Shown: piece by piece, positions 1 through 64,000 of the stretch
Numbering within the stretch: position 1 is the stretch's first letter
Layout: each line of letters opens with the position of its first letter
Origin: Flavobacterium sp.
GTDB taxonomy: Bacteria; Bacteroidota; Bacteroidia; Flavobacteriales; Flavobacteriaceae
Reading direction: 5' to 3'
NCBI GenBank assembly: GCA_018883065.1
Contig: VEQT01000005.1
Span: forward strand, 1 to 64,000
Length of the DNA: 64,000 nt
The notes under the pieces: generated by a model
What the model saw: the letters and a program-made list of their open reading frames with translations, nothing else
Told to the model about the DNA's origin: nothing
The model's database searches: none
Translations under genes and position numbers: made by a program

Positions 1-155
1 TCAAATTCTTTTTCGAACTCCATGATAAGCTCAACAGTGTCTAATGAATCGGCTCCTAAATCGTTAGTGAAGCTTGCTTCAGTTACAACTTCATTTTCGT
101 CAACGCCTAATTTGTCTACGATAATCGCTTTTACTCTTGATGCAATGTCTGACAT
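1..155 (-). CDS. acpP: Acyl carrier protein (partial, runs off window start)
   Basis: Reverse-strand translation [52 protein letters not shown] with the DSL phosphopantetheine motif. Confidence 0.95.
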
Positions 156-330
156 AATCTTTAATTTTAAAATTTAATTTGATGGCAAAAATAAAAAACT
201 TTATTTTAAAACCACGTTTTAGTTTATAAATGTGAGGGCGAAATTATAAAAATAAATTAACAAAGGCCTTTTAAATGAATTTAATATCATTTATTATTCT
301 TTTTTTTGCGCTCTGAAAGTCAGCGTCTCC

Positions 331-906
331 ATGAAAAAAATCATCCTCTTTGCCTCGGGTTCTGGAACCAATGCCGAAACGATTATTCGGCATTTTGCTA
401 CTCGTGAAACGGCCAAAGTAACTGGGGTGTATACCAACAATCCAAATGCAGGGGTGATTAAAAAAGCAAACGACCTATATGTGCCTGCCGTGGTATTTAA
501 TCGAGTTGAATTTGAATCAAGCGAATTCCTTGATAATATCAAGCAGCAGCAGCCCGATTTAATTGTATTAGCTGGTTTTTTATGGAAAATACCGGCTCAC
601 TTTATTGCTGCATTTCCGCATAAAATACTCAACATTCATCCGGCTTTATTACCCAAATATGGCGGAAAAGGCATGTATGGCATGCATGTACACCAGTCCG
701 TTTTAGACCAAAAGGAAACCGAAACCGGCATAACCATTCATTTGGTTAACGAGCATTATGATCAAGGGGCTTTTGTGTTTCAACAAAAGGTTTCAATTGC
801 AGCATGTAAAACCGCCGAGGAGATCGCACAAAAAGTACACGAATTGGAACACACCCACTTTCCAACTGTAATCGAAACCCAATTATTATCGCAACAAGCC
901 AACTAA
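331..906 (+). CDS. purN: Phosphoribosylglycinamide formyltransferase
   Basis: [31 protein letters not shown] and [16 protein letters not shown] motifs; 191 aa. Confidence 0.95.
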
Positions 907-1382
907 TGTCAACTCCTCAAGTACATATTTACACCGATGGCGCAGCTAAGGGAAATCCTGGTCCGGGCGGCTATGGTGTGGTTTTAGAATGGGTGGGCAA
1001 ACCCTATCGTAAAGAACTTTCAGCAGGTTTTCGGCACACCACAAACAACCGCATGGAACTCTTGGCGGTTATTGTGGGCTTAGAACAATTAAAGAACCCC
1101 AACACTAGTGTTTTAGTGGTGTCTGATTCCAAATATGTAGTGGATGCCGTGACTAAAAATTGGGTATTGGGATGGGAAAAGAAAGGCTTTGCCGGGAAAA
1201 AAAACCCCGACCTCTGGAAACGATTTTTACTCATTTATCGCCAACATCACGTTACTTTTCAATGGATTAAAGGCCACAACAACCACCCGCAAAACGAACG
1301 ATGTGATGCATTGGCGGTAGCCGCTTCGCTGCAAAAAGATTTGATTGTTGATACGGAATATGAAAAAGGCGGGATGGAATGA
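906..1382 (+). CDS. rnhA: Ribonuclease HI
   Basis: [35 protein letters not shown] and [16 protein letters not shown]; overlaps purN stop by 1 nt. Confidence 0.95.
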
Positions 1383-1507
1383 AATTGAATATCAAAAGCT
1401 TCAATGATTTAAAAGATTGAATGATTTTTACTTATTAGCTTGATCGGATTGCTGATCGCTTTACTTATTCAATATGTATTCTTACTTATTATTTTACAGA
1501 GAAAACC

Positions 1508-1515
1508 TATCTTTG
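1508..1515 (+). promoter_or_regulatory. Putative -7 promoter element TATCTTTG upstream of PfkB kinase
   Basis: Exact TAnnTTTG match 43 nt upstream of ATG 1558; no clear -33 TTTG. Confidence 0.4.
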
Positions 1516-1557
1516 CGCCTCTAATTTGAGATTGCTAGATCTCGTAACTCACATATA

Positions 1558-2481
1558 ATGAATAAGCTTTTAATTGTAGGAACTGTAGCCTTTGACGCCA
1601 TTGAAACGCCTTTTGGAAAAACAGATAAAATTTTGGGTGGAGCAGCCACATTTATAGGGTTAGCCGCCTCGCACTATTCGCTTCAATCGGCTATTGTGTC
1701 AGTGGTGGGCGATGACTTTCCGCAAGCACACCTTGATTTACTTAAAAACAGAAACATTGATCTCTCTGGATTGGAAGTGGTACCTGGTGGTAAAACTTTT
1801 TTTTGGAGCGGCAGGTATCACAATGATATGAATTCCAGAGATACCTTGACTACCGAGCTCAATGTGTTGGCCGATTTTAACCCAAAAGTACCTGCTCATT
1901 TTACCGATTCAGACATTGTAATGCTTGGCAATTTGCACCCAATTGTACAAAGCAGCGTGTTGAATCAACTTACACAAAAACCAAAACTTGTCGTGTTAGA
2001 TACCATGAACTTTTGGATGGACTGTGCTTTGCCTGAGTTGATGGATGTGATTAAACGGGTTGATGTAATTACCATTAACGACGAAGAAGCCCGACAATTA
2101 TCGGGGGAATATTCCTTGGTTAAAGCCGCCGAAAAAATCCACACAATGGGACCAAAATATGTGGTCATTAAAAAAGGGGAGCACGGCGCATTGATTTTTC
2201 ATAATGAGCATATCTTTTTTGCGCCAGCATTGCCCTTGGCCAATGTTTTTGATCCAACCGGTGCAGGCGATACTTTTGCAGGCGGATTTGCTGGATTCAT
2301 TACCCAACAAGGAAATAGTTCCTTTGAAACCATGAAAACGGCGATTATACACGGGTCGAATTTGGCTTCTTTTTGTGTTGAACAGTTTGGCACCGAGCGC
2401 ATGCAAAAGCTCACACAAGCTGAGGTGCAAAACCGCTTGAAACAATTCAAGTCCTTAACACAATTTGAAATAGATTTATAA
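1558..2481 (+). CDS. PfkB-family carbohydrate kinase
   Basis: GGAATFIGLAASH N-terminus and DPTGAGDTFAGGF C-terminal signature. Confidence 0.9.
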   Translation: MNKLLIVGTVAFDAIETPFGKTDKILGGAATFIGLAASHYSLQSAIVSVVGDDFPQAHLDLLKNRNIDLSGLEVVPGGKTFFWSGRYHNDMNSRDTLTTELNVLADFNPKVPAHFTDSDIVMLGNLHPIVQSSVLNQLTQKPKLVVLDTMNFWMDCALPELMDVIKRVDVITINDEEARQLSGEYSLVKAAEKIHTMGPKYVVIKKGEHGALIFHNEHIFFAPALPLANVFDPTGAGDTFAGGFAGFITQQGNSSFETMKTAIIHGSNLASFCVEQFGTERMQKLTQAEVQNRLKQFKSLTQFEIDL

Positions 2482-2489
2482 TACCTTTA

Positions 2490-2516
2490 TGCCTCGGTTT
2501 TCGGGGCATTTTTTAT
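2490..2516 (+). terminator. Rho-independent terminator of PfkB gene
   Basis: ATGCCtCGgttttCGgGGCAT hairpin followed by T-run. Confidence 0.7.
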
Positions 2517-2559
2517 GCCGAAACACAACTAACTACAACACCAAAACACACTTTTTTTC

Positions 2560-4458
2560 ATGAGCGACGCCATAAAACACGAATGTGGGATAGCCCTATT
2601 GCGATTAAAAAAACCCTTATCCCATTACAAAGAGAAATACGGATCTGCCTTTTACGGAATTCAGAAAATGTATTTGTTGATGGAAAAACAACACAACCGC
2701 GGCCAAGACGGAGCTGGTTTTGCCTCCATCAAATTGGATGTCTCTCCAGGAGAACGTTACATCAGCCGTGTACGTTCAAACGACGCTCAACCGATTCAAG
2801 ATGTTTTTGCTCAGATCAATGCGCGTATCAATGAAAAATTGGTGGCGCATCCAGAATTTGCTGAGAACGTCGATTTGCAAAAAACACACCTTCCTTATAT
2901 AGGGGAACTTTTTTTGGGTCATGTGCGCTACGGCACCTTTGGCAAAAACAGCATAGAAAGCGTGCACCCATTTTTGCGTCAAAACAATTGGATGCACCGC
3001 AATCTGATTGTGGCCGGAAATTTTAATATGACCAATGTAAAAGAATTGTTCAGCAGTTTGGTCGAGCTGGGACAGCACCCCAAGGAGATGGCTGATACGG
3101 TAACTGTAATGGAAAAAATAGGCCACTTTCTTGACGACGAGGTTACTGAATTGTACCAAGAATGCAAAAACAATGGTTTGTCTAAACAAGAGGCTTCGCC
3201 CATAATTGCAGAGAAACTCGACATTGCTAAAATACTAAAACGCGCCTCCAAAGGTTGGGACGGAGGCTATGCCATGGCTGGACTTTTTGGACATGGCGAT
3301 GCTTTTGTTTTTCGCGATCCAGCGGGTATTCGACCGGCCTATTATTATGATGATGACGAAATTTTGGTTGTAGCTTCTGAGCGTCCAGTTATACAAACGG
3401 TATTTAATGTGCCTTTTGAAAAAGTACAGGAATTGAAGCCAGGACATGCGGTAATCATCAAAAAAAGTGGTCACGTTTCTGAAGAAGAAATTATCGTTCC
3501 GGTGGTAAAAAAAGCATGTTCGTTTGAACGTATTTATTTTTCACGTGGCAGCGATGCTGAAATTTACCAAGAACGAAAAGAACTCGGCAAATTGGTTTTG
3601 CCAGCCGTTCTCAAATCCATCAGTCACGATACTGACAACACTGTTTTTTCGTATATTCCTAACACAGCCGAAACGTCGTTTTATGGCATGGTCGAGGCGG
3701 CTCAAGATTTTTTAAATCACCGCAAAAACCAATACATATTAGATAACCGCAAAACCCTCACCAAAGAAAAATTGGAAGAGATATTATCGGTAAAAATTCG
3801 CACTGAAAAAATCGCCATCAAAGATGCCAAGCTCCGTACCTTCATTACCGAAGATAGCAGCCGCGACGATTTGGTTGCCCACGTTTACGATGTAACGTAT
3901 GGCGTGATCAAACCCACCGACAACCTAGTCATCATTGACGACAGCATCGTGCGCGGCACTACGCTAAAAATGAGTATCATCAAAATGATGGACCGTTTAA
4001 ATCCCAAAAAAATAGTGGTGGTTTCGTCGGCACCACAAATTCGTTACCCTGATTGTTACGGCATTGATATGGCCAAATTGGAAGGATTGGTAGCATTTCG
4101 AGCGGCTTTGGCATTGTTGCAAGAACGCGATAAGTATGCCATAGTCGATTCGGTGTATCAAAAATGCAAAGCGCAAGAAAACCTGAAAGATGCCGATGTA
4201 GTCAATTACGTAACCGAGATTTACGCGCCTTTCACTCCCGAAGAAATATCGGCCAAAATAGCACAGATGTTGTGCTCAAGCGATATTAAAGCTGAGGTAG
4301 ACATCATTTTCCAAACCGTTGAGGATTTACACCAGGCCTGCCCGAAAAATCTGGGTGATTGGTACTTTACCGGAGATTATCCCACACCTGGCGGAAACCG
4401 CGTAGTAAACAGGGCGTTTATCAATTTCTATGAAGGCCTAAATGAACGCGCGTATTAA
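2560..4458 (+). CDS. purF: Amidophosphoribosyltransferase, long Bacteroidota-type class II glutamine amidotransferase
   Basis: HECGIALLRL N-terminus, NRGQDGAG, GHVRYGTFG and PRPP-binding VIIDDSIVRGTT; 632 aa. Confidence 0.85.
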   Translation: MSDAIKHECGIALLRLKKPLSHYKEKYGSAFYGIQKMYLLMEKQHNRGQDGAGFASIKLDVSPGERYISRVRSNDAQPIQDVFAQINARINEKLVAHPEFAENVDLQKTHLPYIGELFLGHVRYGTFGKNSIESVHPFLRQNNWMHRNLIVAGNFNMTNVKELFSSLVELGQHPKEMADTVTVMEKIGHFLDDEVTELYQECKNNGLSKQEASPIIAEKLDIAKILKRASKGWDGGYAMAGLFGHGDAFVFRDPAGIRPAYYYDDDEILVVASERPVIQTVFNVPFEKVQELKPGHAVIIKKSGHVSEEEIIVPVVKKACSFERIYFSRGSDAEIYQERKELGKLVLPAVLKSISHDTDNTVFSYIPNTAETSFYGMVEAAQDFLNHRKNQYILDNRKTLTKEKLEEILSVKIRTEKIAIKDAKLRTFITEDSSRDDLVAHVYDVTYGVIKPTDNLVIIDDSIVRGTTLKMSIIKMMDRLNPKKIVVVSSAPQIRYPDCYGIDMAKLEGLVAFRAALALLQERDKYAIVDSVYQKCKAQENLKDADVVNYVTEIYAPFTPEEISAKIAQMLCSSDIKAEVDIIFQTVEDLHQACPKNLGDWYFTGDYPTPGGNRVVNRAFINFYEGLNERAY

Positions 4459-4503
4459 CAAAAAATGCACTTTATCGATTATAAGTGTAGTTCATCTAAT
4501 AAT

Positions 4504-4536
4504 TTTGTTTGCAACAGTTTAGTTCCATTATATTTG
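4504..4536 (+). promoter_or_regulatory. Bacteroidota-type promoter for an intergenic sRNA
   Basis: TTTG (4504-4507) - 21 nt - TATATTTG (4529-4536), exact TAnnTTTG. Confidence 0.65.
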
Positions 4537-4540
4537 GAGA

Positions 4541-4612
4541 ACCATAAGATTAGTAGGTTAAGTTTATGGTAGATTTGGGGCAAAAAGGGTGAAAGAAATT
4601 TCACCTTTTTTA
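4541..4612 (+). ncRNA. Putative small RNA of about 72 nt: 5' hairpin, linker, intrinsic terminator
   Basis: ACCATAA(4541-4547)...TTATGGT(4564-4570) stem starting about 5 nt after the -7 element; ends at GGTGAAA-gaaa-TTTCACC + T-run; no ORF. Confidence 0.6.
4588..4612 (+). terminator. Intrinsic terminator
   Basis: GGTGAAAgaaaTTTCACC followed by TTTTTT. Confidence 0.8.
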
Positions 4613-4647
4613 TTTTATCCCGGTTTGGTTACTTATCAATTCACATA

Positions 4648-4680
4648 AAAAAAGGCGATCAGATTCTGATCGCCTTTTTT
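4648..4680. terminator. Bidirectional terminator downstream of sod
   Basis: AAAAAAGGCGATCAGattCTGATCGCCTTTTTT, 9-bp GC stem flanked by A/T runs. Confidence 0.9.
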
Positions 4681-4696
4681 GTTGCTTGTTCGTCTA

Positions 4697-5305
4697 TTAT
4701 TTTTCTAATGCATACCTGCGTGCTACCTCAGTCCAATTAATTACATTAAAAAAGGCTTCAATGTAATCGGGACGACGGTTTTGGTAATGCAAATAGTAGG
4801 CGTGTTCCCATACATCCATTCCTAATATTGGCGTTCCTCCGCAACCCACTTCGGGCATTAATGGACAATCTTGGTTTGGGGTGCCACACACCTCAAGTTT
4901 TCCGCCTTTGTGTACACACAACCAAGCCCAACCTGAGCCAAATTGCGTTGCACCTGCCTTAGAAAAACGTGCTTTAAATTCGGCAAAATCACCAAAATTT
5001 GCTTCGATAGCATCCAGTAAATCACCAGTAGGCATTCCGCCACCGTTGGGTGACATTACACTCCAAAATAAATTGTGGTTGTAAAAACCGCCCCCGTTGT
5101 TGCGTACGGCAGCATTTTTTTTATCCAAGTTAATCAAGATGTTCTCAATGGTTTTGCCTTCCATGTCGGTTCCGGCAATGGCAGCATTGAGATTAGTTGT
5201 ATACGCATTATGGTGTTTGCTGTGGTGGATTTCCATGGTGCGCGCATCAATGTGTGGCTCCAAGGCATCATAAGCATACGGTAATTGAGGTAATTCAAAA
5301 GCCAT
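4697..5305 (-). CDS. Fe/Mn superoxide dismutase
   Basis: [35 protein letters not shown] and [18 protein letters not shown]. Confidence 0.97.
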
Positions 5306-5421
5306 AACAATAAGATTTAATGATTAAAAATTTTCACCAAAATTAATCATTTAACTTTGGAATAAGTATAGGTAAATTGGAATATTTCTAATAAATTAGT
5401 TCCCGTTTCTAGATTTTTTTT

Positions 5422-5513
5422 GAAGCTATTTCCCGCTGTTCGTTTCAATTTTTTGTGAGTCCTTGCTGCTGCTATCCCCACAAAAAGATTTTCACTGCCA
5501 TCGGGGCTAATCC
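5422..5513. repeat. Degenerate flavobacterial dispersed intergenic repeat
   Basis: GAAGCTATTTCCCGCT...TTTTTGTG...CACAAAAA...TCGGGGCTA; 8-bp internal inverted repeat; resembles intergenic repeats I recognise from Flavobacterium genomes. Confidence 0.5.
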
Positions 5514-5547
5514 ACAAATTATAGTACCCCTACATCCCCACTAATAT

Positions 5548-8500
5548 ATGTCAGCTACCCAAACCATCCCTGCCAGTTTCTCCATTTACAATGCCTCTGC
5601 CGGATCGGGGAAAACTTTTACGTTGGTTAAAGAATATTTAAAAATTATTTTAACGGCAAACAAACCCGATGCCTATAGAAACATCCTCGCCATTACCTTT
5701 ACCAATAAGGCGGTGCACGAAATGAAAAGCCGAGTTATCGAAAATTTGTCTCAATTTGCTAGTAAAACTCCATCAGATGATGCGGTCACATTGCTGCAAA
5801 TTATCTCAAAAGAGACAAAGCTTCCCGTGCATAAAATGCAAGAAAAGGCCCAGCAAATCATCAAACACCTCATTCATAATTATGCGGCATTTGACATTTC
5901 AACGATCGATAAATTTACACACAAGGTAATTCGCGCTTTTGCACACGATTTGGAATTACCCGTTTCTTTTGAAGTTTCGCTAGATACCGAAAATTTGGTC
6001 ATGGAAGCAGTAGATGCACTCATTTCTCAAGCCGGTGATGATCCAGCACTTACCAAATTGCTCATCGATTTTACCATGGAAAAAACCGACGACGACAAGA
6101 GCTGGGATATTTCTCGTGAAATTGTAGAAACGAGTAAGCTCATTGTTAACGAAAACAACCGTCAGGAAATCTCCTTGCTAAAAGACTATTCTATAGAGCA
6201 GTTTGCAAGCTTGAAACAAGATTTGCTCAACTTGTGTTCAGAAATTGAATCGAGTAATCAAACCATGGCAATGCAATTGATACAAAGTATAACCGCCATG
6301 GGCATCAGTTTGTCGTCTTTTTCTGGAGGCTATTTCCCCAAACATTTGCAGTCCATTGCAGGCGGAAATTTTACTTCCAAAAACAAAATGTATCGCGAAA
6401 TAGATGACATTAAAATACTGAAAGCTGCAGCAGATCAGCACCTCATTTTACAAGCAATCCCTACATTTCTTGATGTTTTGGCTGTGATTTATGCGCAATA
6501 CGAACGTCATGATTTTTACAAAGCTTGCATCAAAAATAGCACACCTCTTTCCTTATTGAATAAAGTTAGTCAAGAATTAGAGGCTATACAGCTCGATCAA
6601 AATGTGTTATCTATTTCTGAATTTAATGCGCTAATCCATAAAGAAATTCAAAACCAACCCGCTCCGTTTATTTATGAACGTTTAGGTGAGCGTTATCGTC
6701 ATTTTTTTATTGATGAATTCCAAGATACTTCCGAGATGCAGTGGCAAAATTTGATTCCGCTAATCGATAATGCTTTGTGCAGCGAGGACCTCAATGGTCA
6801 GCGCGGATCGTTAATGCTGGTAGGCGATCCCAAGCAATCCATTTACCGCTGGCGCGGAGGAAAAGCCGAGCAGTTTATTGCGTTGAGCAAACAGCAAAGT
6901 CCCTTTAATGCACCTGTTTTGGTTTCCAAGTTAGATACCAATTACCGCAGTTATTCTGAGATTATTGAATTCAATAACGGCTTGTTTGCATTTTTGGCCC
7001 ATGAATTTACTCATCCCGATTACAAGGATTTGTATGCAAAATACAGCCATCAACATATCAATTCCAAACAGGGTGGTTATGTATCCATTCAGTTTTTACC
7101 AGAGCCAGAACAGGCAGGTCCTGAATCTACAGCTGATAACCCGGATAAAGAAAAACAGCAGGTATTGGCAACCTATGCTGCCATTCAAGAAGTATTGGCC
7201 AGCGGTTATTCATACCAAGATATTGCCATACTTACCCGTAAACGCAACCAAGGCGTGGCAGTTGCTACCTATCTCACAGCCATGCAACTTCCGCTGTTAT
7301 CGTCTGAAACCTTACTCTTGGACAATGCCCCAGAAGTTAAGTGCTTGTTACAGGTTTTGCGGTACATCAACAACCCGAATAACAAAGAAGCAAAAGCACA
7401 TTTCTTGCTGTATTTGGCTCAAGAACTACCTAATCAATTCACAATTCATGATTTTGTTGCTGCTGGAATGGCCTGCATGCAGGAGAATGAATTTGAAGCC
7501 TGGCTACTTCAAAACGGAGTCCAACTTTCCTTTTCAGCTCTGCGAAAAAAATCGCTCTACGAATCAGTTGAGTTATTGGTAAACCAGTTTCTTAGATTGA
7601 AAAAAAGCAATGCCTATGTGCAATATTTTTTAGACATTGTACTTGAGCGAGATGTGCGTAATCAAGCTGGAATTGTTTCGTTTTTGTCTTTTTGGGAGAA
7701 GAATGCCAGTAAATTGAGTATTCCTTCGCCCGAAGGCACCAATGCCATTCGCATTCTAACCATTCATAAAGCCAAAGGATTGGAATTTCCAGTTGTAATT
7801 ATGCCATTTGCCGATGAAGATTATAGCCGAAAACCCAAAGATAAATTGTGGCTCGACACCGATCAGAATGAATTTGTTATTCCTAAAATTTTAGTTGATA
7901 ATACGGCGGCTGTAGCTAATTTTGGCGAAGCAGCTAAGGCGGTTTATGAGCAAAAAAAGGAAGAAGAATTACTAGACAACGTAAATGTATTGTATGTGGC
8001 ACTCACCCGAGCCGTAGAGCAACTATACATTATTTCACAAGCAGTAAAGCCCAAATCTGACGGTACTTTTCCGTATACCATGTCGGCATTTTTTGCAAAG
8101 TATTTAACGCAACTAGGTTTATTTAACACCAACATAGGGCAATACGAGTGGGGAAATAAATTGAAGATATCAAAGCCCAGCACAACCAAAACAGTACCTG
8201 TTCCAATTGAATTGGTAAACGAACTCATTCATCCTTCAAAAATTAAAATAGCCCAACGCGAGGCCCTCATGTGGAATTCGCCACAGCAAGAAGCCATTGC
8301 ATATGGTAATGTAATCCATGAAATAGCCGCGTCAGTATACACAGCGGATGATTTATCAGACGCCCTCCAAAAAGCCATCGAATCGGGGCTAATAGCGCAA
8401 AATCAGCTTCAGCAAGTAAGGCAAACACTCACTCAATTGCTCCAACATCCAGAGGTTGCTGAGGCATTTGCTGCCGGAAATAAAGTATGGAATGAACAAG

Positions 8501-8718
8501 CTATTTTGCAGCCATCTGCAGCAGTAGTTAAACCCGATCGAATTGTGCAACTTCCTTCAGGGGCTGTAATCTTATTGGATTATAAAACAGGTGCACCCAA
8601 ACCGCAACACGAAAATCAGCTGGCCGAATACGAAAATGTATTAGTCAAAATGGGATTTGTGGTTTCAAAAAAACTCTTGGTCTATTTGGGTGAAACGCCC
8701 AATGTGATACATTTGTAA
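5548..8718 (+). CDS. UvrD/AddA-like ATP-dependent exonuclease helicase subunit
   Basis: [17 protein letters not shown] Walker [45 protein letters not shown] and C-terminal LLDYKTG nuclease motif. Confidence 0.92.
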
Positions 8719-8743
8719 ACGCTTACTAAAACTCAACAACCAC

Positions 8744-9937
8744 ATGTACGGAAAAATTCAACAACACCTTCAAGCCGAATTAGACACCATTGAAGCCAAT
8801 GGAATATTCAAAAAAGAACGCATCATTACGTCGCCACAAGGAGCCGAAATTACGATTTCAACCGGAGAAACAGTATTGAATTTTTGCGCCAATAATTACT
8901 TAGGACTTTCTTCGCATCCTGAGGTAATTCAAGCAGCTAAAGACGCATTAGACACCCACGGATTTGGGATGTCGTCTGTGCGGTTCATCTGCGGCACACA
9001 AGACATTCACAAAACCTTGGAGCACAAAATTGCCAACTTCTATGGAACGGAAGACACTATATTGTATGCAGCTGCTTTTGATGCCAATGGGGGTGTATTT
9101 GAACCCTTGTTGGGCGAGCAAGACGCCATCATCTCGGATAGTTTAAATCACGCGTCGATTATTGACGGAGTGCGTTTGTGTAAAGCAGCACGCTACCGGT
9201 ACGAAAACAGTGATATGGCCGATTTAGAAGTGCAATTGCAAAAAGCCAATCAAGCAGGTGCTCGATTCAAATTGATTGTAACCGATGGTGTGTTCTCGAT
9301 GGACGGCGTAGTTGCACCCTTAGATAAAATATGTGATTTAGCCGATAAATATGATGCCCTAGTTATGGTAGACGAATGCCATGCAGCTGGCTTTATAGGT
9401 GCGACAGGCAAGGGCACTATGGAGGCCAAAAAGGTAATGGATCGCATTGATATCATAACCGGAACGTTGGGGAAAGCACTAGGTGGAGCGATGGGCGGAT
9501 ACACAACTGGAAAAAAAGAAATTATTGAACTGTTGCGCCAACGCTCACGACCATATTTGTTTTCAAACTCTTTGGCGCCAGCTATTGTAGGCGCTTCTAT
9601 TAAGGTATTTGAGTTGCTTGAAAACGATACAACTTTGCGTGATACACTCGAGTGGAACACAAATTATTTCAAGTCCGGCATGAAAAAAGCAGGCTTTGAT
9701 ATTGTAGAGGGTGATTCGGCAATTGTACCAGTTATGTTGTATGATGCAAAATTATCGCAAACCATGGCCAATGAATTGCTTAAAAACGGCATTTATGTAA
9801 TTGGTTTCTTTTTCCCTGTTGTCCCAAAAGACAAAGCACGAATACGGGTTCAGTTATCTGCGGCCCATACACAAGCCCATTTAGATAAAGCCATTGCGGC
9901 TTTCATCAAGGTAGGAAAAGAATTAAACGTAATTTAA
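8744..9937 (+). CDS. kbl: Glycine C-acetyltransferase (2-amino-3-ketobutyrate CoA ligase)
   Basis: [28 protein letters not shown] and [14 protein letters not shown]; 397 aa PLP alpha-oxoamine synthase family. Confidence 0.92.
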
Positions 9938-9972
9938 AGCAAACCCGCTCAGTCATATTTTTTTAAATTCGT

Positions 9973-10003
9973 TTTGATTGTAATGTTTAACCGCTTACTT
10001 TTG
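9973..10003 (+). promoter_or_regulatory. Consensus Bacteroidota promoter of ompA-family gene
   Basis: TTTG (9973-9976) - 19 nt - TACTTTTG (9996-10003). Confidence 0.75.
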
Positions 10004-10038
10004 GGGCTAATTATTGTAATTTAACAAAAATTTTAACT

Positions 10039-11439
10039 ATGAAACACCTAAACAAATTAGTTGTTGCGTTAGTTCTTTTCTTAGGACTTAATGCTCAAGC
10101 ACAAGACAGCAATAATCCTTGGGCCATTTCCTTTGGAACCAATGCTGTAGATACTCGCGTTAGTGCAGCATCAAAAATTCAAGATCAATTTTCTCAATAC
10201 TTCAACGTAAAAGATTACTGGAATGTATTGCCTTCAGTATCTTACGTAACAGTATCGAAAAGTGTTGGGGGTAATTTCACATTTGGAGTTACTGGATCAA
10301 TCAACAAAATCACTCGTTTTGTAGAAACGCGTGTTGTAGCTCCGGGCCCATACGAAGTAATCAACCCAGGAGATTTGAGTTACTATAGCGCAGATGGAAC
10401 CATCAAGTATAGCTTCATGGAAATGCTTGGATGGAAAGTATTAGATCCTTCTGCTCACGTTGGTGGAGGGTATACTTCATTTGGAGATGCCAGTTATGGT
10501 ACCTTTAATGGTGGTTTTGGACTAACTGTTTGGTTTACTGAAATGGTTGGTTTCTCATTGCAATCTACCTACAAAAATTCATTGGATAAAGCAGATCGCG
10601 TAATCAATGCTGACGTTCCATCACACATGCAACATTTGGTTGGTTTGACGTTTAAATTTGGCGGAAAAGACACGGATGGCGATGGAGTATATGACAAAGA
10701 TGATGCTTGTCCTGAAACAAAAGGTCTTAAACAATTTAAAGGATGTCCAGATAGCGATGCAGATGGAATTATTGATGGAAGTGATGCTTGCCCGGATGCA
10801 GCAGGTTTACCAGAATTCCAAGGTTGTCCTGACATGGATGCCGATGGCGTTGCCGATAAAGATGATGCATGTCCAGATGTAGCTGGTTTAAAAACACTTG
10901 GTGGTTGTCCAGATGCTGACGGCGACGGAGTTACTGATAAATCTGACAAATGTCCTCAGGTAAAAGGACCGAAAGACAATGCAGGTTGTCCTTGGCCAGA
11001 CACAGACGGAGATAGCATATTAGACAAAGATGATAAATGTCCAGATGTAAAAGGAACAGCAGCTAATAATGGTTGTCCAGAAGTTACAGAAGTTGCAATC
11101 AAAAAATTGAATGAGTACGCTAAAACCATTTTGTTTGAATCAGGCAAAGCGTCTTTCCAAAAACAAACGTTTGCTGTTTTGCAATCAATTACTTCAATTT
11201 TGAAAGAGTATCCAACAGCTAAATTTAGCATCGAAGGACACACGGATGATTCGGGTTCTGTAGCATTTAATCAAACATTATCTGAAAATAGAGCATCTGC
11301 CGTGAAAAACTATTTAGTAGAAAATGGAATTGACGCGAATCGTTTAACTTCTGCTGGTTATGGTAAATCAAGACCAATTGACAAAACCAAAGGTGGTAAA
11401 GCAAATAACCGTAGAGTTGAGGTGAAATTAGCCAACTAA
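10039..11439 (+). CDS. OmpA-family outer membrane protein with thrombospondin type-3 repeats
   Basis: Signal peptide, repeated DxDGDGVxDKxDxCP units, C-terminal OmpA domain ([12 protein letters not shown]...NRRVEVKL). Confidence 0.93.
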
Positions 11440-11462
11440 TTCTTCACAAAATACCAATTGAA

Positions 11463-11492
11463 AACGCCCTGATTATCGGGGCGTTTTTTTTA
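11463..11492 (+). terminator. Intrinsic terminator of ompA-family gene
   Basis: AACGCCC tgattatcg GGGCGTT followed by T-run. Confidence 0.8.
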
Positions 11493-11502
11493 TTTTTATA
11501 GC

Positions 11503-14262
11503 ATGATGAACACTTCTTTCTTAGATCAATTGGCCCAGCAACTTGTTCATGACTATGCCGCTAATTTTGATCAACTTGTGGTTGTATTGCCCAACAAACG
11601 GGCTAAACTATTTTTAATTGCTGCACTCCAAAAACAGCTATCGACTGCCGTTTTTGCGCCCAAGATATCAAGTATCGAGGATTTTGTTCAAGAATTATCG
11701 GGCTTGCATCCTGCAGATTCAATTACTCAACTGTTTGAGTTTTATGACGTCTACTGCCAATTGTCACTCAAGCCCCAATCGTTTGAACTATTTGCCAATT
11801 GGGCCAAAACCTTGCTGCAAGACTTCAATGAGATTGATCGGTATTTGTTAGACCCACTGCACGTGTTAACGTACATTAAAGATATAGAAGACATCAAGCG
11901 ATGGGGCGTGGAGGTTGCCGATAAAACAAAGTTGTTGGAGAACTATGTGGATTTTTGGAAGCAATTACCCACCTATTATCAAGCCTTGAAAACGCACTTG
12001 TTGGCCAAAAAAATGGGGTATCAGGGATTAATATACAGAGAAGCCGTTCATCATTTACCCGATTTTTGTGAGGTTATTTCAGGCAAAACGTATGTTTTTG
12101 CTGGTTTTAATGCGCTTAATGCCGCCGAAGAAAAAATTATACAGACGCTACTTTTACATAATCGTGCACGGGTGTTCTGGGATGCTGATGAAACTTTTTT
12201 AAATGATCCAATGCATGATGCCGGTTTGTTTTTGCGACGATACAAAGCTACTTGGCCTTACTACAAATCACATCCCTTTGAGTGGATAACCAATGATTTT
12301 GCTCAACCCAAAACCATTCGATGCATTGGCACACCCAAAACAGTAGGTCAAACTAAAATTGCGGGTAGTATACTTGAAGACATCGTAACTACTTTTCCCG
12401 ATACACCTTTGAATTCTATTGCAGTGGTTTTGGCGGAGGAGCAGTTGTTAGTCCCCTTATTGTATGCATTACCCAACGAACTATCGGCATTGAATATCAC
12501 TATGGGTTATTCCAGTAAAAACAATCCGGCACAATTGTTGGTTGCACTACTCTTTAAAATGCATCTGCACGCACACTCCAGAGGTAGAAATACCTATGTG
12601 TATTATTACAAAGATGTATTAGCGGTTCTCACACATCCTATGATTGCACCCTATGCAGATGCCAATGAGTTGGTGCACACCATTCAACAGTATAATTATA
12701 CCTTTATTAGTCATCAAAAGTTAACCCAATTACATCCCCAACCCACAGCTCTTTTTGAGTTGTTGTTTAATCAATGGGAAGATGCGGCTATGCCGGTCTT
12801 AGAACGCCTTAGTGCCTTGTTGCTACTTTTAAAAACCAAGTTGTCTACTCAAAAAGAGGACGAGAAATTGCAGCAAACTTTTGTATATAGTTTGTACAAA
12901 ATGCTCAATAAATTATCCAATTATTTCACACAATATACAGCTGTCCATTCGCTTTCTACCTTGCATTCGGTATACAAGCAAGTAATCGATTTGGCCGAAG
13001 TTTCATTTGAAGGGGAACCACTGCAAGGACTTCAAATTATGGGTGTGTTAGAAAGCCGCGTCCTTGATTTTGAAACGGTGATTATTTTGTCGGTTAACGA
13101 AGGAAAATTCCCAGCAGGAAAATCAAACAATTCCTTTATTCCGTATGATGTAAAGCGCGAGTTGGGCTTGCCTACCTTTAAAGAAAAAGACGCCATTTAC
13201 GCCTATCATTTTTATCATATTCTTCAACGCGCCAAGCAGGTGTTTTTATTGTATAACACCGAAAGTGATGGGCTTGATGCCGGTGAGATGAGCCGTTTTA
13301 TTACACAAATGGAGGTTGAACGCCCCGATTCGCATGTTTTTACCAAAGCAATTCACAACCCAATTGTACCAAATACAGTTTCGGCATTGCAAGTGATTCC
13401 GAAGTCTGAGTCGGTAATGCAACGCATACATGAACTGGCAAATTCGGGCTTTTCGCCATCGTCGCTTAGCAGCTATATTCGTAACCCTTTACTTTTTTAT
13501 TTTCAACGGATTCTTCGTATTCGCGAAACGGATGAGGTAGAAGAAACAATTGCGCTAAATACATTAGGCACAATCATACACGAAAGCTTGTTCGAGCTTT
13601 ACACTCCATTTGTAGGAAAGGTATTAACAGAACAGCAACTCACGAGTTGCTTTACACAAATTGAGTTTGTGGTAACCAAACATTTTAAAGCCGTTTACAA
13701 AGAGGGTGAGATTAAAAAAGGCAGAAATCTTTTAGCATTTGAAGTAGCCAAACGCAACGTACATAATTTTTTAACCTACGAGTTAGCCCAACTAAAAAAA
13801 GGAGATGTAGTTCAGATTTTGGCTTTAGAAACCAAATTATCCCGCACGCTTTCCCATCCCGCTTTGCCGGTTGATGTTATAATAAGCGGAAATGTAGATC
13901 GCATAGAACAACGCAATGGCGTGGTACGAATTATAGACTACAAAACCGGAAAAGTTGAAAAGAGCAGTTTAGTACTCAAAACCTGGCAAGGTCTTACCGA
14001 AGATATCGCCAACGACAAAATTATTCAAGTGTTAGCCTATGCATTTATGTATGCCGCTAATTTTAACGAGCCACGTATGGAAGCTGGAATTATCTCTTTC
14101 AAAAACCTGAAAGAAGGGTTTATGCCATTTACAATTAAAGCCGACAAAGTTTCAACATGTTTCATCCATCAAGAACAACTAGATGAATATAAAGAGCAAT
14201 TGGTCTTACTGTTGGTAGAATTGTTTGACGCAACTATTCCATTTACAGAAAAACAGCCCTAA
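11503..14262 (+). CDS. PD-(D/E)XK nuclease / AddB-like exonuclease subunit
   Basis: VVVLPNKRAKLFL N-terminus, FSPSSLSSYIRNPLLFYFQRIL, RIIDYKTGKVE nuclease motif; 919 aa. Confidence 0.88.
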   Translation: MMNTSFLDQLAQQLVHDYAANFDQLVVVLPNKRAKLFLIAALQKQLSTAVFAPKISSIEDFVQELSGLHPADSITQLFEFYDVYCQLSLKPQSFELFANWAKTLLQDFNEIDRYLLDPLHVLTYIKDIEDIKRWGVEVADKTKLLENYVDFWKQLPTYYQALKTHLLAKKMGYQGLIYREAVHHLPDFCEVISGKTYVFAGFNALNAAEEKIIQTLLLHNRARVFWDADETFLNDPMHDAGLFLRRYKATWPYYKSHPFEWITNDFAQPKTIRCIGTPKTVGQTKIAGSILEDIVTTFPDTPLNSIAVVLAEEQLLVPLLYALPNELSALNITMGYSSKNNPAQLLVALLFKMHLHAHSRGRNTYVYYYKDVLAVLTHPMIAPYADANELVHTIQQYNYTFISHQKLTQLHPQPTALFELLFNQWEDAAMPVLERLSALLLLLKTKLSTQKEDEKLQQTFVYSLYKMLNKLSNYFTQYTAVHSLSTLHSVYKQVIDLAEVSFEGEPLQGLQIMGVLESRVLDFETVIILSVNEGKFPAGKSNNSFIPYDVKRELGLPTFKEKDAIYAYHFYHILQRAKQVFLLYNTESDGLDAGEMSRFITQMEVERPDSHVFTKAIHNPIVPNTVSALQVIPKSESVMQRIHELANSGFSPSSLSSYIRNPLLFYFQRILRIRETDEVEETIALNTLGTIIHESLFELYTPFVGKVLTEQQLTSCFTQIEFVVTKHFKAVYKEGEIKKGRNLLAFEVAKRNVHNFLTYELAQLKKGDVVQILALETKLSRTLSHPALPVDVIISGNVDRIEQRNGVVRIIDYKTGKVEKSSLVLKTWQGLTEDIANDKIIQVLAYAFMYAANFNEPRMEAGIISFKNLKEGFMPFTIKADKVSTCFIHQEQLDEYKEQLVLLLVELFDATIPFTEKQP

Positions 14263-15053
14263 ACTGATTTGAAAAATGCAGTTAAGGCGGCGCAAAGTTC
14301 ATCTGGGTTTTCTAGTTGAGTCATGTGCCCACCTTCAAAACACACCAACTTTGTATGTGTTTGCTCCACTTGGTCCTTGGTTGATTCAAAAGGCAATACC
14401 GGATCTTGTGTGCCCAATATGAGTAGCATTGGAAACGGTGCAAAATGCAACAAGACTTCTCGATCTTTCCTGATTTTCATGCCTTCAAGTGCAGCTATAA
14501 TACCCTGAAGAGGGGTTTCCAGCGCAGCTTTTTTTACGAGTTCGATGGTTGGGGCCAATCGTTCTCTATTGGTTTCACTAAATAAATTGGCAATGGATAG
14601 ATTTATAAATAACTGATGGTCTTTTTTGACCGCCTTCACCGCCCGATCGCGATTGAGTTTGCGTTCCGCCGAATCAGCCCGTGCAGTTGAATTGAGCAAG
14701 ACAAGTCCTTTGAATATTTCGGGATAGGCTTCGGCCAGTGCCAAGGCCACATATCCGCCCATGGAATGACCCACTACAATTGCTTTTCGGATGCGCAATT
14801 GCGAAAGTAATTCGTGCACCACATCGGCTTGGTCTTCCATGCTGTGCACATACCCCAAACAGCCGCTGTTTCCGTGACCCAATAAATCGAGTGTAATTAC
14901 CCGGTACTTTTGCTTATAAACAGCAACGAGTTCATTCCACATGCCTTGATTTTCTAAAAAACCATGCAACAATACAAGCGCACTCCCTTTGCCCGAATCG
15001 GTATAGGAGATGGGAGTATTTTTATAGTAAAAAGAGACTGGAGTTGGCGTCAT
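14259..15053 (-). CDS. Alpha/beta hydrolase
   Basis: LVLLHGFLENQGMW, VVGHSMGGYVAL, ILGTQDPVLP, GGHMTQLENP. Confidence 0.92.
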   Translation of the reverse strand: MTPTPVSFYYKNTPISYTDSGKGSALVLLHGFLENQGMWNELVAVYKQKYRVITLDLLGHGNSGCLGYVHSMEDQADVVHELLSQLRIRKAIVVGHSMGGYVALALAEAYPEIFKGLVLLNSTARADSAERKLNRDRAVKAVKKDHQLFINLSIANLFSETNRERLAPTIELVKKAALETPLQGIIAALEGMKIRKDREVLLHFAPFPMLLILGTQDPVLPFESTKDQVEQTHTKLVCFEGGHMTQLENPDELCAALTAFFKSV

Positions 15054-15109
15054 AAAACTAAAAAACGACTCACCGTAGCAAGTCGTTTAGGTTGTCAAGT
15101 TTAATTAGA

Positions 15110-16402
15110 TTAGGCGTTCATTAGGCTTTCAATTTCGTCAATTTCAATAGGAATATCGCGCATCAAATTGAAAGGATCGCCTTGTGCTTGCACCACCACA
15201 TTGTCTTCCAATCGAATACCAAAACCTTCGGCTGGAATATAAATTCCCGGCTCCACGGTAAACACCATATTGGCTTCAATCGGCTTGTGCAACAATCCAT
15301 AATCGTGGGTGTCTAATCCCATATGGTGTGAGGTGCCGTGCATAAAATATTTTTTGTAGGCTGGCCATTCTGGGTTTTCATTTTGCACATCGGCTTTGTC
15401 AATTAGGCCTAAACCGAGTAATTCGGCGGTCATGATTTTACCCACTTCTTGGTGGTAATTTTTCCAAAACTCACCAGGCACCAACAGTTTAGTGGCTTCA
15501 TTTTTTACGCGTAATACGGCATTGTACACCGCCTTTTGACGGGGCGTAAATGTACCCGAAACGGGAATGGTACGCGTCATATCACTCGAATAATTGGCGT
15601 ATTCGGCGGCTACATCAAGCAACAACAAATCACCCGCTTTACACGGTTGGTTGTTCTCTATATAATGCAGCACATTGGCGTTATTTCCCGAGGCGATAAT
15701 GGGGGTATAGGCAAATCCTTTGGAGCGGTTGCGCACAAATTCGTGAATCAATTCAGCTTCAATTTCATACTCCATTACGCCAGGTTTTACAAACGGCAAC
15801 AAACGACGAAATCCTTTGTTGGTAATGTTACAGGCCTGTTGAATCAAGGCTATTTCTTCGCTCTCTTTAATCGAACGAATGTGTTGCAATATCGGATTAC
15901 TTTTGGCTACTTGATGTGCCGGATATTGGGCTTTCCACCATTTTACAAAACGGGCTTCTCGGGTTTCGGTGGTCACCGATTGGCGGTAGTGCTCATTGGT
16001 ATTAACATACATCGTGTCGCAATAGGTCATCAACTCAAACAAGATTTTCTTGAAATCCTGCAACCAATACACCGTTTTTACTCCCGATACCTCAAAAGCC
16101 TTTTCTTTGGTTAATTTTTCGCCTTCCCAAATGGCAATGTGTTCGCTGGTTTCTTTCAAAAACAGAATTTCTTTCTGGTGCGCATAGGGTGCGTCGGGAA
16201 ATAACAACAGGATGCTTTCTTCTTGGTCAACGCCCGATAAGTAAAAGATATCACGGTGTTGAGCAAAGGGCAACGTACTGTCGGCCGAAACCGGATAAAT
16301 GTCGTTTGAATTGAAAACCGCCACGCTGTTGGGCTTCATATGGGCCGTAAATTTGGCGCGGTTTTTTATAAATAACTGACGGTCGAGTTGGTGGTATTTC
16401 AT
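15110..16402 (-). CDS. pepP: Xaa-Pro aminopeptidase (aminopeptidase P family)
   Basis: LLLLDVAAEYANYSSDMTRTIPVSG, HGTSHHMGLDTHD and FTVEPGIYIP metal-binding motifs. Confidence 0.92.
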   Translation of the reverse strand: MKYHQLDRQLFIKNRAKFTAHMKPNSVAVFNSNDIYPVSADSTLPFAQHRDIFYLSGVDQEESILLLFPDAPYAHQKEILFLKETSEHIAIWEGEKLTKEKAFEVSGVKTVYWLQDFKKILFELMTYCDTMYVNTNEHYRQSVTTETREARFVKWWKAQYPAHQVAKSNPILQHIRSIKESEEIALIQQACNITNKGFRRLLPFVKPGVMEYEIEAELIHEFVRNRSKGFAYTPIIASGNNANVLHYIENNQPCKAGDLLLLDVAAEYANYSSDMTRTIPVSGTFTPRQKAVYNAVLRVKNEATKLLVPGEFWKNYHQEVGKIMTAELLGLGLIDKADVQNENPEWPAYKKYFMHGTSHHMGLDTHDYGLLHKPIEANMVFTVEPGIYIPAEGFGIRLEDNVVVQAQGDPFNLMRDIPIEIDEIESLMNA

Positions 16403-16427
16403 GTGAACTGCAATTTAGTCCACAAAT

Positions 16428-17789
16428 CTAATCAATCCATTTGTAATATCGCGCACCGATGAGGTGGGGAATTTCGGCTTCTATGCGGTCCAATACCCAT
16501 TCGTGTTTTGGCTCGCGAACGGCAATTTTTTGTTCTTTTTTGTGTAATTTTTCGTAGGTGTCAAAATCAATTTCTTGGCTTTGGGCTAATACTTCAAATA
16601 ACTTCACCTTTTTAATTTGTGACTGCCAGCCGTCTTGAATAATCCCCTCAAAGACTTTTGATTTGGAGCCACTGCCATAGGCCATAAACCCAAATTTTTT
16701 AGTATTGATTTTTTCGTCACGCATTTGCGCTTGGGAGAGTGCCGAAAGCAAGCCCATAAAAATAGAGCCCGTATACAAATTTCCAATAAGCGAAGAAGCT
16801 TGTTCGGCGTCTTGCAATTTTTCAGTTACAAATTGTTTGTAGGCTTCTGACTTACTCACTTCTTTGAGTTTATTTTGATAATCGGCTCCCGATACTGTCT
16901 CGTTTAAAAGCGGCTCGGTTGCATCCAAAGCATAAATCTCACTCAACATGCGTCGCCCTTGAAAGGCATAAGGCAAATGCATGATAATTTGCGACCAACG
17001 GTTGTATGCCGAATCCGAAATTCCTGCTTTGGTTTTAAAGGAAAAATAGGCCGCTTTGGTTCTATCCATGTAACATTGGTTAGAGTATTGGCCATCAAAA
17101 ACCGGTTGGTCTTTGTGTATTTCGATTTCGGCCTCGAGTTGACCCAACCATGGTTTGTTTTGCTCGTTGCCGGTGATTTCATTTTTGCTTAGGCTGCGGT
17201 AGGGTTTAAAAAAATCAAACACGCCTTTGCTGCTGGTGGCCCAATTGGCGTCAAAGGCAATGATGCGCGGATGAGCCGAAATTAGTAAGGCGGTGGCTCC
17301 GGCTCCTTGGGTATATTCGCCCGTAGATTCTAAATCGTATTTGGCCAAATCGGTGGTAACTACAATCGCTTTTTGGGTTGGATTTAATCGTACAAAATCC
17401 AAGCAGTTTTGCAGGGCATCCACACCACCGATGCAGGCAAAAGTAAAATCAACGACATCGCAATGGGAAAGGCAATCGGCGCCAAATTTTTGCTCCATTA
17501 ATTGAATCAAAAAAGAGGCAATCGGTTTAGAGTTGTCGATGCTGCTTTCGGTGCCCACATAAATGCGCGCCACTTGAGCTAAATCAACCTGGTTTTGCTC
17601 GATGAGTTTGGTCAAGGCATTAGCGCCAAAAACAACCGGATCCTGATAGACATCGGGTAGGGTCATTTTGAGCAATCCCAAGCCTTTTTCTAGTTTTTCG
17701 GCTTCTATATTTCGTTGAGCTGCCAAGCTCGCAATGGGCAAATGCAGTGGAGCTACGTCAAAGGCAAGGGCATCAATTCCTGGATTCAT
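16428..17789 (-). CDS. Hydroxymethylglutaryl-CoA synthase
   Basis: GTESSIDNSKPIA, FTFACIGGVDAL (catalytic Cys), DYMDRTKAAY-like region; thiolase-fold HMGCS family. Confidence 0.88.
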   Translation of the reverse strand: MNPGIDALAFDVAPLHLPIASLAAQRNIEAEKLEKGLGLLKMTLPDVYQDPVVFGANALTKLIEQNQVDLAQVARIYVGTESSIDNSKPIASFLIQLMEQKFGADCLSHCDVVDFTFACIGGVDALQNCLDFVRLNPTQKAIVVTTDLAKYDLESTGEYTQGAGATALLISAHPRIIAFDANWATSSKGVFDFFKPYRSLSKNEITGNEQNKPWLGQLEAEIEIHKDQPVFDGQYSNQCYMDRTKAAYFSFKTKAGISDSAYNRWSQIIMHLPYAFQGRRMLSEIYALDATEPLLNETVSGADYQNKLKEVSKSEAYKQFVTEKLQDAEQASSLIGNLYTGSIFMGLLSALSQAQMRDEKINTKKFGFMAYGSGSKSKVFEGIIQDGWQSQIKKVKLFEVLAQSQEIDFDTYEKLHKKEQKIAVREPKHEWVLDRIEAEIPHLIGARYYKWID

Positions 17790-17978
17790 AGGTGAAATTA
17801 TTAAGCAGGTAAAATTATAATTAACTACATCTAGTAATGCACCATTTGCAGTTGAAATTGTACTACGCAGTGATTTTTATGAAATTCAAACTTTATGGGC
17901 CGTAATTTTGTTTATTTCAATTTTTATCCTCGGTTATCCCTCTAAATTTTGGTAAATTCGCGGTATAAATTTGTATCC

Positions 17979-18824
17979 ATGCGTATCTTATTCTTCGTTT
18001 TGCTTGTTCCAATTTTGTTTTTTGCTCAAGAAAAATCTCCCTATGCACTATTTACCTTATCGGGAAAGCAAACTAGCTACGCCAATCTTTTGGATGCAGC
18101 GGCTAAATGTGATGTTGTCTTGTTTGGCGAATACCACGACAATTCGATAGTGCATTGGCTCGAGTTGGAATTGGCCAAAGATCTTGCTGCAAAAACCACA
18201 CTCACCCTAGGTGCCGAAATGCTTGAAGCGGATAATCAATCTCAGCTTAATGCCTATTTGGCTGGAACCATCAACCAAAAACAACTGGATAGTACCGCTC
18301 GCTTGTGGCCCAATTACAAAACCGATTATAAGCCATTGGTCGATTGCGCCAAGGAAAAATCGTTGTCATTTATTGCAACCAATATACCCAGAAAATACGC
18401 CAGTTTGGTCTATAAAAAAGGATATGACGCTTTATTGGATTTGCCCGAACAAGAAAAAGCTTGGATGGCGCCTTTGCCCATTTTTTATGACGCAAGTTTG
18501 CCTGGATATGCCAAAATGCTTGCTGAAATGGGCGGACATGGCGGTGAAAATTTACCCAAAGCACAAGCCATTAAAGATGCAACGATGGCCTATTTTATAA
18601 GTAGAAACCTGCCTGAAAAGGGTGTGTTTCTGCATTATAACGGAACCTACCACAGCGATAATTTTGAAGGCATTGGGTATTATTTGAAACGCGCAAGGCC
18701 TGCAATAAAAATGCTCACCATTTCTACAGTTACCCAAGCTGATGTAAACGCATTGGCTCCAGAACATCTTTCAAAAGCTGATTTTATTTTGGTCGTTGAC
18801 GAGGATGCAACCAAAACCTATTAA
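17979..18824 (+). CDS. ChaN-family (heme-regulated) lipoprotein-like protein
   Basis: VVLFGEYHDNSIVHWLELEL, MLEADNQSQLNAYL, Ala/Gly-rich mid-section; ATG at 17979 preceding signal peptide. Confidence 0.8.
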   Translation: MRILFFVLLVPILFFAQEKSPYALFTLSGKQTSYANLLDAAAKCDVVLFGEYHDNSIVHWLELELAKDLAAKTTLTLGAEMLEADNQSQLNAYLAGTINQKQLDSTARLWPNYKTDYKPLVDCAKEKSLSFIATNIPRKYASLVYKKGYDALLDLPEQEKAWMAPLPIFYDASLPGYAKMLAEMGGHGGENLPKAQAIKDATMAYFISRNLPEKGVFLHYNGTYHSDNFEGIGYYLKRARPAIKMLTISTVTQADVNALAPEHLSKADFILVVDEDATKTY

Positions 18825-18943
18825 TTTATTGGCGGTTGTTTAAGTAGACTACGGCTGTAAAAAGCTGTTTTTCAACACGTATTACTTGCGAGCAACCAAA
18901 ATTAATAAACATTTTATAATCATTATAAATTAGAATAAAAGGG

Positions 18944-18974
18944 TTGTGGAACAAGCTAAGAAGACTTATTTTTG
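18944..18974 (+). promoter_or_regulatory. Bacteroidota-type promoter of sdhCAB
   Basis: TTG (18944-18946) - 20 nt - TATTTTTG (18967-18974). Confidence 0.65.
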
Positions 18975-19004
18975 TTTGATTTTTAAAACAATACACACAA
19001 TCTT

Positions 19005-19667
19005 ATGGCAAATACGATAGTACAGTCATCCATCGGAAAAAAAGTCGCTATGGCGCTTTCGGGACTTTTTTTAGTTTCATTTTTATCTCTTCATTTCTTC
19101 ATCAATTTGATGTCCGTTATTAGCGCTGAAACCTTCAATGAAATGTCTCATTTCATGGGGTATAATCCCGTTATTCAATTTGTAATGCAGCCCATTTTAG
19201 TGGCTGGCGTTATTTTTCACTTTGTAATGGGGTTTGTTTTGGAAATAAAAAACCGCAATGCACGTCCACAAGGCTATGCCAAATACAATGGTGCAGCCAA
19301 TGCGTCTTGGGCCTCGCGAAACATGATTATTTCTGGAATTGTAGTATTGGCTTTCTTGGGCTTACATTTTTATGATTTCTGGGTACACGAAATGACGTAT
19401 AAATACATCCAACAAGCTCCAATTGACGCCGAACGTTATTTTCCAGAATTGGTGGCTAAGTTTCAAAACCCAGTCCGAGTAGGAATTTACAGCCTTTGCT
19501 TTGTGTTGCTCTCTTTGCATTTATGGCATGGCTTTTCCTCTTCGTTTCAATCGGTAGGATTCAACAACAGATATTCTTCCTCCATTCAAAAATTGGGTTA
19601 CGCATTTGCGGTAGTTGTGCCATTTGGTTTTGTGTTTATCGCGTTGTTTCATTTTTTTAATCAGTAA
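19005..19667 (+). CDS. sdhC: Succinate dehydrogenase cytochrome b subunit
   Basis: Multi-TM b558 family, directly upstream of sdhA. Confidence 0.93.
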
Positions 19668-19678
19668 TTGCTCCGAGT

Positions 19679-21688
19679 ATGATATTAGATTCAAAAATTC
19701 CACAAGGCCCATTAGCAGAAAAATGGACATCTCATAAGGATCATCTTAAATTGGTTGCGCCAAACAACCGTCCAAAAATTGATATTATTGTAGTAGGAAC
19801 TGGTTTAGCAGGGGCTTCGGCAGCTGCTTCATTGGGTGAAATGGGCTACAATGTAAAAGCGTTTTGCTTCCAAGATTCACCAAGACGTGCGCATTCTATT
19901 GCTGCTCAAGGAGGAATCAATGCAGCCAAAAATTACCAAAACGACGGCGACAGTACGTACCGTTTGTTTTACGACACCATCAAAGGAGGTGACTACCGCG
20001 CCCGTGAAGCCAACGTACACCGTTTGGCCGAAGTCTCGAGCAATATCATTGACCAATGTGTGGCTCAAGGGGTACCCTTTGCCCGTGATTACGGCGGATT
20101 GTTAGACAACCGATCATTTGGTGGAACACAAGTACAACGTACCTTTTACGCCGCAGGACAAACCGGTCAACAGTTGTTGTTGGGCGCATACTCAGCCTTG
20201 TCAAGACAAGTAGGATTGGGGCGTGTAGAGATGTTTACTCGCCACGAAATGTTGGATTTAGTTAAAGTAGACGGCAAAGCCCGTGGAATTATAGCCCGTA
20301 ATTTGGTTACCGGAGAATTGGAGCGTCATTCAGCACATGCTGTGATCATTGCATCAGGAGGATATGGAAATGTATATTTTCTATCCACGAATGCCATGGG
20401 AAGCAACGTAACTGCTGGCTGGAAAGTACACAAACAAGGGGCCGCTTTTGCCAATCCGTGTTTTGTTCAGATTCACCCCACTTGTATTCCGGTACACGGA
20501 ACCAATCAAGCCAAATTGACCTTGATGTCGGAGTCCCTTCGAAATTCGGGTCGTATTTGGGTTCCCAAGAAAAAAGAAGATGCCGAGGCCATTCGTGCAG
20601 GTAAATTAAAACCTACCCAATTGGCTCCCGAGGATCGCGATTATTTTTTAGAGCGCAAATACCCTGCTTTTGGAAACTTAGTACCGCGTGACGTAGCCTC
20701 AAGAGCTGCCAAAGAAGTGTGTGACGAAGGAAGAGGAATTGAAGCTAACGATACCAATGAAGGTGTGTATTTGGATTTCTCTACCGAGATCCAAAACAAA
20801 GGAAAACAAGCGGCTTATGCTAAAGGTAATCACCACCCATCAGCCGAAGAAATTATAGCCTTAGGCAAACAGTGGTTGAAAGAAAAGTACGGGAACTTGT
20901 TTACCATGTACCAAAAAATAACCGATGAAAATCCGTACGAAACCCCAATGAAAATCTATCCTGCGGTGCACTACACCATGGGCGGTGTATGGGTGGATTA
21001 CAACTTACAATCTACAATTCCGGGTTGTTTTGTGGCAGGAGAAGCCAATTTCTCTGATCACGGAGCCAACCGTTTGGGTGCCTCTGCTTTGATGCAAGGG
21101 TTAGCCGACGGGTATTTTGTGTTGCCGTACACGGTTTCAGATTACTTGGCTGACGAAATTCGTACCGGAAAAATCTCTACCGATTTGCCCGAGTTTGCCG
21201 AGGCCGAAAACCGAGTAAAATCAACCATTGAAAAATTCTTGTCCAATAAAGGAACCAAATCAGTAGATCATTTTCACAAACGCTTGGGCCGCATCATGTG
21301 GAACAAAGTAGGAATGGGTAGAAATGAAGCGGGATTAAAAGAAGCGATTGCCGAAATAGCGGCGTTGAAAGACGAATTTTTCAAAGACGTATATGTTCCA
21401 GGAAGTGCCGATGAGGTAAACCAAGAATTAGAAAAAGCACTTCGTGTAGCTGATTTTATTGATTTGGGCCAATTGATGGCGAAGGATGCCTTGCAGCGCA
21501 ACGAATCGTGTGGAGGTCACTTCCGCGAAGAGTACCAAGACGCAGAGGGTGAAACCTTGCGTGACGATGAAAACTTCAAATATGTAGCCGCTTGGGAATA
21601 CCAAGGAGATGACATTAATACAGAGGTGTTACACAAAGAAGTATTGAACTATGAATTTATTAAAATAGCAGCCAGAAATTATAAATAA
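19679..21688 (+). CDS. sdhA: Succinate dehydrogenase/fumarate reductase flavoprotein subunit
   Basis: [64 protein letters not shown]. Confidence 0.97.
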
Positions 21689-21743
21689 AATAGGCATTAG
21701 GCATTAGCCAATAATGACTAGTAATTTACCTAAATATACACCC

Positions 21744-22505
21744 ATGAGTGCAGCAAAAAACATCAATATCAACCTTAAAATTTGGCGCCAGAAAAACGCG
21801 AAATCAAAAGGAAAAATGGAAACATACAAATTAGACAATGTATCTACTGCCAGTTCATTTTTAGAAATGTTAGATCAATTGAACGAACAGTTGATCAACG
21901 AGCAAAAAGAACCCATTGCCTTTGACCACGATTGCCGCGAGGGAATTTGCGGGATGTGTTCGTTATTCATTAACGGAAGAGCCCACGGACCAGATACCGG
22001 AATCACTACCTGTCAGTTGCACATGCGTATGTTTAACGACGGTGATACTATTTTTGTGGAGCCATGGAGAAGTCGTGCTTTTCCAGTGGTGAAAGACTTA
22101 ATGGTTGACCGAAGTGCATTTGACCGAATCCAACAAGCGGGAGGATTTGTATCGGTAAACACCTCTGGTAGAACCATTGATGCCAACGCTACCCCCATTC
22201 CAAAAAACGATGCAGACAAAGCGTTTGAAGCCGCAGCTTGCATTGGATGTGGAGCTTGTGTAGCGACTTGTAAAAATGGATCAGCCATGCTATTTGTGGG
22301 GGCCAAAGTTTCGCAATACGCGTTGTTGCCACAAGGAAAAGTTGAAGCTACTAACCGTGTTTTAAATATGGTTAGACAAATGGACGAAGAAGGATTCGGA
22401 AACTGTACCAATACCGGTGCTTGCGAGATTGAATGTCCAAAAGGAATTTCTTTAGAAAACATTGCCCGCATGAACCGCGAGTATTTGAAAGCCAGTATTA
22501 TCTAA
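21744..22505 (+). CDS. sdhB: Succinate dehydrogenase/fumarate reductase iron-sulfur subunit
   Basis: [35 protein letters not shown]; start at ATG 21744 preferred. Confidence 0.95.
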
Positions 22506-22527
22506 TACAAGCGTAACAACATACTAC

Positions 22528-22558
22528 AAACGCATCCCTAACCGGATGCGTTTTTTAT
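22528..22558 (+). terminator. Terminator of sdhCAB
   Basis: AAACGCATCC ctaacc GGATGCGTTTTTT. Confidence 0.85.
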
Positions 22559-22605
22559 TTAGTAAAGCCAAATAAATTATATTTACATGACGCTAATTAA
22601 GATGC

Positions 22606-23448
22606 ATGCACATGAAAAACATTTACAATGTTCTGCTATTATTATTCATTATAGGGAGTAGTTCGCAGGCGCAAGATTTGGCTGTCATGACTTATAACAT
22701 TCGATTGGATGTTGCATCAGATGCCGACAACGATTGGAACCACCGCAAAGCTTTTTTAACGGATCAATTGGCCTATTATGCACCCGATATTTTTGGGATT
22801 CAAGAAGCTCTTCCACATCAGGTGGTAGATGTCCAATTGGCTTTGCCAGCGTACAAACACATTGGCATTGGTAGAGAGGGCGAAAACCAAGGCGAGGCGT
22901 CGTCTATTTTTTATCAGTCCAAACAGTATGCAGTGCAAAATGAAACTACCTTTTGGCTGTCGCCAACGCCCGATGATGTATCCAAAGGCTGGGACGCTGC
23001 CTGCTTGCGCGTGTGTACGTTTGGATTGTTTACACAACTAAAAACGGGAAAGCAGTTTTGGGTGTTTAACACGCACTTGGATCATATGGGTGAAGAAGCC
23101 AGAACCAACGGTCTGCAGTTGATTTTGGCTAAAATCAAAGCCGTAAATACACAGAATTATCCAGTAATTTTGATGGGGGATTTTAATTCGACACCCAACC
23201 ATTTACGCATTCAAAACTTGAAAAATAGCTTGAATGACAGCAGAGATTATTCTGAAACCAAGCCATTTGGTCCTTCGGGAACCTTTAATGGATTTGCTCA
23301 CAACAAGCCCGTGACTGATTTAATTGATTATGTTTTTGTCTCGAAATCGGGGATTGAGGTAAAAAAATACGCCGTATTGAGTGACGCCATCAACATGCAT
23401 TATCCTTCTGATCACTTGCCGGTTTTTGTGCACTTGGAACTAAAATAA
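22606..23448 (+). CDS. Secreted endonuclease/exonuclease/phosphatase family protein
   Basis: LAVMTYNIRLD, DIFGIQEALPHQ, LMGDFNSTPN, PSDHLPVFV; signal peptide. Confidence 0.92.
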   Translation: MHMKNIYNVLLLLFIIGSSSQAQDLAVMTYNIRLDVASDADNDWNHRKAFLTDQLAYYAPDIFGIQEALPHQVVDVQLALPAYKHIGIGREGENQGEASSIFYQSKQYAVQNETTFWLSPTPDDVSKGWDAACLRVCTFGLFTQLKTGKQFWVFNTHLDHMGEEARTNGLQLILAKIKAVNTQNYPVILMGDFNSTPNHLRIQNLKNSLNDSRDYSETKPFGPSGTFNGFAHNKPVTDLIDYVFVSKSGIEVKKYAVLSDAINMHYPSDHLPVFVHLELK

Positions 23449-23461
23449 TACGATTAGCACT

Positions 23462-26269
23462 ATGAAAAAAAGTTTGTACGCACTCGCATTTTTGGCATTT
23501 ACTTTTTCGGGTATTGCACAATCGCTTAGCCAATTTGTAAATCCCATTATCGGAACGGGTGGACATGGACACACCTTTCCCGGTGCAACAACACCTTTTG
23601 GTATGGTACAATTATCGCCCGACACCCGCATTGATGGTAGCTGGGATGGTTGTTCGGGCTACCATTATTCGGATTCGGTCATTTATGGATTTTCGCACAC
23701 CCACCTCAATGGCACAGGCTGCTCTGACTTTGGCGATATCATGCTCATGCCTACTATGGGCGAGCCTTCGTTGGAAAATAAAGTGTATGCATCCAATTTT
23801 TCACATGCCAACGAAAAAGCTTCGGCGGGCTACTATGCCGTGAAACTAGACAAGCACAACATCGACGTGCGATTAACCGCTTCCACTCGAGTTGGGTTTC
23901 ATGAATATACCTTTAACAAAGATGGTCAAGCCAATATTATACTCGATTTGAATCACCGCGACAAACTACTGCAAGGCGTAATTCGGGTTCTCGATGATAA
24001 AACTATTGAAGTATTACGCAGAAGCGAAGCTTGGGCCAAAGACCAATATGTATATGCCCGAATCGAATTTAACCAACCCATGCTCATTTCTAACTACACC
24101 GGTGATTCCCGCTATAATCAAAACGAATATTACGGTTCTAAACTGGCCATGAGTTTCTCCAAACAAGTGCATAAAGGCGAAAAAATCCTTATGAAAGTCT
24201 CGCTTTCACCCACTAGTTTTGATGGGGCAAAGCTTAACAGTACTGAAATTAAGGATTGGGATTTTCAAAAAGTCCAGCAAGCTGCTGTAGCACTTTGGGA
24301 CAGTGAATTAGCAAAAATTGCTGTGAATACCAATGACAAAGACAAATCTACTATTTTCTACACGGCTTTATACCACACGATGATGCAACCCAATATTGCC
24401 CAAGATCTCGATGGCAGTTACCGCGGAAGAGACAACAAAATGCATCATGCCGAGGGCTTTACCTACTATTCTGTCTTTTCGTTGTGGGACACCTTTCGAG
24501 CCGCTCATCCATTATATACCTTGATCGATAAAAAACGTACCGCCGACTTCATCAACACTTTTTTGGCCCAATACGAACAAGGCGGCCGCTTGCCTGTTTG
24601 GGAATTGGCTTCCAATGAAACCGATTGTATGATTGGCTACCACTCCGTTTCAGTCATTGCCGATGCCATGGCCAAAGGCATCACGGGCTTTGATTACGAA
24701 AAAGCATTTCAAGCTTCCAAACACAGTGCCATGTTGGATCATTTGGGATTGGACGCCTACAAAAAACAGGGATTTATCTCGATGGATGACGAACACGAAA
24801 GCGTATCCAAAACCTTAGAATATGCTTATGATGATTGGTGTATTGCCCAAATGGCACTGATACTAAACAAAAAAGAAGACTATGAATATTTCATGAAACG
24901 GTCTCAAAGTTGGAAGAATGTAATTGACAATACATTGGGGTTCATGCGTCCCAAGAAAAACGGAGGCTGGGATAAGCCCTTTGAGCCTCGCGAAATCAAC
25001 AATAATTTTACCGAAGGCAACAGCTGGCAGTATTCATTTTTTGTTCCTCAAGATATTGACGGCATGATACAAGCTTATGGTGGTCGTGCTAAATTTGAAG
25101 CCAAATTGGATGAACTATTCAATAGCGAATCTAAAACTACCGGTAGAGATCAGGCCGATGTTACCGGATTAATTGGGCAATACGCACACGGAAACGAGCC
25201 CAGTCACCACATGGCTTATTTGTATAATTATGTAGGTAAGCCCGAAAAAACGGCACAGAAAGTGAAGTACATTTTGGACAATTTTTATAAAAATGAACCC
25301 GACGGGTTAATCGGAAATGAAGATTGCGGACAAATGAGCGCTTGGTACGTGTTGAGTGCGATGGGGATTTATGCAGTAACGCCGGGAAATCCAGAGTGGA
25401 CTAGCACTAAACCCTATTTTGAACGAATTAAGGTGAATTTTGAAGACAGAAATCCCGAGGAAATCAGTGCTACGAGCACAGGTGAATACAAAAAATATTT
25501 TGGACTTAAGCCTGAGAAAAGAACATACGGATTTGCACATCAATTACTAACTCCAGTTCCCGTAATTCAAGCGGCGAGCAAATCATTTACCGATAGTTTG
25601 AAGATCGAATTAGTAGCACAAAACCCAACAGATGAAATCTATTATTCCATAACCACAAAGGATGAACCAAAAATTGTAGGCGTGTCATTCCTGTATACCC
25701 AACCGCTTACCATTTCAAAAACGTCGACGATTAAAGCATTTTCTAAAAACAAAGCCAATCAAAGCGCTACGGTTGAAGCTCATTTCTTTAAAAAGCCAAA
25801 TAACTACAGCATAAACATCAAATCGAAATATAATCCACAATACCATGCCGGGGGACCTGATGGGTTGTTAGACGGAATATTGGGTTCCGAAAATTGGCGA
25901 AAAGGCGACTGGCAAGGCTACCAATCACAAGATTTTGAAGCGACGATAGATTTGCAACAAAATAAAACAATCACTCAAATCAGCGCGCGCTTTTTACAAG
26001 ACATGCGCTCTTGGATTTTGATGCCTACCAAGGTTGATTATTTGATTTCGGAGGACAACGAGCATTTTAGTTTGTTTAGAACAGTAGAAAATTCACTCGA
26101 TCCCCAAACCGAAGCCACCACGATTTTGAGTTTCACCGGCACACAGTTTCCGGGAATGCAAGCCCGTTATGTAAAAGTGGTGGCCCATAATTTTGGGGTT
26201 TTACCCAGTTGGCACCAAGGGGCAGGTGGGGACGCCTTTATTTTTATTGACGAAATTCAAATTGATTAA
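23462..26269 (+). CDS. GH92 family alpha-mannosidase-like glycoside hydrolase with C-terminal accessory/discoidin-like region
   Basis: Signal peptide; FVNPIIGTGGHGHTFPGATTPFGMVQLSPD, YSVFSLWDTFRAAHPL, GNEDCGQMSAWYVLSAMGIY. Confidence 0.93.
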   Translation: MKKSLYALAFLAFTFSGIAQSLSQFVNPIIGTGGHGHTFPGATTPFGMVQLSPDTRIDGSWDGCSGYHYSDSVIYGFSHTHLNGTGCSDFGDIMLMPTMGEPSLENKVYASNFSHANEKASAGYYAVKLDKHNIDVRLTASTRVGFHEYTFNKDGQANIILDLNHRDKLLQGVIRVLDDKTIEVLRRSEAWAKDQYVYARIEFNQPMLISNYTGDSRYNQNEYYGSKLAMSFSKQVHKGEKILMKVSLSPTSFDGAKLNSTEIKDWDFQKVQQAAVALWDSELAKIAVNTNDKDKSTIFYTALYHTMMQPNIAQDLDGSYRGRDNKMHHAEGFTYYSVFSLWDTFRAAHPLYTLIDKKRTADFINTFLAQYEQGGRLPVWELASNETDCMIGYHSVSVIADAMAKGITGFDYEKAFQASKHSAMLDHLGLDAYKKQGFISMDDEHESVSKTLEYAYDDWCIAQMALILNKKEDYEYFMKRSQSWKNVIDNTLGFMRPKKNGGWDKPFEPREINNNFTEGNSWQYSFFVPQDIDGMIQAYGGRAKFEAKLDELFNSESKTTGRDQADVTGLIGQYAHGNEPSHHMAYLYNYVGKPEKTAQKVKYILDNFYKNEPDGLIGNEDCGQMSAWYVLSAMGIYAVTPGNPEWTSTKPYFERIKVNFEDRNPEEISATSTGEYKKYFGLKPEKRTYGFAHQLLTPVPVIQAASKSFTDSLKIELVAQNPTDEIYYSITTKDEPKIVGVSFLYTQPLTISKTSTIKAFSKNKANQSATVEAHFFKKPNNYSINIKSKYNPQYHAGGPDGLLDGILGSENWRKGDWQGYQSQDFEATIDLQQNKTITQISARFLQDMRSWILMPTKVDYLISEDNEHFSLFRTVENSLDPQTEATTILSFTGTQFPGMQARYVKVVAHNFGVLPSWHQGAGGDAFIFIDEIQID

Positions 26270-26275
26270 GCCGCC

Positions 26276-27058
26276 ATGCAACCTGAAACATTAAAAATCG
26301 CTTGGATACAAACCGATTTGGAGTGGGAAAATCCAGCTGTAAATTGGCAACGAATGGGCCAAAAAATAGCCGAAATCACTACGGCTGTTGATCTGATTGT
26401 GCTACCCGAACTGTTTACCACAGGCTTCACCATGAATGCCCAAGCGGTAGCTGAAACCATGCAAGGCGATACAATAGCCTGGCTCCAACAGATGGCAAAA
26501 GTCAAAAACTGCGCGATTACTGGCAGTTTAGTGATTAAAGAAAAAGGTAATTTTTACAACCGGTTGGTTTTTGTTTTTCCGAATGGGGATTTAAAAACCT
26601 ACGACAAACGCCACTTGTTTACCTTGGCTGGAGAGGATAAAGTGTACACCGCCGGGAGGGATAAATTAATCATTGATTACAAAGGATTTAAGATTTGTCC
26701 GCTTATTTGTTACGATTTGCGTTTTCCGGTATTTTCACGCAATACAGAAAAATACGATTTGTTGCTGTATGTAGCCAATTGGCCCTCGCCCAGAATTGCA
26801 GCCTGGGATGCTTTGCTCAAAGCCCGCGCCATCGAAAATTGTTGTTATGTAGTGGGCGTAAACCGCTTGGGTATTGATGCCAATGCGTTGGACTATCCGG
26901 GTCATTCGCAGGGAATCGATTTTGCAGGAAATTTGTTGCACGATTCAGCCTCAAAAGCAGAACTAGCATGGGTAGAAATCAATAAAAAAGAATTGCTTGA
27001 TTTTAGAACGCGATTTGCTTTTTTGGCCGATCAAGATCGGTTTACGGTTGAAGATTAA
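26276..27058 (+). CDS. Carbon-nitrogen hydrolase (omega-amidase/nitrilase family)
   Basis: LPELFTTGF, YDKRHLF, CPLICYDLRFPVF catalytic E-K-C. Confidence 0.92.
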   Translation: MQPETLKIAWIQTDLEWENPAVNWQRMGQKIAEITTAVDLIVLPELFTTGFTMNAQAVAETMQGDTIAWLQQMAKVKNCAITGSLVIKEKGNFYNRLVFVFPNGDLKTYDKRHLFTLAGEDKVYTAGRDKLIIDYKGFKICPLICYDLRFPVFSRNTEKYDLLLYVANWPSPRIAAWDALLKARAIENCCYVVGVNRLGIDANALDYPGHSQGIDFAGNLLHDSASKAELAWVEINKKELLDFRTRFAFLADQDRFTVED

Positions 27059-28670
27059 CCATTTGCTCTATATCCCAGTTGGCGCGCACATCTATTTCTT
27101 TCGGAAAATAAAACACCTCTTCAGATTGCCTTTTGGCCAAGAAATTCCCGGCATCCCAGGCCTTGTTTTGGTTGTCATCGTAAATCACGCGTAGCGTATA
27201 TTTTTCAGGTTTGATTAAGGAAAAAGGAAGGGGTTCTGGGCTTGCTAGCACCGCTTGTTCTAGCACCTCTCCCGATTTGTCCAAGAGTTCAACCAGCAGG
27301 GGAAAGCGCTTGGCATTGCTAATAGTCAATTGCAGATTTCCATATTCGGACGTGTTTTTGGTTTCAACTTTATAAACTACAGTGTCATTTGTTTGTTCCA
27401 TAAAGTCAGTTAATGCGCCAGGCAGTAATTGAATGGTGTATTTTTCGAGGGGTTCTTTGGCAAAGGCCAAGGTCAGTTTTTGGTTCCAAGTATCGTTTAC
27501 TACGCGAAATGTAACTTGCGTTGAATCTTTTCGTTTGATGCTCATTTTGGACGCATCCCATTTTACAATAGGGGTAGATGTCTCTAGTTCAAACTCGTTT
27601 TTCAAGGGTAAAACACCACTAAACACAGGTTTTATACTCAACGAATCGACTTTCTGCCCTTTGAGTTTTACCATAAAATTTTGCATGGCAATCCCGTTAG
27701 TTACATCAACCGAAATCGAGTCGATTTTTGCTTTTTCTTCTTTGGTTTTCATAGACCATTTGATGGGTTTATGCCAAATTTGTATGGAGTCTTTTTTAGG
27801 AAATTTAGAAATAAGCACCGGGTAATTTTCGCCTGCTTTGGTTAGATTGACTTTAATTTTACTCGGTTCGCCTTCGTAGCCCAACAACAGTCGATTGGCC
27901 GAAGCTTGTGATACTTTTACGGTTTTATTGGCAGGAACTTCTTTAAATAATTTTAGATTAAACACACTATCAGTTGGCACAGTAATGAATTGTTGATGAA
28001 ATCCAATTTTATCTTCTTTGGGATTGAAACGGTAATTGCTGTTTTCGTCTTTTAATGCAACTAATAGGTATTTTCCGGCTTTGAGGTTCGCCAATTCAAA
28101 GGTGGTTGCACTGTCTAGTGTATTGGTTACATAGCGCGGATTTTCCTTGAATACGATTGAATCCGTGTATTTTTCATTGGCCTCGTAAAGCATCACCGAT
28201 ACAAAATGATCTGTTTTTGTATTGAGCGCATCGGCAATAGTGCCTTTAATCGACAGGGAATCGATATAACTTCCCGTGGAGCACAAAAACTTAAATTGGC
28301 GCAACGGATTGCCCTCGTTGTTGTCTTGAATGCTTTCGCCAAAATTAAAACTGTAGGTGGTGTTGGGCGCTAAGGTGTCTTTTATTTTTAATATAATGGT
28401 TTTACTTGCGGTAGATGGAGTAATTTCCGGTTGGTATTTAAGTGGAGGCGAAATGATGAGTTGTTTGTTGACGTTTTTCAATTTCACATATTCGTCAAAC
28501 GTAAACTGTACCGTTTTTGTAGAAAAGTTGGTCGTGTAATTTTTGGGGATACAAAATTTAAGCACCGGAGCCAAGGTGTCTTTCAATCCGCCAGAAATCG
28601 AACCGCGCTTGGCACAACTGCAAAAGACTAGTAGAGATAGAACTAGAACAATACCGGTTTTTTTATACAT
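27042..28670 (-). CDS. Ig-like domain lipoprotein
   Basis: Lipobox LLVFCSC after MYKKTGIVLV; N-terminal GLKDTLAPVL...; overlaps 3' end of the convergent amidase by 17 nt. Confidence 0.75.
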   Translation of the reverse strand: MYKKTGIVLVLSLLVFCSCAKRGSISGGLKDTLAPVLKFCIPKNYTTNFSTKTVQFTFDEYVKLKNVNKQLIISPPLKYQPEITPSTASKTIILKIKDTLAPNTTYSFNFGESIQDNNEGNPLRQFKFLCSTGSYIDSLSIKGTIADALNTKTDHFVSVMLYEANEKYTDSIVFKENPRYVTNTLDSATTFELANLKAGKYLLVALKDENSNYRFNPKEDKIGFHQQFITVPTDSVFNLKLFKEVPANKTVKVSQASANRLLLGYEGEPSKIKVNLTKAGENYPVLISKFPKKDSIQIWHKPIKWSMKTKEEKAKIDSISVDVTNGIAMQNFMVKLKGQKVDSLSIKPVFSGVLPLKNEFELETSTPIVKWDASKMSIKRKDSTQVTFRVVNDTWNQKLTLAFAKEPLEKYTIQLLPGALTDFMEQTNDTVVYKVETKNTSEYGNLQLTISNAKRFPLLVELLDKSGEVLEQAVLASPEPLPFSLIKPEKYTLRVIYDDNQNKAWDAGNFLAKRQSEEVFYFPKEIDVRANWDIEQMVNLQP

Positions 28671-28749
28671 GTTTGGGTTCATTAATTTGCATGGCAAAAT
28701 AACAATATTATATGCTGTAACCGAAACATTTTACCCAAATCTTCTACAA

Positions 28750-29433
28750 TCAAGCCGAGAAGGCCATGCACACTACCGACACCTTTGCCCCCGGAATTTT
28801 AAGCAAAGCATGTGTACAGGCCTCAAGTGTAGAGCCTGTTGTGAGCACGTCGTCAACCAACAAAAAATGCAAGTTTTCATCAGCTAGCGTGGGGTGTGCT
28901 TCAAAACGGGTTTCTTGCACTATAGTGGTACGTGAACCTAAGTTTTTTTTTGTTTGGGTAGATGAATAAGTGTTTCGAAACAACAATTGATCGCGATAGG
29001 GTATTCCAAAAGATAATGCCAATGCTTGCCCAAACTTGGCCACTTGATTATATCCGCGTTCGTTTAATCGTTTGGTGTGCAATGGTACCGGAATTACCAC
29101 ATCAAATGTTTGATTTTGGGCAATAGCATGCAATTCATGGGCATACCAAAGACCAAGACATTGGCCTATTTGGGGTTGATTTTTATATTTCAAATTTTGA
29201 ATTAGGGTTTGCACAATCCCTTTTTTATGATAATACAAAAATGCCGCAGCAAATTCAATTGGTACTTTTCCATAAAATTTTTGAAGTGCTTCGTTATTGG
29301 AAATGAGGTGCTGCTGAGTTTGGGGAAGTTGGTGTCGGCATCGCACACAAATAATGAATTCTTGGGACAGTAAAAGCTGGGCACATCCGGCACAGATTTT
29401 AGGAAAAAACAGGTTTACAATCGATTCAAACAT
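28750..29433 (-). CDS. ComF-family phosphoribosyltransferase
   Basis: FFPKICAGCAQLLL zinc-ribbon-like N-terminus; RLNERGYNQVAKFGQAL; LLVDDVLTTGSTLEAC PRT motif; ATG 29433 preferred. Confidence 0.88.
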   Translation of the reverse strand: MFESIVNLFFPKICAGCAQLLLSQEFIICVRCRHQLPQTQQHLISNNEALQKFYGKVPIEFAAAFLYYHKKGIVQTLIQNLKYKNQPQIGQCLGLWYAHELHAIAQNQTFDVVIPVPLHTKRLNERGYNQVAKFGQALALSFGIPYRDQLLFRNTYSSTQTKKNLGSRTTIVQETRFEAHPTLADENLHFLLVDDVLTTGSTLEACTHALLKIPGAKVSVVCMAFSA

Positions 29434-29526
29434 AAGGCGTATAATTAGAGCATTAAAAGTATAAAAATCCCGAATTAGTTGTGTTTTTATTTTAATCCAT
29501 CTCAATCCTTTTTATATTTTTGCAGC

Positions 29527-31071
29527 ATGGCAAAACAAGAAGATTTATTTAAAAATGTCCTTTCGCACGCAAAAGAATACGGGTTTATTTTTCCGTCAAG
29601 CGAAATTTATGACGGACTGAGCGCAGTATATGATTATGCGCAAAATGGAGTTGAATTAAAGAAAAACATCCGCGAATACTGGTGGAAATCGATGGTGCAA
29701 ATGCATGAAAACATTGTGGGACTGGATTCCGCTATTTTGATGCATCCCACCACTTGGAAGGCTTCCGGACACGTGGATGCGTTTAATGATCCGTTAATTG
29801 ACAACAAAGATTCCAAAAAAAGATACCGTGCCGACGTCTTGATTGAAGACTATGCCGAAAAATTAAACCTCAAAGCCAAAAAAGAAATCGAAAAAGCACG
29901 TGAGCGTTTTGGTGAAAGCTTTAACGAAGAACAATACAAAACCACCAATCCCCGCGTAATGGAATACCTTTCTAAGGAAAGAGAGATTCTTGAGCGCATG
30001 GGCCGTTCCTTAGGAAACGGTGATTTAGACGATGTTAAAGCACTCATCGAAGAACTCGAAATTGCCGATCCCGAAACCGGTTCTCGCAACTGGACCGAAG
30101 TGCGTCAATTTAACTTGATGTTTGGCACCAAACTGGGCGCTTCGGCCGATAGTGCGATGGACTTGTACTTGCGACCAGAAACTGCTCAGGGAATTTTTGT
30201 CAACTTTTTGAATGTGCAAAAATCGGGCCGCATGAAGATTCCTTTTGGAATAGCACAAACCGGAAAGGCCTTTAGAAATGAAATCGTAGCGCGTCAGTTT
30301 ATTTTTAGAATGCGCGAATTTGAGCAAATGGAAATGCAATTTTTTGTGCGTCCGGGCGAAGAAATGAAGTGGTATGAGTACTGGAAAACCACTCGATTAA
30401 ATTGGCACTTGTCTTTGGGCTTGGGTAAAGAAAATTACCGTTTTCACGACCATGAAAAATTAGCGCATTACGCCAATGCCGCTGCAGATATAGAATTTAA
30501 TTTCCCTTTTGGGTTCAAAGAATTAGAAGGCATTCACTCCCGCACCGATTTTGACTTGAAAGCACATGAGGAGTTTTCGGGTAGAAAGATGCAGTATTTT
30601 GACGCCGAGCTCAATCAAAATTATACGCCCTATGTTGTCGAAACTTCAGTTGGATTAGACCGAATGTTCTTGGCCGTTTTTGCCACTGCGTTAAAAGAAG
30701 AGGTTTTAGAAGATGGTTCAACGCGCACCGTGTTGCAGTTGCCTTCGGTGTTGGCTCCCACCAAAGCAGCCGTGTTGCCCTTAGTCAAAAAAGATGGCTT
30801 ACCCGAATTGGCTCACGAAATCATCGACGAACTCAAATGGGACTTCCATGTAACCTATGACGAAAAAGATGCAGTAGGCCGTCGTTACCGTAGACAAGAT
30901 GCGTTAGGCACGCCATTTTGTATTACAGTTGATCATCAAACCTTAGAAGACAAAACCGTAACCATTCGTCACCGAGACAGCATGAAGCAAGACCGCGTAG
31001 CGATTACCGAATTGAAAGCCATCATAGAAAATGAGGTTTCCATGAAAAATTGGTTGCTAAAAACGAAATAA
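29527..31071 (+). CDS. glyS: Glycyl-tRNA synthetase
   Basis: IFPSSEIYDGLSAVYDYAQNG, RPETAQGIFVNFLNV, EFEQMEMQFFV; start MAKQEDLF at 29527. Confidence 0.95.
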   Translation: MAKQEDLFKNVLSHAKEYGFIFPSSEIYDGLSAVYDYAQNGVELKKNIREYWWKSMVQMHENIVGLDSAILMHPTTWKASGHVDAFNDPLIDNKDSKKRYRADVLIEDYAEKLNLKAKKEIEKARERFGESFNEEQYKTTNPRVMEYLSKEREILERMGRSLGNGDLDDVKALIEELEIADPETGSRNWTEVRQFNLMFGTKLGASADSAMDLYLRPETAQGIFVNFLNVQKSGRMKIPFGIAQTGKAFRNEIVARQFIFRMREFEQMEMQFFVRPGEEMKWYEYWKTTRLNWHLSLGLGKENYRFHDHEKLAHYANAAADIEFNFPFGFKELEGIHSRTDFDLKAHEEFSGRKMQYFDAELNQNYTPYVVETSVGLDRMFLAVFATALKEEVLEDGSTRTVLQLPSVLAPTKAAVLPLVKKDGLPELAHEIIDELKWDFHVTYDEKDAVGRRYRRQDALGTPFCITVDHQTLEDKTVTIRHRDSMKQDRVAITELKAIIENEVSMKNWLLKTK

Positions 31072-31090
31072 CGTTACCTATAACTTATTC

Positions 31091-31124
31091 AATGGCTCGC
31101 TGAAAAGTGAGCCATTTTTTTTAC
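31091..31124 (+). terminator. Terminator of glyS
   Basis: AATGGCTC gctgaaaagt GAGCCATTTTTTTT. Confidence 0.8.
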
Positions 31125-31265
31125 TGAAGACACAGAAATTTAGCCCTGTAATTGTTAATAATTATTGAATTTCTTGTGCATAAGTCTAGCATTTCTCGTT
31201 GGCTAATGGTCTAATTTAGCCCTTGACTAGGTCTGTTTTGTAGATAAAGCCTAGCCTGCAAGCAA

Positions 31266-32159
31266 ATGAAGCATACTTTCATCATTGTGGATGACCAGCC
31301 TGAAAGTATTGAAAATGTGATGGCCATCGCCAGTCATTTTCAGCAGCTGGTTTGTTTGGCCTCGGCCACTACTTATAAAGACGGCTTGAATGCTATTTTG
31401 GAGCACAGCCCGCAGTTGGTATTCTTGGAAATTTCTCCCGATGACAAAAAAAGCAATTTATCCTTGCAACTCATCAACGAATTGCACCGCTTTTTGCGAA
31501 TTGTACCCGAGATCATCGTCATTACCAAGAACAAAGACCTGGCTTTTGAAGCCATGAAATATGAGGTATTGGATTATTTACTTAAACCACTAGACGTAAA
31601 CGAGCTGCGCAAAACGATTTTAAAATACGAGAAGTTTGTATTTGATAATCCGCGACTTTTTACCCAACCCAAAACATCCCGAACGGCGATAGAGGTGGTT
31701 GAGCCTGAGATCATTTCGTCACCGCCTGCTGCAGAATCACCTGATTTACAGAATTTGACTTCAGCCAAAATCATTGAAGCTATACCCGGGATTTCATTAG
31801 CCCAAGAAAAACCCTTGATCATCTGTGTGAAATCCTATGGGGATTACCGTTTTATCGAAGCACGTGACATTTGTTATTTGCAGGCCGACAACAATTCTAC
31901 CGATATTCACCTCAATACAGGCGAGATGATTACCGCCTTCAAAACGCTCAAGCATTTTGAGAGTGTGCTAACCAATCCTTTTGTGCGCATTCACAACAGC
32001 TATATTGTAAATGTTGATTATGTATCACGCATCCACACCGGAAACTCGGTGTGCTACATTAAAAACACCGCTACCAAACTGCCATTTTCCAAGTCTTATA
32101 AGGAAAATATAGATGGAATTATTGCCGCAATTACCAATGGCAATTATTTAGAAATCTAA
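31266..32159 (+). CDS. Orphan LytTR-family response regulator with Asp-to-Glu change at the receiver phospho-acceptor site
   Basis: Receiver FIIVDDQPES...LVFLEISPDD...VITKN...LLKPLD; LytTR domain FIEARDICYLQADNNSTDIHL...FVRIHNSYIVNVDYV. Confidence 0.88.
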   Translation: MKHTFIIVDDQPESIENVMAIASHFQQLVCLASATTYKDGLNAILEHSPQLVFLEISPDDKKSNLSLQLINELHRFLRIVPEIIVITKNKDLAFEAMKYEVLDYLLKPLDVNELRKTILKYEKFVFDNPRLFTQPKTSRTAIEVVEPEIISSPPAAESPDLQNLTSAKIIEAIPGISLAQEKPLIICVKSYGDYRFIEARDICYLQADNNSTDIHLNTGEMITAFKTLKHFESVLTNPFVRIHNSYIVNVDYVSRIHTGNSVCYIKNTATKLPFSKSYKENIDGIIAAITNGNYLEI

Positions 32160-32181
32160 AAAATGCCATCCACTCAAATTT

Positions 32182-32226
32182 GGCTATCATTCACTATCAA
32201 ACGGCCATCATCTACCACAAACGCCC
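32182..32226. promoter_or_regulatory. Phased direct repeats, possible LytTR-type binding sites
   Basis: GGCTATCAT (32182) / GGCCATCAT (32203), 21-bp phasing; CAAACGGCC (32198) / CAAACGCCC (32218), 20-bp phasing. Confidence 0.4.
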
Positions 32227-32268
32227 AAAAACAGTAGATTTCAAGAGACATGCTATATAGTTTTACAC

Positions 32269-32289
32269 CGTGAATCTCCAAGATTTACG
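32269..32289. promoter_or_regulatory. Inverted repeat in the leader/promoter of the repeat-peptide gene
   Basis: CGTGAATCT cca AGATTTACG, 9-bp arms with one G-T. Confidence 0.4.
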
Positions 32290-32332
32290 TCACAACAAGA
32301 AGTAAAACATATAACAATAAAAGTCTCAAATT

Positions 32333-32590
32333 ATGAAAAAAACAGTATTAACTTTAGGATTGTTCTCATTGATGATGATCCTAACTTCGTTCACTAGCCC
32401 AGAGATTGGGGGACAAGAATCACGAGGAAGTAGAAGAATTGTTGAAATAGGTGGACAAGAATCACGAGGAAGTAGAAGAATTGTTGAAATAGGTGGTCAA
32501 GAATCACGAGGAAGTAGAAGAATATTCGAAATAGGTGGTCAAGAATCACGAGGAAGTAGAAGAATAATTGAAAATGAAATTACACTTTAG
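32333..32590 (+). CDS. Secreted repeat-peptide precursor-like small protein with 4 x 14-aa tandem repeat
   Basis: MKKTVLTLGLFSLMMILTSFTSP signal peptide, then four EIGGQESRGSRRI[VFI] units, then ENEITL; own terminator. Confidence 0.85.
   Translation: MKKTVLTLGLFSLMMILTSFTSPEIGGQESRGSRRIVEIGGQESRGSRRIVEIGGQESRGSRRIFEIGGQESRGSRRIIENEITL
32402..32569 (+). repeat. 4 x 42-bp in-frame tandem repeat
   Basis: Units 32402-32443, 32444-32485, 32486-32527, 32528-32569; core caagaatcacgaggaagtagaagaat identical in all four. Confidence 0.98.
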
Positions 32591-32621
32591 TTGATGTAAT
32601 TTTAACTATTTTTAATATATT

Positions 32622-32650
32622 GCCCGATAGATATCTATCGGGCTTTTTAT
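32622..32650 (+). terminator. Terminator of the repeat-peptide gene
   Basis: Perfect 22-bp palindrome GCCCGATAGATATCTATCGGGC followed by TTTTTATTT. Confidence 0.85.
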
Positions 32651-32683
32651 TTGTAGTTATCACCAATTCTTAATAAAACAAAA

Positions 32684-34714
32684 TTGAAAAGGATATTTTT
32701 TTTCATTTTATTTCTTTCTTCGATTAGTTGTACTAAAAAAAAAGTACAAAAAACTAATTCAATAAATGAATCATTATCACAAATACAGAATGTAATTGAG
32801 TCTGATTCATTATCAAATGACCAAATGAATGATCTTTATAAGAAGTCATTTACAATTATAAAGAATGAAAATTATTCTTCTTCAAATAAACCATTATTAT
32901 TAAAGTCTATTAAGTTCTATTCTGAACAAAGCGATTGGGAAAATTTAAATAATGTAAATAAGTATTTATTAGATAATTCAATTGTTATAAAAGATACTGC
33001 GACAATAGCACTATGTTTTTTTTATTCAGGAGAACGTTGTTATAATAACGATATTTTAGATAGTGCATTCTATTTTTATTCAAAAGCGGAGAAACTTTTA
33101 TCAAAAAATTTGAGTTCCAAAATTCGACCAACTATTTTTTTAAACAAATCCACCATTCAGTTAAATATTAATGACTTCTCTGGTGCAGAATATTATGCAT
33201 CTAAAGCTTTAAAGAGCTATAGAATTGATAGTGATTACCTTGGACAATACGATTCATATACTAACTTAGGGATTGCATCTTTTGGTAAGGAAAATTTTAT
33301 TAAAGCAATTGAATATCATCGTAAAGCATTAGATATTTCAATAAAAAATGATATAAATAAAGATTTTTTTTTAAAGGAAATTTCAAGAAATAATATTGGT
33401 AATTGTTATCAAAATAATGAAGATTATAGAAAAGCAATTGTAGAATTTGAGTTAGCTCTACAGAATAAAAGTTTAGTAACTTTAAAACCTAGTTTGTATG
33501 CTACTCTTATTGACAACGTTGCCTATTCAAAATTTAAAATATCAAACGACCCAGGAACTGTCAAGTTATTTTTAAAATCTTTAAAAATACGTGATAGTTT
33601 GAAATTAACTTCTAGAGTTATTTTGAGTAAGTTGCATTTATCGGAATATTATCTAATTAATTTTGATACTATTACTTCTCAAAAGTATGCAAATGAAGCT
33701 CTCTCGCTTGCAAAACAAACAAATATTCCTAATGATTTACTAACTTCCTTAAAACAATTGTCTTTAGTTGAGCATAAAAATGCAGCGAAATATTCCAAAG
33801 AATACATTAAGATTAGTGACAGCATTCAATTGGAGGAGCGAAAATCTAAGGATAAATTTGCACGGATTGCTTTTGAAACGGATGAAATTATATTAGAAAA
33901 AGACAAATTAGCCGAGCAAAATCGCAGCTTACTTTACTTTTTTGTGGGTACACTATTTGTAGGAGTTTTATTATTTGTGATCCGTACCCAACGGGCCAAA
34001 AATATGGAATTGATTTTAAAACAACAGCAGCAAAAAGCCAATGAGGACATCTATAATTTAATGATTTCTCAACAAGCCACTATAGAAGAAAGTAGAGAAA
34101 AAGAAAAGAAACGCATTGCGCAAGAATTGCATGACGGGGTTTTGGGCAGGTTATTTGGTGCCCGTCTTAATTTAGACAGTTTAAACCGATTTACGGATGA
34201 TGATTCAATTAATAGTCGGTTTAATTACCTTAACGAATTAAAAAACATTGAACAAGATATTCGCGAGATATCACACGACTTGAATCGTGAAAAATATGTT
34301 TTAATCAATAATTTTGTTGCCATTGTAACCAATTTAATTGAAGAACAAAAAAATTCCTTTAGCGCTCAAGTTAATTTTACTATTGATGAAAAAATTAAGT
34401 GGGATCGGGTAGCCAATACCACTAAAATAAATTTGTATCGCATGCTTCAAGAAGCGCTTCAAAACTGCAATAAATATGCAATCGCGACTAGAATTGAAGT
34501 TGTTTTTGAATTAATCCAAGACAGTATTCAATTGACTATTTCAGATAACGGAACCGGTTTTGATGCCAAATCAAAGAAAAAGGGAATTGGATTGCAAAAT
34601 ATGGTTTCTAGAACAAATGAATGCAAAGGAAAATTAGACGTTGATTCGACTAAAGGACTTGGCACAACCATTAAAATTTTAATTCCACTAACTGAAAATA
34701 CCGAGAGCAACTGA
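32684..34714 (+). CDS. TPR-containing sensor histidine kinase (HPK7/HisKA_3 type), paralog 1
   Basis: N-terminal signal sequence (FFFILFLSSISC), TPR-like region, TM LLYFFVGTLFVGVLLFVI, H-box KRIAQELHDGVLGRLFG, N/G boxes EALQNCNKYA and DNGTGF; TTG start. Confidence 0.88.
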   Translation: MKRIFFFILFLSSISCTKKKVQKTNSINESLSQIQNVIESDSLSNDQMNDLYKKSFTIIKNENYSSSNKPLLLKSIKFYSEQSDWENLNNVNKYLLDNSIVIKDTATIALCFFYSGERCYNNDILDSAFYFYSKAEKLLSKNLSSKIRPTIFLNKSTIQLNINDFSGAEYYASKALKSYRIDSDYLGQYDSYTNLGIASFGKENFIKAIEYHRKALDISIKNDINKDFFLKEISRNNIGNCYQNNEDYRKAIVEFELALQNKSLVTLKPSLYATLIDNVAYSKFKISNDPGTVKLFLKSLKIRDSLKLTSRVILSKLHLSEYYLINFDTITSQKYANEALSLAKQTNIPNDLLTSLKQLSLVEHKNAAKYSKEYIKISDSIQLEERKSKDKFARIAFETDEIILEKDKLAEQNRSLLYFFVGTLFVGVLLFVIRTQRAKNMELILKQQQQKANEDIYNLMISQQATIEESREKEKKRIAQELHDGVLGRLFGARLNLDSLNRFTDDDSINSRFNYLNELKNIEQDIREISHDLNREKYVLINNFVAIVTNLIEEQKNSFSAQVNFTIDEKIKWDRVANTTKINLYRMLQEALQNCNKYAIATRIEVVFELIQDSIQLTISDNGTGFDAKSKKKGIGLQNMVSRTNECKGKLDVDSTKGLGTTIKILIPLTENTESN

Positions 34715-35376
34715 TGAGCAAGGAATTACATTTTTTATTTGTAGATGATCACCCCACCATTATTGAGGGGTATAAAAGCATGTTGTATGAGCGATATTCA
34801 ACCGAACAAGTGCACGTGCATGCCGCATTTTCAAGCGAAATGGCCTATGAGAAACTGTTTACTAGCAACCGAGTTTTTGACATAGTTATTTTAGATATAG
34901 GTTTACCTCCTTTTCATGAAAAGCGAATTCAATCAGGAGAGGACCTTGCTTTTTTGATTCAAAAACAGTTCCCTACAACCAAAATTCTCATATCAACTTC
35001 CCACTTAGAGGCATTTATTTTATACAATATTGTAAAAAAAGTAAATCCTGATGGCATGATGATTAAAAGCGATTTTAAATCGTCAGAATTTATTTTGGCA
35101 ATAGAAAAAGTGCTTGCTGGACATCAATATTATAGTCAAACCGTTCGGAATGCAGTTAGAGAAGTGGCCGATCAGCAAGATGCATTGGATGCTATTGATC
35201 GTAGAATTGTATCGTTGCTGTCAAAAGGCATTAAAACCAAAAGTATTCCTTCGCATATAGGCATTTCATTAAGCGCGGTAGACAAACGCAAGGCACAAAT
35301 CAAAGATTTCTTTAATATTGTGAAAGGCACCGATGAAGATATTATTCGTGAAGCGACTAAACGCGGATTGGTGTAA
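34714..35376 (+). CDS. Response regulator, receiver plus NarL/LuxR-like HTH, paralog 1
   Basis: FLFVDDHPTI, VILDIGLPP, MMIKSD; C-terminal LLSKGIKTKSIPSHIGISLSAVDKRKAQIKDFF. Confidence 0.85.
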   Translation: MSKELHFLFVDDHPTIIEGYKSMLYERYSTEQVHVHAAFSSEMAYEKLFTSNRVFDIVILDIGLPPFHEKRIQSGEDLAFLIQKQFPTTKILISTSHLEAFILYNIVKKVNPDGMMIKSDFKSSEFILAIEKVLAGHQYYSQTVRNAVREVADQQDALDAIDRRIVSLLSKGIKTKSIPSHIGISLSAVDKRKAQIKDFFNIVKGTDEDIIREATKRGLV

Positions 35377-35394
35377 TAAAAATTTAACGTTTAC

Positions 35395-35409
35395 TGCAGA
35401 TTTTCTGCA
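35395..35409. promoter_or_regulatory. Inverted repeat upstream of second kinase
   Basis: TGCAGA ttt TCTGCA. Confidence 0.35.
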
Positions 35410-35460
35410 CCGTTTTGTCTAGAAGCCCATTTACTTTTATGCTAAATAAAACAATTGTGT

Positions 35461-37470
35461 ATGAAATGGAGTAGTGTACTATTGGTGTTCATCTTGTTTT
35501 TTGGCTGCACCTACCGAGAAAAAGAAAATACAAATCATGATAAAATATCCGAATTGTTAGTCAAAGCAACTGACCGTAACCTTAATTATAAAGAGCGTAG
35601 AAATATAAGTTTACAAACATTAAAAATCTTAAATGCCCAAAAGAACGATTCAGTTAATAGAGAACAATTAAATAAGTTATCGTATAATTTTATTGTAATA
35701 AATGATTGGAATAATTTTCTAATATCCAACAAAATAGCATTTGAAAGAGCTTTTAATTCAAGTGATTTAATGCAAATTGGATTGTGTAAAAACTATAAAG
35801 GAATTTATTTTGAAAACATTAGTAATAATGATTCGGCATATTATTACTATTTGAAATCTGAAAAAATATTTAAAAAAATTAATGCTCTTAGAGAATTATG
35901 TTCAGTATATCGAGATAAAGCCCAAGTGCAATTTTACATAAATGATTATCTTGGGAGTGAGGAATCATTGGTAGATGCTTTGAAAATAGCAAATACAAAT
36001 AATTTTGTGATAGATCAATATTTGATTTATACATTTTTAGGAATAAACTCAAACGAACTTGGAGATTATTCCATGTCCTTCAATTATCATTTTAAAGCAA
36101 TAAAGCTCATTGAAAATAATCCTGAGTTATTTGATAACACCGATTTAGCGACTTGCTACAACAATATAGGCTACAACTATTTATCGATTTGCAATTACAG
36201 AAACGCAATTAATTTTTTTGATAAAGGGCTAAGGTTAGATAATATTAAAGTCACTTTTCCATATTTGTATTGTAAGTTAATAGAGAACAAAGTCTATTCA
36301 AAATTGAAACTAAATGATTTTGATAATATAGATTCAGATTTAAATATTACTTTGAAAATCAGAGAAAAATACAATGTTCTCAACGGCAAAAATTTCAACA
36401 GGCTCTACCTGTCCTACTATTATGCCGATATGAATGATCTTCCAAAAGCCAATCAATATGCACAAGAGGCGTTGGCCTTATCCAAAAGTTTCAAAGCTCC
36501 CAAAGACCAACTCTTGTGTTTAAAGCAGCTCATAAAAATTAATCCAGAAAAGGCCTTAGCTTATAGTAGTCAATACATTTCACTTACCGATAGCATGCAA
36601 AAAATGGAACGGCAAACCCGAAATAAATTTGCCAAAATTGCTTTTGAAACCGATGAAATCACAAAAGAAAAAGCAGCTGTCGAGGAGCAATATACCCGTA
36701 TTGTATGGGTGTGTTTAATTATTAGCGTCATTTTAATTTTGTTGTTTGTTATAGGAAAACAACTCCTCAAACAAAAAGAATTTCGCTTGCAGCAAGTGCA
36801 ACAACAAACCAATGTTGAAATTTACAATTTGCTTTTGGCGCAACAAAATAAAATTGATAACGCCCGAAATAGCGAAAAAGAACGCATTTCAAAAGACCTT
36901 CACGATGGGGTGCTCAATCGCTTGGCTTCAACACGCATGAATCTCATCTCGCTTATCAGTGCGCCCACGACAGACAATATAAATAAATCAAAAGGATTGA
37001 TTGAAGGTATACAAGAGGTCGAAAAGGAAATTAGAAACATTTCGCATGATTTAAATAAAGACATTCTTATAAAGTCAGTGAGCTTTGTGAATGTAATTAC
37101 CACCTATATGGAGGAACAGTACGAAGCTACACAAATCAAAAATTTCTTGGAATTTGACTCAAAAATAAACTGGGACCTTATTCCCGGCATGGTAAAAATT
37201 CACTTGTACCGTATTGTGCAAGAATCGATGCAAAATATTGCCAAACATGCACACGCTAGTTCCATCATACTTAGTTTTCTGTCTGTAGAGGGAGGCCTTC
37301 GCCTAGAAATTTTTGACGATGGTGTAGGATTTTTGTTAAACAAAAAGAAAAAAGGAATAGGTTTGCAAAACATTTATAGCCGCACTGCTTCGTGCAATGG
37401 AACGGTAATTATTGAATCAAAAAAAGGGATAGGAACAACAATTAAAGTAGTTGTTCCCTACCAAGACTAG
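35461..37470 (+). CDS. TPR-containing sensor histidine kinase (HPK7/HisKA_3 type), paralog 2
   Basis: Lipobox ILFFGC, TPR-like region, TM IVWVCLIISVILILLFVI, H-box ERISKDLHDGVLNRLAS, ESMQNIAKHAHAS, DDGVGF. Confidence 0.88.
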   Translation: MKWSSVLLVFILFFGCTYREKENTNHDKISELLVKATDRNLNYKERRNISLQTLKILNAQKNDSVNREQLNKLSYNFIVINDWNNFLISNKIAFERAFNSSDLMQIGLCKNYKGIYFENISNNDSAYYYYLKSEKIFKKINALRELCSVYRDKAQVQFYINDYLGSEESLVDALKIANTNNFVIDQYLIYTFLGINSNELGDYSMSFNYHFKAIKLIENNPELFDNTDLATCYNNIGYNYLSICNYRNAINFFDKGLRLDNIKVTFPYLYCKLIENKVYSKLKLNDFDNIDSDLNITLKIREKYNVLNGKNFNRLYLSYYYADMNDLPKANQYAQEALALSKSFKAPKDQLLCLKQLIKINPEKALAYSSQYISLTDSMQKMERQTRNKFAKIAFETDEITKEKAAVEEQYTRIVWVCLIISVILILLFVIGKQLLKQKEFRLQQVQQQTNVEIYNLLLAQQNKIDNARNSEKERISKDLHDGVLNRLASTRMNLISLISAPTTDNINKSKGLIEGIQEVEKEIRNISHDLNKDILIKSVSFVNVITTYMEEQYEATQIKNFLEFDSKINWDLIPGMVKIHLYRIVQESMQNIAKHAHASSIILSFLSVEGGLRLEIFDDGVGFLLNKKKKGIGLQNIYSRTASCNGTVIIESKKGIGTTIKVVVPYQD

Positions 37471-37488
37471 GAAACACAAAATAAAATT

Positions 37489-38160
37489 ATGGCACAATTG
37501 GTTCGTGTATTAATGGTTGATGACCATCCGTTTATTATTGAAGCCTATAAAAACGCCATAAAAGGGTATAATACTAAAGGGGCATACGAGTTTACAATTA
37601 CACAAGCCAAAGATTGCAAAACGGGTTATGAAGCCATTGTCAACGAAGCCAATGCGCAGTACGACATTGCTTTTTTTGATTTGAGCATGCCTATCTACGA
37701 AGAAAAAGGAATTCATTCAGGCGAAGACTTAGCCTTGTTAGTCAAAGAACGCATGCCCGCTTGCAAAATTATTTTGCTGACGATGCACTCCGAGATGCTA
37801 AAAATCAATACCATCATTAAAAACATCAACCCCAACGGGCTTGTGATTAAAAACGATTTGACCTTTGATGAATTGTTGTTGGCTTTTGATAAGATCTTAA
37901 AAGATGAAAATTACTACAGCCAAACCGTAGTAAAATTGGTAAGTCAAATCCAGTTTGACTCAAACGAAATGGATGTGTTTGACAAACAACTGTTGTTTCA
38001 TTTATCAAAAGGAGTGCGTATTGCCGAACTGTCTCAATATGTTCCGTTGGCTCCAGCTGCGATAGAAAAACGACTAACCAATCTTAAAGAGGTACTTGAT
38101 ATGAAGCATGCATCCGATACAGAGCTAGTACAAGAAGCCAAAAACAAAGGAATCATTTAA
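37489..38160 (+). CDS. Response regulator, receiver plus HTH, paralog 2
   Basis: VLMVDDHPFII, IAFFDLSMPIYEEKG, LVIKND, C-terminal HTH-like segment. Confidence 0.85.
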   Translation: MAQLVRVLMVDDHPFIIEAYKNAIKGYNTKGAYEFTITQAKDCKTGYEAIVNEANAQYDIAFFDLSMPIYEEKGIHSGEDLALLVKERMPACKIILLTMHSEMLKINTIIKNINPNGLVIKNDLTFDELLLAFDKILKDENYYSQTVVKLVSQIQFDSNEMDVFDKQLLFHLSKGVRIAELSQYVPLAPAAIEKRLTNLKEVLDMKHASDTELVQEAKNKGII

Positions 38161-38162
38161 GT

Positions 38163-39212
38163 TTATTCTTCAGTCAATGCATTCCAGCCTCTGGCTTTCA
38201 ACGGAATTTTGGTATTGGCTCGGGTAATGAGGTGCATGCCTTGGGCGGCTTCAACCATATGCCCAATAATGGTAAAATTGGGATTGCCTTTTAGTTTATC
38301 AAAATCGTCCATTTTTATCGTAAAGAGCAATTCGTAGTCTTCGCCACCATTAATTGCAACGGTTGTACTGTCCAATTGAAATTCTTCGCAAACCGAAATC
38401 AACTGCGGATCCAGTGGCAATTTATCTTCATATAAATTGCAACCCACTTCCGATTGTTTGCACAAATGCATTATCTCGCTCGACAATCCATCAGAAATAT
38501 CAATCATCGAAGTAGGCTTGATTTCAAGGGCGTGCAAAAGGGTGCGCACATCGGTTCTCGCTTCGGGTTTGAGTTGGCGTTCGATAAGGTAAGAATAAGC
38601 TTCTAGATCGGGCTGCGAATTGGGGTTTACATGAAACACTTGTTTTTCGCGCTCCAAGACTTGTAAGCCCATATAGGCCGCGCCCAAATCGCCACTCACC
38701 ACCAAGAGATCATTTACGTTGGCTCCGTTTCGGTATACCAATTCATCAGCCGAAGCTTCACCTATAGCGGTGATGCTCAAGATTAATCCTTTTTGAGACG
38801 AAGTAGTGTCGCCCCCAATTACATCAACTTTATACGCTTTGGCAGCTAAGGCAATTCCGGCATACAATTCCTCCAATGCTTCCAACGGAAATCGATTGGA
38901 AACCGCTACCGAAACCGTAATTTGGGTAGGCTTGGCATTCATGGCACAAATGTCAGAAACATTTACCACCACGGCTTTGTAGCCCAGGTGTTTGAGTGGC
39001 ATATAGGCCAAATCAAAATGCACCCCTTCAATGAGTAAATCGGTAGAGATTGCTGCTTTTTTGTTGGCAAAATCCAATACCGCTGCATCGTCGCCAATGC
39101 CTTTGAGGGTTGACGCTTGCGAAATTTCAAATTGATTTGTCAAGTGTTCAATTAAGCCAAATTCGCCCAATTGTGAAAGGCTGGTGCGTGCCGGTGATTT
39201 ATCTTCTAGCAT
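38163..39212 (-). CDS. thiL: Thiamine-monophosphate kinase
   Basis: GIGDDAAVLDF, STDLLIEGVHFDLAYMPLKHLGYKA, MIDISDGLSSE, INGGEDYELLFT. Confidence 0.95.
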   Translation of the reverse strand: MLEDKSPARTSLSQLGEFGLIEHLTNQFEISQASTLKGIGDDAAVLDFANKKAAISTDLLIEGVHFDLAYMPLKHLGYKAVVVNVSDICAMNAKPTQITVSVAVSNRFPLEALEELYAGIALAAKAYKVDVIGGDTTSSQKGLILSITAIGEASADELVYRNGANVNDLLVVSGDLGAAYMGLQVLEREKQVFHVNPNSQPDLEAYSYLIERQLKPEARTDVRTLLHALEIKPTSMIDISDGLSSEIMHLCKQSEVGCNLYEDKLPLDPQLISVCEEFQLDSTTVAINGGEDYELLFTIKMDDFDKLKGNPNFTIIGHMVEAAQGMHLITRANTKIPLKARGWNALTEE

Positions 39213-39232
39213 GGAAATAGTTGGTAAAAACC

Positions 39233-41029
39233 TTAGTCATTCAATTTCAAAACGGCCATAAACGCTTCTTGCGGAATTTCTACATTCCCCACTTGTCGCA
39301 TGCGTTTTTTTCCTTTTTTCTGTTTTTCGAGCAATTTTCGTTTACGCGAAATATCCCCGCCATAACACTTGGCCGTTACGTCTTTACGTAATGCTTTGAT
39401 AGTTTCTCTGGCAATAATTTTTGCGCCAATGGCAGCTTGAATCGGAATGTCAAATTGTTGTCTTGGAATTAATTCGCGTAGTTTCTCGCACATTTTTTTA
39501 CCAATATTATAGGCGTTGTCTTCGTGAATTAAAGCCGATAAAGCATCCACCGATTGGGCGTTGAGTAGCACATCTAATTTTACCAATTTTGATGTTCGCA
39601 TACCAATTGGCGAATAATCAAATGAGGCATACCCTTTGGAAACCGTTTTCAAGCGGTCATAAAAATCAAATACAATTTCGGCCAAAGGCATATCAAAATT
39701 CAATTCCACGCGCTCGGTGGTGAGATACGTTTGGTTGGTAATCAAGCCTCTTTTTTCGATACAGAGCGACATTACATTGCCCACAAAATCGGCTTTGGTA
39801 ATGATGGTCGCTTTGATAAACGGTTCTTCTACACGGTCCATTCGGGAAGGCTCGGGCAAATCAGAAGGGTTGTTTACCACAAAACCGTTGTCGGGATCTT
39901 TTTTGGTGTAGGCCAAATACGACACGTTGGGAACAGTTGTAATTACGGTCATGTTGAATTCACGTTCCAAGCGCTCTTGGATAATTTCCATGTGCAACAT
40001 ACCCAAGAATCCGCAGCGGAATCCGAAGCCCAATGCAGCCGAACTCTCGGCGGTAAACACCAAGGAAGCGTCGTTGAGTTGTAATTTTTCCATCGAGTTG
40101 CGCAGCTCTTCGTAGTCTTCGGTATCTACCGGATAAATCCCAGCAAACACCATGGGTTTAACATCTTCAAACCCCGTAATCATGTTGGTTGTTGGTGTTT
40201 TGGCGTCGGTAATGGTGTCGCCCACTTTTACTTCTTTGGCCTCTTTGATGCCCGAAATCAAGTAGCCCACATCGCCAGCCCCAATTATATTTTTAGGCAC
40301 TTGATTGAGTTTCAACGTGCCTACTTCATCGGCAAAGTATTCATTGCCAGTAGCCATAAATTTAATTTTTTGCCCTTTTTTGATCTCGCCGTTTTTTACA
40401 CGAAAGATTACCTCAATTCCGCGGAAGGGATTATAAACACTATCAAAAATCAACGCTTGCAAGGGCTCTTGCGGATCGCCTTGTGGCGCGGGAATTTTCT
40501 CTATTATGGCGGCCAATATATTTTCAACACCAAATCCGGTTTTGCCCGAGGCGTGGATAATGTCTTCTAGTTTACAACCCAATAAATCAATAATGTCATC
40601 ACTCACTTCTTCGGGATTGGCGCTAGGCAAATCAACTTTATTTAAAACAGGGATTATTTCTAAGTCATTTTCTAAAGCCAAATACAAATTCGAAATAGTT
40701 TGTGCCTGAATACTTTGCGCGGCATCTACAATGAGTAAAGCTCCTTCACAAGCCGCTATGGATCGGGAAACTTCATACGAAAAATCGACGTGCCCGGGGG
40801 TGTCAATTAGATTCAAAATATATTCCTCACCCTTATACGTATATTCCATCTGAATCGCGTGACTTTTAATGGTAATCCCGCGCTCGCGCTCCAAGTCCAT
40901 GTTGTCGAGCAATTGGGCTTTTTCTTCGCGCGCCGATACGGTTTGCGTGGCGCCCAGCAGTCTATCGGCGAGGGTGCTTTTTCCGTGATCAATATGGGCA
41001 ATAATGCAAAAATTTCGAATGTGTTTCAT
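39233..41029 (-). CDS. lepA: Elongation factor 4 (LepA)
   Basis: [37 protein letters not shown]-terminal [25 protein letters not shown]. Confidence 0.97.
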
Positions 41030-41044
41030 GAGTGTATGCGTGTG

Positions 41045-41125
41045 TTATTTTGGGCAAATCCCTGCCTTGCAGTTCGGGTCGGGCTTTTCGCATTGCGCGG
41101 CAATTTGCTGCAATCCCTTTTGCAT
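41045..41125. repeat. Flavobacterial dispersed intergenic repeat (fragment)
   Basis: ccctgccttgcagttcgggtcgggcttttcgcattgcgcggcaatttgctgcaatccc; noncoding between divergent lepA and dus. Confidence 0.45.
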
Positions 41126-41226
41126 TTAAGCTGCAAATATAAAGCAAACTTTTCATTAAAAATTTGGTTTTCCCACAGCCCAAAACAAACCGACAAAAAA
41201 GTGTAATTTTGGCGCAAATTTGAACG

Positions 41227-42216
41227 ATGATTAAAATTGGCCCCATAGAACTCCCCGATTTTCCGCTGCTTTTGGCACCCATGGAAGACGTAAGCGATCC
41301 GCCGTTTCGACGCCTGTGCAAAACCCATGGTGCCGATTTGATGTTTAGCGAATTTATTTCCTCTGAGGGGCTCATTCGTGACGCGATCAAAAGCCGTCAA
41401 AAACTCGACATTTTTGATTATGAAAGACCAGTTGGCATTCAAATTTTTGGAGGTGACGAGGAAGCCATGGGCTTATCATCCAAAATTGTGACTACCGTAC
41501 AACCCGATATCATCGACATTAATTTTGGTTGTCCGGTCAAAAAAGTAGTGTGCAAAGGCGCCGGCGCTGCTGTTCTTAAAGATGTTGATTTGATGGTGAA
41601 ACTTACCCAAGCTGTGATCAAAGGAACCAATTTACCCGTTACTGTAAAAACCCGTTTGGGTTGGGACGAAAATTCAATTAACATCGATGAGGTGGCCGAG
41701 CGTTTGCAAGACATTGGTGTGCAAGCTTTGTCCATTCATGGCCGAACGCGCGCTCAATTGTACAAAGGCGAAGCCGATTGGTCGCACATTGCCCGCGTAA
41801 AAAACAACCCGCGCATTACCATGCCTATTTTTGGCAATGGCGATATTGATTCGCCCGAAAAAGCCTTGGAATACAAAAATAAATACGGCGTAGACGGCAT
41901 TATGATAGGTCGTGCCGCGATAGGCTATCCTTGGATTTTTAACGAGATCAAACACTACATGGCCACTGGCGAGCATTTGCCCAAACCCACTATGGCCGAT
42001 CGTGTAGTAGCGGCCAAAAATCACCTAAGCTGGGCCATGGAATGGAAAGGCGAACGATTAGGGATTGTAGAAACCCGCCGACATTACACCAATTATTTTA
42101 AGGGAATCCCCAACTTTAAAGATATTCGTTCGCAGTTGGTCACGGAAGATGAGCCAGCAATTTTATTTGGTTTATTGGATCGTGCGGCCGAAAGCTACCG
42201 CGATTTGGTGTTGTAG
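41227..42216 (+). CDS. dusB: tRNA-dihydrouridine synthase
   Basis: LAPMEDVSDPPFRRLC, DINFGCPVKKVVCKGAGAA, SIHGRTRAQLYKG, GIMIGRAAIGYPWIF. Confidence 0.93.
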   Translation: MIKIGPIELPDFPLLLAPMEDVSDPPFRRLCKTHGADLMFSEFISSEGLIRDAIKSRQKLDIFDYERPVGIQIFGGDEEAMGLSSKIVTTVQPDIIDINFGCPVKKVVCKGAGAAVLKDVDLMVKLTQAVIKGTNLPVTVKTRLGWDENSINIDEVAERLQDIGVQALSIHGRTRAQLYKGEADWSHIARVKNNPRITMPIFGNGDIDSPEKALEYKNKYGVDGIMIGRAAIGYPWIFNEIKHYMATGEHLPKPTMADRVVAAKNHLSWAMEWKGERLGIVETRRHYTNYFKGIPNFKDIRSQLVTEDEPAILFGLLDRAAESYRDLVL

Positions 42217-42219
42217 TCG

Positions 42220-42303
42220 AGTGAGCGGGTGGAGCAGCATCCTTTTGCTAGGCGTTAGCAGGCAAAAGATACCGCGAAAAACGCGACCCAACGGGGCACT
42301 CCC
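42220..42303. repeat. Flavobacterial dispersed intergenic repeat (fragment)
   Basis: gcaaaagataccgcgaaaaacgcgacccaacggggcactccc between convergent genes. Confidence 0.4.
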
Positions 42304-42307
42304 AACT

Positions 42308-43507
42308 TTAATCCAGCATTTTTTTACTCACTCTGCTCGAGGCAATCCAAGAGGCCAATATGCCCAAAATACAGATTGTGGCCATCACTATTGCTGCGTT
42401 TTCAAGTGAACACACCACCGGATAAGCCAGCGTGGGTGTGATCATGATGAGCTCAAAATGCTGTTGAGCCAAGACCAACACTACGCCCAACAACAAACCA
42501 AACAGTCCGCCAAATACACTCAAGAGCGTGCCTTGCCAAAAAAATATGCGCCGCAAATCGCGCACGGGTGTGCCTAAATTGTATAAGGTTTTCAGGTTAT
42601 TTTTCTTGTCGAGGATCATCATAATGAGCGCACCTATGAGGTTAAATAACGCAATAATGATTACTAGTGTAAAAATTAAATAGACGGCTACATTCTCGGT
42701 ATTGAGCATTTTGTATAAGCTGTCGTTGAGTTGCGCTCTATTTTTTACGCGCAAGGGTTCTGGAAAAAGGGCGAGTAGCTGTTTTTTAATTGTGGCTTCG
42801 TCGGCTTGGGCACTCAGTTTTAATTCAATACTGCCAATTTGGTTTGACGGATATTCCAACAAGTTCTGCACCAATTCTAGATTTGCAAACACATATTTTC
42901 CGTCTAAATCTTCGCTAATGGCATATACGCCTACCGGCGCTAGCGTAGTTTTGTTGAATGCTTCGTCGGGATTGTCAATGGCGCCTTTGCCCGGACGCGG
43001 CACAAAAAGTTCGAGTGGATTATTGAAATCATACAGCCCCAAGGATAACTTTTGACACACACCATATCCAACAACTACTTCATTGGTTTGTGGCATTAAC
43101 CAATTGCCTTGATACAATAGCTTTTGTAGCGGAATTACCTGACCAAAACTGGAGTCAACCCCTTTAATATGGGTAACCATTTCTTTCTCATCAAAACGAA
43201 ATAGCACCCGTTCTTCAATGATTTTGCAATAGGAAGAAATGCCCTTAATTTTGGAAAGTTTACGTTCTTGTTGCGGGTTAATGCTAAACGATTTACCAAT
43301 ACTGTTTTCTACTTTAATATCGGGATCAAAGGCGGTACTAAATGACAAGCTAAATTCTTTGAGTCCACTAAACACGGACAATACCACAAAAAGTGCCATA
43401 GAACCGGCTACAATACCCAATGAAGCAATCCGATTAATGATGTTGATTGCTTTGTTTTTGCTGGCGCTGCGCAAATACCGTTTGGCTATGTAAAGGGCAA
43501 AACTCAA
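42308..43507 (-). CDS. FtsX/LolE-type ABC transporter permease
   Basis: IAKRYLRSASKNKAINIINRIASLGIVAGSMALFVVLSVFSGL; FtsX-like TM core. Confidence 0.88.
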   Translation of the reverse strand: MSFALYIAKRYLRSASKNKAINIINRIASLGIVAGSMALFVVLSVFSGLKEFSLSFSTAFDPDIKVENSIGKSFSINPQQERKLSKIKGISSYCKIIEERVLFRFDEKEMVTHIKGVDSSFGQVIPLQKLLYQGNWLMPQTNEVVVGYGVCQKLSLGLYDFNNPLELFVPRPGKGAIDNPDEAFNKTTLAPVGVYAISEDLDGKYVFANLELVQNLLEYPSNQIGSIELKLSAQADEATIKKQLLALFPEPLRVKNRAQLNDSLYKMLNTENVAVYLIFTLVIIIALFNLIGALIMMILDKKNNLKTLYNLGTPVRDLRRIFFWQGTLLSVFGGLFGLLLGVVLVLAQQHFELIMITPTLAYPVVCSLENAAIVMATICILGILASWIASSRVSKKMLD

Positions 43508-43508
43508 C

Positions 43509-43901
43509 TTAGAATTTTCTTCGACGTTCTAACAATTCGCGGTGTTCGATGGGGTTTTCTTTGTCAGACAAGGCGCGGTCAATTTTTTCGATGTAATCGA
43601 GCGAGTCATCGATAAAGAATTGCAAGTTAGGCACTTTGCGCAATTGCAAACGCACGCGTTGCGAGAGGTCGTGTTTAATTAAGGCCGAATTGGACTTAAT
43701 GGCTGCCAAGGTTTCGGGCCCTTTTTCGGGCGGAAAAATGCTGAGGTGAACAGTAGCAATTGATAAATCGGTGGTTACGCTCACTTTAGAGACCGAGATC
43801 ACCAAATTGGCAATATTGTTTTTACGAATTTCTCCTTGTAAGATATCTACTAAATCTTTTTGGATTACACCGCCGATTTTCTTTTGTCTGTTTGTTTCCA
43901 T
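43509..43901 (-). CDS. rbfA: 30S ribosome-binding factor A
   Basis: ETNRQKKIGGVIQKDLVDIL, VSKVSVTTDLSIATVHLSIF, VPNLQFFIDDSLDYIEKIDRAL. Confidence 0.93.
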   Translation of the reverse strand: METNRQKKIGGVIQKDLVDILQGEIRKNNIANLVISVSKVSVTTDLSIATVHLSIFPPEKGPETLAAIKSNSALIKHDLSQRVRLQLRKVPNLQFFIDDSLDYIEKIDRALSDKENPIEHRELLERRRKF

Positions 43902-43980
43902 GCGGCAAAAATACGATATGTGTTCAATTAATAATTAATAATTAATAATTAAAAATGAGAGTATTGAAAGGGAGCTTCTT

Positions 43981-44058
43981 CCTGCTCTACGCTATAAGCT
44001 GTTGTGCCTAACCCCGGCACAACAGGCTATCCGCTTCGATCAGGGCTAGGCTTTGCAT
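43981..44058. repeat. Flavobacterial dispersed intergenic repeat with strong hairpin
   Basis: CTGTTGTGCC taacccc GGCACAACAG perfect 10-bp stem, followed by gctatccgcttcgatcagggctagg. Confidence 0.5.
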
Positions 44059-44120
44059 AAAATGCACTTTTTTGCCAACCATCCCAAAAACTTTGCGAAA
44101 TTTGACGCAAAAGAAATTCC

Positions 44121-44522
44121 ATGAGAAAAATAGAGCATATCGGCATTGCCGTTAAAGATTTGGCCGCTTCTAATCTGGTATTCGAAAAATTGTTTGGCGC
44201 GCAGCCCTACAAACAAGAATCAGTTGAAAGCGAAGGCGTAAACACGTCTTTTTTTGCCAGCGGGCCCAATAAAATAGAATTGCTCGAGGCCACTCATCCC
44301 GATAGTCCCATTGCTAAATTTATCGAGAAAAAAGGCGAAGGCATTCATCACATTGCCTTTGATGTGGCCGACATTCAGTCAGAAGTAGCTCGGCTGCAAG
44401 CCGAAGGTTTTGTGCTGCTCAATGAAACGCCTAAGCGTGGCGCTGACAATAAGTGGGTGGTATTTTTACATCCAAAATCAACCAATGGCGTGTTGATTGA
44501 GTTGTGTCAGGAGATCGAATAA
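44121..44522 (+). CDS. mce: Methylmalonyl-CoA epimerase
   Basis: IEHIGIAVKDLAASNLVFEKLFG, KGEGIHHIAFDVADI, FLHPKSTNGVLIELCQ. Confidence 0.95.
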   Translation: MRKIEHIGIAVKDLAASNLVFEKLFGAQPYKQESVESEGVNTSFFASGPNKIELLEATHPDSPIAKFIEKKGEGIHHIAFDVADIQSEVARLQAEGFVLLNETPKRGADNKWVVFLHPKSTNGVLIELCQEIE

Positions 44523-44680
44523 ACGGGTATTTGGAATTACAAATTCCTTTTATTATTATTGATAGGAATGCAAAAAATGTTTGCAACCCAAGATTTTTTA
44601 TCCTAATATTGCAGCCTCCAAATAAAGCCGAGGCTATATTTGCTGAACTCCAAAATCAATAAAAGTCAGCGTAGTATACT

Positions 44681-44754
44681 GGTCCTATAGCTCAGTTGGT
44701 TAGAGCACCTGACTCATAATCAGGTGGTCCCTGGTTCGAGCCCAGGTGGGACCA
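44681..44754 (+). tRNA. tRNA with CAT anticodon (Met or Ile-lysidine isotype)
   Basis: Cloverleaf from GGTCCTATAGCTCAGTTGGTTAGAGC to GGTTCGAGCCCAGGTGGGACCA; anticodon CAT at 44715-44717; no encoded CCA; C4:G69 and C5:G68 pairs are compatible with TilS recognition. Confidence 0.93.
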
Positions 44755-44760
44755 CTAACA

Positions 44761-44786
44761 AAAGCCTTGCATTGCTGCAAGGCTTT
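44761..44786 (+). terminator. Terminator/hairpin after tRNA
   Basis: AAAGCCTTGCA ttgc TGCAAGGCTTT. Confidence 0.65.
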
Positions 44787-44866
44787 ATGTTGGGTTTTTG
44801 GAGGGAATTTAAAATAGATTTTAAAAAATTTTGAAAGAACAATTTTTTAATTACTTTTACACACTT

Positions 44867-45076
44867 ATGAAAAAGGCCCCTAACAACCTCGCTCTATGGA
44901 TGACACTATTATGTGGTGTTTTTTCTGTTGAGGCTCGTAACGGACCGCCACCACCAGGCATACCGCCGCCTCCAGGATTGCCAATTGATCAAGGCACTTT
45001 AATTCTCCTTTTTGTAGGAATTGCAATTGTTTATTATGTGTTCGCACACAAATCAAATAGAAAAACTTCGATGTAA
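44867..45076 (+). CDS. Small Pro-rich membrane protein, hypothetical
   Basis: MKKAPNNLALWMTLLCGVFSVEA signal-like, GPPPPGIPPPPGLP, TM TLILLFVGIAIVYYVF, KSNRKTSM tail; followed by terminator hairpin. Confidence 0.65.
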   Translation: MKKAPNNLALWMTLLCGVFSVEARNGPPPPGIPPPPGLPIDQGTLILLFVGIAIVYYVFAHKSNRKTSM

Positions 45077-45208
45077 ATCGGAGTTTTTTTTGAGCAGTTT
45101 TTGAGCTATCAGCGGTTGGCTTTTATCCACAAAGCATTAAAATTTCAATTATTTTAAATTCCAAATACCAATTCCGACGCTTCGGGACCCCATGGCCACT
45201 ATTTTGGT

Positions 45209-45580
45209 AAATCATTCAATCTTTCAATTCTTCAATCTTCCGGAAAGCGCGGATTTCCTTCGGCAGTCGCTTCGCTCGTGTGCAATACGTGACCACAAAG
45301 ATTATTGAATTCGTTTCTACCTAAATTCTTTATAACTACACGAAAGGATTTTAGTTTCTCGCAAAGTCGCAAAAAAACCTTTGCGTCCCGATTTATCGGG
45401 ATTGCGAGAGAAACAAACCAGACTGAGAGTCAAATAGAAGAGAGATAAGAGACAGTTCTGAGAATCCCAAAACTTCGGCACCAAACGGTTACTAAAAGTG
45501 AAATCTTTCAATCTTTCAATTCTTCAATCTTCCAGACCGACAACTGCCAACCGACTTCCGCCAACCAAATAAATCAGTAT
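45209..45580. repeat. Noncoding micro-repeat-rich intergenic region
   Basis: 27-bp direct repeat TTCAATCTTTCAATTCTTCAATCTTCC at 45215-45241 and 45507-45533; CGCAAAG...CTTTGCG; CCCGATTTATCGGG palindrome. Confidence 0.75.
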
Positions 45581-45608
45581 CTTGCGGCCCCAATTTGTTA
45601 CTCGCATT

Positions 45609-47042
45609 ATGTTTTTTAATTCCTTGGCCTTTGCGCTTTTTTTACCGCCGGTTTTTGCCTTGTATTGGTGGCTGTGCGCCAAATCGGTGGCCAAGCAAAA
45701 CGCGCTGTTATTGCTCGCCAGCTATGTATTTTACGCCTGTTGGGATTGGCGATTTCTCTTCCTGCTCTTGTTCTCTACGTTTTTGGATTATTTTACCGGT
45801 GTGCAAATACACCAAAGTGAGCGTGTCGCCAAAAAACGGTTTTGGTTTTGGCTGAGCATAGGCGTCAATTTGGGCTTCTTGGGCCTTTTTAAATACTACG
45901 ATTTTTTTGCGGTTTCCTTTGCCGAATTGTTTCAAGGATTTGGCTTCAATGTGAGTCCCATTTTGCTCAAATGGGTATTGCCCGTAGGGATTTCGTTCTA
46001 TACTTTTCACGGCTTGTCGTATGTGATTGACATCTACAAAGGCCGGATTCCCGCCGAGAAAAACCCAATTGATTACGCCCTGTTTGTGAGTTATTTTCCG
46101 CTATTGGTGGCCGGCCCTATTGAGCGTGCCACGCATTTGTTGCCGCAAATCAAACAAACGCGCAAATTTTCGTTTTCCCAAGCCCAAGAAGGGGTGTACT
46201 TGATTGTTTGGGGATTGGTCAAAAAAGTCGTCATTGCCGATACCTGCGCCACCTATGCCAATGCTATTTTTGATCATGCCAATACGGTCAATACGCTATC
46301 TTTGGCTTTGGGCGCAATCTATTTTGCTTTTCAGATTTACGGCGATTTTTCGGGCTATTCGGATATGGCCATTGGTATTTCGAAACTGTTTGGCCTAGAG
46401 CTGTTGCGCAATTTTAACTACCCCTATTTTTCACGCGACACCGCCGAATTTTGGCGCCGCTGGCACATTTCGTTGTCGAGTTGGTTTCGCGATTACGTAT
46501 ACATTCCGTTGGGCGGAAGCCAAGGCGGCAAATGGATGCAACTGCGCAATGTGTTTGTCATATTTATCTTGAGCGGCTTTTGGCACGGGGCCAACTGGAC
46601 TTACTTGTTTTGGGGATTCTTGAACGCGCTCTACTTTTTGCCTCTGTTGTGGCAAAAAAAGAACCGCACCAACTTAGACAGCAGTACTGTTCCATTCACA
46701 CTTGGCGGTTTGCGCATTGTGCTCAATATACTCGCAACTTTTGCACTTACCTGTATTGCTTGGGTATTTTTTAGAGCCCAATCGATGACTGCGGCATTGG
46801 ATTATTTGTACCGATTAGTTTCTAACGGAAATTGGACTTCCGAATTTTTGGCTAATCGCCGTTACAATTTTGAATTGCTTTCCTTGATCTTGTTGTTTGT
46901 GGCTGTCGAATGGCGTAACCGCAACCAAATGCAACCCATTTCGGGCAAATATGCTTGGTTCAAACTGGGCTTGTGTTTTGCTGCTTTATTGGCCTTGGGC
47001 ACCTATTCGGATTATAAATCATTTATCTATTTTCAATTCTAA
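45609..47042 (+). CDS. MBOAT-family O-acyltransferase (AlgI-like)
   Basis: Multi-TM; VLPVGISFYTFHGLSYVIDIYKG, FWRRWHISLSSWFRDYVYIPLGG, FILSGFWHGANWTYLFWG (catalytic His). Confidence 0.95.
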   Translation: MFFNSLAFALFLPPVFALYWWLCAKSVAKQNALLLLASYVFYACWDWRFLFLLLFSTFLDYFTGVQIHQSERVAKKRFWFWLSIGVNLGFLGLFKYYDFFAVSFAELFQGFGFNVSPILLKWVLPVGISFYTFHGLSYVIDIYKGRIPAEKNPIDYALFVSYFPLLVAGPIERATHLLPQIKQTRKFSFSQAQEGVYLIVWGLVKKVVIADTCATYANAIFDHANTVNTLSLALGAIYFAFQIYGDFSGYSDMAIGISKLFGLELLRNFNYPYFSRDTAEFWRRWHISLSSWFRDYVYIPLGGSQGGKWMQLRNVFVIFILSGFWHGANWTYLFWGFLNALYFLPLLWQKKNRTNLDSSTVPFTLGGLRIVLNILATFALTCIAWVFFRAQSMTAALDYLYRLVSNGNWTSEFLANRRYNFELLSLILLFVAVEWRNRNQMQPISGKYAWFKLGLCFAALLALGTYSDYKSFIYFQF

Positions 47043-47923
47043 TGAAGTCCTTTTTGCGCTACATAGTTTTTGCATTGTTCCTGCTTTTGGGAATCGCCAT
47101 GCTCTTGGATGTAGTATACACCGTGATTTATTCCCAAGCCAAAGACCGTTGGAAAATGGAATACGTGTTACATGCGCCACCACAAGACTATGATGTAGTG
47201 ATCCTTGGCACCTCGCGCGCCAACAATCATTTTGTACCTGAACTATTCGAAAAACATGGATTGAAAACCTTCAATTTTGGCATGAGTGGCTCACATTTGT
47301 TTGAAGACGCTTTGTTGTTTCAACTCTTGCTCGAGCAAAAAAACAGCATTAAGTATGTGCTGTTAGAAGCCGATTTAAATCTGAGCAATGAAAAGCGCGA
47401 CGACGGAACCACCGCACGATTTTTGCCTTATTTACACAGTAATTCTACCATCCGTTCGCATTACCAAAACGAACCTGAATTTCCGTACTGGTATTATCTG
47501 CCTTTTTACCGCTATACGGCTTTCGAATCGCAAATAGGGTTTCTCGAATTGATGAAAACGCTTGCCCACGAACCCAGTACCACCTTGGCTTATCAAGGAT
47601 ATTATCCGCTGCCTACAAACAAAAAAGGCAACATGAAAAACGATTACCGCGCCCTCAAATTGCGGCCCAATCGCTACTACGAACAAATCAAAAAACGGTG
47701 TGCGCAACACCACATTCAGCTCATTACGGTAACCACGCCGGTTTGTGAAAACGTGAAAGGCATGGATTATTTTCAAAAAGTAAAATCCCTGTATCCCGAA
47801 ATCTACAATTGCGAAGATTTTGTGCAAGACGACCGCTATTTTTCGTCTTGTGGCCACCTCAATGATGCGGGAGCGCGACTTTTTACCCAAAAAATAATAA
47901 ACGAATTCTTCCCTAAAAAATAA
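47042..47923 (+). CDS. SGNH-like/DltD-like partner of MBOAT acyltransferase, putative
   Basis: N-terminal TM; VVILGTSRANNHFVP Ser-block-like and CGHLNDAGARLF His-block-like motifs; 1-nt overlap with the MBOAT gene. Confidence 0.6.
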   Translation: MKSFLRYIVFALFLLLGIAMLLDVVYTVIYSQAKDRWKMEYVLHAPPQDYDVVILGTSRANNHFVPELFEKHGLKTFNFGMSGSHLFEDALLFQLLLEQKNSIKYVLLEADLNLSNEKRDDGTTARFLPYLHSNSTIRSHYQNEPEFPYWYYLPFYRYTAFESQIGFLELMKTLAHEPSTTLAYQGYYPLPTNKKGNMKNDYRALKLRPNRYYEQIKKRCAQHHIQLITVTTPVCENVKGMDYFQKVKSLYPEIYNCEDFVQDDRYFSSCGHLNDAGARLFTQKIINEFFPKK

Positions 47924-48006
47924 GCGCCAATCTCCACTAAAATAGGATTAGCAATTCGCGGCAACCAAGTCTTTTATTTTATTATTTTTGCCCTTTGATT
48001 TATTCC

Positions 48007-48750
48007 ATGGAGAAAATTATTTCCTATCCGTTGTCGCTTGTGGCGATGCTGTTATTCCTCATCACTTTATTGGTTTTTCACCCCATTCAGTGGATTTGTC
48101 TCCGTTTGTTTGGCTACCAAGCCCACAAAAAAAGCGTGGATTACTTGAATTTTTTATTGTTGCGAATTGCTCATTTATTAGGTACACGATTTAGTCTTGA
48201 AAATAAGTATAAATTACCCAAAGGCGTGCCATTTATTTTGGTAGCTAATCACCAAAGTTTATATGATATTATAGGCATTATCTGGTTTTTGCGCCGTATA
48301 CATCCCAAATTTGTGAGCAAAAAAGAATTGGCTAAAGGCATACCAAGTGTCTCGTTCAATTTGCGTCATGGCGGTTCAGTAGTCATTGACCGAAAAGACC
48401 CCAAACAAGCCATACCCGAGATCAAAAAGTTGGGCGAATACATCGAAAAACACCAACGCACTGCTGTAATTTTTCCCGAAGGCACCCGCAGTAAAACTGG
48501 CGTTCCCAAAGAATTTGCCCAAAGTGGCTTAAAGATTTTATGCAAATATGCGCCATCGGCTTACGTGCTTCCTGTAACCATTAATAATTCTTGGAAATTT
48601 GTAAAATATGGGTTTTTCCCTTTTGGTTTGGGAAATCGTATTATCTTTACCCTCCACGAGCCGATACCGGTGAAAGATTACTCGTTTGAGGAGCTCATGG
48701 CTCGCACCGAAAGCACCATAAAAAACGCAATAAACGAAGTAAAGATGTAA
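48007..48750 (+). CDS. plsC: 1-acyl-sn-glycerol-3-phosphate acyltransferase
   Basis: LVANHQSLYDIIG (HX4D-type), FPEGTRSKTG. Confidence 0.9.
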   Translation: MEKIISYPLSLVAMLLFLITLLVFHPIQWICLRLFGYQAHKKSVDYLNFLLLRIAHLLGTRFSLENKYKLPKGVPFILVANHQSLYDIIGIIWFLRRIHPKFVSKKELAKGIPSVSFNLRHGGSVVIDRKDPKQAIPEIKKLGEYIEKHQRTAVIFPEGTRSKTGVPKEFAQSGLKILCKYAPSAYVLPVTINNSWKFVKYGFFPFGLGNRIIFTLHEPIPVKDYSFEELMARTESTIKNAINEVKM

Positions 48751-48785
48751 CGCTTAGCGCCAAATTTTTACCAAAAAACGCAAGC

Positions 48786-49775
48786 ATGTCTATAAAAAAC
48801 ATCCGTCTAGAAGTGATGCAATTTCTAGAAAACAAAGTCGAAGGCTTCATGGATCAATACTTGATTCCCGTTGAAAAAATTTGGCAACCCACTGACTTTT
48901 TACCCAATTCCGAAAGCGAAACCTTTTTTGAAGAAGTGAAAGAATTACGCGAATTGGCTAAAGATTTACCCTATGATTTTTGGGTAGCCATGGTAGGCGA
49001 TACCGTAACCGAAGAAGCCCTTCCTACTTATGAATCCTGGTTAATGGACGTAGAAGGCGTTGACAATGTAGAACGCAACGGCTGGGCCAAATGGGTGCGC
49101 CAATGGACTGGCGAAGAAAACCGCCACGGCGATGTGCTCAATAAGTATTTATACCTTTCAGGGCGTGTAAACATGCGCGAAGTAGAAATAACTACCCAAC
49201 ACCTCATCAACGATGGCTTTGATATTGGTACTGGACGGGATCCGTACAAAAACTTTGTATATACCTCGTTTCAAGAGTTGGCTACCTATGTATCGCACAA
49301 CCGCGTGTCACAAATTGCCAAAAGCTATGGCGACCACAAGTTGTCCAAAATGTGTAAAATGATTGCCGGAGACGAAATGCGTCACCATCATGCCTACTCG
49401 GAGTTTGTAACCCAAATTTTTAAAGTTGATCCAAGTGAAATGATGATGGCTTTTTTATACATGATGAAACTTAAAATTACCATGCCAGCTGTATTTTTAA
49501 GAGAGTCAGGAGCAGCCATGGGATCAGCCTTTGAGCAATTTTCGAATTCTGCCCAACGCATTGGGGTATATACCTCACAAGATTATGTGGAGATTTTACA
49601 AAAGCTCATCGAAAAATGGGAAATAGATAAAATGACGGGTCTCACCGACGAAGCCGAAAAAGCCCGTGATTATTTGATGAAACTACCCGAGCGAATGGCC
49701 AAAATTGCCGAACGATTGGTGATTCCGCCTGATCCGTTTGTGTTCAAATGGGTGCAACCGGCCATCATTGGTTAA
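48786..49775 (+). CDS. Acyl-ACP desaturase (ferritin-like)
   Basis: WTGEENRHGDVLNKYL and IAGDEMRHHHAY di-iron EExxH/DExxH motifs. Confidence 0.92.
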   Translation: MSIKNIRLEVMQFLENKVEGFMDQYLIPVEKIWQPTDFLPNSESETFFEEVKELRELAKDLPYDFWVAMVGDTVTEEALPTYESWLMDVEGVDNVERNGWAKWVRQWTGEENRHGDVLNKYLYLSGRVNMREVEITTQHLINDGFDIGTGRDPYKNFVYTSFQELATYVSHNRVSQIAKSYGDHKLSKMCKMIAGDEMRHHHAYSEFVTQIFKVDPSEMMMAFLYMMKLKITMPAVFLRESGAAMGSAFEQFSNSAQRIGVYTSQDYVEILQKLIEKWEIDKMTGLTDEAEKARDYLMKLPERMAKIAERLVIPPDPFVFKWVQPAIIG

Positions 49776-49857
49776 TTGTAATTCAACCTCATTATACTAC
49801 ATATGTTGCTCGTTGATTTTGTTCAATGGGCAACATTTTTACTTCTAAATAAATCCC

Positions 49858-50514
49858 ATGATCAAATCAACCTTAGTGCATGCTACGATTAGTTTTGTAA
49901 AAAAACAACTCGAAAACGCCGAAGGAGGCCACGATTGGTTTCACATTGAGCGCGTGTACAAATTGGCACTTCGTATTGCAGAGAATGAAGCCAATATAGA
50001 CGTTTTGGTGGTTCAATTGGCGGCCTTGCTGCACGACATCGCCGACAGTAAATTTTATAACGGAGATGAGACCATCGGCCCACAACTAGCGCGTGAATTT
50101 TTAACTGAACAACAATTGCCCGAAAACCAATTGGAACACGTAATTGCCATTATTGAAAATAGTTCATTCAAAGGAGGCAACGTAACTCAAACTTTTTTCT
50201 CTAAAGAATTAGCCATCGTGCAAGACGCTGATCGCTTAGATGCCATTGGCGCCATTGGCATTGCCCGCACCTTCAACTACGGCGGATTCAAAAACCGCCC
50301 GCTGTATGATCCAACCATTCCTCCTAATTTACAATTGAGCAAAGAAGAATACAAAAGCAGTACAGCCCCCACTTTGAATCATTTTTACGAAAAATTACTG
50401 CGTCTCAAAGAGTTAATGCATACGCAAACCGCACGTGAACTAGCAGCCCAACGCCACCAATTTATGGAACAATTTCTTTCCCGTTTCTATGCCGAGTGGG
50501 AGGGTGAAGCATAA
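49858..50514 (+). CDS. HD-domain phosphohydrolase
   Basis: GGHDWFHIERVYKLAL, LAALLHDIADSKF, QDADRLDAIGAIGIARTF. Confidence 0.9.
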   Translation: MIKSTLVHATISFVKKQLENAEGGHDWFHIERVYKLALRIAENEANIDVLVVQLAALLHDIADSKFYNGDETIGPQLAREFLTEQQLPENQLEHVIAIIENSSFKGGNVTQTFFSKELAIVQDADRLDAIGAIGIARTFNYGGFKNRPLYDPTIPPNLQLSKEEYKSSTAPTLNHFYEKLLRLKELMHTQTARELAAQRHQFMEQFLSRFYAEWEGEA

Positions 50515-50543
50515 AAAAAGAGGACCTAAGTCCTCTTTTTTAT
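50514..50543. terminator. Bidirectional terminator
   Basis: AAAAAAGAGGAC ctaa GTCCTCTTTTTT between convergent genes. Confidence 0.85.
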
Positions 50544-50559
50544 TTAATTGGTTTTGCGC

Positions 50560-52116
50560 TTACAAACTCACACGCAACAATTGTTTTTTCTTTCCTTTAC
50601 GGCCAATGAAAAACACCGATTCTTTGGTTAAAGCACCATCAGACACCATGAATGGCACTTCTGAATCTTTGTCATCCAAAATTTCTTGGTAATCAAATTC
50701 GCCATTTGGTTTGATGCGAATAATGTTTAGGTTTGATTTTTTTGTACTGGTTTGTCCAAACTGAATGCGGTCGTTGCTTAGTTTTTTTACTTTTTCTCCT
50801 GTATTGATAAAGAAATAGGTATCATCACCTTTTACAGTAGAAGTATACGAAATGTAGGAGCTGTCGCCCGATGTGGCTTGTCTTTTGTTGATGTTACGTG
50901 CCCAAACGATTTCGCCCGAAGGACCAATTTTGGCGCTCACAATATCATCGTAATGATAAATGGTTTGGGTAGTTCCACCACCATTTCCGTTGGAAACATA
51001 ATGCGTAGTGATGTAAAACTCTTCGGCATTGAACACAATTTCATTGGATGAGGTGATCAATATTTTACGGAACGATAAGTTTTTCAACTCCTTGTCTTTG
51101 TCTTTACCATATTTGTCAATCATGAATTGCTCGGTAAATGGATTGAATTTAGACTTTTTGATTTCTAAGGTTACCGGATCCAATTCAAAGTACGAAATTC
51201 CTTTAAATCGGTTGTCATTTCGCGCCGAATAAAACCCGATGCACGTAAGACGATCTTGGAAAATGATGGTTTTTAACGAAGCCGCAAAGTTGTCATTGGT
51301 ATCAAATACCTGCGTTTTCTCTGAATCTTTGGTGATACGTGTTAGTTCATATTGGTATTTTCCGCCCTCTTTTTTCTTTTTGGCTTCTTGCGTATACGCT
51401 TTGCCCAAAAGATATAAGGTGTTTCCGTCTTTGGATACATCAATGTTTTCAAAACGGAATTTTTTGTCTTTGATGTTGCGTTTAAACGTGTGCTCAAATT
51501 TTTGATTCAATTTGTTGTCATACAAATACAATTTATGCGTTTCGTTGTCTTTGTCTTTGATGTCCACGGTAATAGCAAACGCATTACGGTCTTCGTTTAC
51601 AATCATCGAAGCGCCCCAGTCACCATCAAACCCGCCCATTGAGAACAAGCTAAATTGTTTAATTTCTTCACTTTTTAAACGGAATAATTCTTTTTTAGAG
51701 AATTTAAAATCGTTGATGTTGGCATTGATCGAGGAACAGATATATGATTTTGCATCGCGGTTGTATAAAAACTCCACAATGTTTACTTGTTCTCCATCCA
51801 TGATTACGCCCAATACTGAACTTTGTTTTTCGACATCTGAGTACTTCATTTCGTATTCATATTCTTTGATGAGTTTCATATTGGCATCGTAATGTTCAAT
51901 GTAGTAGCCAATGCCGGAAGAGAAAACACCGCCTTGATAGGAACGAACTATTACTACACCACCTTTACTGTCATCTTCTACCAATACAATTGTAGATCGT
52001 TTGTATTCGTCTTTAAAAACATCGCTGATTTTAAGTTGGAATGGAATTTGTTGGGCCTGCACGCATGAAGTGCTCAGCAGCAAAGCCATGGCGATGCTTT
52101 TAAAAATGTGTTTCAT
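50560..52116 (-). CDS. Secreted hypothetical protein
   Basis: Signal peptide MKHIFKSIAMALLLSTSCVQAQ; 518-aa uninterrupted ORF. Confidence 0.75.
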   Translation of the reverse strand: MKHIFKSIAMALLLSTSCVQAQQIPFQLKISDVFKDEYKRSTIVLVEDDSKGGVVIVRSYQGGVFSSGIGYYIEHYDANMKLIKEYEYEMKYSDVEKQSSVLGVIMDGEQVNIVEFLYNRDAKSYICSSINANINDFKFSKKELFRLKSEEIKQFSLFSMGGFDGDWGASMIVNEDRNAFAITVDIKDKDNETHKLYLYDNKLNQKFEHTFKRNIKDKKFRFENIDVSKDGNTLYLLGKAYTQEAKKKKEGGKYQYELTRITKDSEKTQVFDTNDNFAASLKTIIFQDRLTCIGFYSARNDNRFKGISYFELDPVTLEIKKSKFNPFTEQFMIDKYGKDKDKELKNLSFRKILITSSNEIVFNAEEFYITTHYVSNGNGGGTTQTIYHYDDIVSAKIGPSGEIVWARNINKRQATSGDSSYISYTSTVKGDDTYFFINTGEKVKKLSNDRIQFGQTSTKKSNLNIIRIKPNGEFDYQEILDDKDSEVPFMVSDGALTKESVFFIGRKGKKKQLLRVSL

Positions 52117-52346
52117 GTAAAAGTGTTTAAGTATTAAATTAGGTTTCGTTGTCCTGGCGATTACCTTCGGAACTCACCCTTGAATAGATTACTGCTTTTA
52201 TCATATTATCCCAATTTTATCCTTTGAATTTCATTTAAGCTAACATACAGCGAGAAATCAATAAGTCGGCGCCGATATTTTCAATTTTTTTGAGGCAGTA
52301 ATTTAATTGATACAACTTAGTATGATATGTGATGAGGTTAAATAAA

Positions 52347-52370
52347 AAAACCTCCGAAAAGGAGGTTGAT
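52347..52370 (-). terminator. Terminator of higBA-like operon
   Basis: On minus strand AACCTCC ttttc GGAGGTTTTTTT. Confidence 0.75.
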
Positions 52371-52396
52371 TATTATTTGTGGGAAGATTAGAGTAT

Positions 52397-52687
52397 TTAT
52401 AATTCTATTTGAATTTTAACTTTACCTCCTAAACCTTTTTCTACAATATCATACAAGGTTTTTAGGGTAAGATTGCTCCCGTTATTTTCAATTCTTGATA
52501 TGTATTCTCTCTTTTTTAATATAAGTTCCCCAAGTTCAGTTTGGGTTAAATGTTTATCCTCTCTTGCCTTTTTTAATTGAAGTCCAATTTTAAAACCTTC
52601 AAAATCTCTTTCAAGTTCATCTCGCCTATCGGTGCCTTTTGCACCATAAACATTATCTTTAATATCTTTCCAACTTTTAGTTTCCAT
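52397..52687 (-). CDS. HigA-like XRE antitoxin
   Basis: HTH LKKAREDKHLTQTELGELILKKREYISRIENNGSNLTLKTLYDIVE. Confidence 0.85.
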   Translation of the reverse strand: METKSWKDIKDNVYGAKGTDRRDELERDFEGFKIGLQLKKAREDKHLTQTELGELILKKREYISRIENNGSNLTLKTLYDIVEKGLGGKVKIQIEL

Positions 52688-52689
52688 AA

Positions 52690-53031
52690 TTATTTATTTT
52701 TTTCTTGGTAATATTCCTGCATTAGACGCAACGCTTTTTCTAATTCATTCTTTGGTGTTTTTTGAGTTTTCTTTTGAAATCCATTTAACAAAATAACTAA
52801 CTTTCCATTATCAAAAAAACAAAACACTCTCCAAATATTAGAGGCAAGCTGTATTCTTGCTTCATATAACCCATTAGTTCCTTCCATCGCCTTCAAATAA
52901 TTTGAAGGAACTCTTTCAAGCGTTTCAATGGCTTCAATTATTTTAAAGATTTTGTCTTGAACTTTTCTTGGCTGTCCAAGCAGGAAATCTTCAAAGTAAT
53001 TCTTATACGCTATTACCTCTCTAATTTTCAT
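52690..53031 (-). CDS. HigB/RelE-like toxin (phage Gp49-like family)
   Basis: EARIQLASNIWRVFCFFDNGKLVILLNGFQKKTQKTPKNELEKA; toxin-first order, 2-nt gap to antitoxin. Confidence 0.85.
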   Translation of the reverse strand: MKIREVIAYKNYFEDFLLGQPRKVQDKIFKIIEAIETLERVPSNYLKAMEGTNGLYEARIQLASNIWRVFCFFDNGKLVILLNGFQKKTQKTPKNELEKALRLMQEYYQEKNK

Positions 53032-53035
53032 TTTA

Positions 53036-53070
53036 CAAAAGTAACTTATAAGTTACATATAATCCAAATT
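53036..53070 (-). promoter_or_regulatory. TA promoter with palindromic operator
   Basis: Perfect palindrome GTAACTTATAAGTTAC (53041-53056) overlapping minus-strand -7 element TACTTTTG (53043-53036); -33 TTTG about 21 nt upstream. Confidence 0.7.
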
Positions 53071-53095
53071 ATTTTATAAAAATTATATCAATCCA

Positions 53096-53132
53096 TTGAC
53101 TTTTTTAAAATAATACTATATTTATTATAGTA
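53096..53132 (+). promoter_or_regulatory. Putative promoter of ncRNA with overlapping inverted repeat
   Basis: TTG (53096-53098) - 18 nt - TATATTTA (53117-53124); TACTATA-tttat-TATAGTA inverted repeat 53114-53132. Confidence 0.45.
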
Positions 53133-53139
53133 ATAGATA

Positions 53140-53372
53140 ATGATGGGTCTTATAGACCGGCAAACCCCACCAAGAGAAGAAGAGGATATGAAGTGGGGGA
53201 ATATGAAATCTATATATACAATACAAATCCTCATTGAACGGAGCCGGATAAATGAGGTCGGAGATTTTCTCTGTAAAAACTTGTGGGACTGAAAAATCAG
53301 TTGAGCAACCAGGTCTGTTAATATCAGACGGAAACTTAAATCCTAGTTTCCCCCAGCCCAGCTCGGAACAAC
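53140..53372 (+). ncRNA. Putative structured ncRNA with at least six predicted hairpins
   Basis: GGTCTtatAGACC; CCCCAC..GTGGGG; CCTCATT..AATGAGG; ACTGAaaaaTCAGT; GTCTGttaatatCAGAC; GGAAACT..AGTTTCC in series; no ORF; GC above flanks. Confidence 0.5.
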
Positions 53373-53404
53373 AAACTTTCCATTTTCTTAACAGAAAATA
53401 GAAA

Positions 53405-53623
53405 TCAATTACACCCGCAATCTTTTATCTTGACCTTCAAGTTCCTTTTCAACGATAAATTTATTTCATCGGCATCTTTCATATCTGATAAAAACTTTTT
53501 ATCGTCATTAAGTTCCAATGAAGTAGTTACTGCTTCTAATAAGTAGTTAATTATTTCCTCGTTATTGGAATAATCTTTAATGTTAATCGTAAACGATAGA
53601 TTAGAGTTGTTTTGTTTTTTCAT
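53405..53623 (-). CDS. Small hypothetical acidic/basic protein (72 aa)
   Basis: MKKQNNSNLSFTINIKDYSNNEEI...VKIKDCGCN; open reading frame only. Confidence 0.45.
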   Translation of the reverse strand: MKKQNNSNLSFTINIKDYSNNEEIINYLLEAVTTSLELNDDKKFLSDMKDADEINLSLKRNLKVKIKDCGCN

Positions 53624-53798
53624 TTTGGTTTTATTTATAAATATTACCTAACAAAAAACTACACCTAAATAAGTTAATAATATTTCCATTATTTATTTGA
53701 TACCGGAGTAAGGAAATAGAGTAAGGAAAAGTTATAAAAACGAACAATATCATATGAAGTGTGCCGTGATTATTGAGGATTTCAAAGGTTTAATTATT

Positions 53799-54581
53799 TT
53801 AGTTTCCCTGAAAATCAGGTTTTCTTTTTTCTAAAAAAGCGGTGGTACCTTCTTTGAAATCGGCGGTACCAAAACAGGTACCAAAGGAGTTTATCTCGGC
53901 CGAAAACCCATTTTGATTTTTATCAAAACTAGCATTTACAGCTTGAATGGCATATTGAATGGCTACTGGCGAATTTTTGCTTATTTTTTCAGCTAGGGAT
54001 TTAGCCAGTTCGAGTAATTCGGTTTGTGCCACCACCTGATTCACCAAACCACAGTCCAGCGCTTCTTGGGCCGTGAGCATATTGGCAGTAAGAATGAGTT
54101 CCATGGCGCGACCTTTGCCAACCAATTGCGGCAAACGTTGGGTTCCACCATAACCGGGAATGACGCCCAAGGTTACTTCGGGTAATCCCATTTTGGCATT
54201 GTTTGATGCAATCCGAAAATGACAGGCCATAGCCAATTCTAATCCGCCGCCCAACGCAAACCCATTGATGGCTGCAAGTACCGGAGTGGTACACTTCTCA
54301 ATAAAGTCAAATACTAATTCCTGTCCTTGAGAAGCCAATTCGCGTCCTTGCTCTACCGAAAAATTGGCAAATTCAGCAATATCAGCTCCAGCTACAAAGG
54401 CTTTTTCACCCGAGCCTGTCAGGACAATTGCCCGTACAGTGGTGTCGGCATCCAATTTACTGAACGCTTGGTGTAGCTCGTTCAAGGTAGCTTTGTTGAG
54501 CGCGTTCAATTTGGTAGGGCGATTGATCGTTACAACTGCTACAGCATCGACTTGATCAACTAGTATATTTTCAAAATTCAT
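53799..54581 (-). CDS. Enoyl-CoA hydratase/isomerase
   Basis: GSGEKAFVAGADIAEF, AAINGFALGGGLELAMACHFRIAS, VTLGVIPGYGGTQRLP. Confidence 0.94.
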   Translation of the reverse strand: MNFENILVDQVDAVAVVTINRPTKLNALNKATLNELHQAFSKLDADTTVRAIVLTGSGEKAFVAGADIAEFANFSVEQGRELASQGQELVFDFIEKCTTPVLAAINGFALGGGLELAMACHFRIASNNAKMGLPEVTLGVIPGYGGTQRLPQLVGKGRAMELILTANMLTAQEALDCGLVNQVVAQTELLELAKSLAEKISKNSPVAIQYAIQAVNASFDKNQNGFSAEINSFGTCFGTADFKEGTTAFLEKRKPDFQGN

Positions 54582-54583
54582 AG

Positions 54584-56056
54584 CTAGGAATTTAGGATGG
54601 GAAGCGAAACTGTAAACTGCGTTCCTTTGCCCAATTGGGAAGCAAATGTAATTGTTCCTTTGTAATTTTCAATGATGTTTTTTATTATTCCCAAACCCAA
54701 GCCCATGCCGCTGCTTTTGGTGGTAAATTTGGGTTCAAAAATATAGGGCGTATTTTGTTCTTCGATGCCTACTCCATTATCTGCTACAGTAATTTCAACA
54801 TCGGAACCTTGCCGATTTACAGTAACCAGTACCCATTTATCTTGTTGATTTTCTGGAATCGATTGAATGGCGTTTTTCACCAAATTGGTTAAAATTCGGA
54901 TAAGTTGGGTGCGGTCAATTTTGGCAATAATTTCTTTTTCCGAACATTCAAACTGTAAATATTCTTCATTAAAAATATCCAAGGCCAATTCTACTACTTC
55001 TACCACATTCAAGTTTTCGTTTTGTTGGGCTGGCATCGATGCAAAATTCGAAAAAGCCGAGGCTACTGCGCTCATCGTATCGATTTGCTGAATCAATGTC
55101 TCTGAATAATCGCGCACTTTTTGCCGCAAGTCGGGATCGTTCGGATCAAATTTGCGCTGAAAACTCTGAACTGTAAGGCGCATGGGCGTGAGCGGATTTT
55201 TGATCTCGTGGGCTACCTGTTTTGCCATTTCGCGCCAGGCATCTTCGCGTTCACTTTGGGCCAATTTGATGGCGCTTTCTTCCAATTCATCGACCATGCC
55301 GTTGTAGGCCCGAATGAGCAAGTTAATTTCTTTGCTATTGGCCTCCAATACAATTTTCTCGTTCTTTTGGGTTAAACTCGTTTCGCTCAATTTATCCGAA
55401 ATGGTTTTCAACGATTGGGTAATGTAGGACGATAAAAAATAGGCGAGCCCAAAAGCAATCACCAACATAAAGGCATACACTTGTCCCAGCTTGAGTAGGA
55501 AATTTTGTAATTCGCGCTCATAAAAACCGTCGTCTTCTACATAGGGAATATTTAAGATACCCAGGGGTTTGAATTTGGCATCCTTGATCTGGCTGTACGA
55601 TGAGCGATTTTTTACCCCGTTACTATTTTTGATGTCTACGTAGCGTTTGTCAATCGACGATTGTACTAGCTTGATGATGTATTTGGGAATGGGTGGCGCG
55701 TCTTTGTCAACCGAAAAAGAAGCTTTAGACGATTTAAGTAATTTGCCGTTTTGGCTGTAAATGTTTATCTCAAGTTGATGAATTTGCGCTAATTCGTGAA
55801 TCTTATCTTTAAATATATGCCTAAGATTTGCTGTTGTTAAGGCATATTTAGTATTGGCTAACACATAGTTTATATGTTCTTTGATGGCTGTTTCTTTGCG
55901 CTCTAAGCGCTCTTGGTGGTACTCTTTGGCTTCGTTTTTAAACTGAATAATTGAGATGGAAGCCATTAAAATAGAAGCAATCAAAATGAGTACAATCATG
56001 GAGAAAAATATCCGCAATTGCAGGGAAACGCGCTCCAGCTTTAAGATTCCAGCCAT
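54584..56056 (-). CDS. Sensor histidine kinase (NtrY-like, HAMP-HisKA-HATPase)
   Basis: TM segments, REMAKQVAHEIKNPLTPMRLTVQ H-box, LVKNAIQSIPE, GMGLGLGIIKNI. Confidence 0.9.
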   Translation of the reverse strand: MAGILKLERVSLQLRIFFSMIVLILIASILMASISIIQFKNEAKEYHQERLERKETAIKEHINYVLANTKYALTTANLRHIFKDKIHELAQIHQLEINIYSQNGKLLKSSKASFSVDKDAPPIPKYIIKLVQSSIDKRYVDIKNSNGVKNRSSYSQIKDAKFKPLGILNIPYVEDDGFYERELQNFLLKLGQVYAFMLVIAFGLAYFLSSYITQSLKTISDKLSETSLTQKNEKIVLEANSKEINLLIRAYNGMVDELEESAIKLAQSEREDAWREMAKQVAHEIKNPLTPMRLTVQSFQRKFDPNDPDLRQKVRDYSETLIQQIDTMSAVASAFSNFASMPAQQNENLNVVEVVELALDIFNEEYLQFECSEKEIIAKIDRTQLIRILTNLVKNAIQSIPENQQDKWVLVTVNRQGSDVEITVADNGVGIEEQNTPYIFEPKFTTKSSGMGLGLGIIKNIIENYKGTITFASQLGKGTQFTVSLPILNS

Positions 56057-56062
56057 AGCTTT

Positions 56063-56599
56063 TTAGGAATTTCGTTCTCTTATTTTTTTATAAAACCGGA
56101 AACCCAACATGATCAATACTGAAAATAAAACAATGCCAATCACCCCGTAAATCCAGTTGAATGCGTTTTTCAGGATAACCAAAAAGACAACTGCAAATAG
56201 AATAATTGTGGCGCCCTCGTTCCAAAGGCGCATAAAATTGGAACTGAATTTTACCACTCCATTTTGCAACTCCAGATACATTACATGGCACTTAAAGTGA
56301 TAGGCAAACAAAAGCACAACAAACCCAAGTTTTACTTGCATCCATGAAACATAGATCAAGCCAGGATTAAGGTGCAACAACCACAAGGCAAATAGCGTTG
56401 CCAATACCGCGCTAGGCCAGGTAATTATATACCACAAGCGAAAAGTCATGATTTTATATTGTTTTTGTAAAATTTCTCTTGCTGGCGAATCGAGCTCGTG
56501 GGCTTCAATTTGGTACACAAACAAGCGCACAATATAAAACAAGCCCGCAAACCAAGTTATGACAAAAATGAGATGCAAGGATTTAACATATTCGTACAT
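56063..56599 (-). CDS. hemJ: HemJ-like protoporphyrinogen oxidase / CopD family
   Basis: SLHLIFVITWFAGLFYIVRLFVY multi-TM; adjacent to hemH. Confidence 0.8.
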   Translation of the reverse strand: MYEYVKSLHLIFVITWFAGLFYIVRLFVYQIEAHELDSPAREILQKQYKIMTFRLWYIITWPSAVLATLFALWLLHLNPGLIYVSWMQVKLGFVVLLFAYHFKCHVMYLELQNGVVKFSSNFMRLWNEGATIILFAVVFLVILKNAFNWIYGVIGIVLFSVLIMLGFRFYKKIRERNS

Positions 56600-56619
56600 G
56601 GTAATGCAGGTTGTTTATT

Positions 56620-57636
56620 TTATTTTTTGTTGAAAGCTTCAATCCAGTTGGCTACTACTTGGCACCACTCTTCCTCGTCGTTTAAGCAGGGAACGGCCAT
56701 GAATTCTTCTCCGCCGTGGTGCAAAAATTGTTCGTTGGCTTCCATGGCAATTTCTTCCAAGGTTTCCAAACAGTCGCTTACAAATGCGGGTGTAACTACA
56801 GCCAATTTCTTGATGCCTTTTTCAGGCATTTTGTTGATTTCGACGTCGGTGTAGGGGGTAAGCCATTTGTCACCGGCCAAGCGAGATTGAAAGGTTTGGC
56901 TGTATTTACCTTCCGGAATGCCCAGTAATTTTACAACCTGTTTGGTGGTTTCGTAGCATTGGTGACTGTAGCAAAACTCATGTGCAGGTGAAGGCGAGGC
57001 GCAACAGGTACGATCCATTTTACAGTGCGATTTGGTTACGTCTGTTTTGCGGATATGACGCTTTGGAATGCCGTGATACGAAAACAACAAGTGGTCGTAA
57101 TCAAATCCGTTGAGGTGATTTTGTATAGAATTGGCTAAGACCTGAACATAATCCGGTTTGTTGTAAAAAGCGGGAACAATGGTAAAGGTCATTTCCGGGA
57201 AATACTGCTGGCGCAATTCCTCGGCCAAGACCAAAATAGTAGTGGTTGACGCCATGGCGTGTTGCGGATACAGCGGGAATAGCATCACTTCAGTTACACC
57301 TTTGTCTTTGAGTTCTTGTAACCCTTTTTTGATGGTTATGGTGCCATAACGCATAGCCAAGGCAACCGGAATACTAACTTTGGCTGCAACCTTTTGATGC
57401 ATTTTTTTAGAGATTACAATCAGTGGCGAGCCTTCATCGGTCCAAATTCGGGCATAGGCTTCAGCTGATTTTTTTGGTCGGGTTTGCAAAATAATGCCAC
57501 GCACCAATAATGCCCGTAAGATATACGGCACATCGATTACATATTTGTCCATTAAAAATTCATCCAAATATGGCTTTACAGCTGCCGGCGTGGGGCTTTC
57601 TGGGGAGCCCAAATTGACTAACAATACTCCTTTCAT
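56620..57636 (-). CDS. hemH: Ferrochelatase
   Basis: GVLLVNLGSPESPTPAAVKPYLDEFL, FSYHGIPKRHI, TPAFVSDCLETLEEI. Confidence 0.96.
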   Translation of the reverse strand: MKGVLLVNLGSPESPTPAAVKPYLDEFLMDKYVIDVPYILRALLVRGIILQTRPKKSAEAYARIWTDEGSPLIVISKKMHQKVAAKVSIPVALAMRYGTITIKKGLQELKDKGVTEVMLFPLYPQHAMASTTTILVLAEELRQQYFPEMTFTIVPAFYNKPDYVQVLANSIQNHLNGFDYDHLLFSYHGIPKRHIRKTDVTKSHCKMDRTCCASPSPAHEFCYSHQCYETTKQVVKLLGIPEGKYSQTFQSRLAGDKWLTPYTDVEINKMPEKGIKKLAVVTPAFVSDCLETLEEIAMEANEQFLHHGGEEFMAVPCLNDEEEWCQVVANWIEAFNKK

Positions 57637-57684
57637 TTGTTTTTTTTAAGGATTCAAAAATACGAATTCTAATTGGTATGCGAT

Positions 57685-58560
57685 TCAGGAAACGGCTACA
57701 TTTAATGATAGCAAGTATTTTTTGGGCGTAGTGCCAAACTTCTTTTTAAAGGCAGCAATAAAATGACTGCCTGTGCTGTATCCAATTTTTAATCCCACTT
57801 CATTCACGTTATAGGATCCTGAGTCCAACAGCTTTCGGGCGTATTCCATTTTATAATCAAATAGAAAACCATATACCGTTGCGCCATATATTTGTTTGAA
57901 GCCCATTTTTAGTTTTTTGAGACTCAAATCAACCTGCTTGGCCAAGTTAATTAAGCTGGGAGGTTCGGCCATGTTGGCCAATAGAATTGCTTTTGCTTTT
58001 TTTATTTTCAATACGTTTTCTTCATCATTCAAAAACGGACAATGCTCTATGGTGGGGTCGTCCGAACGGTTAAAATACAGACTCATCAATTCATATCCTT
58101 TGCCTTTGTAATACAAGTTTTTGATGGACGGATTCAAGCTGTAATGAAAAAGTTGATTCAAAACGATAGCCATTGAGGGGCTAATGTCGCTTTCGTTGTA
58201 GTATTTTTTATCCCGGTTTTCGTCAGATAAAAACGGTATATAGCTCGCCTCTGTAGAAAATAAGGCATGAAATTTTTGAATCGAAATAATCACAGAAATA
58301 GCCCATGAATTAGGCATTAGCTCTAAATGAAGTGGCAGCTCTTTTTCTGGATTGTACAACAACAGCACTTTTTCTTCTTTGAGATCTAAGGTGTAACTAC
58401 CTGCATTAAACAAGAATTTACCGTGTCCTTTTAAACCAAAGTGAAACTGTAGTAGCCCTTGTTTAATTTTTCGTTCGGCCACCAACAAATTAGGGGTGTC
58501 ATTTTGAAACCGAATTAGGGTAAAATCATCTTCAATGGCAATAATTTCTTGTGCACTCAT
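57685..58560 (-). CDS. AraC-family transcriptional regulator
   Basis: C-terminal HTH: LINLAKQVDLSLKKLKMGFKQIYGATVYGFLFDYKMEYARKLLDSGSYNVNEVGLKIGYSTGSHFIAAFKKKFGTTPKKY. Confidence 0.92.
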   Translation of the reverse strand: MSAQEIIAIEDDFTLIRFQNDTPNLLVAERKIKQGLLQFHFGLKGHGKFLFNAGSYTLDLKEEKVLLLYNPEKELPLHLELMPNSWAISVIISIQKFHALFSTEASYIPFLSDENRDKKYYNESDISPSMAIVLNQLFHYSLNPSIKNLYYKGKGYELMSLYFNRSDDPTIEHCPFLNDEENVLKIKKAKAILLANMAEPPSLINLAKQVDLSLKKLKMGFKQIYGATVYGFLFDYKMEYARKLLDSGSYNVNEVGLKIGYSTGSHFIAAFKKKFGTTPKKYLLSLNVAVS

Positions 58561-58742
58561 AGCGATATTTTTATTTACTCAAAATTTGTGACGGTTAGCA
58601 TTTAACCAACACATTGTCTTATTGTTAGCCTAATAAACAAAGCAAAAGTAGCTGAATTTGTTGGAAATACATAACGAAAATTAAAAATCCCATAGCGTTG
58701 TAAAAAGTTCCTTAATCGTTATTTTTCCCCATAAGGGTGTTT

Positions 58743-58750
58743 TACTTTTG
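58743..58750 (+). promoter_or_regulatory. -7 promoter element of hemA operon
   Basis: TACTTTTG, exact TAnnTTTG, 29 nt before hemA ATG. Confidence 0.5.
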
Positions 58751-58778
58751 TCACACTTTGCGCAAAGTACATCCCAAA

Positions 58779-60050
58779 ATGAAAAACGGAAACCTGAACA
58801 AGCACCTCTATTTTTACGCCATTGGGCTAAGCTACAAAAAAGCGGATGCCACACTACGTGGACTATTTGCCATTGATCAAGACGCGCGTACTTTAGTTTT
58901 ACAACAAGCCAAAAACGAAGGCATCGAGCACTTGCTTTTGAGTTCTACCTGCAATCGAACTGAAATTTATGGTTTTGCCGAACATCCGTATCAATTAATT
59001 AAGCTCCTCTGCGACAACAGCAAAGGCAGTGTTCAAGCTTTTCAAGAAGTAGGTTATATTTATAAAAATAAAGAAGCCGTACATCATATGTTTCGAGTGG
59101 GCACTGGTTTAGACAGCCAGATTTTGGGCGACTTTGAAATTATCAGTCAACTCAAACTTGGTTTTGCCGCTTCTAAAGCAATGGGTATGGTAAATGCCTA
59201 TCTCGAGCGACTTGTTAATGCAGTAATCCAAGCCAGTAAAAGAGTAAAAACCGAAACCGAAATTTCTTCGGGCGCTACGTCGGTTTCTTTTGCTTCTGTG
59301 CAATACATAATCAAAAATGTATCCGACATAGGCTCAAAAAATATCTTGCTTTTCGGAACTGGAAAAATAGGAAGAAACACGTGTGAAAATCTGGTTAAAC
59401 ACAGCAAGAACGAACAAATTACCCTAATCAATCGCACCAAAGACAAAGCAGAACGCCTTGCTCGAAAGCTCAATGTAGTAGTAAAAGATTATGCAGATCT
59501 ACACTTGGAATTGCAAAATGCCGATGTAGTAGTGGTAGCCACAGGCGCTCAAAATCCAACCGTTGACAAAACCCTTTTGAACCTAAAAAAGCCGTTACTT
59601 ATTTTAGATTTGTCGGTGCCCAGAAATGTACACGAAAATGTTCAGGATATTTCAGGAGTGAGCTTAGTAGATTTGGATCAATTGTCGCAAATTACCGACG
59701 AAACACTTGAAAAAAGAAAAGTACATATTCCAGCTGCCGAAGCCATAATAAATGAAGTAGAAAGTGAATTTATAGATTGGACCAAACAACGCAAATTTGC
59801 GCCAACCATCCATGCATTAAAACAAAAATTAAACCAAATTAAGGAAAGTGAATTGATGGTTCAACGCAAAAAAATGAACGATTTTAATGAAGAACAGGCC
59901 GAACTTATTAGCGCTCGTATTATTCAAAAAATCACCAATCACTTTGCAAGTCACCTCAAAGATGACGATACCCTTGTGGAGGAAAGCATTGAATGGATAG
60001 AAAAAATCTTTCAACTATCATCCCCACAGAAGCAAAAACAATCCCATTAA
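58779..60050 (+). CDS. hemA: Glutamyl-tRNA reductase
   Basis: LLLSSTCNRTEIYGF, VGTGLDSQILGDFEIISQLKLGF, LLFGTGKIGRNTCENL; ATG 58779. Confidence 0.95.
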   Translation: MKNGNLNKHLYFYAIGLSYKKADATLRGLFAIDQDARTLVLQQAKNEGIEHLLLSSTCNRTEIYGFAEHPYQLIKLLCDNSKGSVQAFQEVGYIYKNKEAVHHMFRVGTGLDSQILGDFEIISQLKLGFAASKAMGMVNAYLERLVNAVIQASKRVKTETEISSGATSVSFASVQYIIKNVSDIGSKNILLFGTGKIGRNTCENLVKHSKNEQITLINRTKDKAERLARKLNVVVKDYADLHLELQNADVVVVATGAQNPTVDKTLLNLKKPLLILDLSVPRNVHENVQDISGVSLVDLDQLSQITDETLEKRKVHIPAAEAIINEVESEFIDWTKQRKFAPTIHALKQKLNQIKESELMVQRKKMNDFNEEQAELISARIIQKITNHFASHLKDDDTLVEESIEWIEKIFQLSSPQKQKQSH

Positions 60051-60061
60051 ATCTAGGGTTC

Positions 60062-61015
60062 ATGGCTGATAAAATTATACGTATTGGAACACGAGACAGC
60101 GCATTGGCATTGTGGCAAGCCAAGACAGTTGAACAGCAACTCAAGAATCTAGGAATTAAAACCAAGATCATTGCCGTAAAATCGGAAGGTGATCTTGTGC
60201 TTGACAAGCCCTTGTATGAAATGGGCATCACGGGTATATTCACCAAAACATTGGATTTAGCCTTGCTCAACGGCCAAATCGACGTTGCCGTTCACTCGAT
60301 GAAAGATGTGCCTACTGCTTTACCCGACGGTCTTGTGCAAGCAGCTGTATTAGAACGAGCATCTAATATGGATGTGTTGGTACATAAAGGAAATACTGAT
60401 TTCAGTGCAGTAACTGCAACAATTGCTACCGGAAGTTTGCGTCGTCAAGCCCAATGGCTCAATAAATACCCAAAGCATTCGGTTGTTGATTTACGCGGAA
60501 ATGTAAATACGCGATTGCAAAAACTAGCTGATAATGAGTGGCAAGGCGCAGTTTTTGCCGCTGCGGGTTTAGAACGTTTGGGCTTTATGAGCGATAAAAT
60601 TATTAAAAGCCCTACGTTTGAAGGCATTGTCGAAGTGTTGGATTGGATGATTCCTGCACCGGCTCAAGGGGCTATGGTTGTAGTGGCTATGGCCAACGAT
60701 TTGTTTACGTTAGATGTTTTATCGCAACTCAACCACATTGAAACCGAAATTTGCACCTACATCGAACGCCAATTTTTGCGCACTTTAGAAGGCGGCTGTA
60801 CGGCTCCAATCGGAGCAATTGCTCGCTATAACGAAGCGGAAGACAAATTTGATTTTACTGGCATTTTGTTGTCTGTAGACGGCCAGAAAAAATTGGAAAT
60901 CCAAAAAACTGTAGACGTTTCTGAGTGGAAAAAATTGGGCTATCACGCTGCCCAAGAATTATTAGCCCAAGGTGGAGCTGACCTCATGACCGAAATCAAG
61001 AATTCTTTGCAGTAA
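60062..61015 (+). CDS. hemC: Hydroxymethylbilane synthase
   Basis: IRIGTRDSALALWQA, DVAVHSMKDVPTALP, LRTLEGGCTAPIGA. Confidence 0.96.
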   Translation: MADKIIRIGTRDSALALWQAKTVEQQLKNLGIKTKIIAVKSEGDLVLDKPLYEMGITGIFTKTLDLALLNGQIDVAVHSMKDVPTALPDGLVQAAVLERASNMDVLVHKGNTDFSAVTATIATGSLRRQAQWLNKYPKHSVVDLRGNVNTRLQKLADNEWQGAVFAAAGLERLGFMSDKIIKSPTFEGIVEVLDWMIPAPAQGAMVVVAMANDLFTLDVLSQLNHIETEICTYIERQFLRTLEGGCTAPIGAIARYNEAEDKFDFTGILLSVDGQKKLEIQKTVDVSEWKKLGYHAAQELLAQGGADLMTEIKNSLQ

Positions 61016-61016
61016 C

Positions 61017-61045
61017 TCCCCTCTTGAGAGGGGTAGGGGGTGTGT
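61017..61045 (+). repeat. Left inverted repeat of DUF559 element
   Basis: TCCCCTCTTGAGAGGGGTAGGGGGTGTGT; 27/29 match to reverse complement of 61422-61450; includes hairpin CCCCTCT-TG-AGAGGGG. Confidence 0.95.
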
Positions 61046-61050
61046 AAAAA

Positions 61051-61455
61051 ATGAAAAGAAAAATAATACCATATAATCCAACGCTAAAAGAATTAGCTAG
61101 AGAATTAAGAAATAATAGTACAAAAGCTGAAATAATTCTTTGGTTAAAATTAAAAAACAAGCAGTTGTTTGGATATGATTTTCATAGACAAAAACCAATA
61201 GATAATTATATAGTTGATTTTTTTTGTCACGAATTAATGTTAGCAATTGAAGTGGATGGTTATTCTCATCAATTTGAGGATGTATATGTTAAAGATATTA
61301 CTAAAGAAAATAAGTTAAATGAATTTGATATTACAGTTATTCGGTTTACTGATGATCAGGTTTTAAAAGATATGGAGAATGTATTAAGGGCTATAGAATT
61401 TTATATTGAAGAATATGAAAAACACACCCCTAACCCCTCTCAAGAGGGGAACTAA
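61051..61455 (+). CDS. DUF559 (PF04480-type, Vsr/PD-(D/E)XK-like) protein
   Basis: LARELRNNSTKAEIILWLKLKNKQLFGYDFHRQKPIDNYIVDFFCHELMLAIEVDGYSH; C-terminal HTPNPSQEGN encoded by the right inverted repeat. Confidence 0.9.
   Translation: MKRKIIPYNPTLKELARELRNNSTKAEIILWLKLKNKQLFGYDFHRQKPIDNYIVDFFCHELMLAIEVDGYSHQFEDVYVKDITKENKLNEFDITVIRFTDDQVLKDMENVLRAIEFYIEEYEKHTPNPSQEGN
61422..61450 (-). repeat. Right inverted repeat of DUF559 element
   Basis: ACACACCCCTAACCCCTCTCAAGAGGGGA. Confidence 0.95.
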
Positions 61456-61464
61456 AAACAAATT

Positions 61465-62130
61465 ATGTTAAAAGAAATCAACATACTATCAACCAAAGCA
61501 CTTTCGTTAGTAGAAATACAATTTTTATTAGATGCAAATATTGCGGTAGATTCGGTAGATTTTATTGCAATAAACCCAAAAAAATTTACCTTAGAAACAG
61601 TGCATGACAACTTGATTTTCACCAGTCAAAATGCGGTACGTTCGGTTTTGCAGCATCCCGAATGGGAGCGACTCAAAAGCAAAAACGCATTTGCCGTGGG
61701 CATTAAAACTAAAAATCTATTGGCAGCAAACGGATTTAATGTAATCGCCTACACCGGCTATGCATCCGATTTGGCTGAAATTATTTCTTTGGTCTATGGC
61801 AAAGAAAGCTACACCTTTTTTTGTGGAAATTTGCGGCGAGATGTTTTACCCAACACGTTAAAAGAAAACGGAGTACAAGTCAACGAAATTGAAGTCTACG
61901 AGACCAAGCTCACGCCAATAAAAAACACTAAAAAAGTAGACGGAATATTATTTTTCAGTCCGTCAGCCGTTGAAAGTTATTTAAAAACAAATACCCTAAA
62001 AAACGAAATATGTTTCTGTATTGGCGAAACCACGGCAAAGGCATTAGCGTATAAAAATACCATTACAGCTGCCCACCCAACCGTGGAGTTGCTTCTGCAA
62101 GAAGTTGTAACACATTTTTCTGGTAAATAG
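61465..62130 (+). CDS. hemD: Uroporphyrinogen-III synthase
   Basis: FTSQNAVRSVLQH, DVLPNTLKENGVQVNEIEVYET, FFSPSAVESYL, CFCIGETTAKAL. Confidence 0.88.
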   Translation: MLKEINILSTKALSLVEIQFLLDANIAVDSVDFIAINPKKFTLETVHDNLIFTSQNAVRSVLQHPEWERLKSKNAFAVGIKTKNLLAANGFNVIAYTGYASDLAEIISLVYGKESYTFFCGNLRRDVLPNTLKENGVQVNEIEVYETKLTPIKNTKKVDGILFFSPSAVESYLKTNTLKNEICFCIGETTAKALAYKNTITAAHPTVELLLQEVVTHFSGK

Positions 62131-62151
62131 TTGGTTAAACAAACACGACAC

Positions 62152-62676
62152 ATGAAACATACATCATATGAAACGGAGAGACTGATTATTAGGCCAACAG
62201 ACGAGGTTGACGCAGGGTTTGTTTTTGAACTAGTAAATACACCAAAATGGCTCATGTACATTGGCGACAGAAACATCAAAACCGTTGAAGATGCTAAACA
62301 GTATATACAAGTAAAAATGACTCCCCAATTGAAAAGACTGGGCTACTCAAACTATACAGTGATTACCAAACTTGATGATAAAAAAATAGGAATTTGCGGA
62401 CTATATGACAGAGAAGGTCTTGAGGGCATCGACATTGGATTTGCCTTTTTGCCTGAATATGAAAAAAATGGATTTGCCTTTGAATCATCCAATAAATTAA
62501 TAGCAGTTGCCTTTAGTGAATTTGACGTTAATGCGATTAGCGCTATAACGGTAAAAGACAATAGATCTTCACAGCTACTTTTAGAGAAACTAGGCCTGAA
62601 ATACACGGGAACCACCAAAATGCCAAATGAAGATGAAGAAGTATTAGTTTACAAAATTGAACGTCCCACAGTTTAG
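62152..62676 (+). CDS. GNAT-family N-acetyltransferase
   Basis: [81 protein letters not shown] (RimJ/RimL-like). Confidence 0.92.
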
Positions 62677-62725
62677 AACCCCACATAAATTATATCTCAT
62701 ACGTCAACAGATAATACCCAACAAA

Positions 62726-63745
62726 ATGATCAAGAACGACCTTTTTTTAAGAGCCCTAAACAACGAGAAAGTAGAGCGTCCACCCGTTTGGATGATGCGT
62801 CAAGCAGGAAGATATTTGCCCGAATTTAGAGCCCTGCGTGATAAATATGATTTCTTTACCCGCTGCGAAACGCCCGAATTGGCCGCCGAAATTACGGTAC
62901 AACCCATTCGAATTGTACAACCCGATGCGGCTATTTTATTTTCGGATATTTTGGTTGTGCCTCGCGCAATGGGTATACCTGTTGAATTAAAAGACAATTT
63001 GGGTCCGATAATTCCGAATCCCATTCGCAGCATGGAACAAGTGAACCAAGTTATTGTGCCAGACGTGAACGAAACGTTGGGTTATGTGTTTGACGCCATC
63101 AAATTGACCAAAGAAATGCTCAATGATGAGGTGCCATTGATTGGCTTTGCCGGATCACCTTGGACGATTTTTTGTTATGCGGTTGAAGGGAAAGGCTCCA
63201 AAAGTTTTGATACAGCCAAAGGATTTTGTTTTTCAAACCCAGTAGCGGCGCACACCTTATTGCAAAAAATAACAGACACTACGATTTTATATTTAAAAGA
63301 AAAAGTAAACGCAGGATGTAATGCCATTCAGATTTTTGATTCGTGGGGCGGCATGTTATCTCCTGCAGATTATCAAGAATTCTCCTGGAAATACATCAAC
63401 CAAATTGTAGAGGCCTTGGCTTCGCATACCAAAGTGATCGTGTTTGGAAAAGGATGTTGGTTTGCACTAAACGAAATGGGCAAATCAAAAGCAAGTGCGT
63501 TGGGCGTAGATTGGACGTGTTCGGCGCGTAATGCCCGCTATTTGTCTGGCGGAAAAATCACGTTACAGGGTAATTTTGATCCGTCCCGTTTGTTATCGCC
63601 TATCCCCACCATCAAAAAAATGGTACACGAAATGATTGATGAGTTTGGCAAAGACAATTACATCGTTAATCTAGGACACGGTATTTTACCGAATATTCCG
63701 GTGGATCATGCGAAGGCTTTTGTAGAGGCAGTGAAGGAGTATTAA
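62726..63745 (+). CDS. hemE: Uroporphyrinogen decarboxylase
   Basis: [54 protein letters not shown] 62726. Confidence 0.96.
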
Positions 63746-63840
63746 TAGCCCTTCCTAACCTTCCAAAAGTGAACAAATAAATTATTAATTTAAAAATTTT
63801 CCACTCCACTCTCATTTGGATAGGAGTTGGGATCAGGCCA

Positions 63841-64000
63841 ATGAAAGATAAATTCTCCCAATATATACAAACGCTACAAGATCAAATCTGTAAAGGATTA
63901 GAAGATGTAGACGGTGTTGCCAAATTTCGTCAAGACCTATGGGAAAGACCAGAAGGTGGTGGCGGACGAACTCGTGTGATTGAAAACGGTCCCGAAGGGT
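63841..64000 (+). CDS. hemF: Oxygen-dependent coproporphyrinogen III oxidase (partial, runs off window end)
   Basis: [53 protein letters not shown]. Confidence 0.88.

Follow-up and report, generated by a model that had tools for sequence, protein, structure and literature searches.

A multi-copy secreted peptide precursor as the probable ligand source of a neighbouring TPR histidine kinase in Flavobacterium

The top tandem repeat of the window, by which we mean the whole 64-kb stretch of Flavobacterium sp. DNA that was analysed, is an array of period 42 (3.9 copies, TRF score 277) lying inside a small gene that is flanked by a LytTR regulator gene and by genes for TPR histidine kinases and response regulators (Table 1). 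Translation of this gene gives MKKTVLTLGLFSLMMILTSFTSP, two copies of EIGGQESRGSRRIV, one copy each of EIGGQESRGSRRIF and EIGGQESRGSRRII, and the ending ENEITL, and the signal peptide, the four in-frame 14-aa units and the 42-bp tandem organization that a preliminary description had read from the DNA were all borne out. The same applies to its own terminator, as a hairpin with a T-run follows the gene and an equivalent hairpin stands between the peptide and kinase genes in 98/101 homologous loci. The export signal, an N-terminal K with a hydrophobic stretch, is found genus-wide, and the length of 85 aa falls within the 10-100 aa range of propeptides; signal peptides and lipoboxes were called from composition and not with SignalP. 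No family scored above cut-off in Pfam or NCBIfam for the window precursor or for four diverse homologues, and the literature searched gave no match, in agreement with the earlier statement that none of the named families was known to have the repeat. No plasmid relatives were found. The window unit contains neither Trp nor Cys; a synthetic-type peptide taken from it would be IGGQESRGSRRIVE, with, for example, IGGQSAGGNMKLD as the counterpart in another species.

Table 1. Features of the peptide locus in the window
Feature	Position	Strand	Basis
LytTR response regulator, receiver Asp -> Glu (E55)	31266..32159	+	Pfam Response_reg + LytTR
Three 9-bp direct repeats, 12-bp spacers, candidate LytTR boxes	32165..32215	+	Sequence, upstream alignment
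Repeat copy GCCATCCAC	32165-32173	+	Sequence
Repeat copy ATCATTCAC	32186-32194	+	Sequence
Repeat copy ATCATCTAC	32207-32215	+	Sequence
TATAGTTTTAC, candidate promoter -7 element	32256..32266	+	Highly conserved in upstream alignment
Peptide precursor gene, predicted secreted, multi-copy, 85 aa	32333..32590	+	ORF, translation, repeat finding, homologues
Signal peptide region MKKTVLTLGLFSLMMILTSFTSP	32333..32401	+	Conserved across genus Flavobacterium
Four 42-bp units EIGGQESRGSRRI[V/F/I]	32402..32569	+	Sequence, tandem-repeat analysis
Terminator-like hairpin GCCCGATAGATATCTATCGGGC + T-run	32622..32650	+	Sequence; present in 98/101 loci
HK1, TPR histidine kinase, putative cognate receptor	32684..34714	+	Pfam, conservation, co-divergence
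RR1, response regulator, NarL/MctR-like receiver, Asp kept	34714..35376	+	Pfam, NCBIfam, alignment
HK2, second TPR histidine kinase	35455..37470	+	Pfam, ORF
RR2, response regulator	37489..38160	+	Pfam, NCBIfam

Nearly every locus of the genus has the LytTR gene upstream of the peptide gene, and Glu occupies the phospho-acceptor site in 88/90 LytTR homologues, with the acidic pocket and the Lys retained; judged from this pattern, the receiver would be a conserved phospho-mimic or pseudo-receiver. Copies of CAYYYAC at 21-bp spacing occur 83 times in 101 upstream regions, where TTTTAC lies mostly 70-77 bp before the ATG. The three 9-bp repeats are conserved, and LytTR direct repeats have the same 9-12-9 arrangement (PMC6193735). 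On the other side of the peptide gene, HK1 (676 aa) carries a lipobox-like Cys16 that is invariant in 21 sequences, TPRs at about residues 17-412, a TM segment at about 416-433 and HisKA_3/HATPase_c domains; the start codons of the kinases are uncertain, and that of HK1 would be TTG. Because of the lipobox-like Cys, the TPRs and the TM segment at about residue 416, the TPR domain should be periplasmic. Its predicted structure (pLDDT 89.3, pTM 0.85) resembles the peptide receptors Rap, NprR and LGN, the closest solved structures being LGN/Pins, RapJ-CSF, RapI, Rap3T with pheromones, NprR, RapF-PhrF and pLS20 Rap-Phr*, and RapF, RapI and Rap3T were also matched by the HK1 TPR sequence. The second pair, HK2-RR2, has no peptide gene of its own.

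Homologues of the precursor were found at E<=1 in 246/400 genomes of the same genus, which is Flavobacterium to judge from named relatives such as F. frigoris, F. caeni, F. xanthum, F. flevense and F. fluvii, and the gene is present in 101/101 fetched Flavobacterium loci, many of which derive from MAGs. The gene is therefore not a product of chance, since homologues recur in these genomes and the fetched loci have the same neighbours. Beyond the genus, a search with profile A1 gave only weak, signal-peptide-like matches, and the best full-span match inspected (L105, E 0.013) is an acidic protein whose surroundings are unrelated. The homologues have in common a signal peptide of roughly MKKxILTxGLFSLxMxLTSFT, and the repeat unit behind it varies among species yet is near-identical inside one gene, with examples such as DIIGGQSAGGNMKL, DLVGGASAGGNKKV, IGGGTAGQVTRLTD, TGGKQDPTPTMLTYE (L089) and IGGRSSQGEFA (L125). 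The last two lack any dibasic pair. The RR noted in the preliminary description is present in each window unit, but it is not conserved in the homologues and hence is not a defining feature; a role of it as the processing site is not supported, and dibasic (RR/KR) cleavage was rejected as a general rule. What the homologue units conserve is a core with an I/V-(D)GG... stretch, and the linkers between cores vary in some genes. Constant cores with variable linkers are seen in L054 (core IGGGQTAPR; linkers EKSKQVE, DTRGFAD and ENSRAFE), L133 (core IGGQSAPRS) and L032, and the final copy of an array mostly stops at or close to the core. Drawing the split between core and linker from such irregular arrays in relatives, we infer that the core peptide of the window is IGGQESRGSRR(I).

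Copy number in the homologues ranges from a single unit (F. psychrolimnae L273, F. erciyesense L290 and F. turcicum L296) to about eight (L133), the unit length changes in whole codons, and the array length is about 40-140 aa; one group with large genomes (e.g. L071-L076) has degenerate units and no longer a regular array. Adjacent copies within 73 regular arrays differ far more at synonymous (pS 0.311) than at nonsynonymous sites (pN 0.027), giving a dN/dS of about 0.07, a value biased somewhat downward by the similarity filter with which the codons were picked. Selection retains the peptide, and not the DNA, of the repeats. The 42-bp tandem repeats could in themselves suggest a recombination or regulatory element acting as DNA or RNA, but this codon pattern, the variation of unit length in whole codons and the absence of any Rfam match for the repeats rule it out and leave it practically no probability. 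Gly-rich small tandem repeats are also common in structural and adhesive surface proteins, and the precursor could be a protein of this type that has its neighbours by chance; however, arrays of only about 40-140 aa, the existence of single-copy forms and the co-divergence described below, which singles out one domain of a neighbouring protein, make this account extremely improbable.

Most loci follow the order GlyRS - LytTR regulator - peptide - TPR kinase - NarL-type regulator - ThiL. A TPR/HisKA_3 histidine kinase lies directly downstream on the same strand in the 101 loci wherever this is checkable (L033 and L080 permit no check owing to a contig end or frame break, and the kinase frame of L086 is broken). 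Twenty peptide-negative genomes contain no full-scoring kinase orthologue: their best score is 811 bits, in a genome (G001) that has a divergent 54-aa small peptide of its own, and the next best is 651 bits. In ten genomes with the peptide the scores are 847-1034 bits, and the window genome reaches 970. The early expectation that homologues would vary in copy number and stay linked to TPR kinases agrees with essentially all 101 loci, and the copy range together with this linkage supports the description of the gene as a multi-copy peptide precursor beside TPR kinases. Two MAG records (L245, L256) that bear the names Sphingobacterium thalpophilum and Rhizobium sp. contain a Flavobacterium-type kinase locus, and these contigs are probably mis-binned.

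The locus has no dedicated exporter or protease gene, its conserved neighbourhood holds no immunity, modification or transport gene, and the flanking genes are housekeeping genes. PADLOC returned nothing relevant to defence, and the reading as a defence system was dropped on that result. A secreted bacteriocin or competition peptide, which the kinase would sense for immunity or induction, would also be secreted, polymorphic, repeated and located beside a sensor, but it is very unlikely given the absence of immunity, modification and transport genes from the conserved neighbourhood, the PADLOC result and the housekeeping flanks.

The relation between peptide and kinase was analysed in 90 loci, in which the peptide distance (a best-12-mer BLOSUM measure) was compared with the distances of the TPR region, kinase core, RR, LytTR and GlyRS. 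With GlyRS, kinase core, RR and LytTR removed, the partial correlation between peptide and TPR was r=0.379 (0/200 permutations), the corresponding values for the kinase core, RR, LytTR and GlyRS were about zero, and with ComF as an extra control the peptide-TPR value was r=0.399. In 45 disjoint nearest (sister) pairs, which limit phylogenetic non-independence, the peptide-TPR partial correlation rose to r=0.827 (0/5000 permutations), and the kinase core, RR and GlyRS showed no association with the peptide. The divergence of the precursor's own signal peptide does not track the TPR (r=-0.14). An artefact of fast-evolving genes was tested with ComF, LytTR, RR, GlyRS, kinase core and signal peptide and was rejected, with LytTR leaving a weaker residual association in the sister-pair test (r=0.395, p=0.006). 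Four sister-species pairs (L139/L088, L161/L156, L058/L051 and L064/L040) display the same relation along the DNA, the identity being 0.84-0.97 in GlyRS, LytTR, promoter and signal peptide, dropping to about 0.5-0.8 over the repeats and the TPR, and returning to about 0.9-0.99 from the kinase TM onward. By this pattern, the repeats and the TPR region look like a cassette that sets specificity and is exchanged as one piece, comparable to ComQXPA or agr. The peptide-tracking sites cluster in the central TPRs (HK residues 151-275) and are commoner in the concave helices A than in helices B (p=0.001). The signalling role put forward at first reading is supported by this TPR-specific co-divergence and by the cassette pattern.

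Related TPR kinases elsewhere also have genes for small, predicted secreted proteins in front of them. The best-matching kinases outside the genus but within the family have such a protein of ~50-60 aa before them in 27/27 loci, and paralogous Flavobacterium kinases have one upstream in 11/13 cases, compared with 46/411 control ORFs; these counts come from a detector that listed a spurious ORF for L214 and L227, where a fitting candidate is present. The adjacent proteins of the other genera are mostly lipoprotein-like with a variable tail, and full-length matches to the kinase profile occurred only within the same family among 150 genomes drawn across the phylum. From the pairs in other genera, we infer that small peptide and TPR kinase form a general module, in which the Flavobacterium peptide would be a multiplied form without lipidation. 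Repeat-amplified small secreted proteins before TPR kinases were also seen in other genera (L221, L227, L233 and L320), where multiplication is apparently independent, and the repeats of other genera include TDGDDTPTDDRQS x5 and ETLACDDCAHDSDDR x6. In L317 (G281:C19), one TPR kinase is preceded by three tandem small secreted peptides, two of them nearly identical. The third TPR kinase of the window genome (L332, G000:C66:37000-43000) has upstream a 52-aa lipoprotein-like protein, MKPNFLVKLFLLTIVCVSLNSCTLDELISNPTAQTDTSPIAKDGEPRLTNPK, which is a candidate second peptide channel.

The product of the precursor gene is probably the source of a peptide ligand for the neighbouring kinase HK1 within a polymorphic signalling system, as the comparison of loci suggests. 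The pairing of ligand and receptor is well supported, and intercellular release and copy-by-copy processing are less certain. The precursor would be exported via its signal peptide, and the tandem cores (IGGQESRGSRR) would be cut apart by an envelope or extracellular protease to give several identical peptides. TPR-specific co-divergence and the fold point to the concave groove of the periplasmic HK1 TPR as the probable binding site of the peptide, and HK1, once bound, would act on the NarL-type response regulator; the LytTR regulator, on the 9-12-9 direct repeats, probably drives transcription of the peptide gene. Peptide and TPR would change jointly as a specificity cassette, and species or lineages would therefore have private pherotypes.

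The strongest competing account is a CpxP-like accessory regulator in the periplasm, which would bind the TPR and tune or inhibit the kinase but would be neither cut nor released. An accessory protein confined to the periplasm would give the same linkage and the same co-divergence with the TPR, apart from the pherotype-like diversification, and the locus has no dedicated exporter or protease gene, which also counts against a peptide signal. In addition, action between cells would need the peptide to cross the outer membrane twice, the small proteins beside the kinases of other genera are mostly lipoprotein-like and could remain anchored, and the weaker LytTR association in the sister pairs is a further point against the ligand reading. 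However, it is not obvious why an internal partner should diverge so strongly between sister species or carry one to eight identical cores with variable linkers under selection, and we consider this rival unlikely. The best reading is a peptide-ligand system that is RRNPP-like in its receptor fold but periplasmic, and the simplest account would be a ligand-receptor pair diversifying as a cassette, like ComQXPA and agr. On balance, we also lean towards the view that the Flavobacteriaceae possess an undescribed class of peptide signalling between cells, in which hypervariable small secreted peptides, single or in tandem copies, are each read by their own periplasmic TPR kinase, with pherotype switching by cassette exchange. 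Such a class would be the Gram-negative equivalent of RRNPP and agr signalling, and one genome would hold several channels side by side.

In Gram-positive bacteria, peptide pheromones that are sensed by receptor kinases or TPR proteins are textbook knowledge. Our literature search, outside which lay most subscription papers and preprints, found no report of a peptide pheromone with a receptor kinase or TPR protein in Flavobacterium or Bacteroidota. If the ligand-receptor reading is true, a large, ecologically important Gram-negative family would have a private peptide language. The many natural pherotypes would then offer material on specificity, cheating and kin recognition, and a large number of orphan TPR sensor kinases would at once gain a candidate ligand in the peptide encoded beside them.

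Among known systems, RRNPP (Rap-Phr, NprR-NprX, PlcR-PapR and arbitrium-type Rap) is similar in that a small Sec-type propeptide gene adjoins a TPR receptor gene, the TPR fold matches RapI, RapJ-CSF, Rap3T and NprR, and the peptide is hypervariable. By the criteria of a survey of Firmicutes and their mobile elements (PMC10075063), the locus has a 10-100 aa propeptide with an export signal, adjacency and a TPR receptor fold, but differs in receptor size and location: the RRNPP receptor has 250-500 aa and is intracellular, whereas the receptor here would be a 676-aa lipobox/TM kinase with a periplasmic TPR. The several tandem copies and the Gram-negative Bacteroidota host are further differences. 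ComQXPA and agr are similar in that the ligand varies jointly with the sensor half, against a conserved kinase core, promoter and regulator, the variable parts in the former being the ComX C-terminus and the ComP N-terminus (PMC4008528). The conserved neighbours, however, include no ComQ isoprenyl transferase and no AgrB processing enzyme, the window unit has neither the Trp of ComX nor a Cys, agr peptides being cyclic thiolactones or lactones, and the sensor would be a soluble TPR ectodomain instead of a polytopic membrane domain. In agr a LytTR regulator acts on direct repeats before the peptide gene; here a LytTR gene and 9-12-9 repeats are candidates for such a pair, the receiver has Glu for Asp, and the placing of this Glu-site LytTR upstream of the peptide, with a NarL-type regulator after the kinase, is unlike ComQXPA and agr. 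Membership thus fails on receptor size and location for RRNPP, on ComQ for ComQXPA and on AgrB for agr. Yeast alpha-factor and neuropeptide precursors consist of a signal sequence followed by tandem short peptide copies with variable spacers, and the multi-copy precursor, which has this layout, would be a bacterial parallel to alpha-factor, although it has no conserved dibasic site and no homology to them. FimS-type TPR kinases of Bacteroidota have the same TPR-plus-kinase architecture, but HK2 matches NCBIfam FimS only weakly, at 27 of 600 bits and far under the family cutoff, and we know of no peptide partner for that kinase family. By analogy, the system would operate in the manner of agr, ComQXPA and Rap-Phr, with components unrelated to theirs and with hosts from a Gram-negative phylum.

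Follow-up and report, generated by a model that had tools for sequence, protein, structure and literature searches.

A DUF559 nuclease gene between inverted REP-like hairpin ends: a candidate minimal mobile element in Flavobacterium

Introduction

Among described systems, the closest to the locus reported here is the REP/REPIN-RAYT (TnpA-REP) pair, in which a low-copy nuclease gene lies beside short palindromes and many further palindromes are dispersed in the genome. RAYTs are HUH tyrosine transposases (PF01797), and their REPs carry a GTAG tag. Elements of the IS200/IS605 group are small, single-gene units with hairpin ends and no general target duplication; their transposase is of the Y1 HUH type, their target sequence is defined, and the smallest of them measure roughly 700 bp. 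MITEs are short inverted-repeat units, while I-Bth0305I and the other EDxHD homing endonucleases provide a different point of comparison, i.e. the nuclease fold. Finally, the Rickettsia palindromic elements and the CGTC REPs are palindromes without a known transposase that may lie in frame within proteins (Di Nocera 2013, PMC3733652). REP-like palindromes that have no dedicated transposase pose an open question, stated as such for the CGTC class (PMC3733652).

Here we analyze a 64,000-nucleotide stretch of a Flavobacterium sp. contig (the window), in which a 432-bp cassette containing only a DUF559 nuclease gene and two inverted hairpin repeats lies between hemC and hemD. The cassette resembles REP/RAYT systems in its layout, but it encodes an EDxHD/Vsr-like protein (PF04480) and its ends carry a GGGGTGTGT tail; because it lacks both an HUH transposase and a GTAG tag, it is not a member of that group. 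It is predicted to share the nuclease fold of the EDxHD homing endonucleases, from which it differs in having conserved hairpin ends of its own and many unrelated sites, and no intron or intein was seen. Neither the Y1 HUH transposase nor the defined target of IS200/IS605 was found for it, and it is shorter than those elements. Its stems differ in sequence from those of the Rickettsia and CGTC palindromes, and they bracket a nuclease gene. One 180-bp pair in another genome (G463) is MITE-like, but the main unit has a gene of its own, and no parent transposase is known. DUF559 is named in 14 of 5.39 million open-access papers and PF04480 in one, and, as far as their accessible text extends, none of these describes such an element, which agrees with a preliminary description of this DNA that knew of none.

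Results

Structure of the element between hemC and hemD

The element occupies positions 61018–61449 of the window (plus strand, GC 0.29), with its boundary at the conserved YT just outside the hairpin. Both neighbors are intact and on the plus strand: the hemC stop codon (gene at 60063–61015) is 2 nt from the start of the left hairpin, and hemD (61465–62130) starts 15 nt past the right hairpin. The left end (61018–61044, plus strand) consists of the hairpin CCCCTC-TTGA-GAGGGG (61018–61033) followed by the inward tail TAGGGGGTGTG, and it is shared with most of the 80 relatives described below. The right end (61423–61449, minus strand) is inverted, with the same arrangement of hairpin and inward tail (TTAGGGGTGTG), and both tails read (T)TAGGGG(G)TGTGT in the direction of the DUF559 gene. 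In general form, the inverted ends are YT-[CCCCTC-N4-GAGGGG]-N3-GGGGTGTGT.

The near-perfect 29-nt inverted repeat noted in the preliminary description is borne out at 61017–61045 and 61422–61450 (27/29 matching). At up to 3 mismatches, these two arms are the sole occurrences of the 29-mer in the window, and 100 dinucleotide shuffles returned 0. The hairpin, first given as 7 bp per arm, is in fact a 6-bp stem with a 4-nt loop (−5.5 kcal/mol as folded ssDNA). The gene between the repeats is indeed AT-rich as claimed, with a GC content of 0.24 compared with 0.43 for hemC and 0.37 for hemD. The right end codes for the C-terminal HTPNPSQEG, and the right arm of the repeat for the final HTPNPSQEGN of the protein, as already reported and as reproduced in the open reading frame (61051–61455, plus strand, 134 aa).

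The encoded protein

The protein matches PF04480 (DUF559) with an E-value of 1.5e-29 and 102.5 bits, against a curated cut-off of 20.6, and its residues D56, E67, D69, and H73 are present without exception in the 50 relatives aligned. A Foldseek search with the structure model (pLDDT 90) placed NGO0050 first (3hrl, 4.7e-8), followed by the homing endonuclease I-Bth0305I (3r3p, 7e-4), with Vsr as a weak match. By profile, catalytic residues, and modeled fold, the protein is thus a member of the DUF559/EDxHD family and a predicted nuclease with a Vsr-like fold, consistent with the Vsr/PD-(D/E)XK-like class proposed initially. The domain occurs in 144 of 301 Flavobacteriaceae genomes (about half), and a related equivalog model exists in NCBIfam (PRK09767). 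Neither PADLOC nor Rfam gave a match.

Conserved ends at changing sites

A protein scan recovered 80 related loci in named genomes (47–94% identity), mostly from Bacteroidota and also from Chlorobiota, Ignavibacteria, Pelosinus, Nitrospinota, and one Lysobacterales record. Other copies of a DUF559 gene within inverted repeats, which the preliminary description proposed looking for, are common among them: 48 of the 77 relatives that could be scored carry both end units with tails pointing gene-ward, compared with 0 of 392 control windows from the same loci. Under strict counting, 57/77 relatives have a left unit and 59/77 a right unit whose tail points gene-ward, with the opposite orientation found 11 and 14 times, respectively. 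An inverted-repeat score of at least 14 is reached by 52 of 78 relatives vs 0/276 shifted and 0/78 shuffled controls.

Comparison of the flanks distinguishes 59 contexts among the 80 loci. Conservation past the hairpins ends after two bases (T at 0.9, then T/C) and is near background beyond position −4; this stop two bases outside the hairpin marks the element boundary. As in insertion sequences, then, inverted ends surround a single gene at varied sites. The elements are low-copy, however, often one per genome, which is the behavior of REP/RAYT systems and not that of high-copy IS. Specifically, no near-identical family of whole elements was found within any one genome, the only multiple occurrence being a tandem pair (L104, G074 C2) of two DUF559 copies with the same length and score, 1.4 kb apart.

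Some ends depart from the common form. At three loci from several Flavobacterium species (L111, L115, and L347), the end is a variant whose loop is enlarged, CCCCTCTTGAAATCGAAGATTCAACGATTCCA...ATAGGGGTTAGGGGTGTG. At L121, L128, and L133 the inverted repeat is longer than the hairpins (L121: GAGTGAAGCTG..CAGCTTCACTC), which may mean either that the ends are longer there or that the element entered a palindrome.

An empty site and the flanking AACT

The orthologous insertion is present in G444, a sister species, and comparison of hemC-hemD junctions, suggested at the outset as a check, identified an uninterrupted junction in the Flavobacterium relative G561. The joined G444 flanks align with it at 81% over the full length across the junction, and TTGCAGAAATAATTCG in G561 corresponds to TTGCAGAAACT[element]AACTAGAGAC in G444. 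The hemC gene of G444 no longer has a stop of its own and terminates within the left repeat (..LQKLPS*). A second site is less exact: G446 has a solo repeat behind a peptidase-like gene that G341 lacks, though not to the base.

The preliminary description read the AACT outside both arms as a candidate 4-bp target duplication. The AACT is indeed present on both sides, and a 4-bp duplication is possible at the G444/G561 site. Duplication as a rule is not supported, as abutting 4-bp direct repeats occur at 6 of 48 loci when 2.7 are expected from permuted ends. AACT also precedes solo repeat copies in the window's genome, so that on the left it probably belongs to the element end and is no proof of a target duplication. 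By eye, the outer flanks in G463 show a possible direct-repeat likeness.

Solo repeats and the nuclease gene

Solo copies of the ends, which the preliminary description listed among its checks, occur in the window's genome and in other Flavobacterium genomes. The 2.39-Mb genome of the window has one DUF559 gene and 13 hairpin-tail copies, i.e. 2 at the element and 11 elsewhere, and 0 copies of the reversed control pattern. Nine of the 10 solo-copy loci examined there are outside open reading frames of at least 100 aa. Many solo copies of this species form part of a larger dispersed repeat, and their number may therefore owe something to a different amplifier.

Across 150 Flavobacterium genomes, the repeat is found in all 10 with a window-like nuclease (at least 69% identity; 102 copies), compared with 8 of the 140 others (21 copies). 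The association is significant (Fisher P = 3.7e-11, uncorrected for phylogeny), with the reversed control pattern at 0. The eight genomes with the repeat and no window-like nuclease include the closed genomes G353 and G368. About 11 solo repeats are also present in G561, whose hemC-hemD site is empty. In the closed genome G446, 12 of 14 copies fall within 154 kb around the gene, with similar clusters in G463 and G409. Additional arrangements are seen in G463 (L294, C1:74350-74854; L293, C1:53334-53512), namely a 95-bp tandem hairpin-repeat array, left-type and right-type solo ends, and the 180-bp MITE-like pair.

A second subfamily is an independent replicate of the repeat/nuclease association. 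All 19 Flavobacteriaceae genomes with the CCTTCCCTT hairpin, among 301 examined, have DUF559 (a weak match in three of them), compared with the background of 144/301 (P = 4e-7, also uncorrected for phylogeny). Dispersed multi-copy palindromes therefore track the nuclease gene, as in REP/RAYT systems, and the likeness drawn in the preliminary description stands in this respect.

We also considered a RAYT as the mover and rejected it. G444, G372, and G446 lack PF01797 and hold 15, 7, and 14 repeats, respectively, and the hairpin is present at 0 of 30 RAYT loci. The only Y1_Tnp (RAYT) gene of the window's genome (L215, C64) is bracketed by its own CGCGCGAATCCTTCGCGTGG-like palindrome, unlike the CCCCTC repeat. 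No Y1_Tnp HUH transposase was found adjoining the repeats, and the hairpin foot has YT in place of a GTAG tag.

Other DUF559 subfamilies

Other subfamilies follow the same plan with stems of a different sequence, and in some a second small hairpin precedes a GGGGTGGT tail. In essential enzymes of Flavobacteriaceae, DUF559 lies in frame within LeuS (L015), MetH (L017, with two in-frame copies), and RecG (L050), and is fused to HemD (L019). The HemD, MetH, and RecG copies form well-supported, site-specific clades in the tree. The window gene is separate from the HemD-fused clade, which means at least two independent entries into the hemC-hemD junction.

In a small sample of plasmid-collection records, taken without statistical control, most DUF559 genes of Alphaproteobacteria, Neisseria, Cyanobacteria, and Deinococcus are accompanied by C/G hairpins on at least one side, and several of these carry TTAGGGTGGG-type tails. 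Among them, DUF559 with hairpins is seen between NAD(P) transhydrogenase genes in Sphingomonas (L385) and between paaD and paaZ in Deinococcus (L394). DUF559 as a link to the CGTC REPs (ATTCCC..GGGAAT) was unsupported, the Neisseria and Alphaproteobacteria loci having other stems.

Discussion

Genome comparison reveals a bounded unit whose ends and catalytic residues are conserved while its sites change, together with an empty site and solo ends that track the nuclease. We infer its mobility from this comparison. The 59 contexts among 80 relatives and the empty junction in G561 fit a bounded unit moving over evolutionary time, and relatives are neither confined to one locus nor are the repeats restricted to it. 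We therefore favor, with a probability of about two in three, a minimal mobile element in which one EDxHD (Vsr/I-Bth0305I-fold) nuclease gene sits between two inverted REP-like hairpin ends. On the sequence evidence, the best reading is a REP/RAYT-like system built on a nuclease of Vsr/homing-endonuclease fold in place of an HUH transposase.

In the mechanism we propose, the nuclease would recognize the folded end (the C/G hairpin with its G-rich tail) and would cut on the YT side, at the hairpin foot or close to it. Released or copied DNA would then be pasted or repaired into new sites. Whole elements would move rarely and single ends would spread more often, like REPs with RAYTs. In-frame copies in protein genes would be tolerated, because the ends are translatable.

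An unlikely alternative, though the strongest of those considered, is a free-standing homing-endonuclease gene, with DUF559 cutting particular target alleles and being copied in by break repair, and with the hairpins as accessories (terminators or inert DNA at the repaired break). I-Bth0305I is the closest solved fold after 3hrl, PMC9403480 calls a DUF559 gene EDxHD homing type, and the HemD, MetH, and RecG clades keep their sites as homing genes do. The window-like clade does not, since the same ends recur there in 59 unrelated contexts, and a homing gene would have kept its site. Conserved hairpin ends and solo copies are not needed by such a gene, and the same junction holds the window gene and the HemD-fused genes as separate clades.

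We give somewhat less credence still to passenger capture, in which the palindromes would be moved by some other enzyme, with DUF559 genes as cargo trapped between a pair of palindromes. Solo repeats without a window-like nuclease in G353 and G368, and the embedding of the window genome's solo copies in a larger repeat, would be accounted for in this way. Against it, the same two inward ends bracket DUF559 in most scored relatives, different subfamilies with different hairpins share one plan, and the obvious candidate, RAYT, is lacking in G444, G372, and G446 and carries the CCCCTC hairpin at none of the 30 loci examined. Finally, it is very improbable that this is an ordinary host repair or restriction nuclease gene with bidirectional terminators and coincidental repeats: DUF559 is frequent in Flavobacteriaceae and PRK09767 is a related model, whereas the empty site, the control windows, the repeat/nuclease association, and the lack of a T-run after the stem or of Rfam and PADLOC matches all argue otherwise.

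If the mobile-element reading is taken further, we see an even chance that it describes a phylum-spanning class of autonomous elements of ~430 bp, among the smallest known. Here the elements would be moved by an EDxHD/Vsr-fold nuclease acting on hairpin ends, each DUF559 subfamily would have its cognate palindrome, and the class would have given rise to many transposase-less REP-like repeats and to in-frame domain insertions in essential proteins such as LeuS, MetH, and RecG.

DUF559 occurs in roughly half of the Flavobacteriaceae genomes, and each subfamily examined has a hairpin to match; it is a directly testable candidate for the enzyme behind REP-like palindromes that lack a dedicated transposase, at least for the C/G-stem class. 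Small elements with such defined ends could also serve as tools. If true, the proposal would give mobile DNA an additional catalytic class, provide a role for a domain "of unknown function", and account for the nuclease domains inside essential enzymes.
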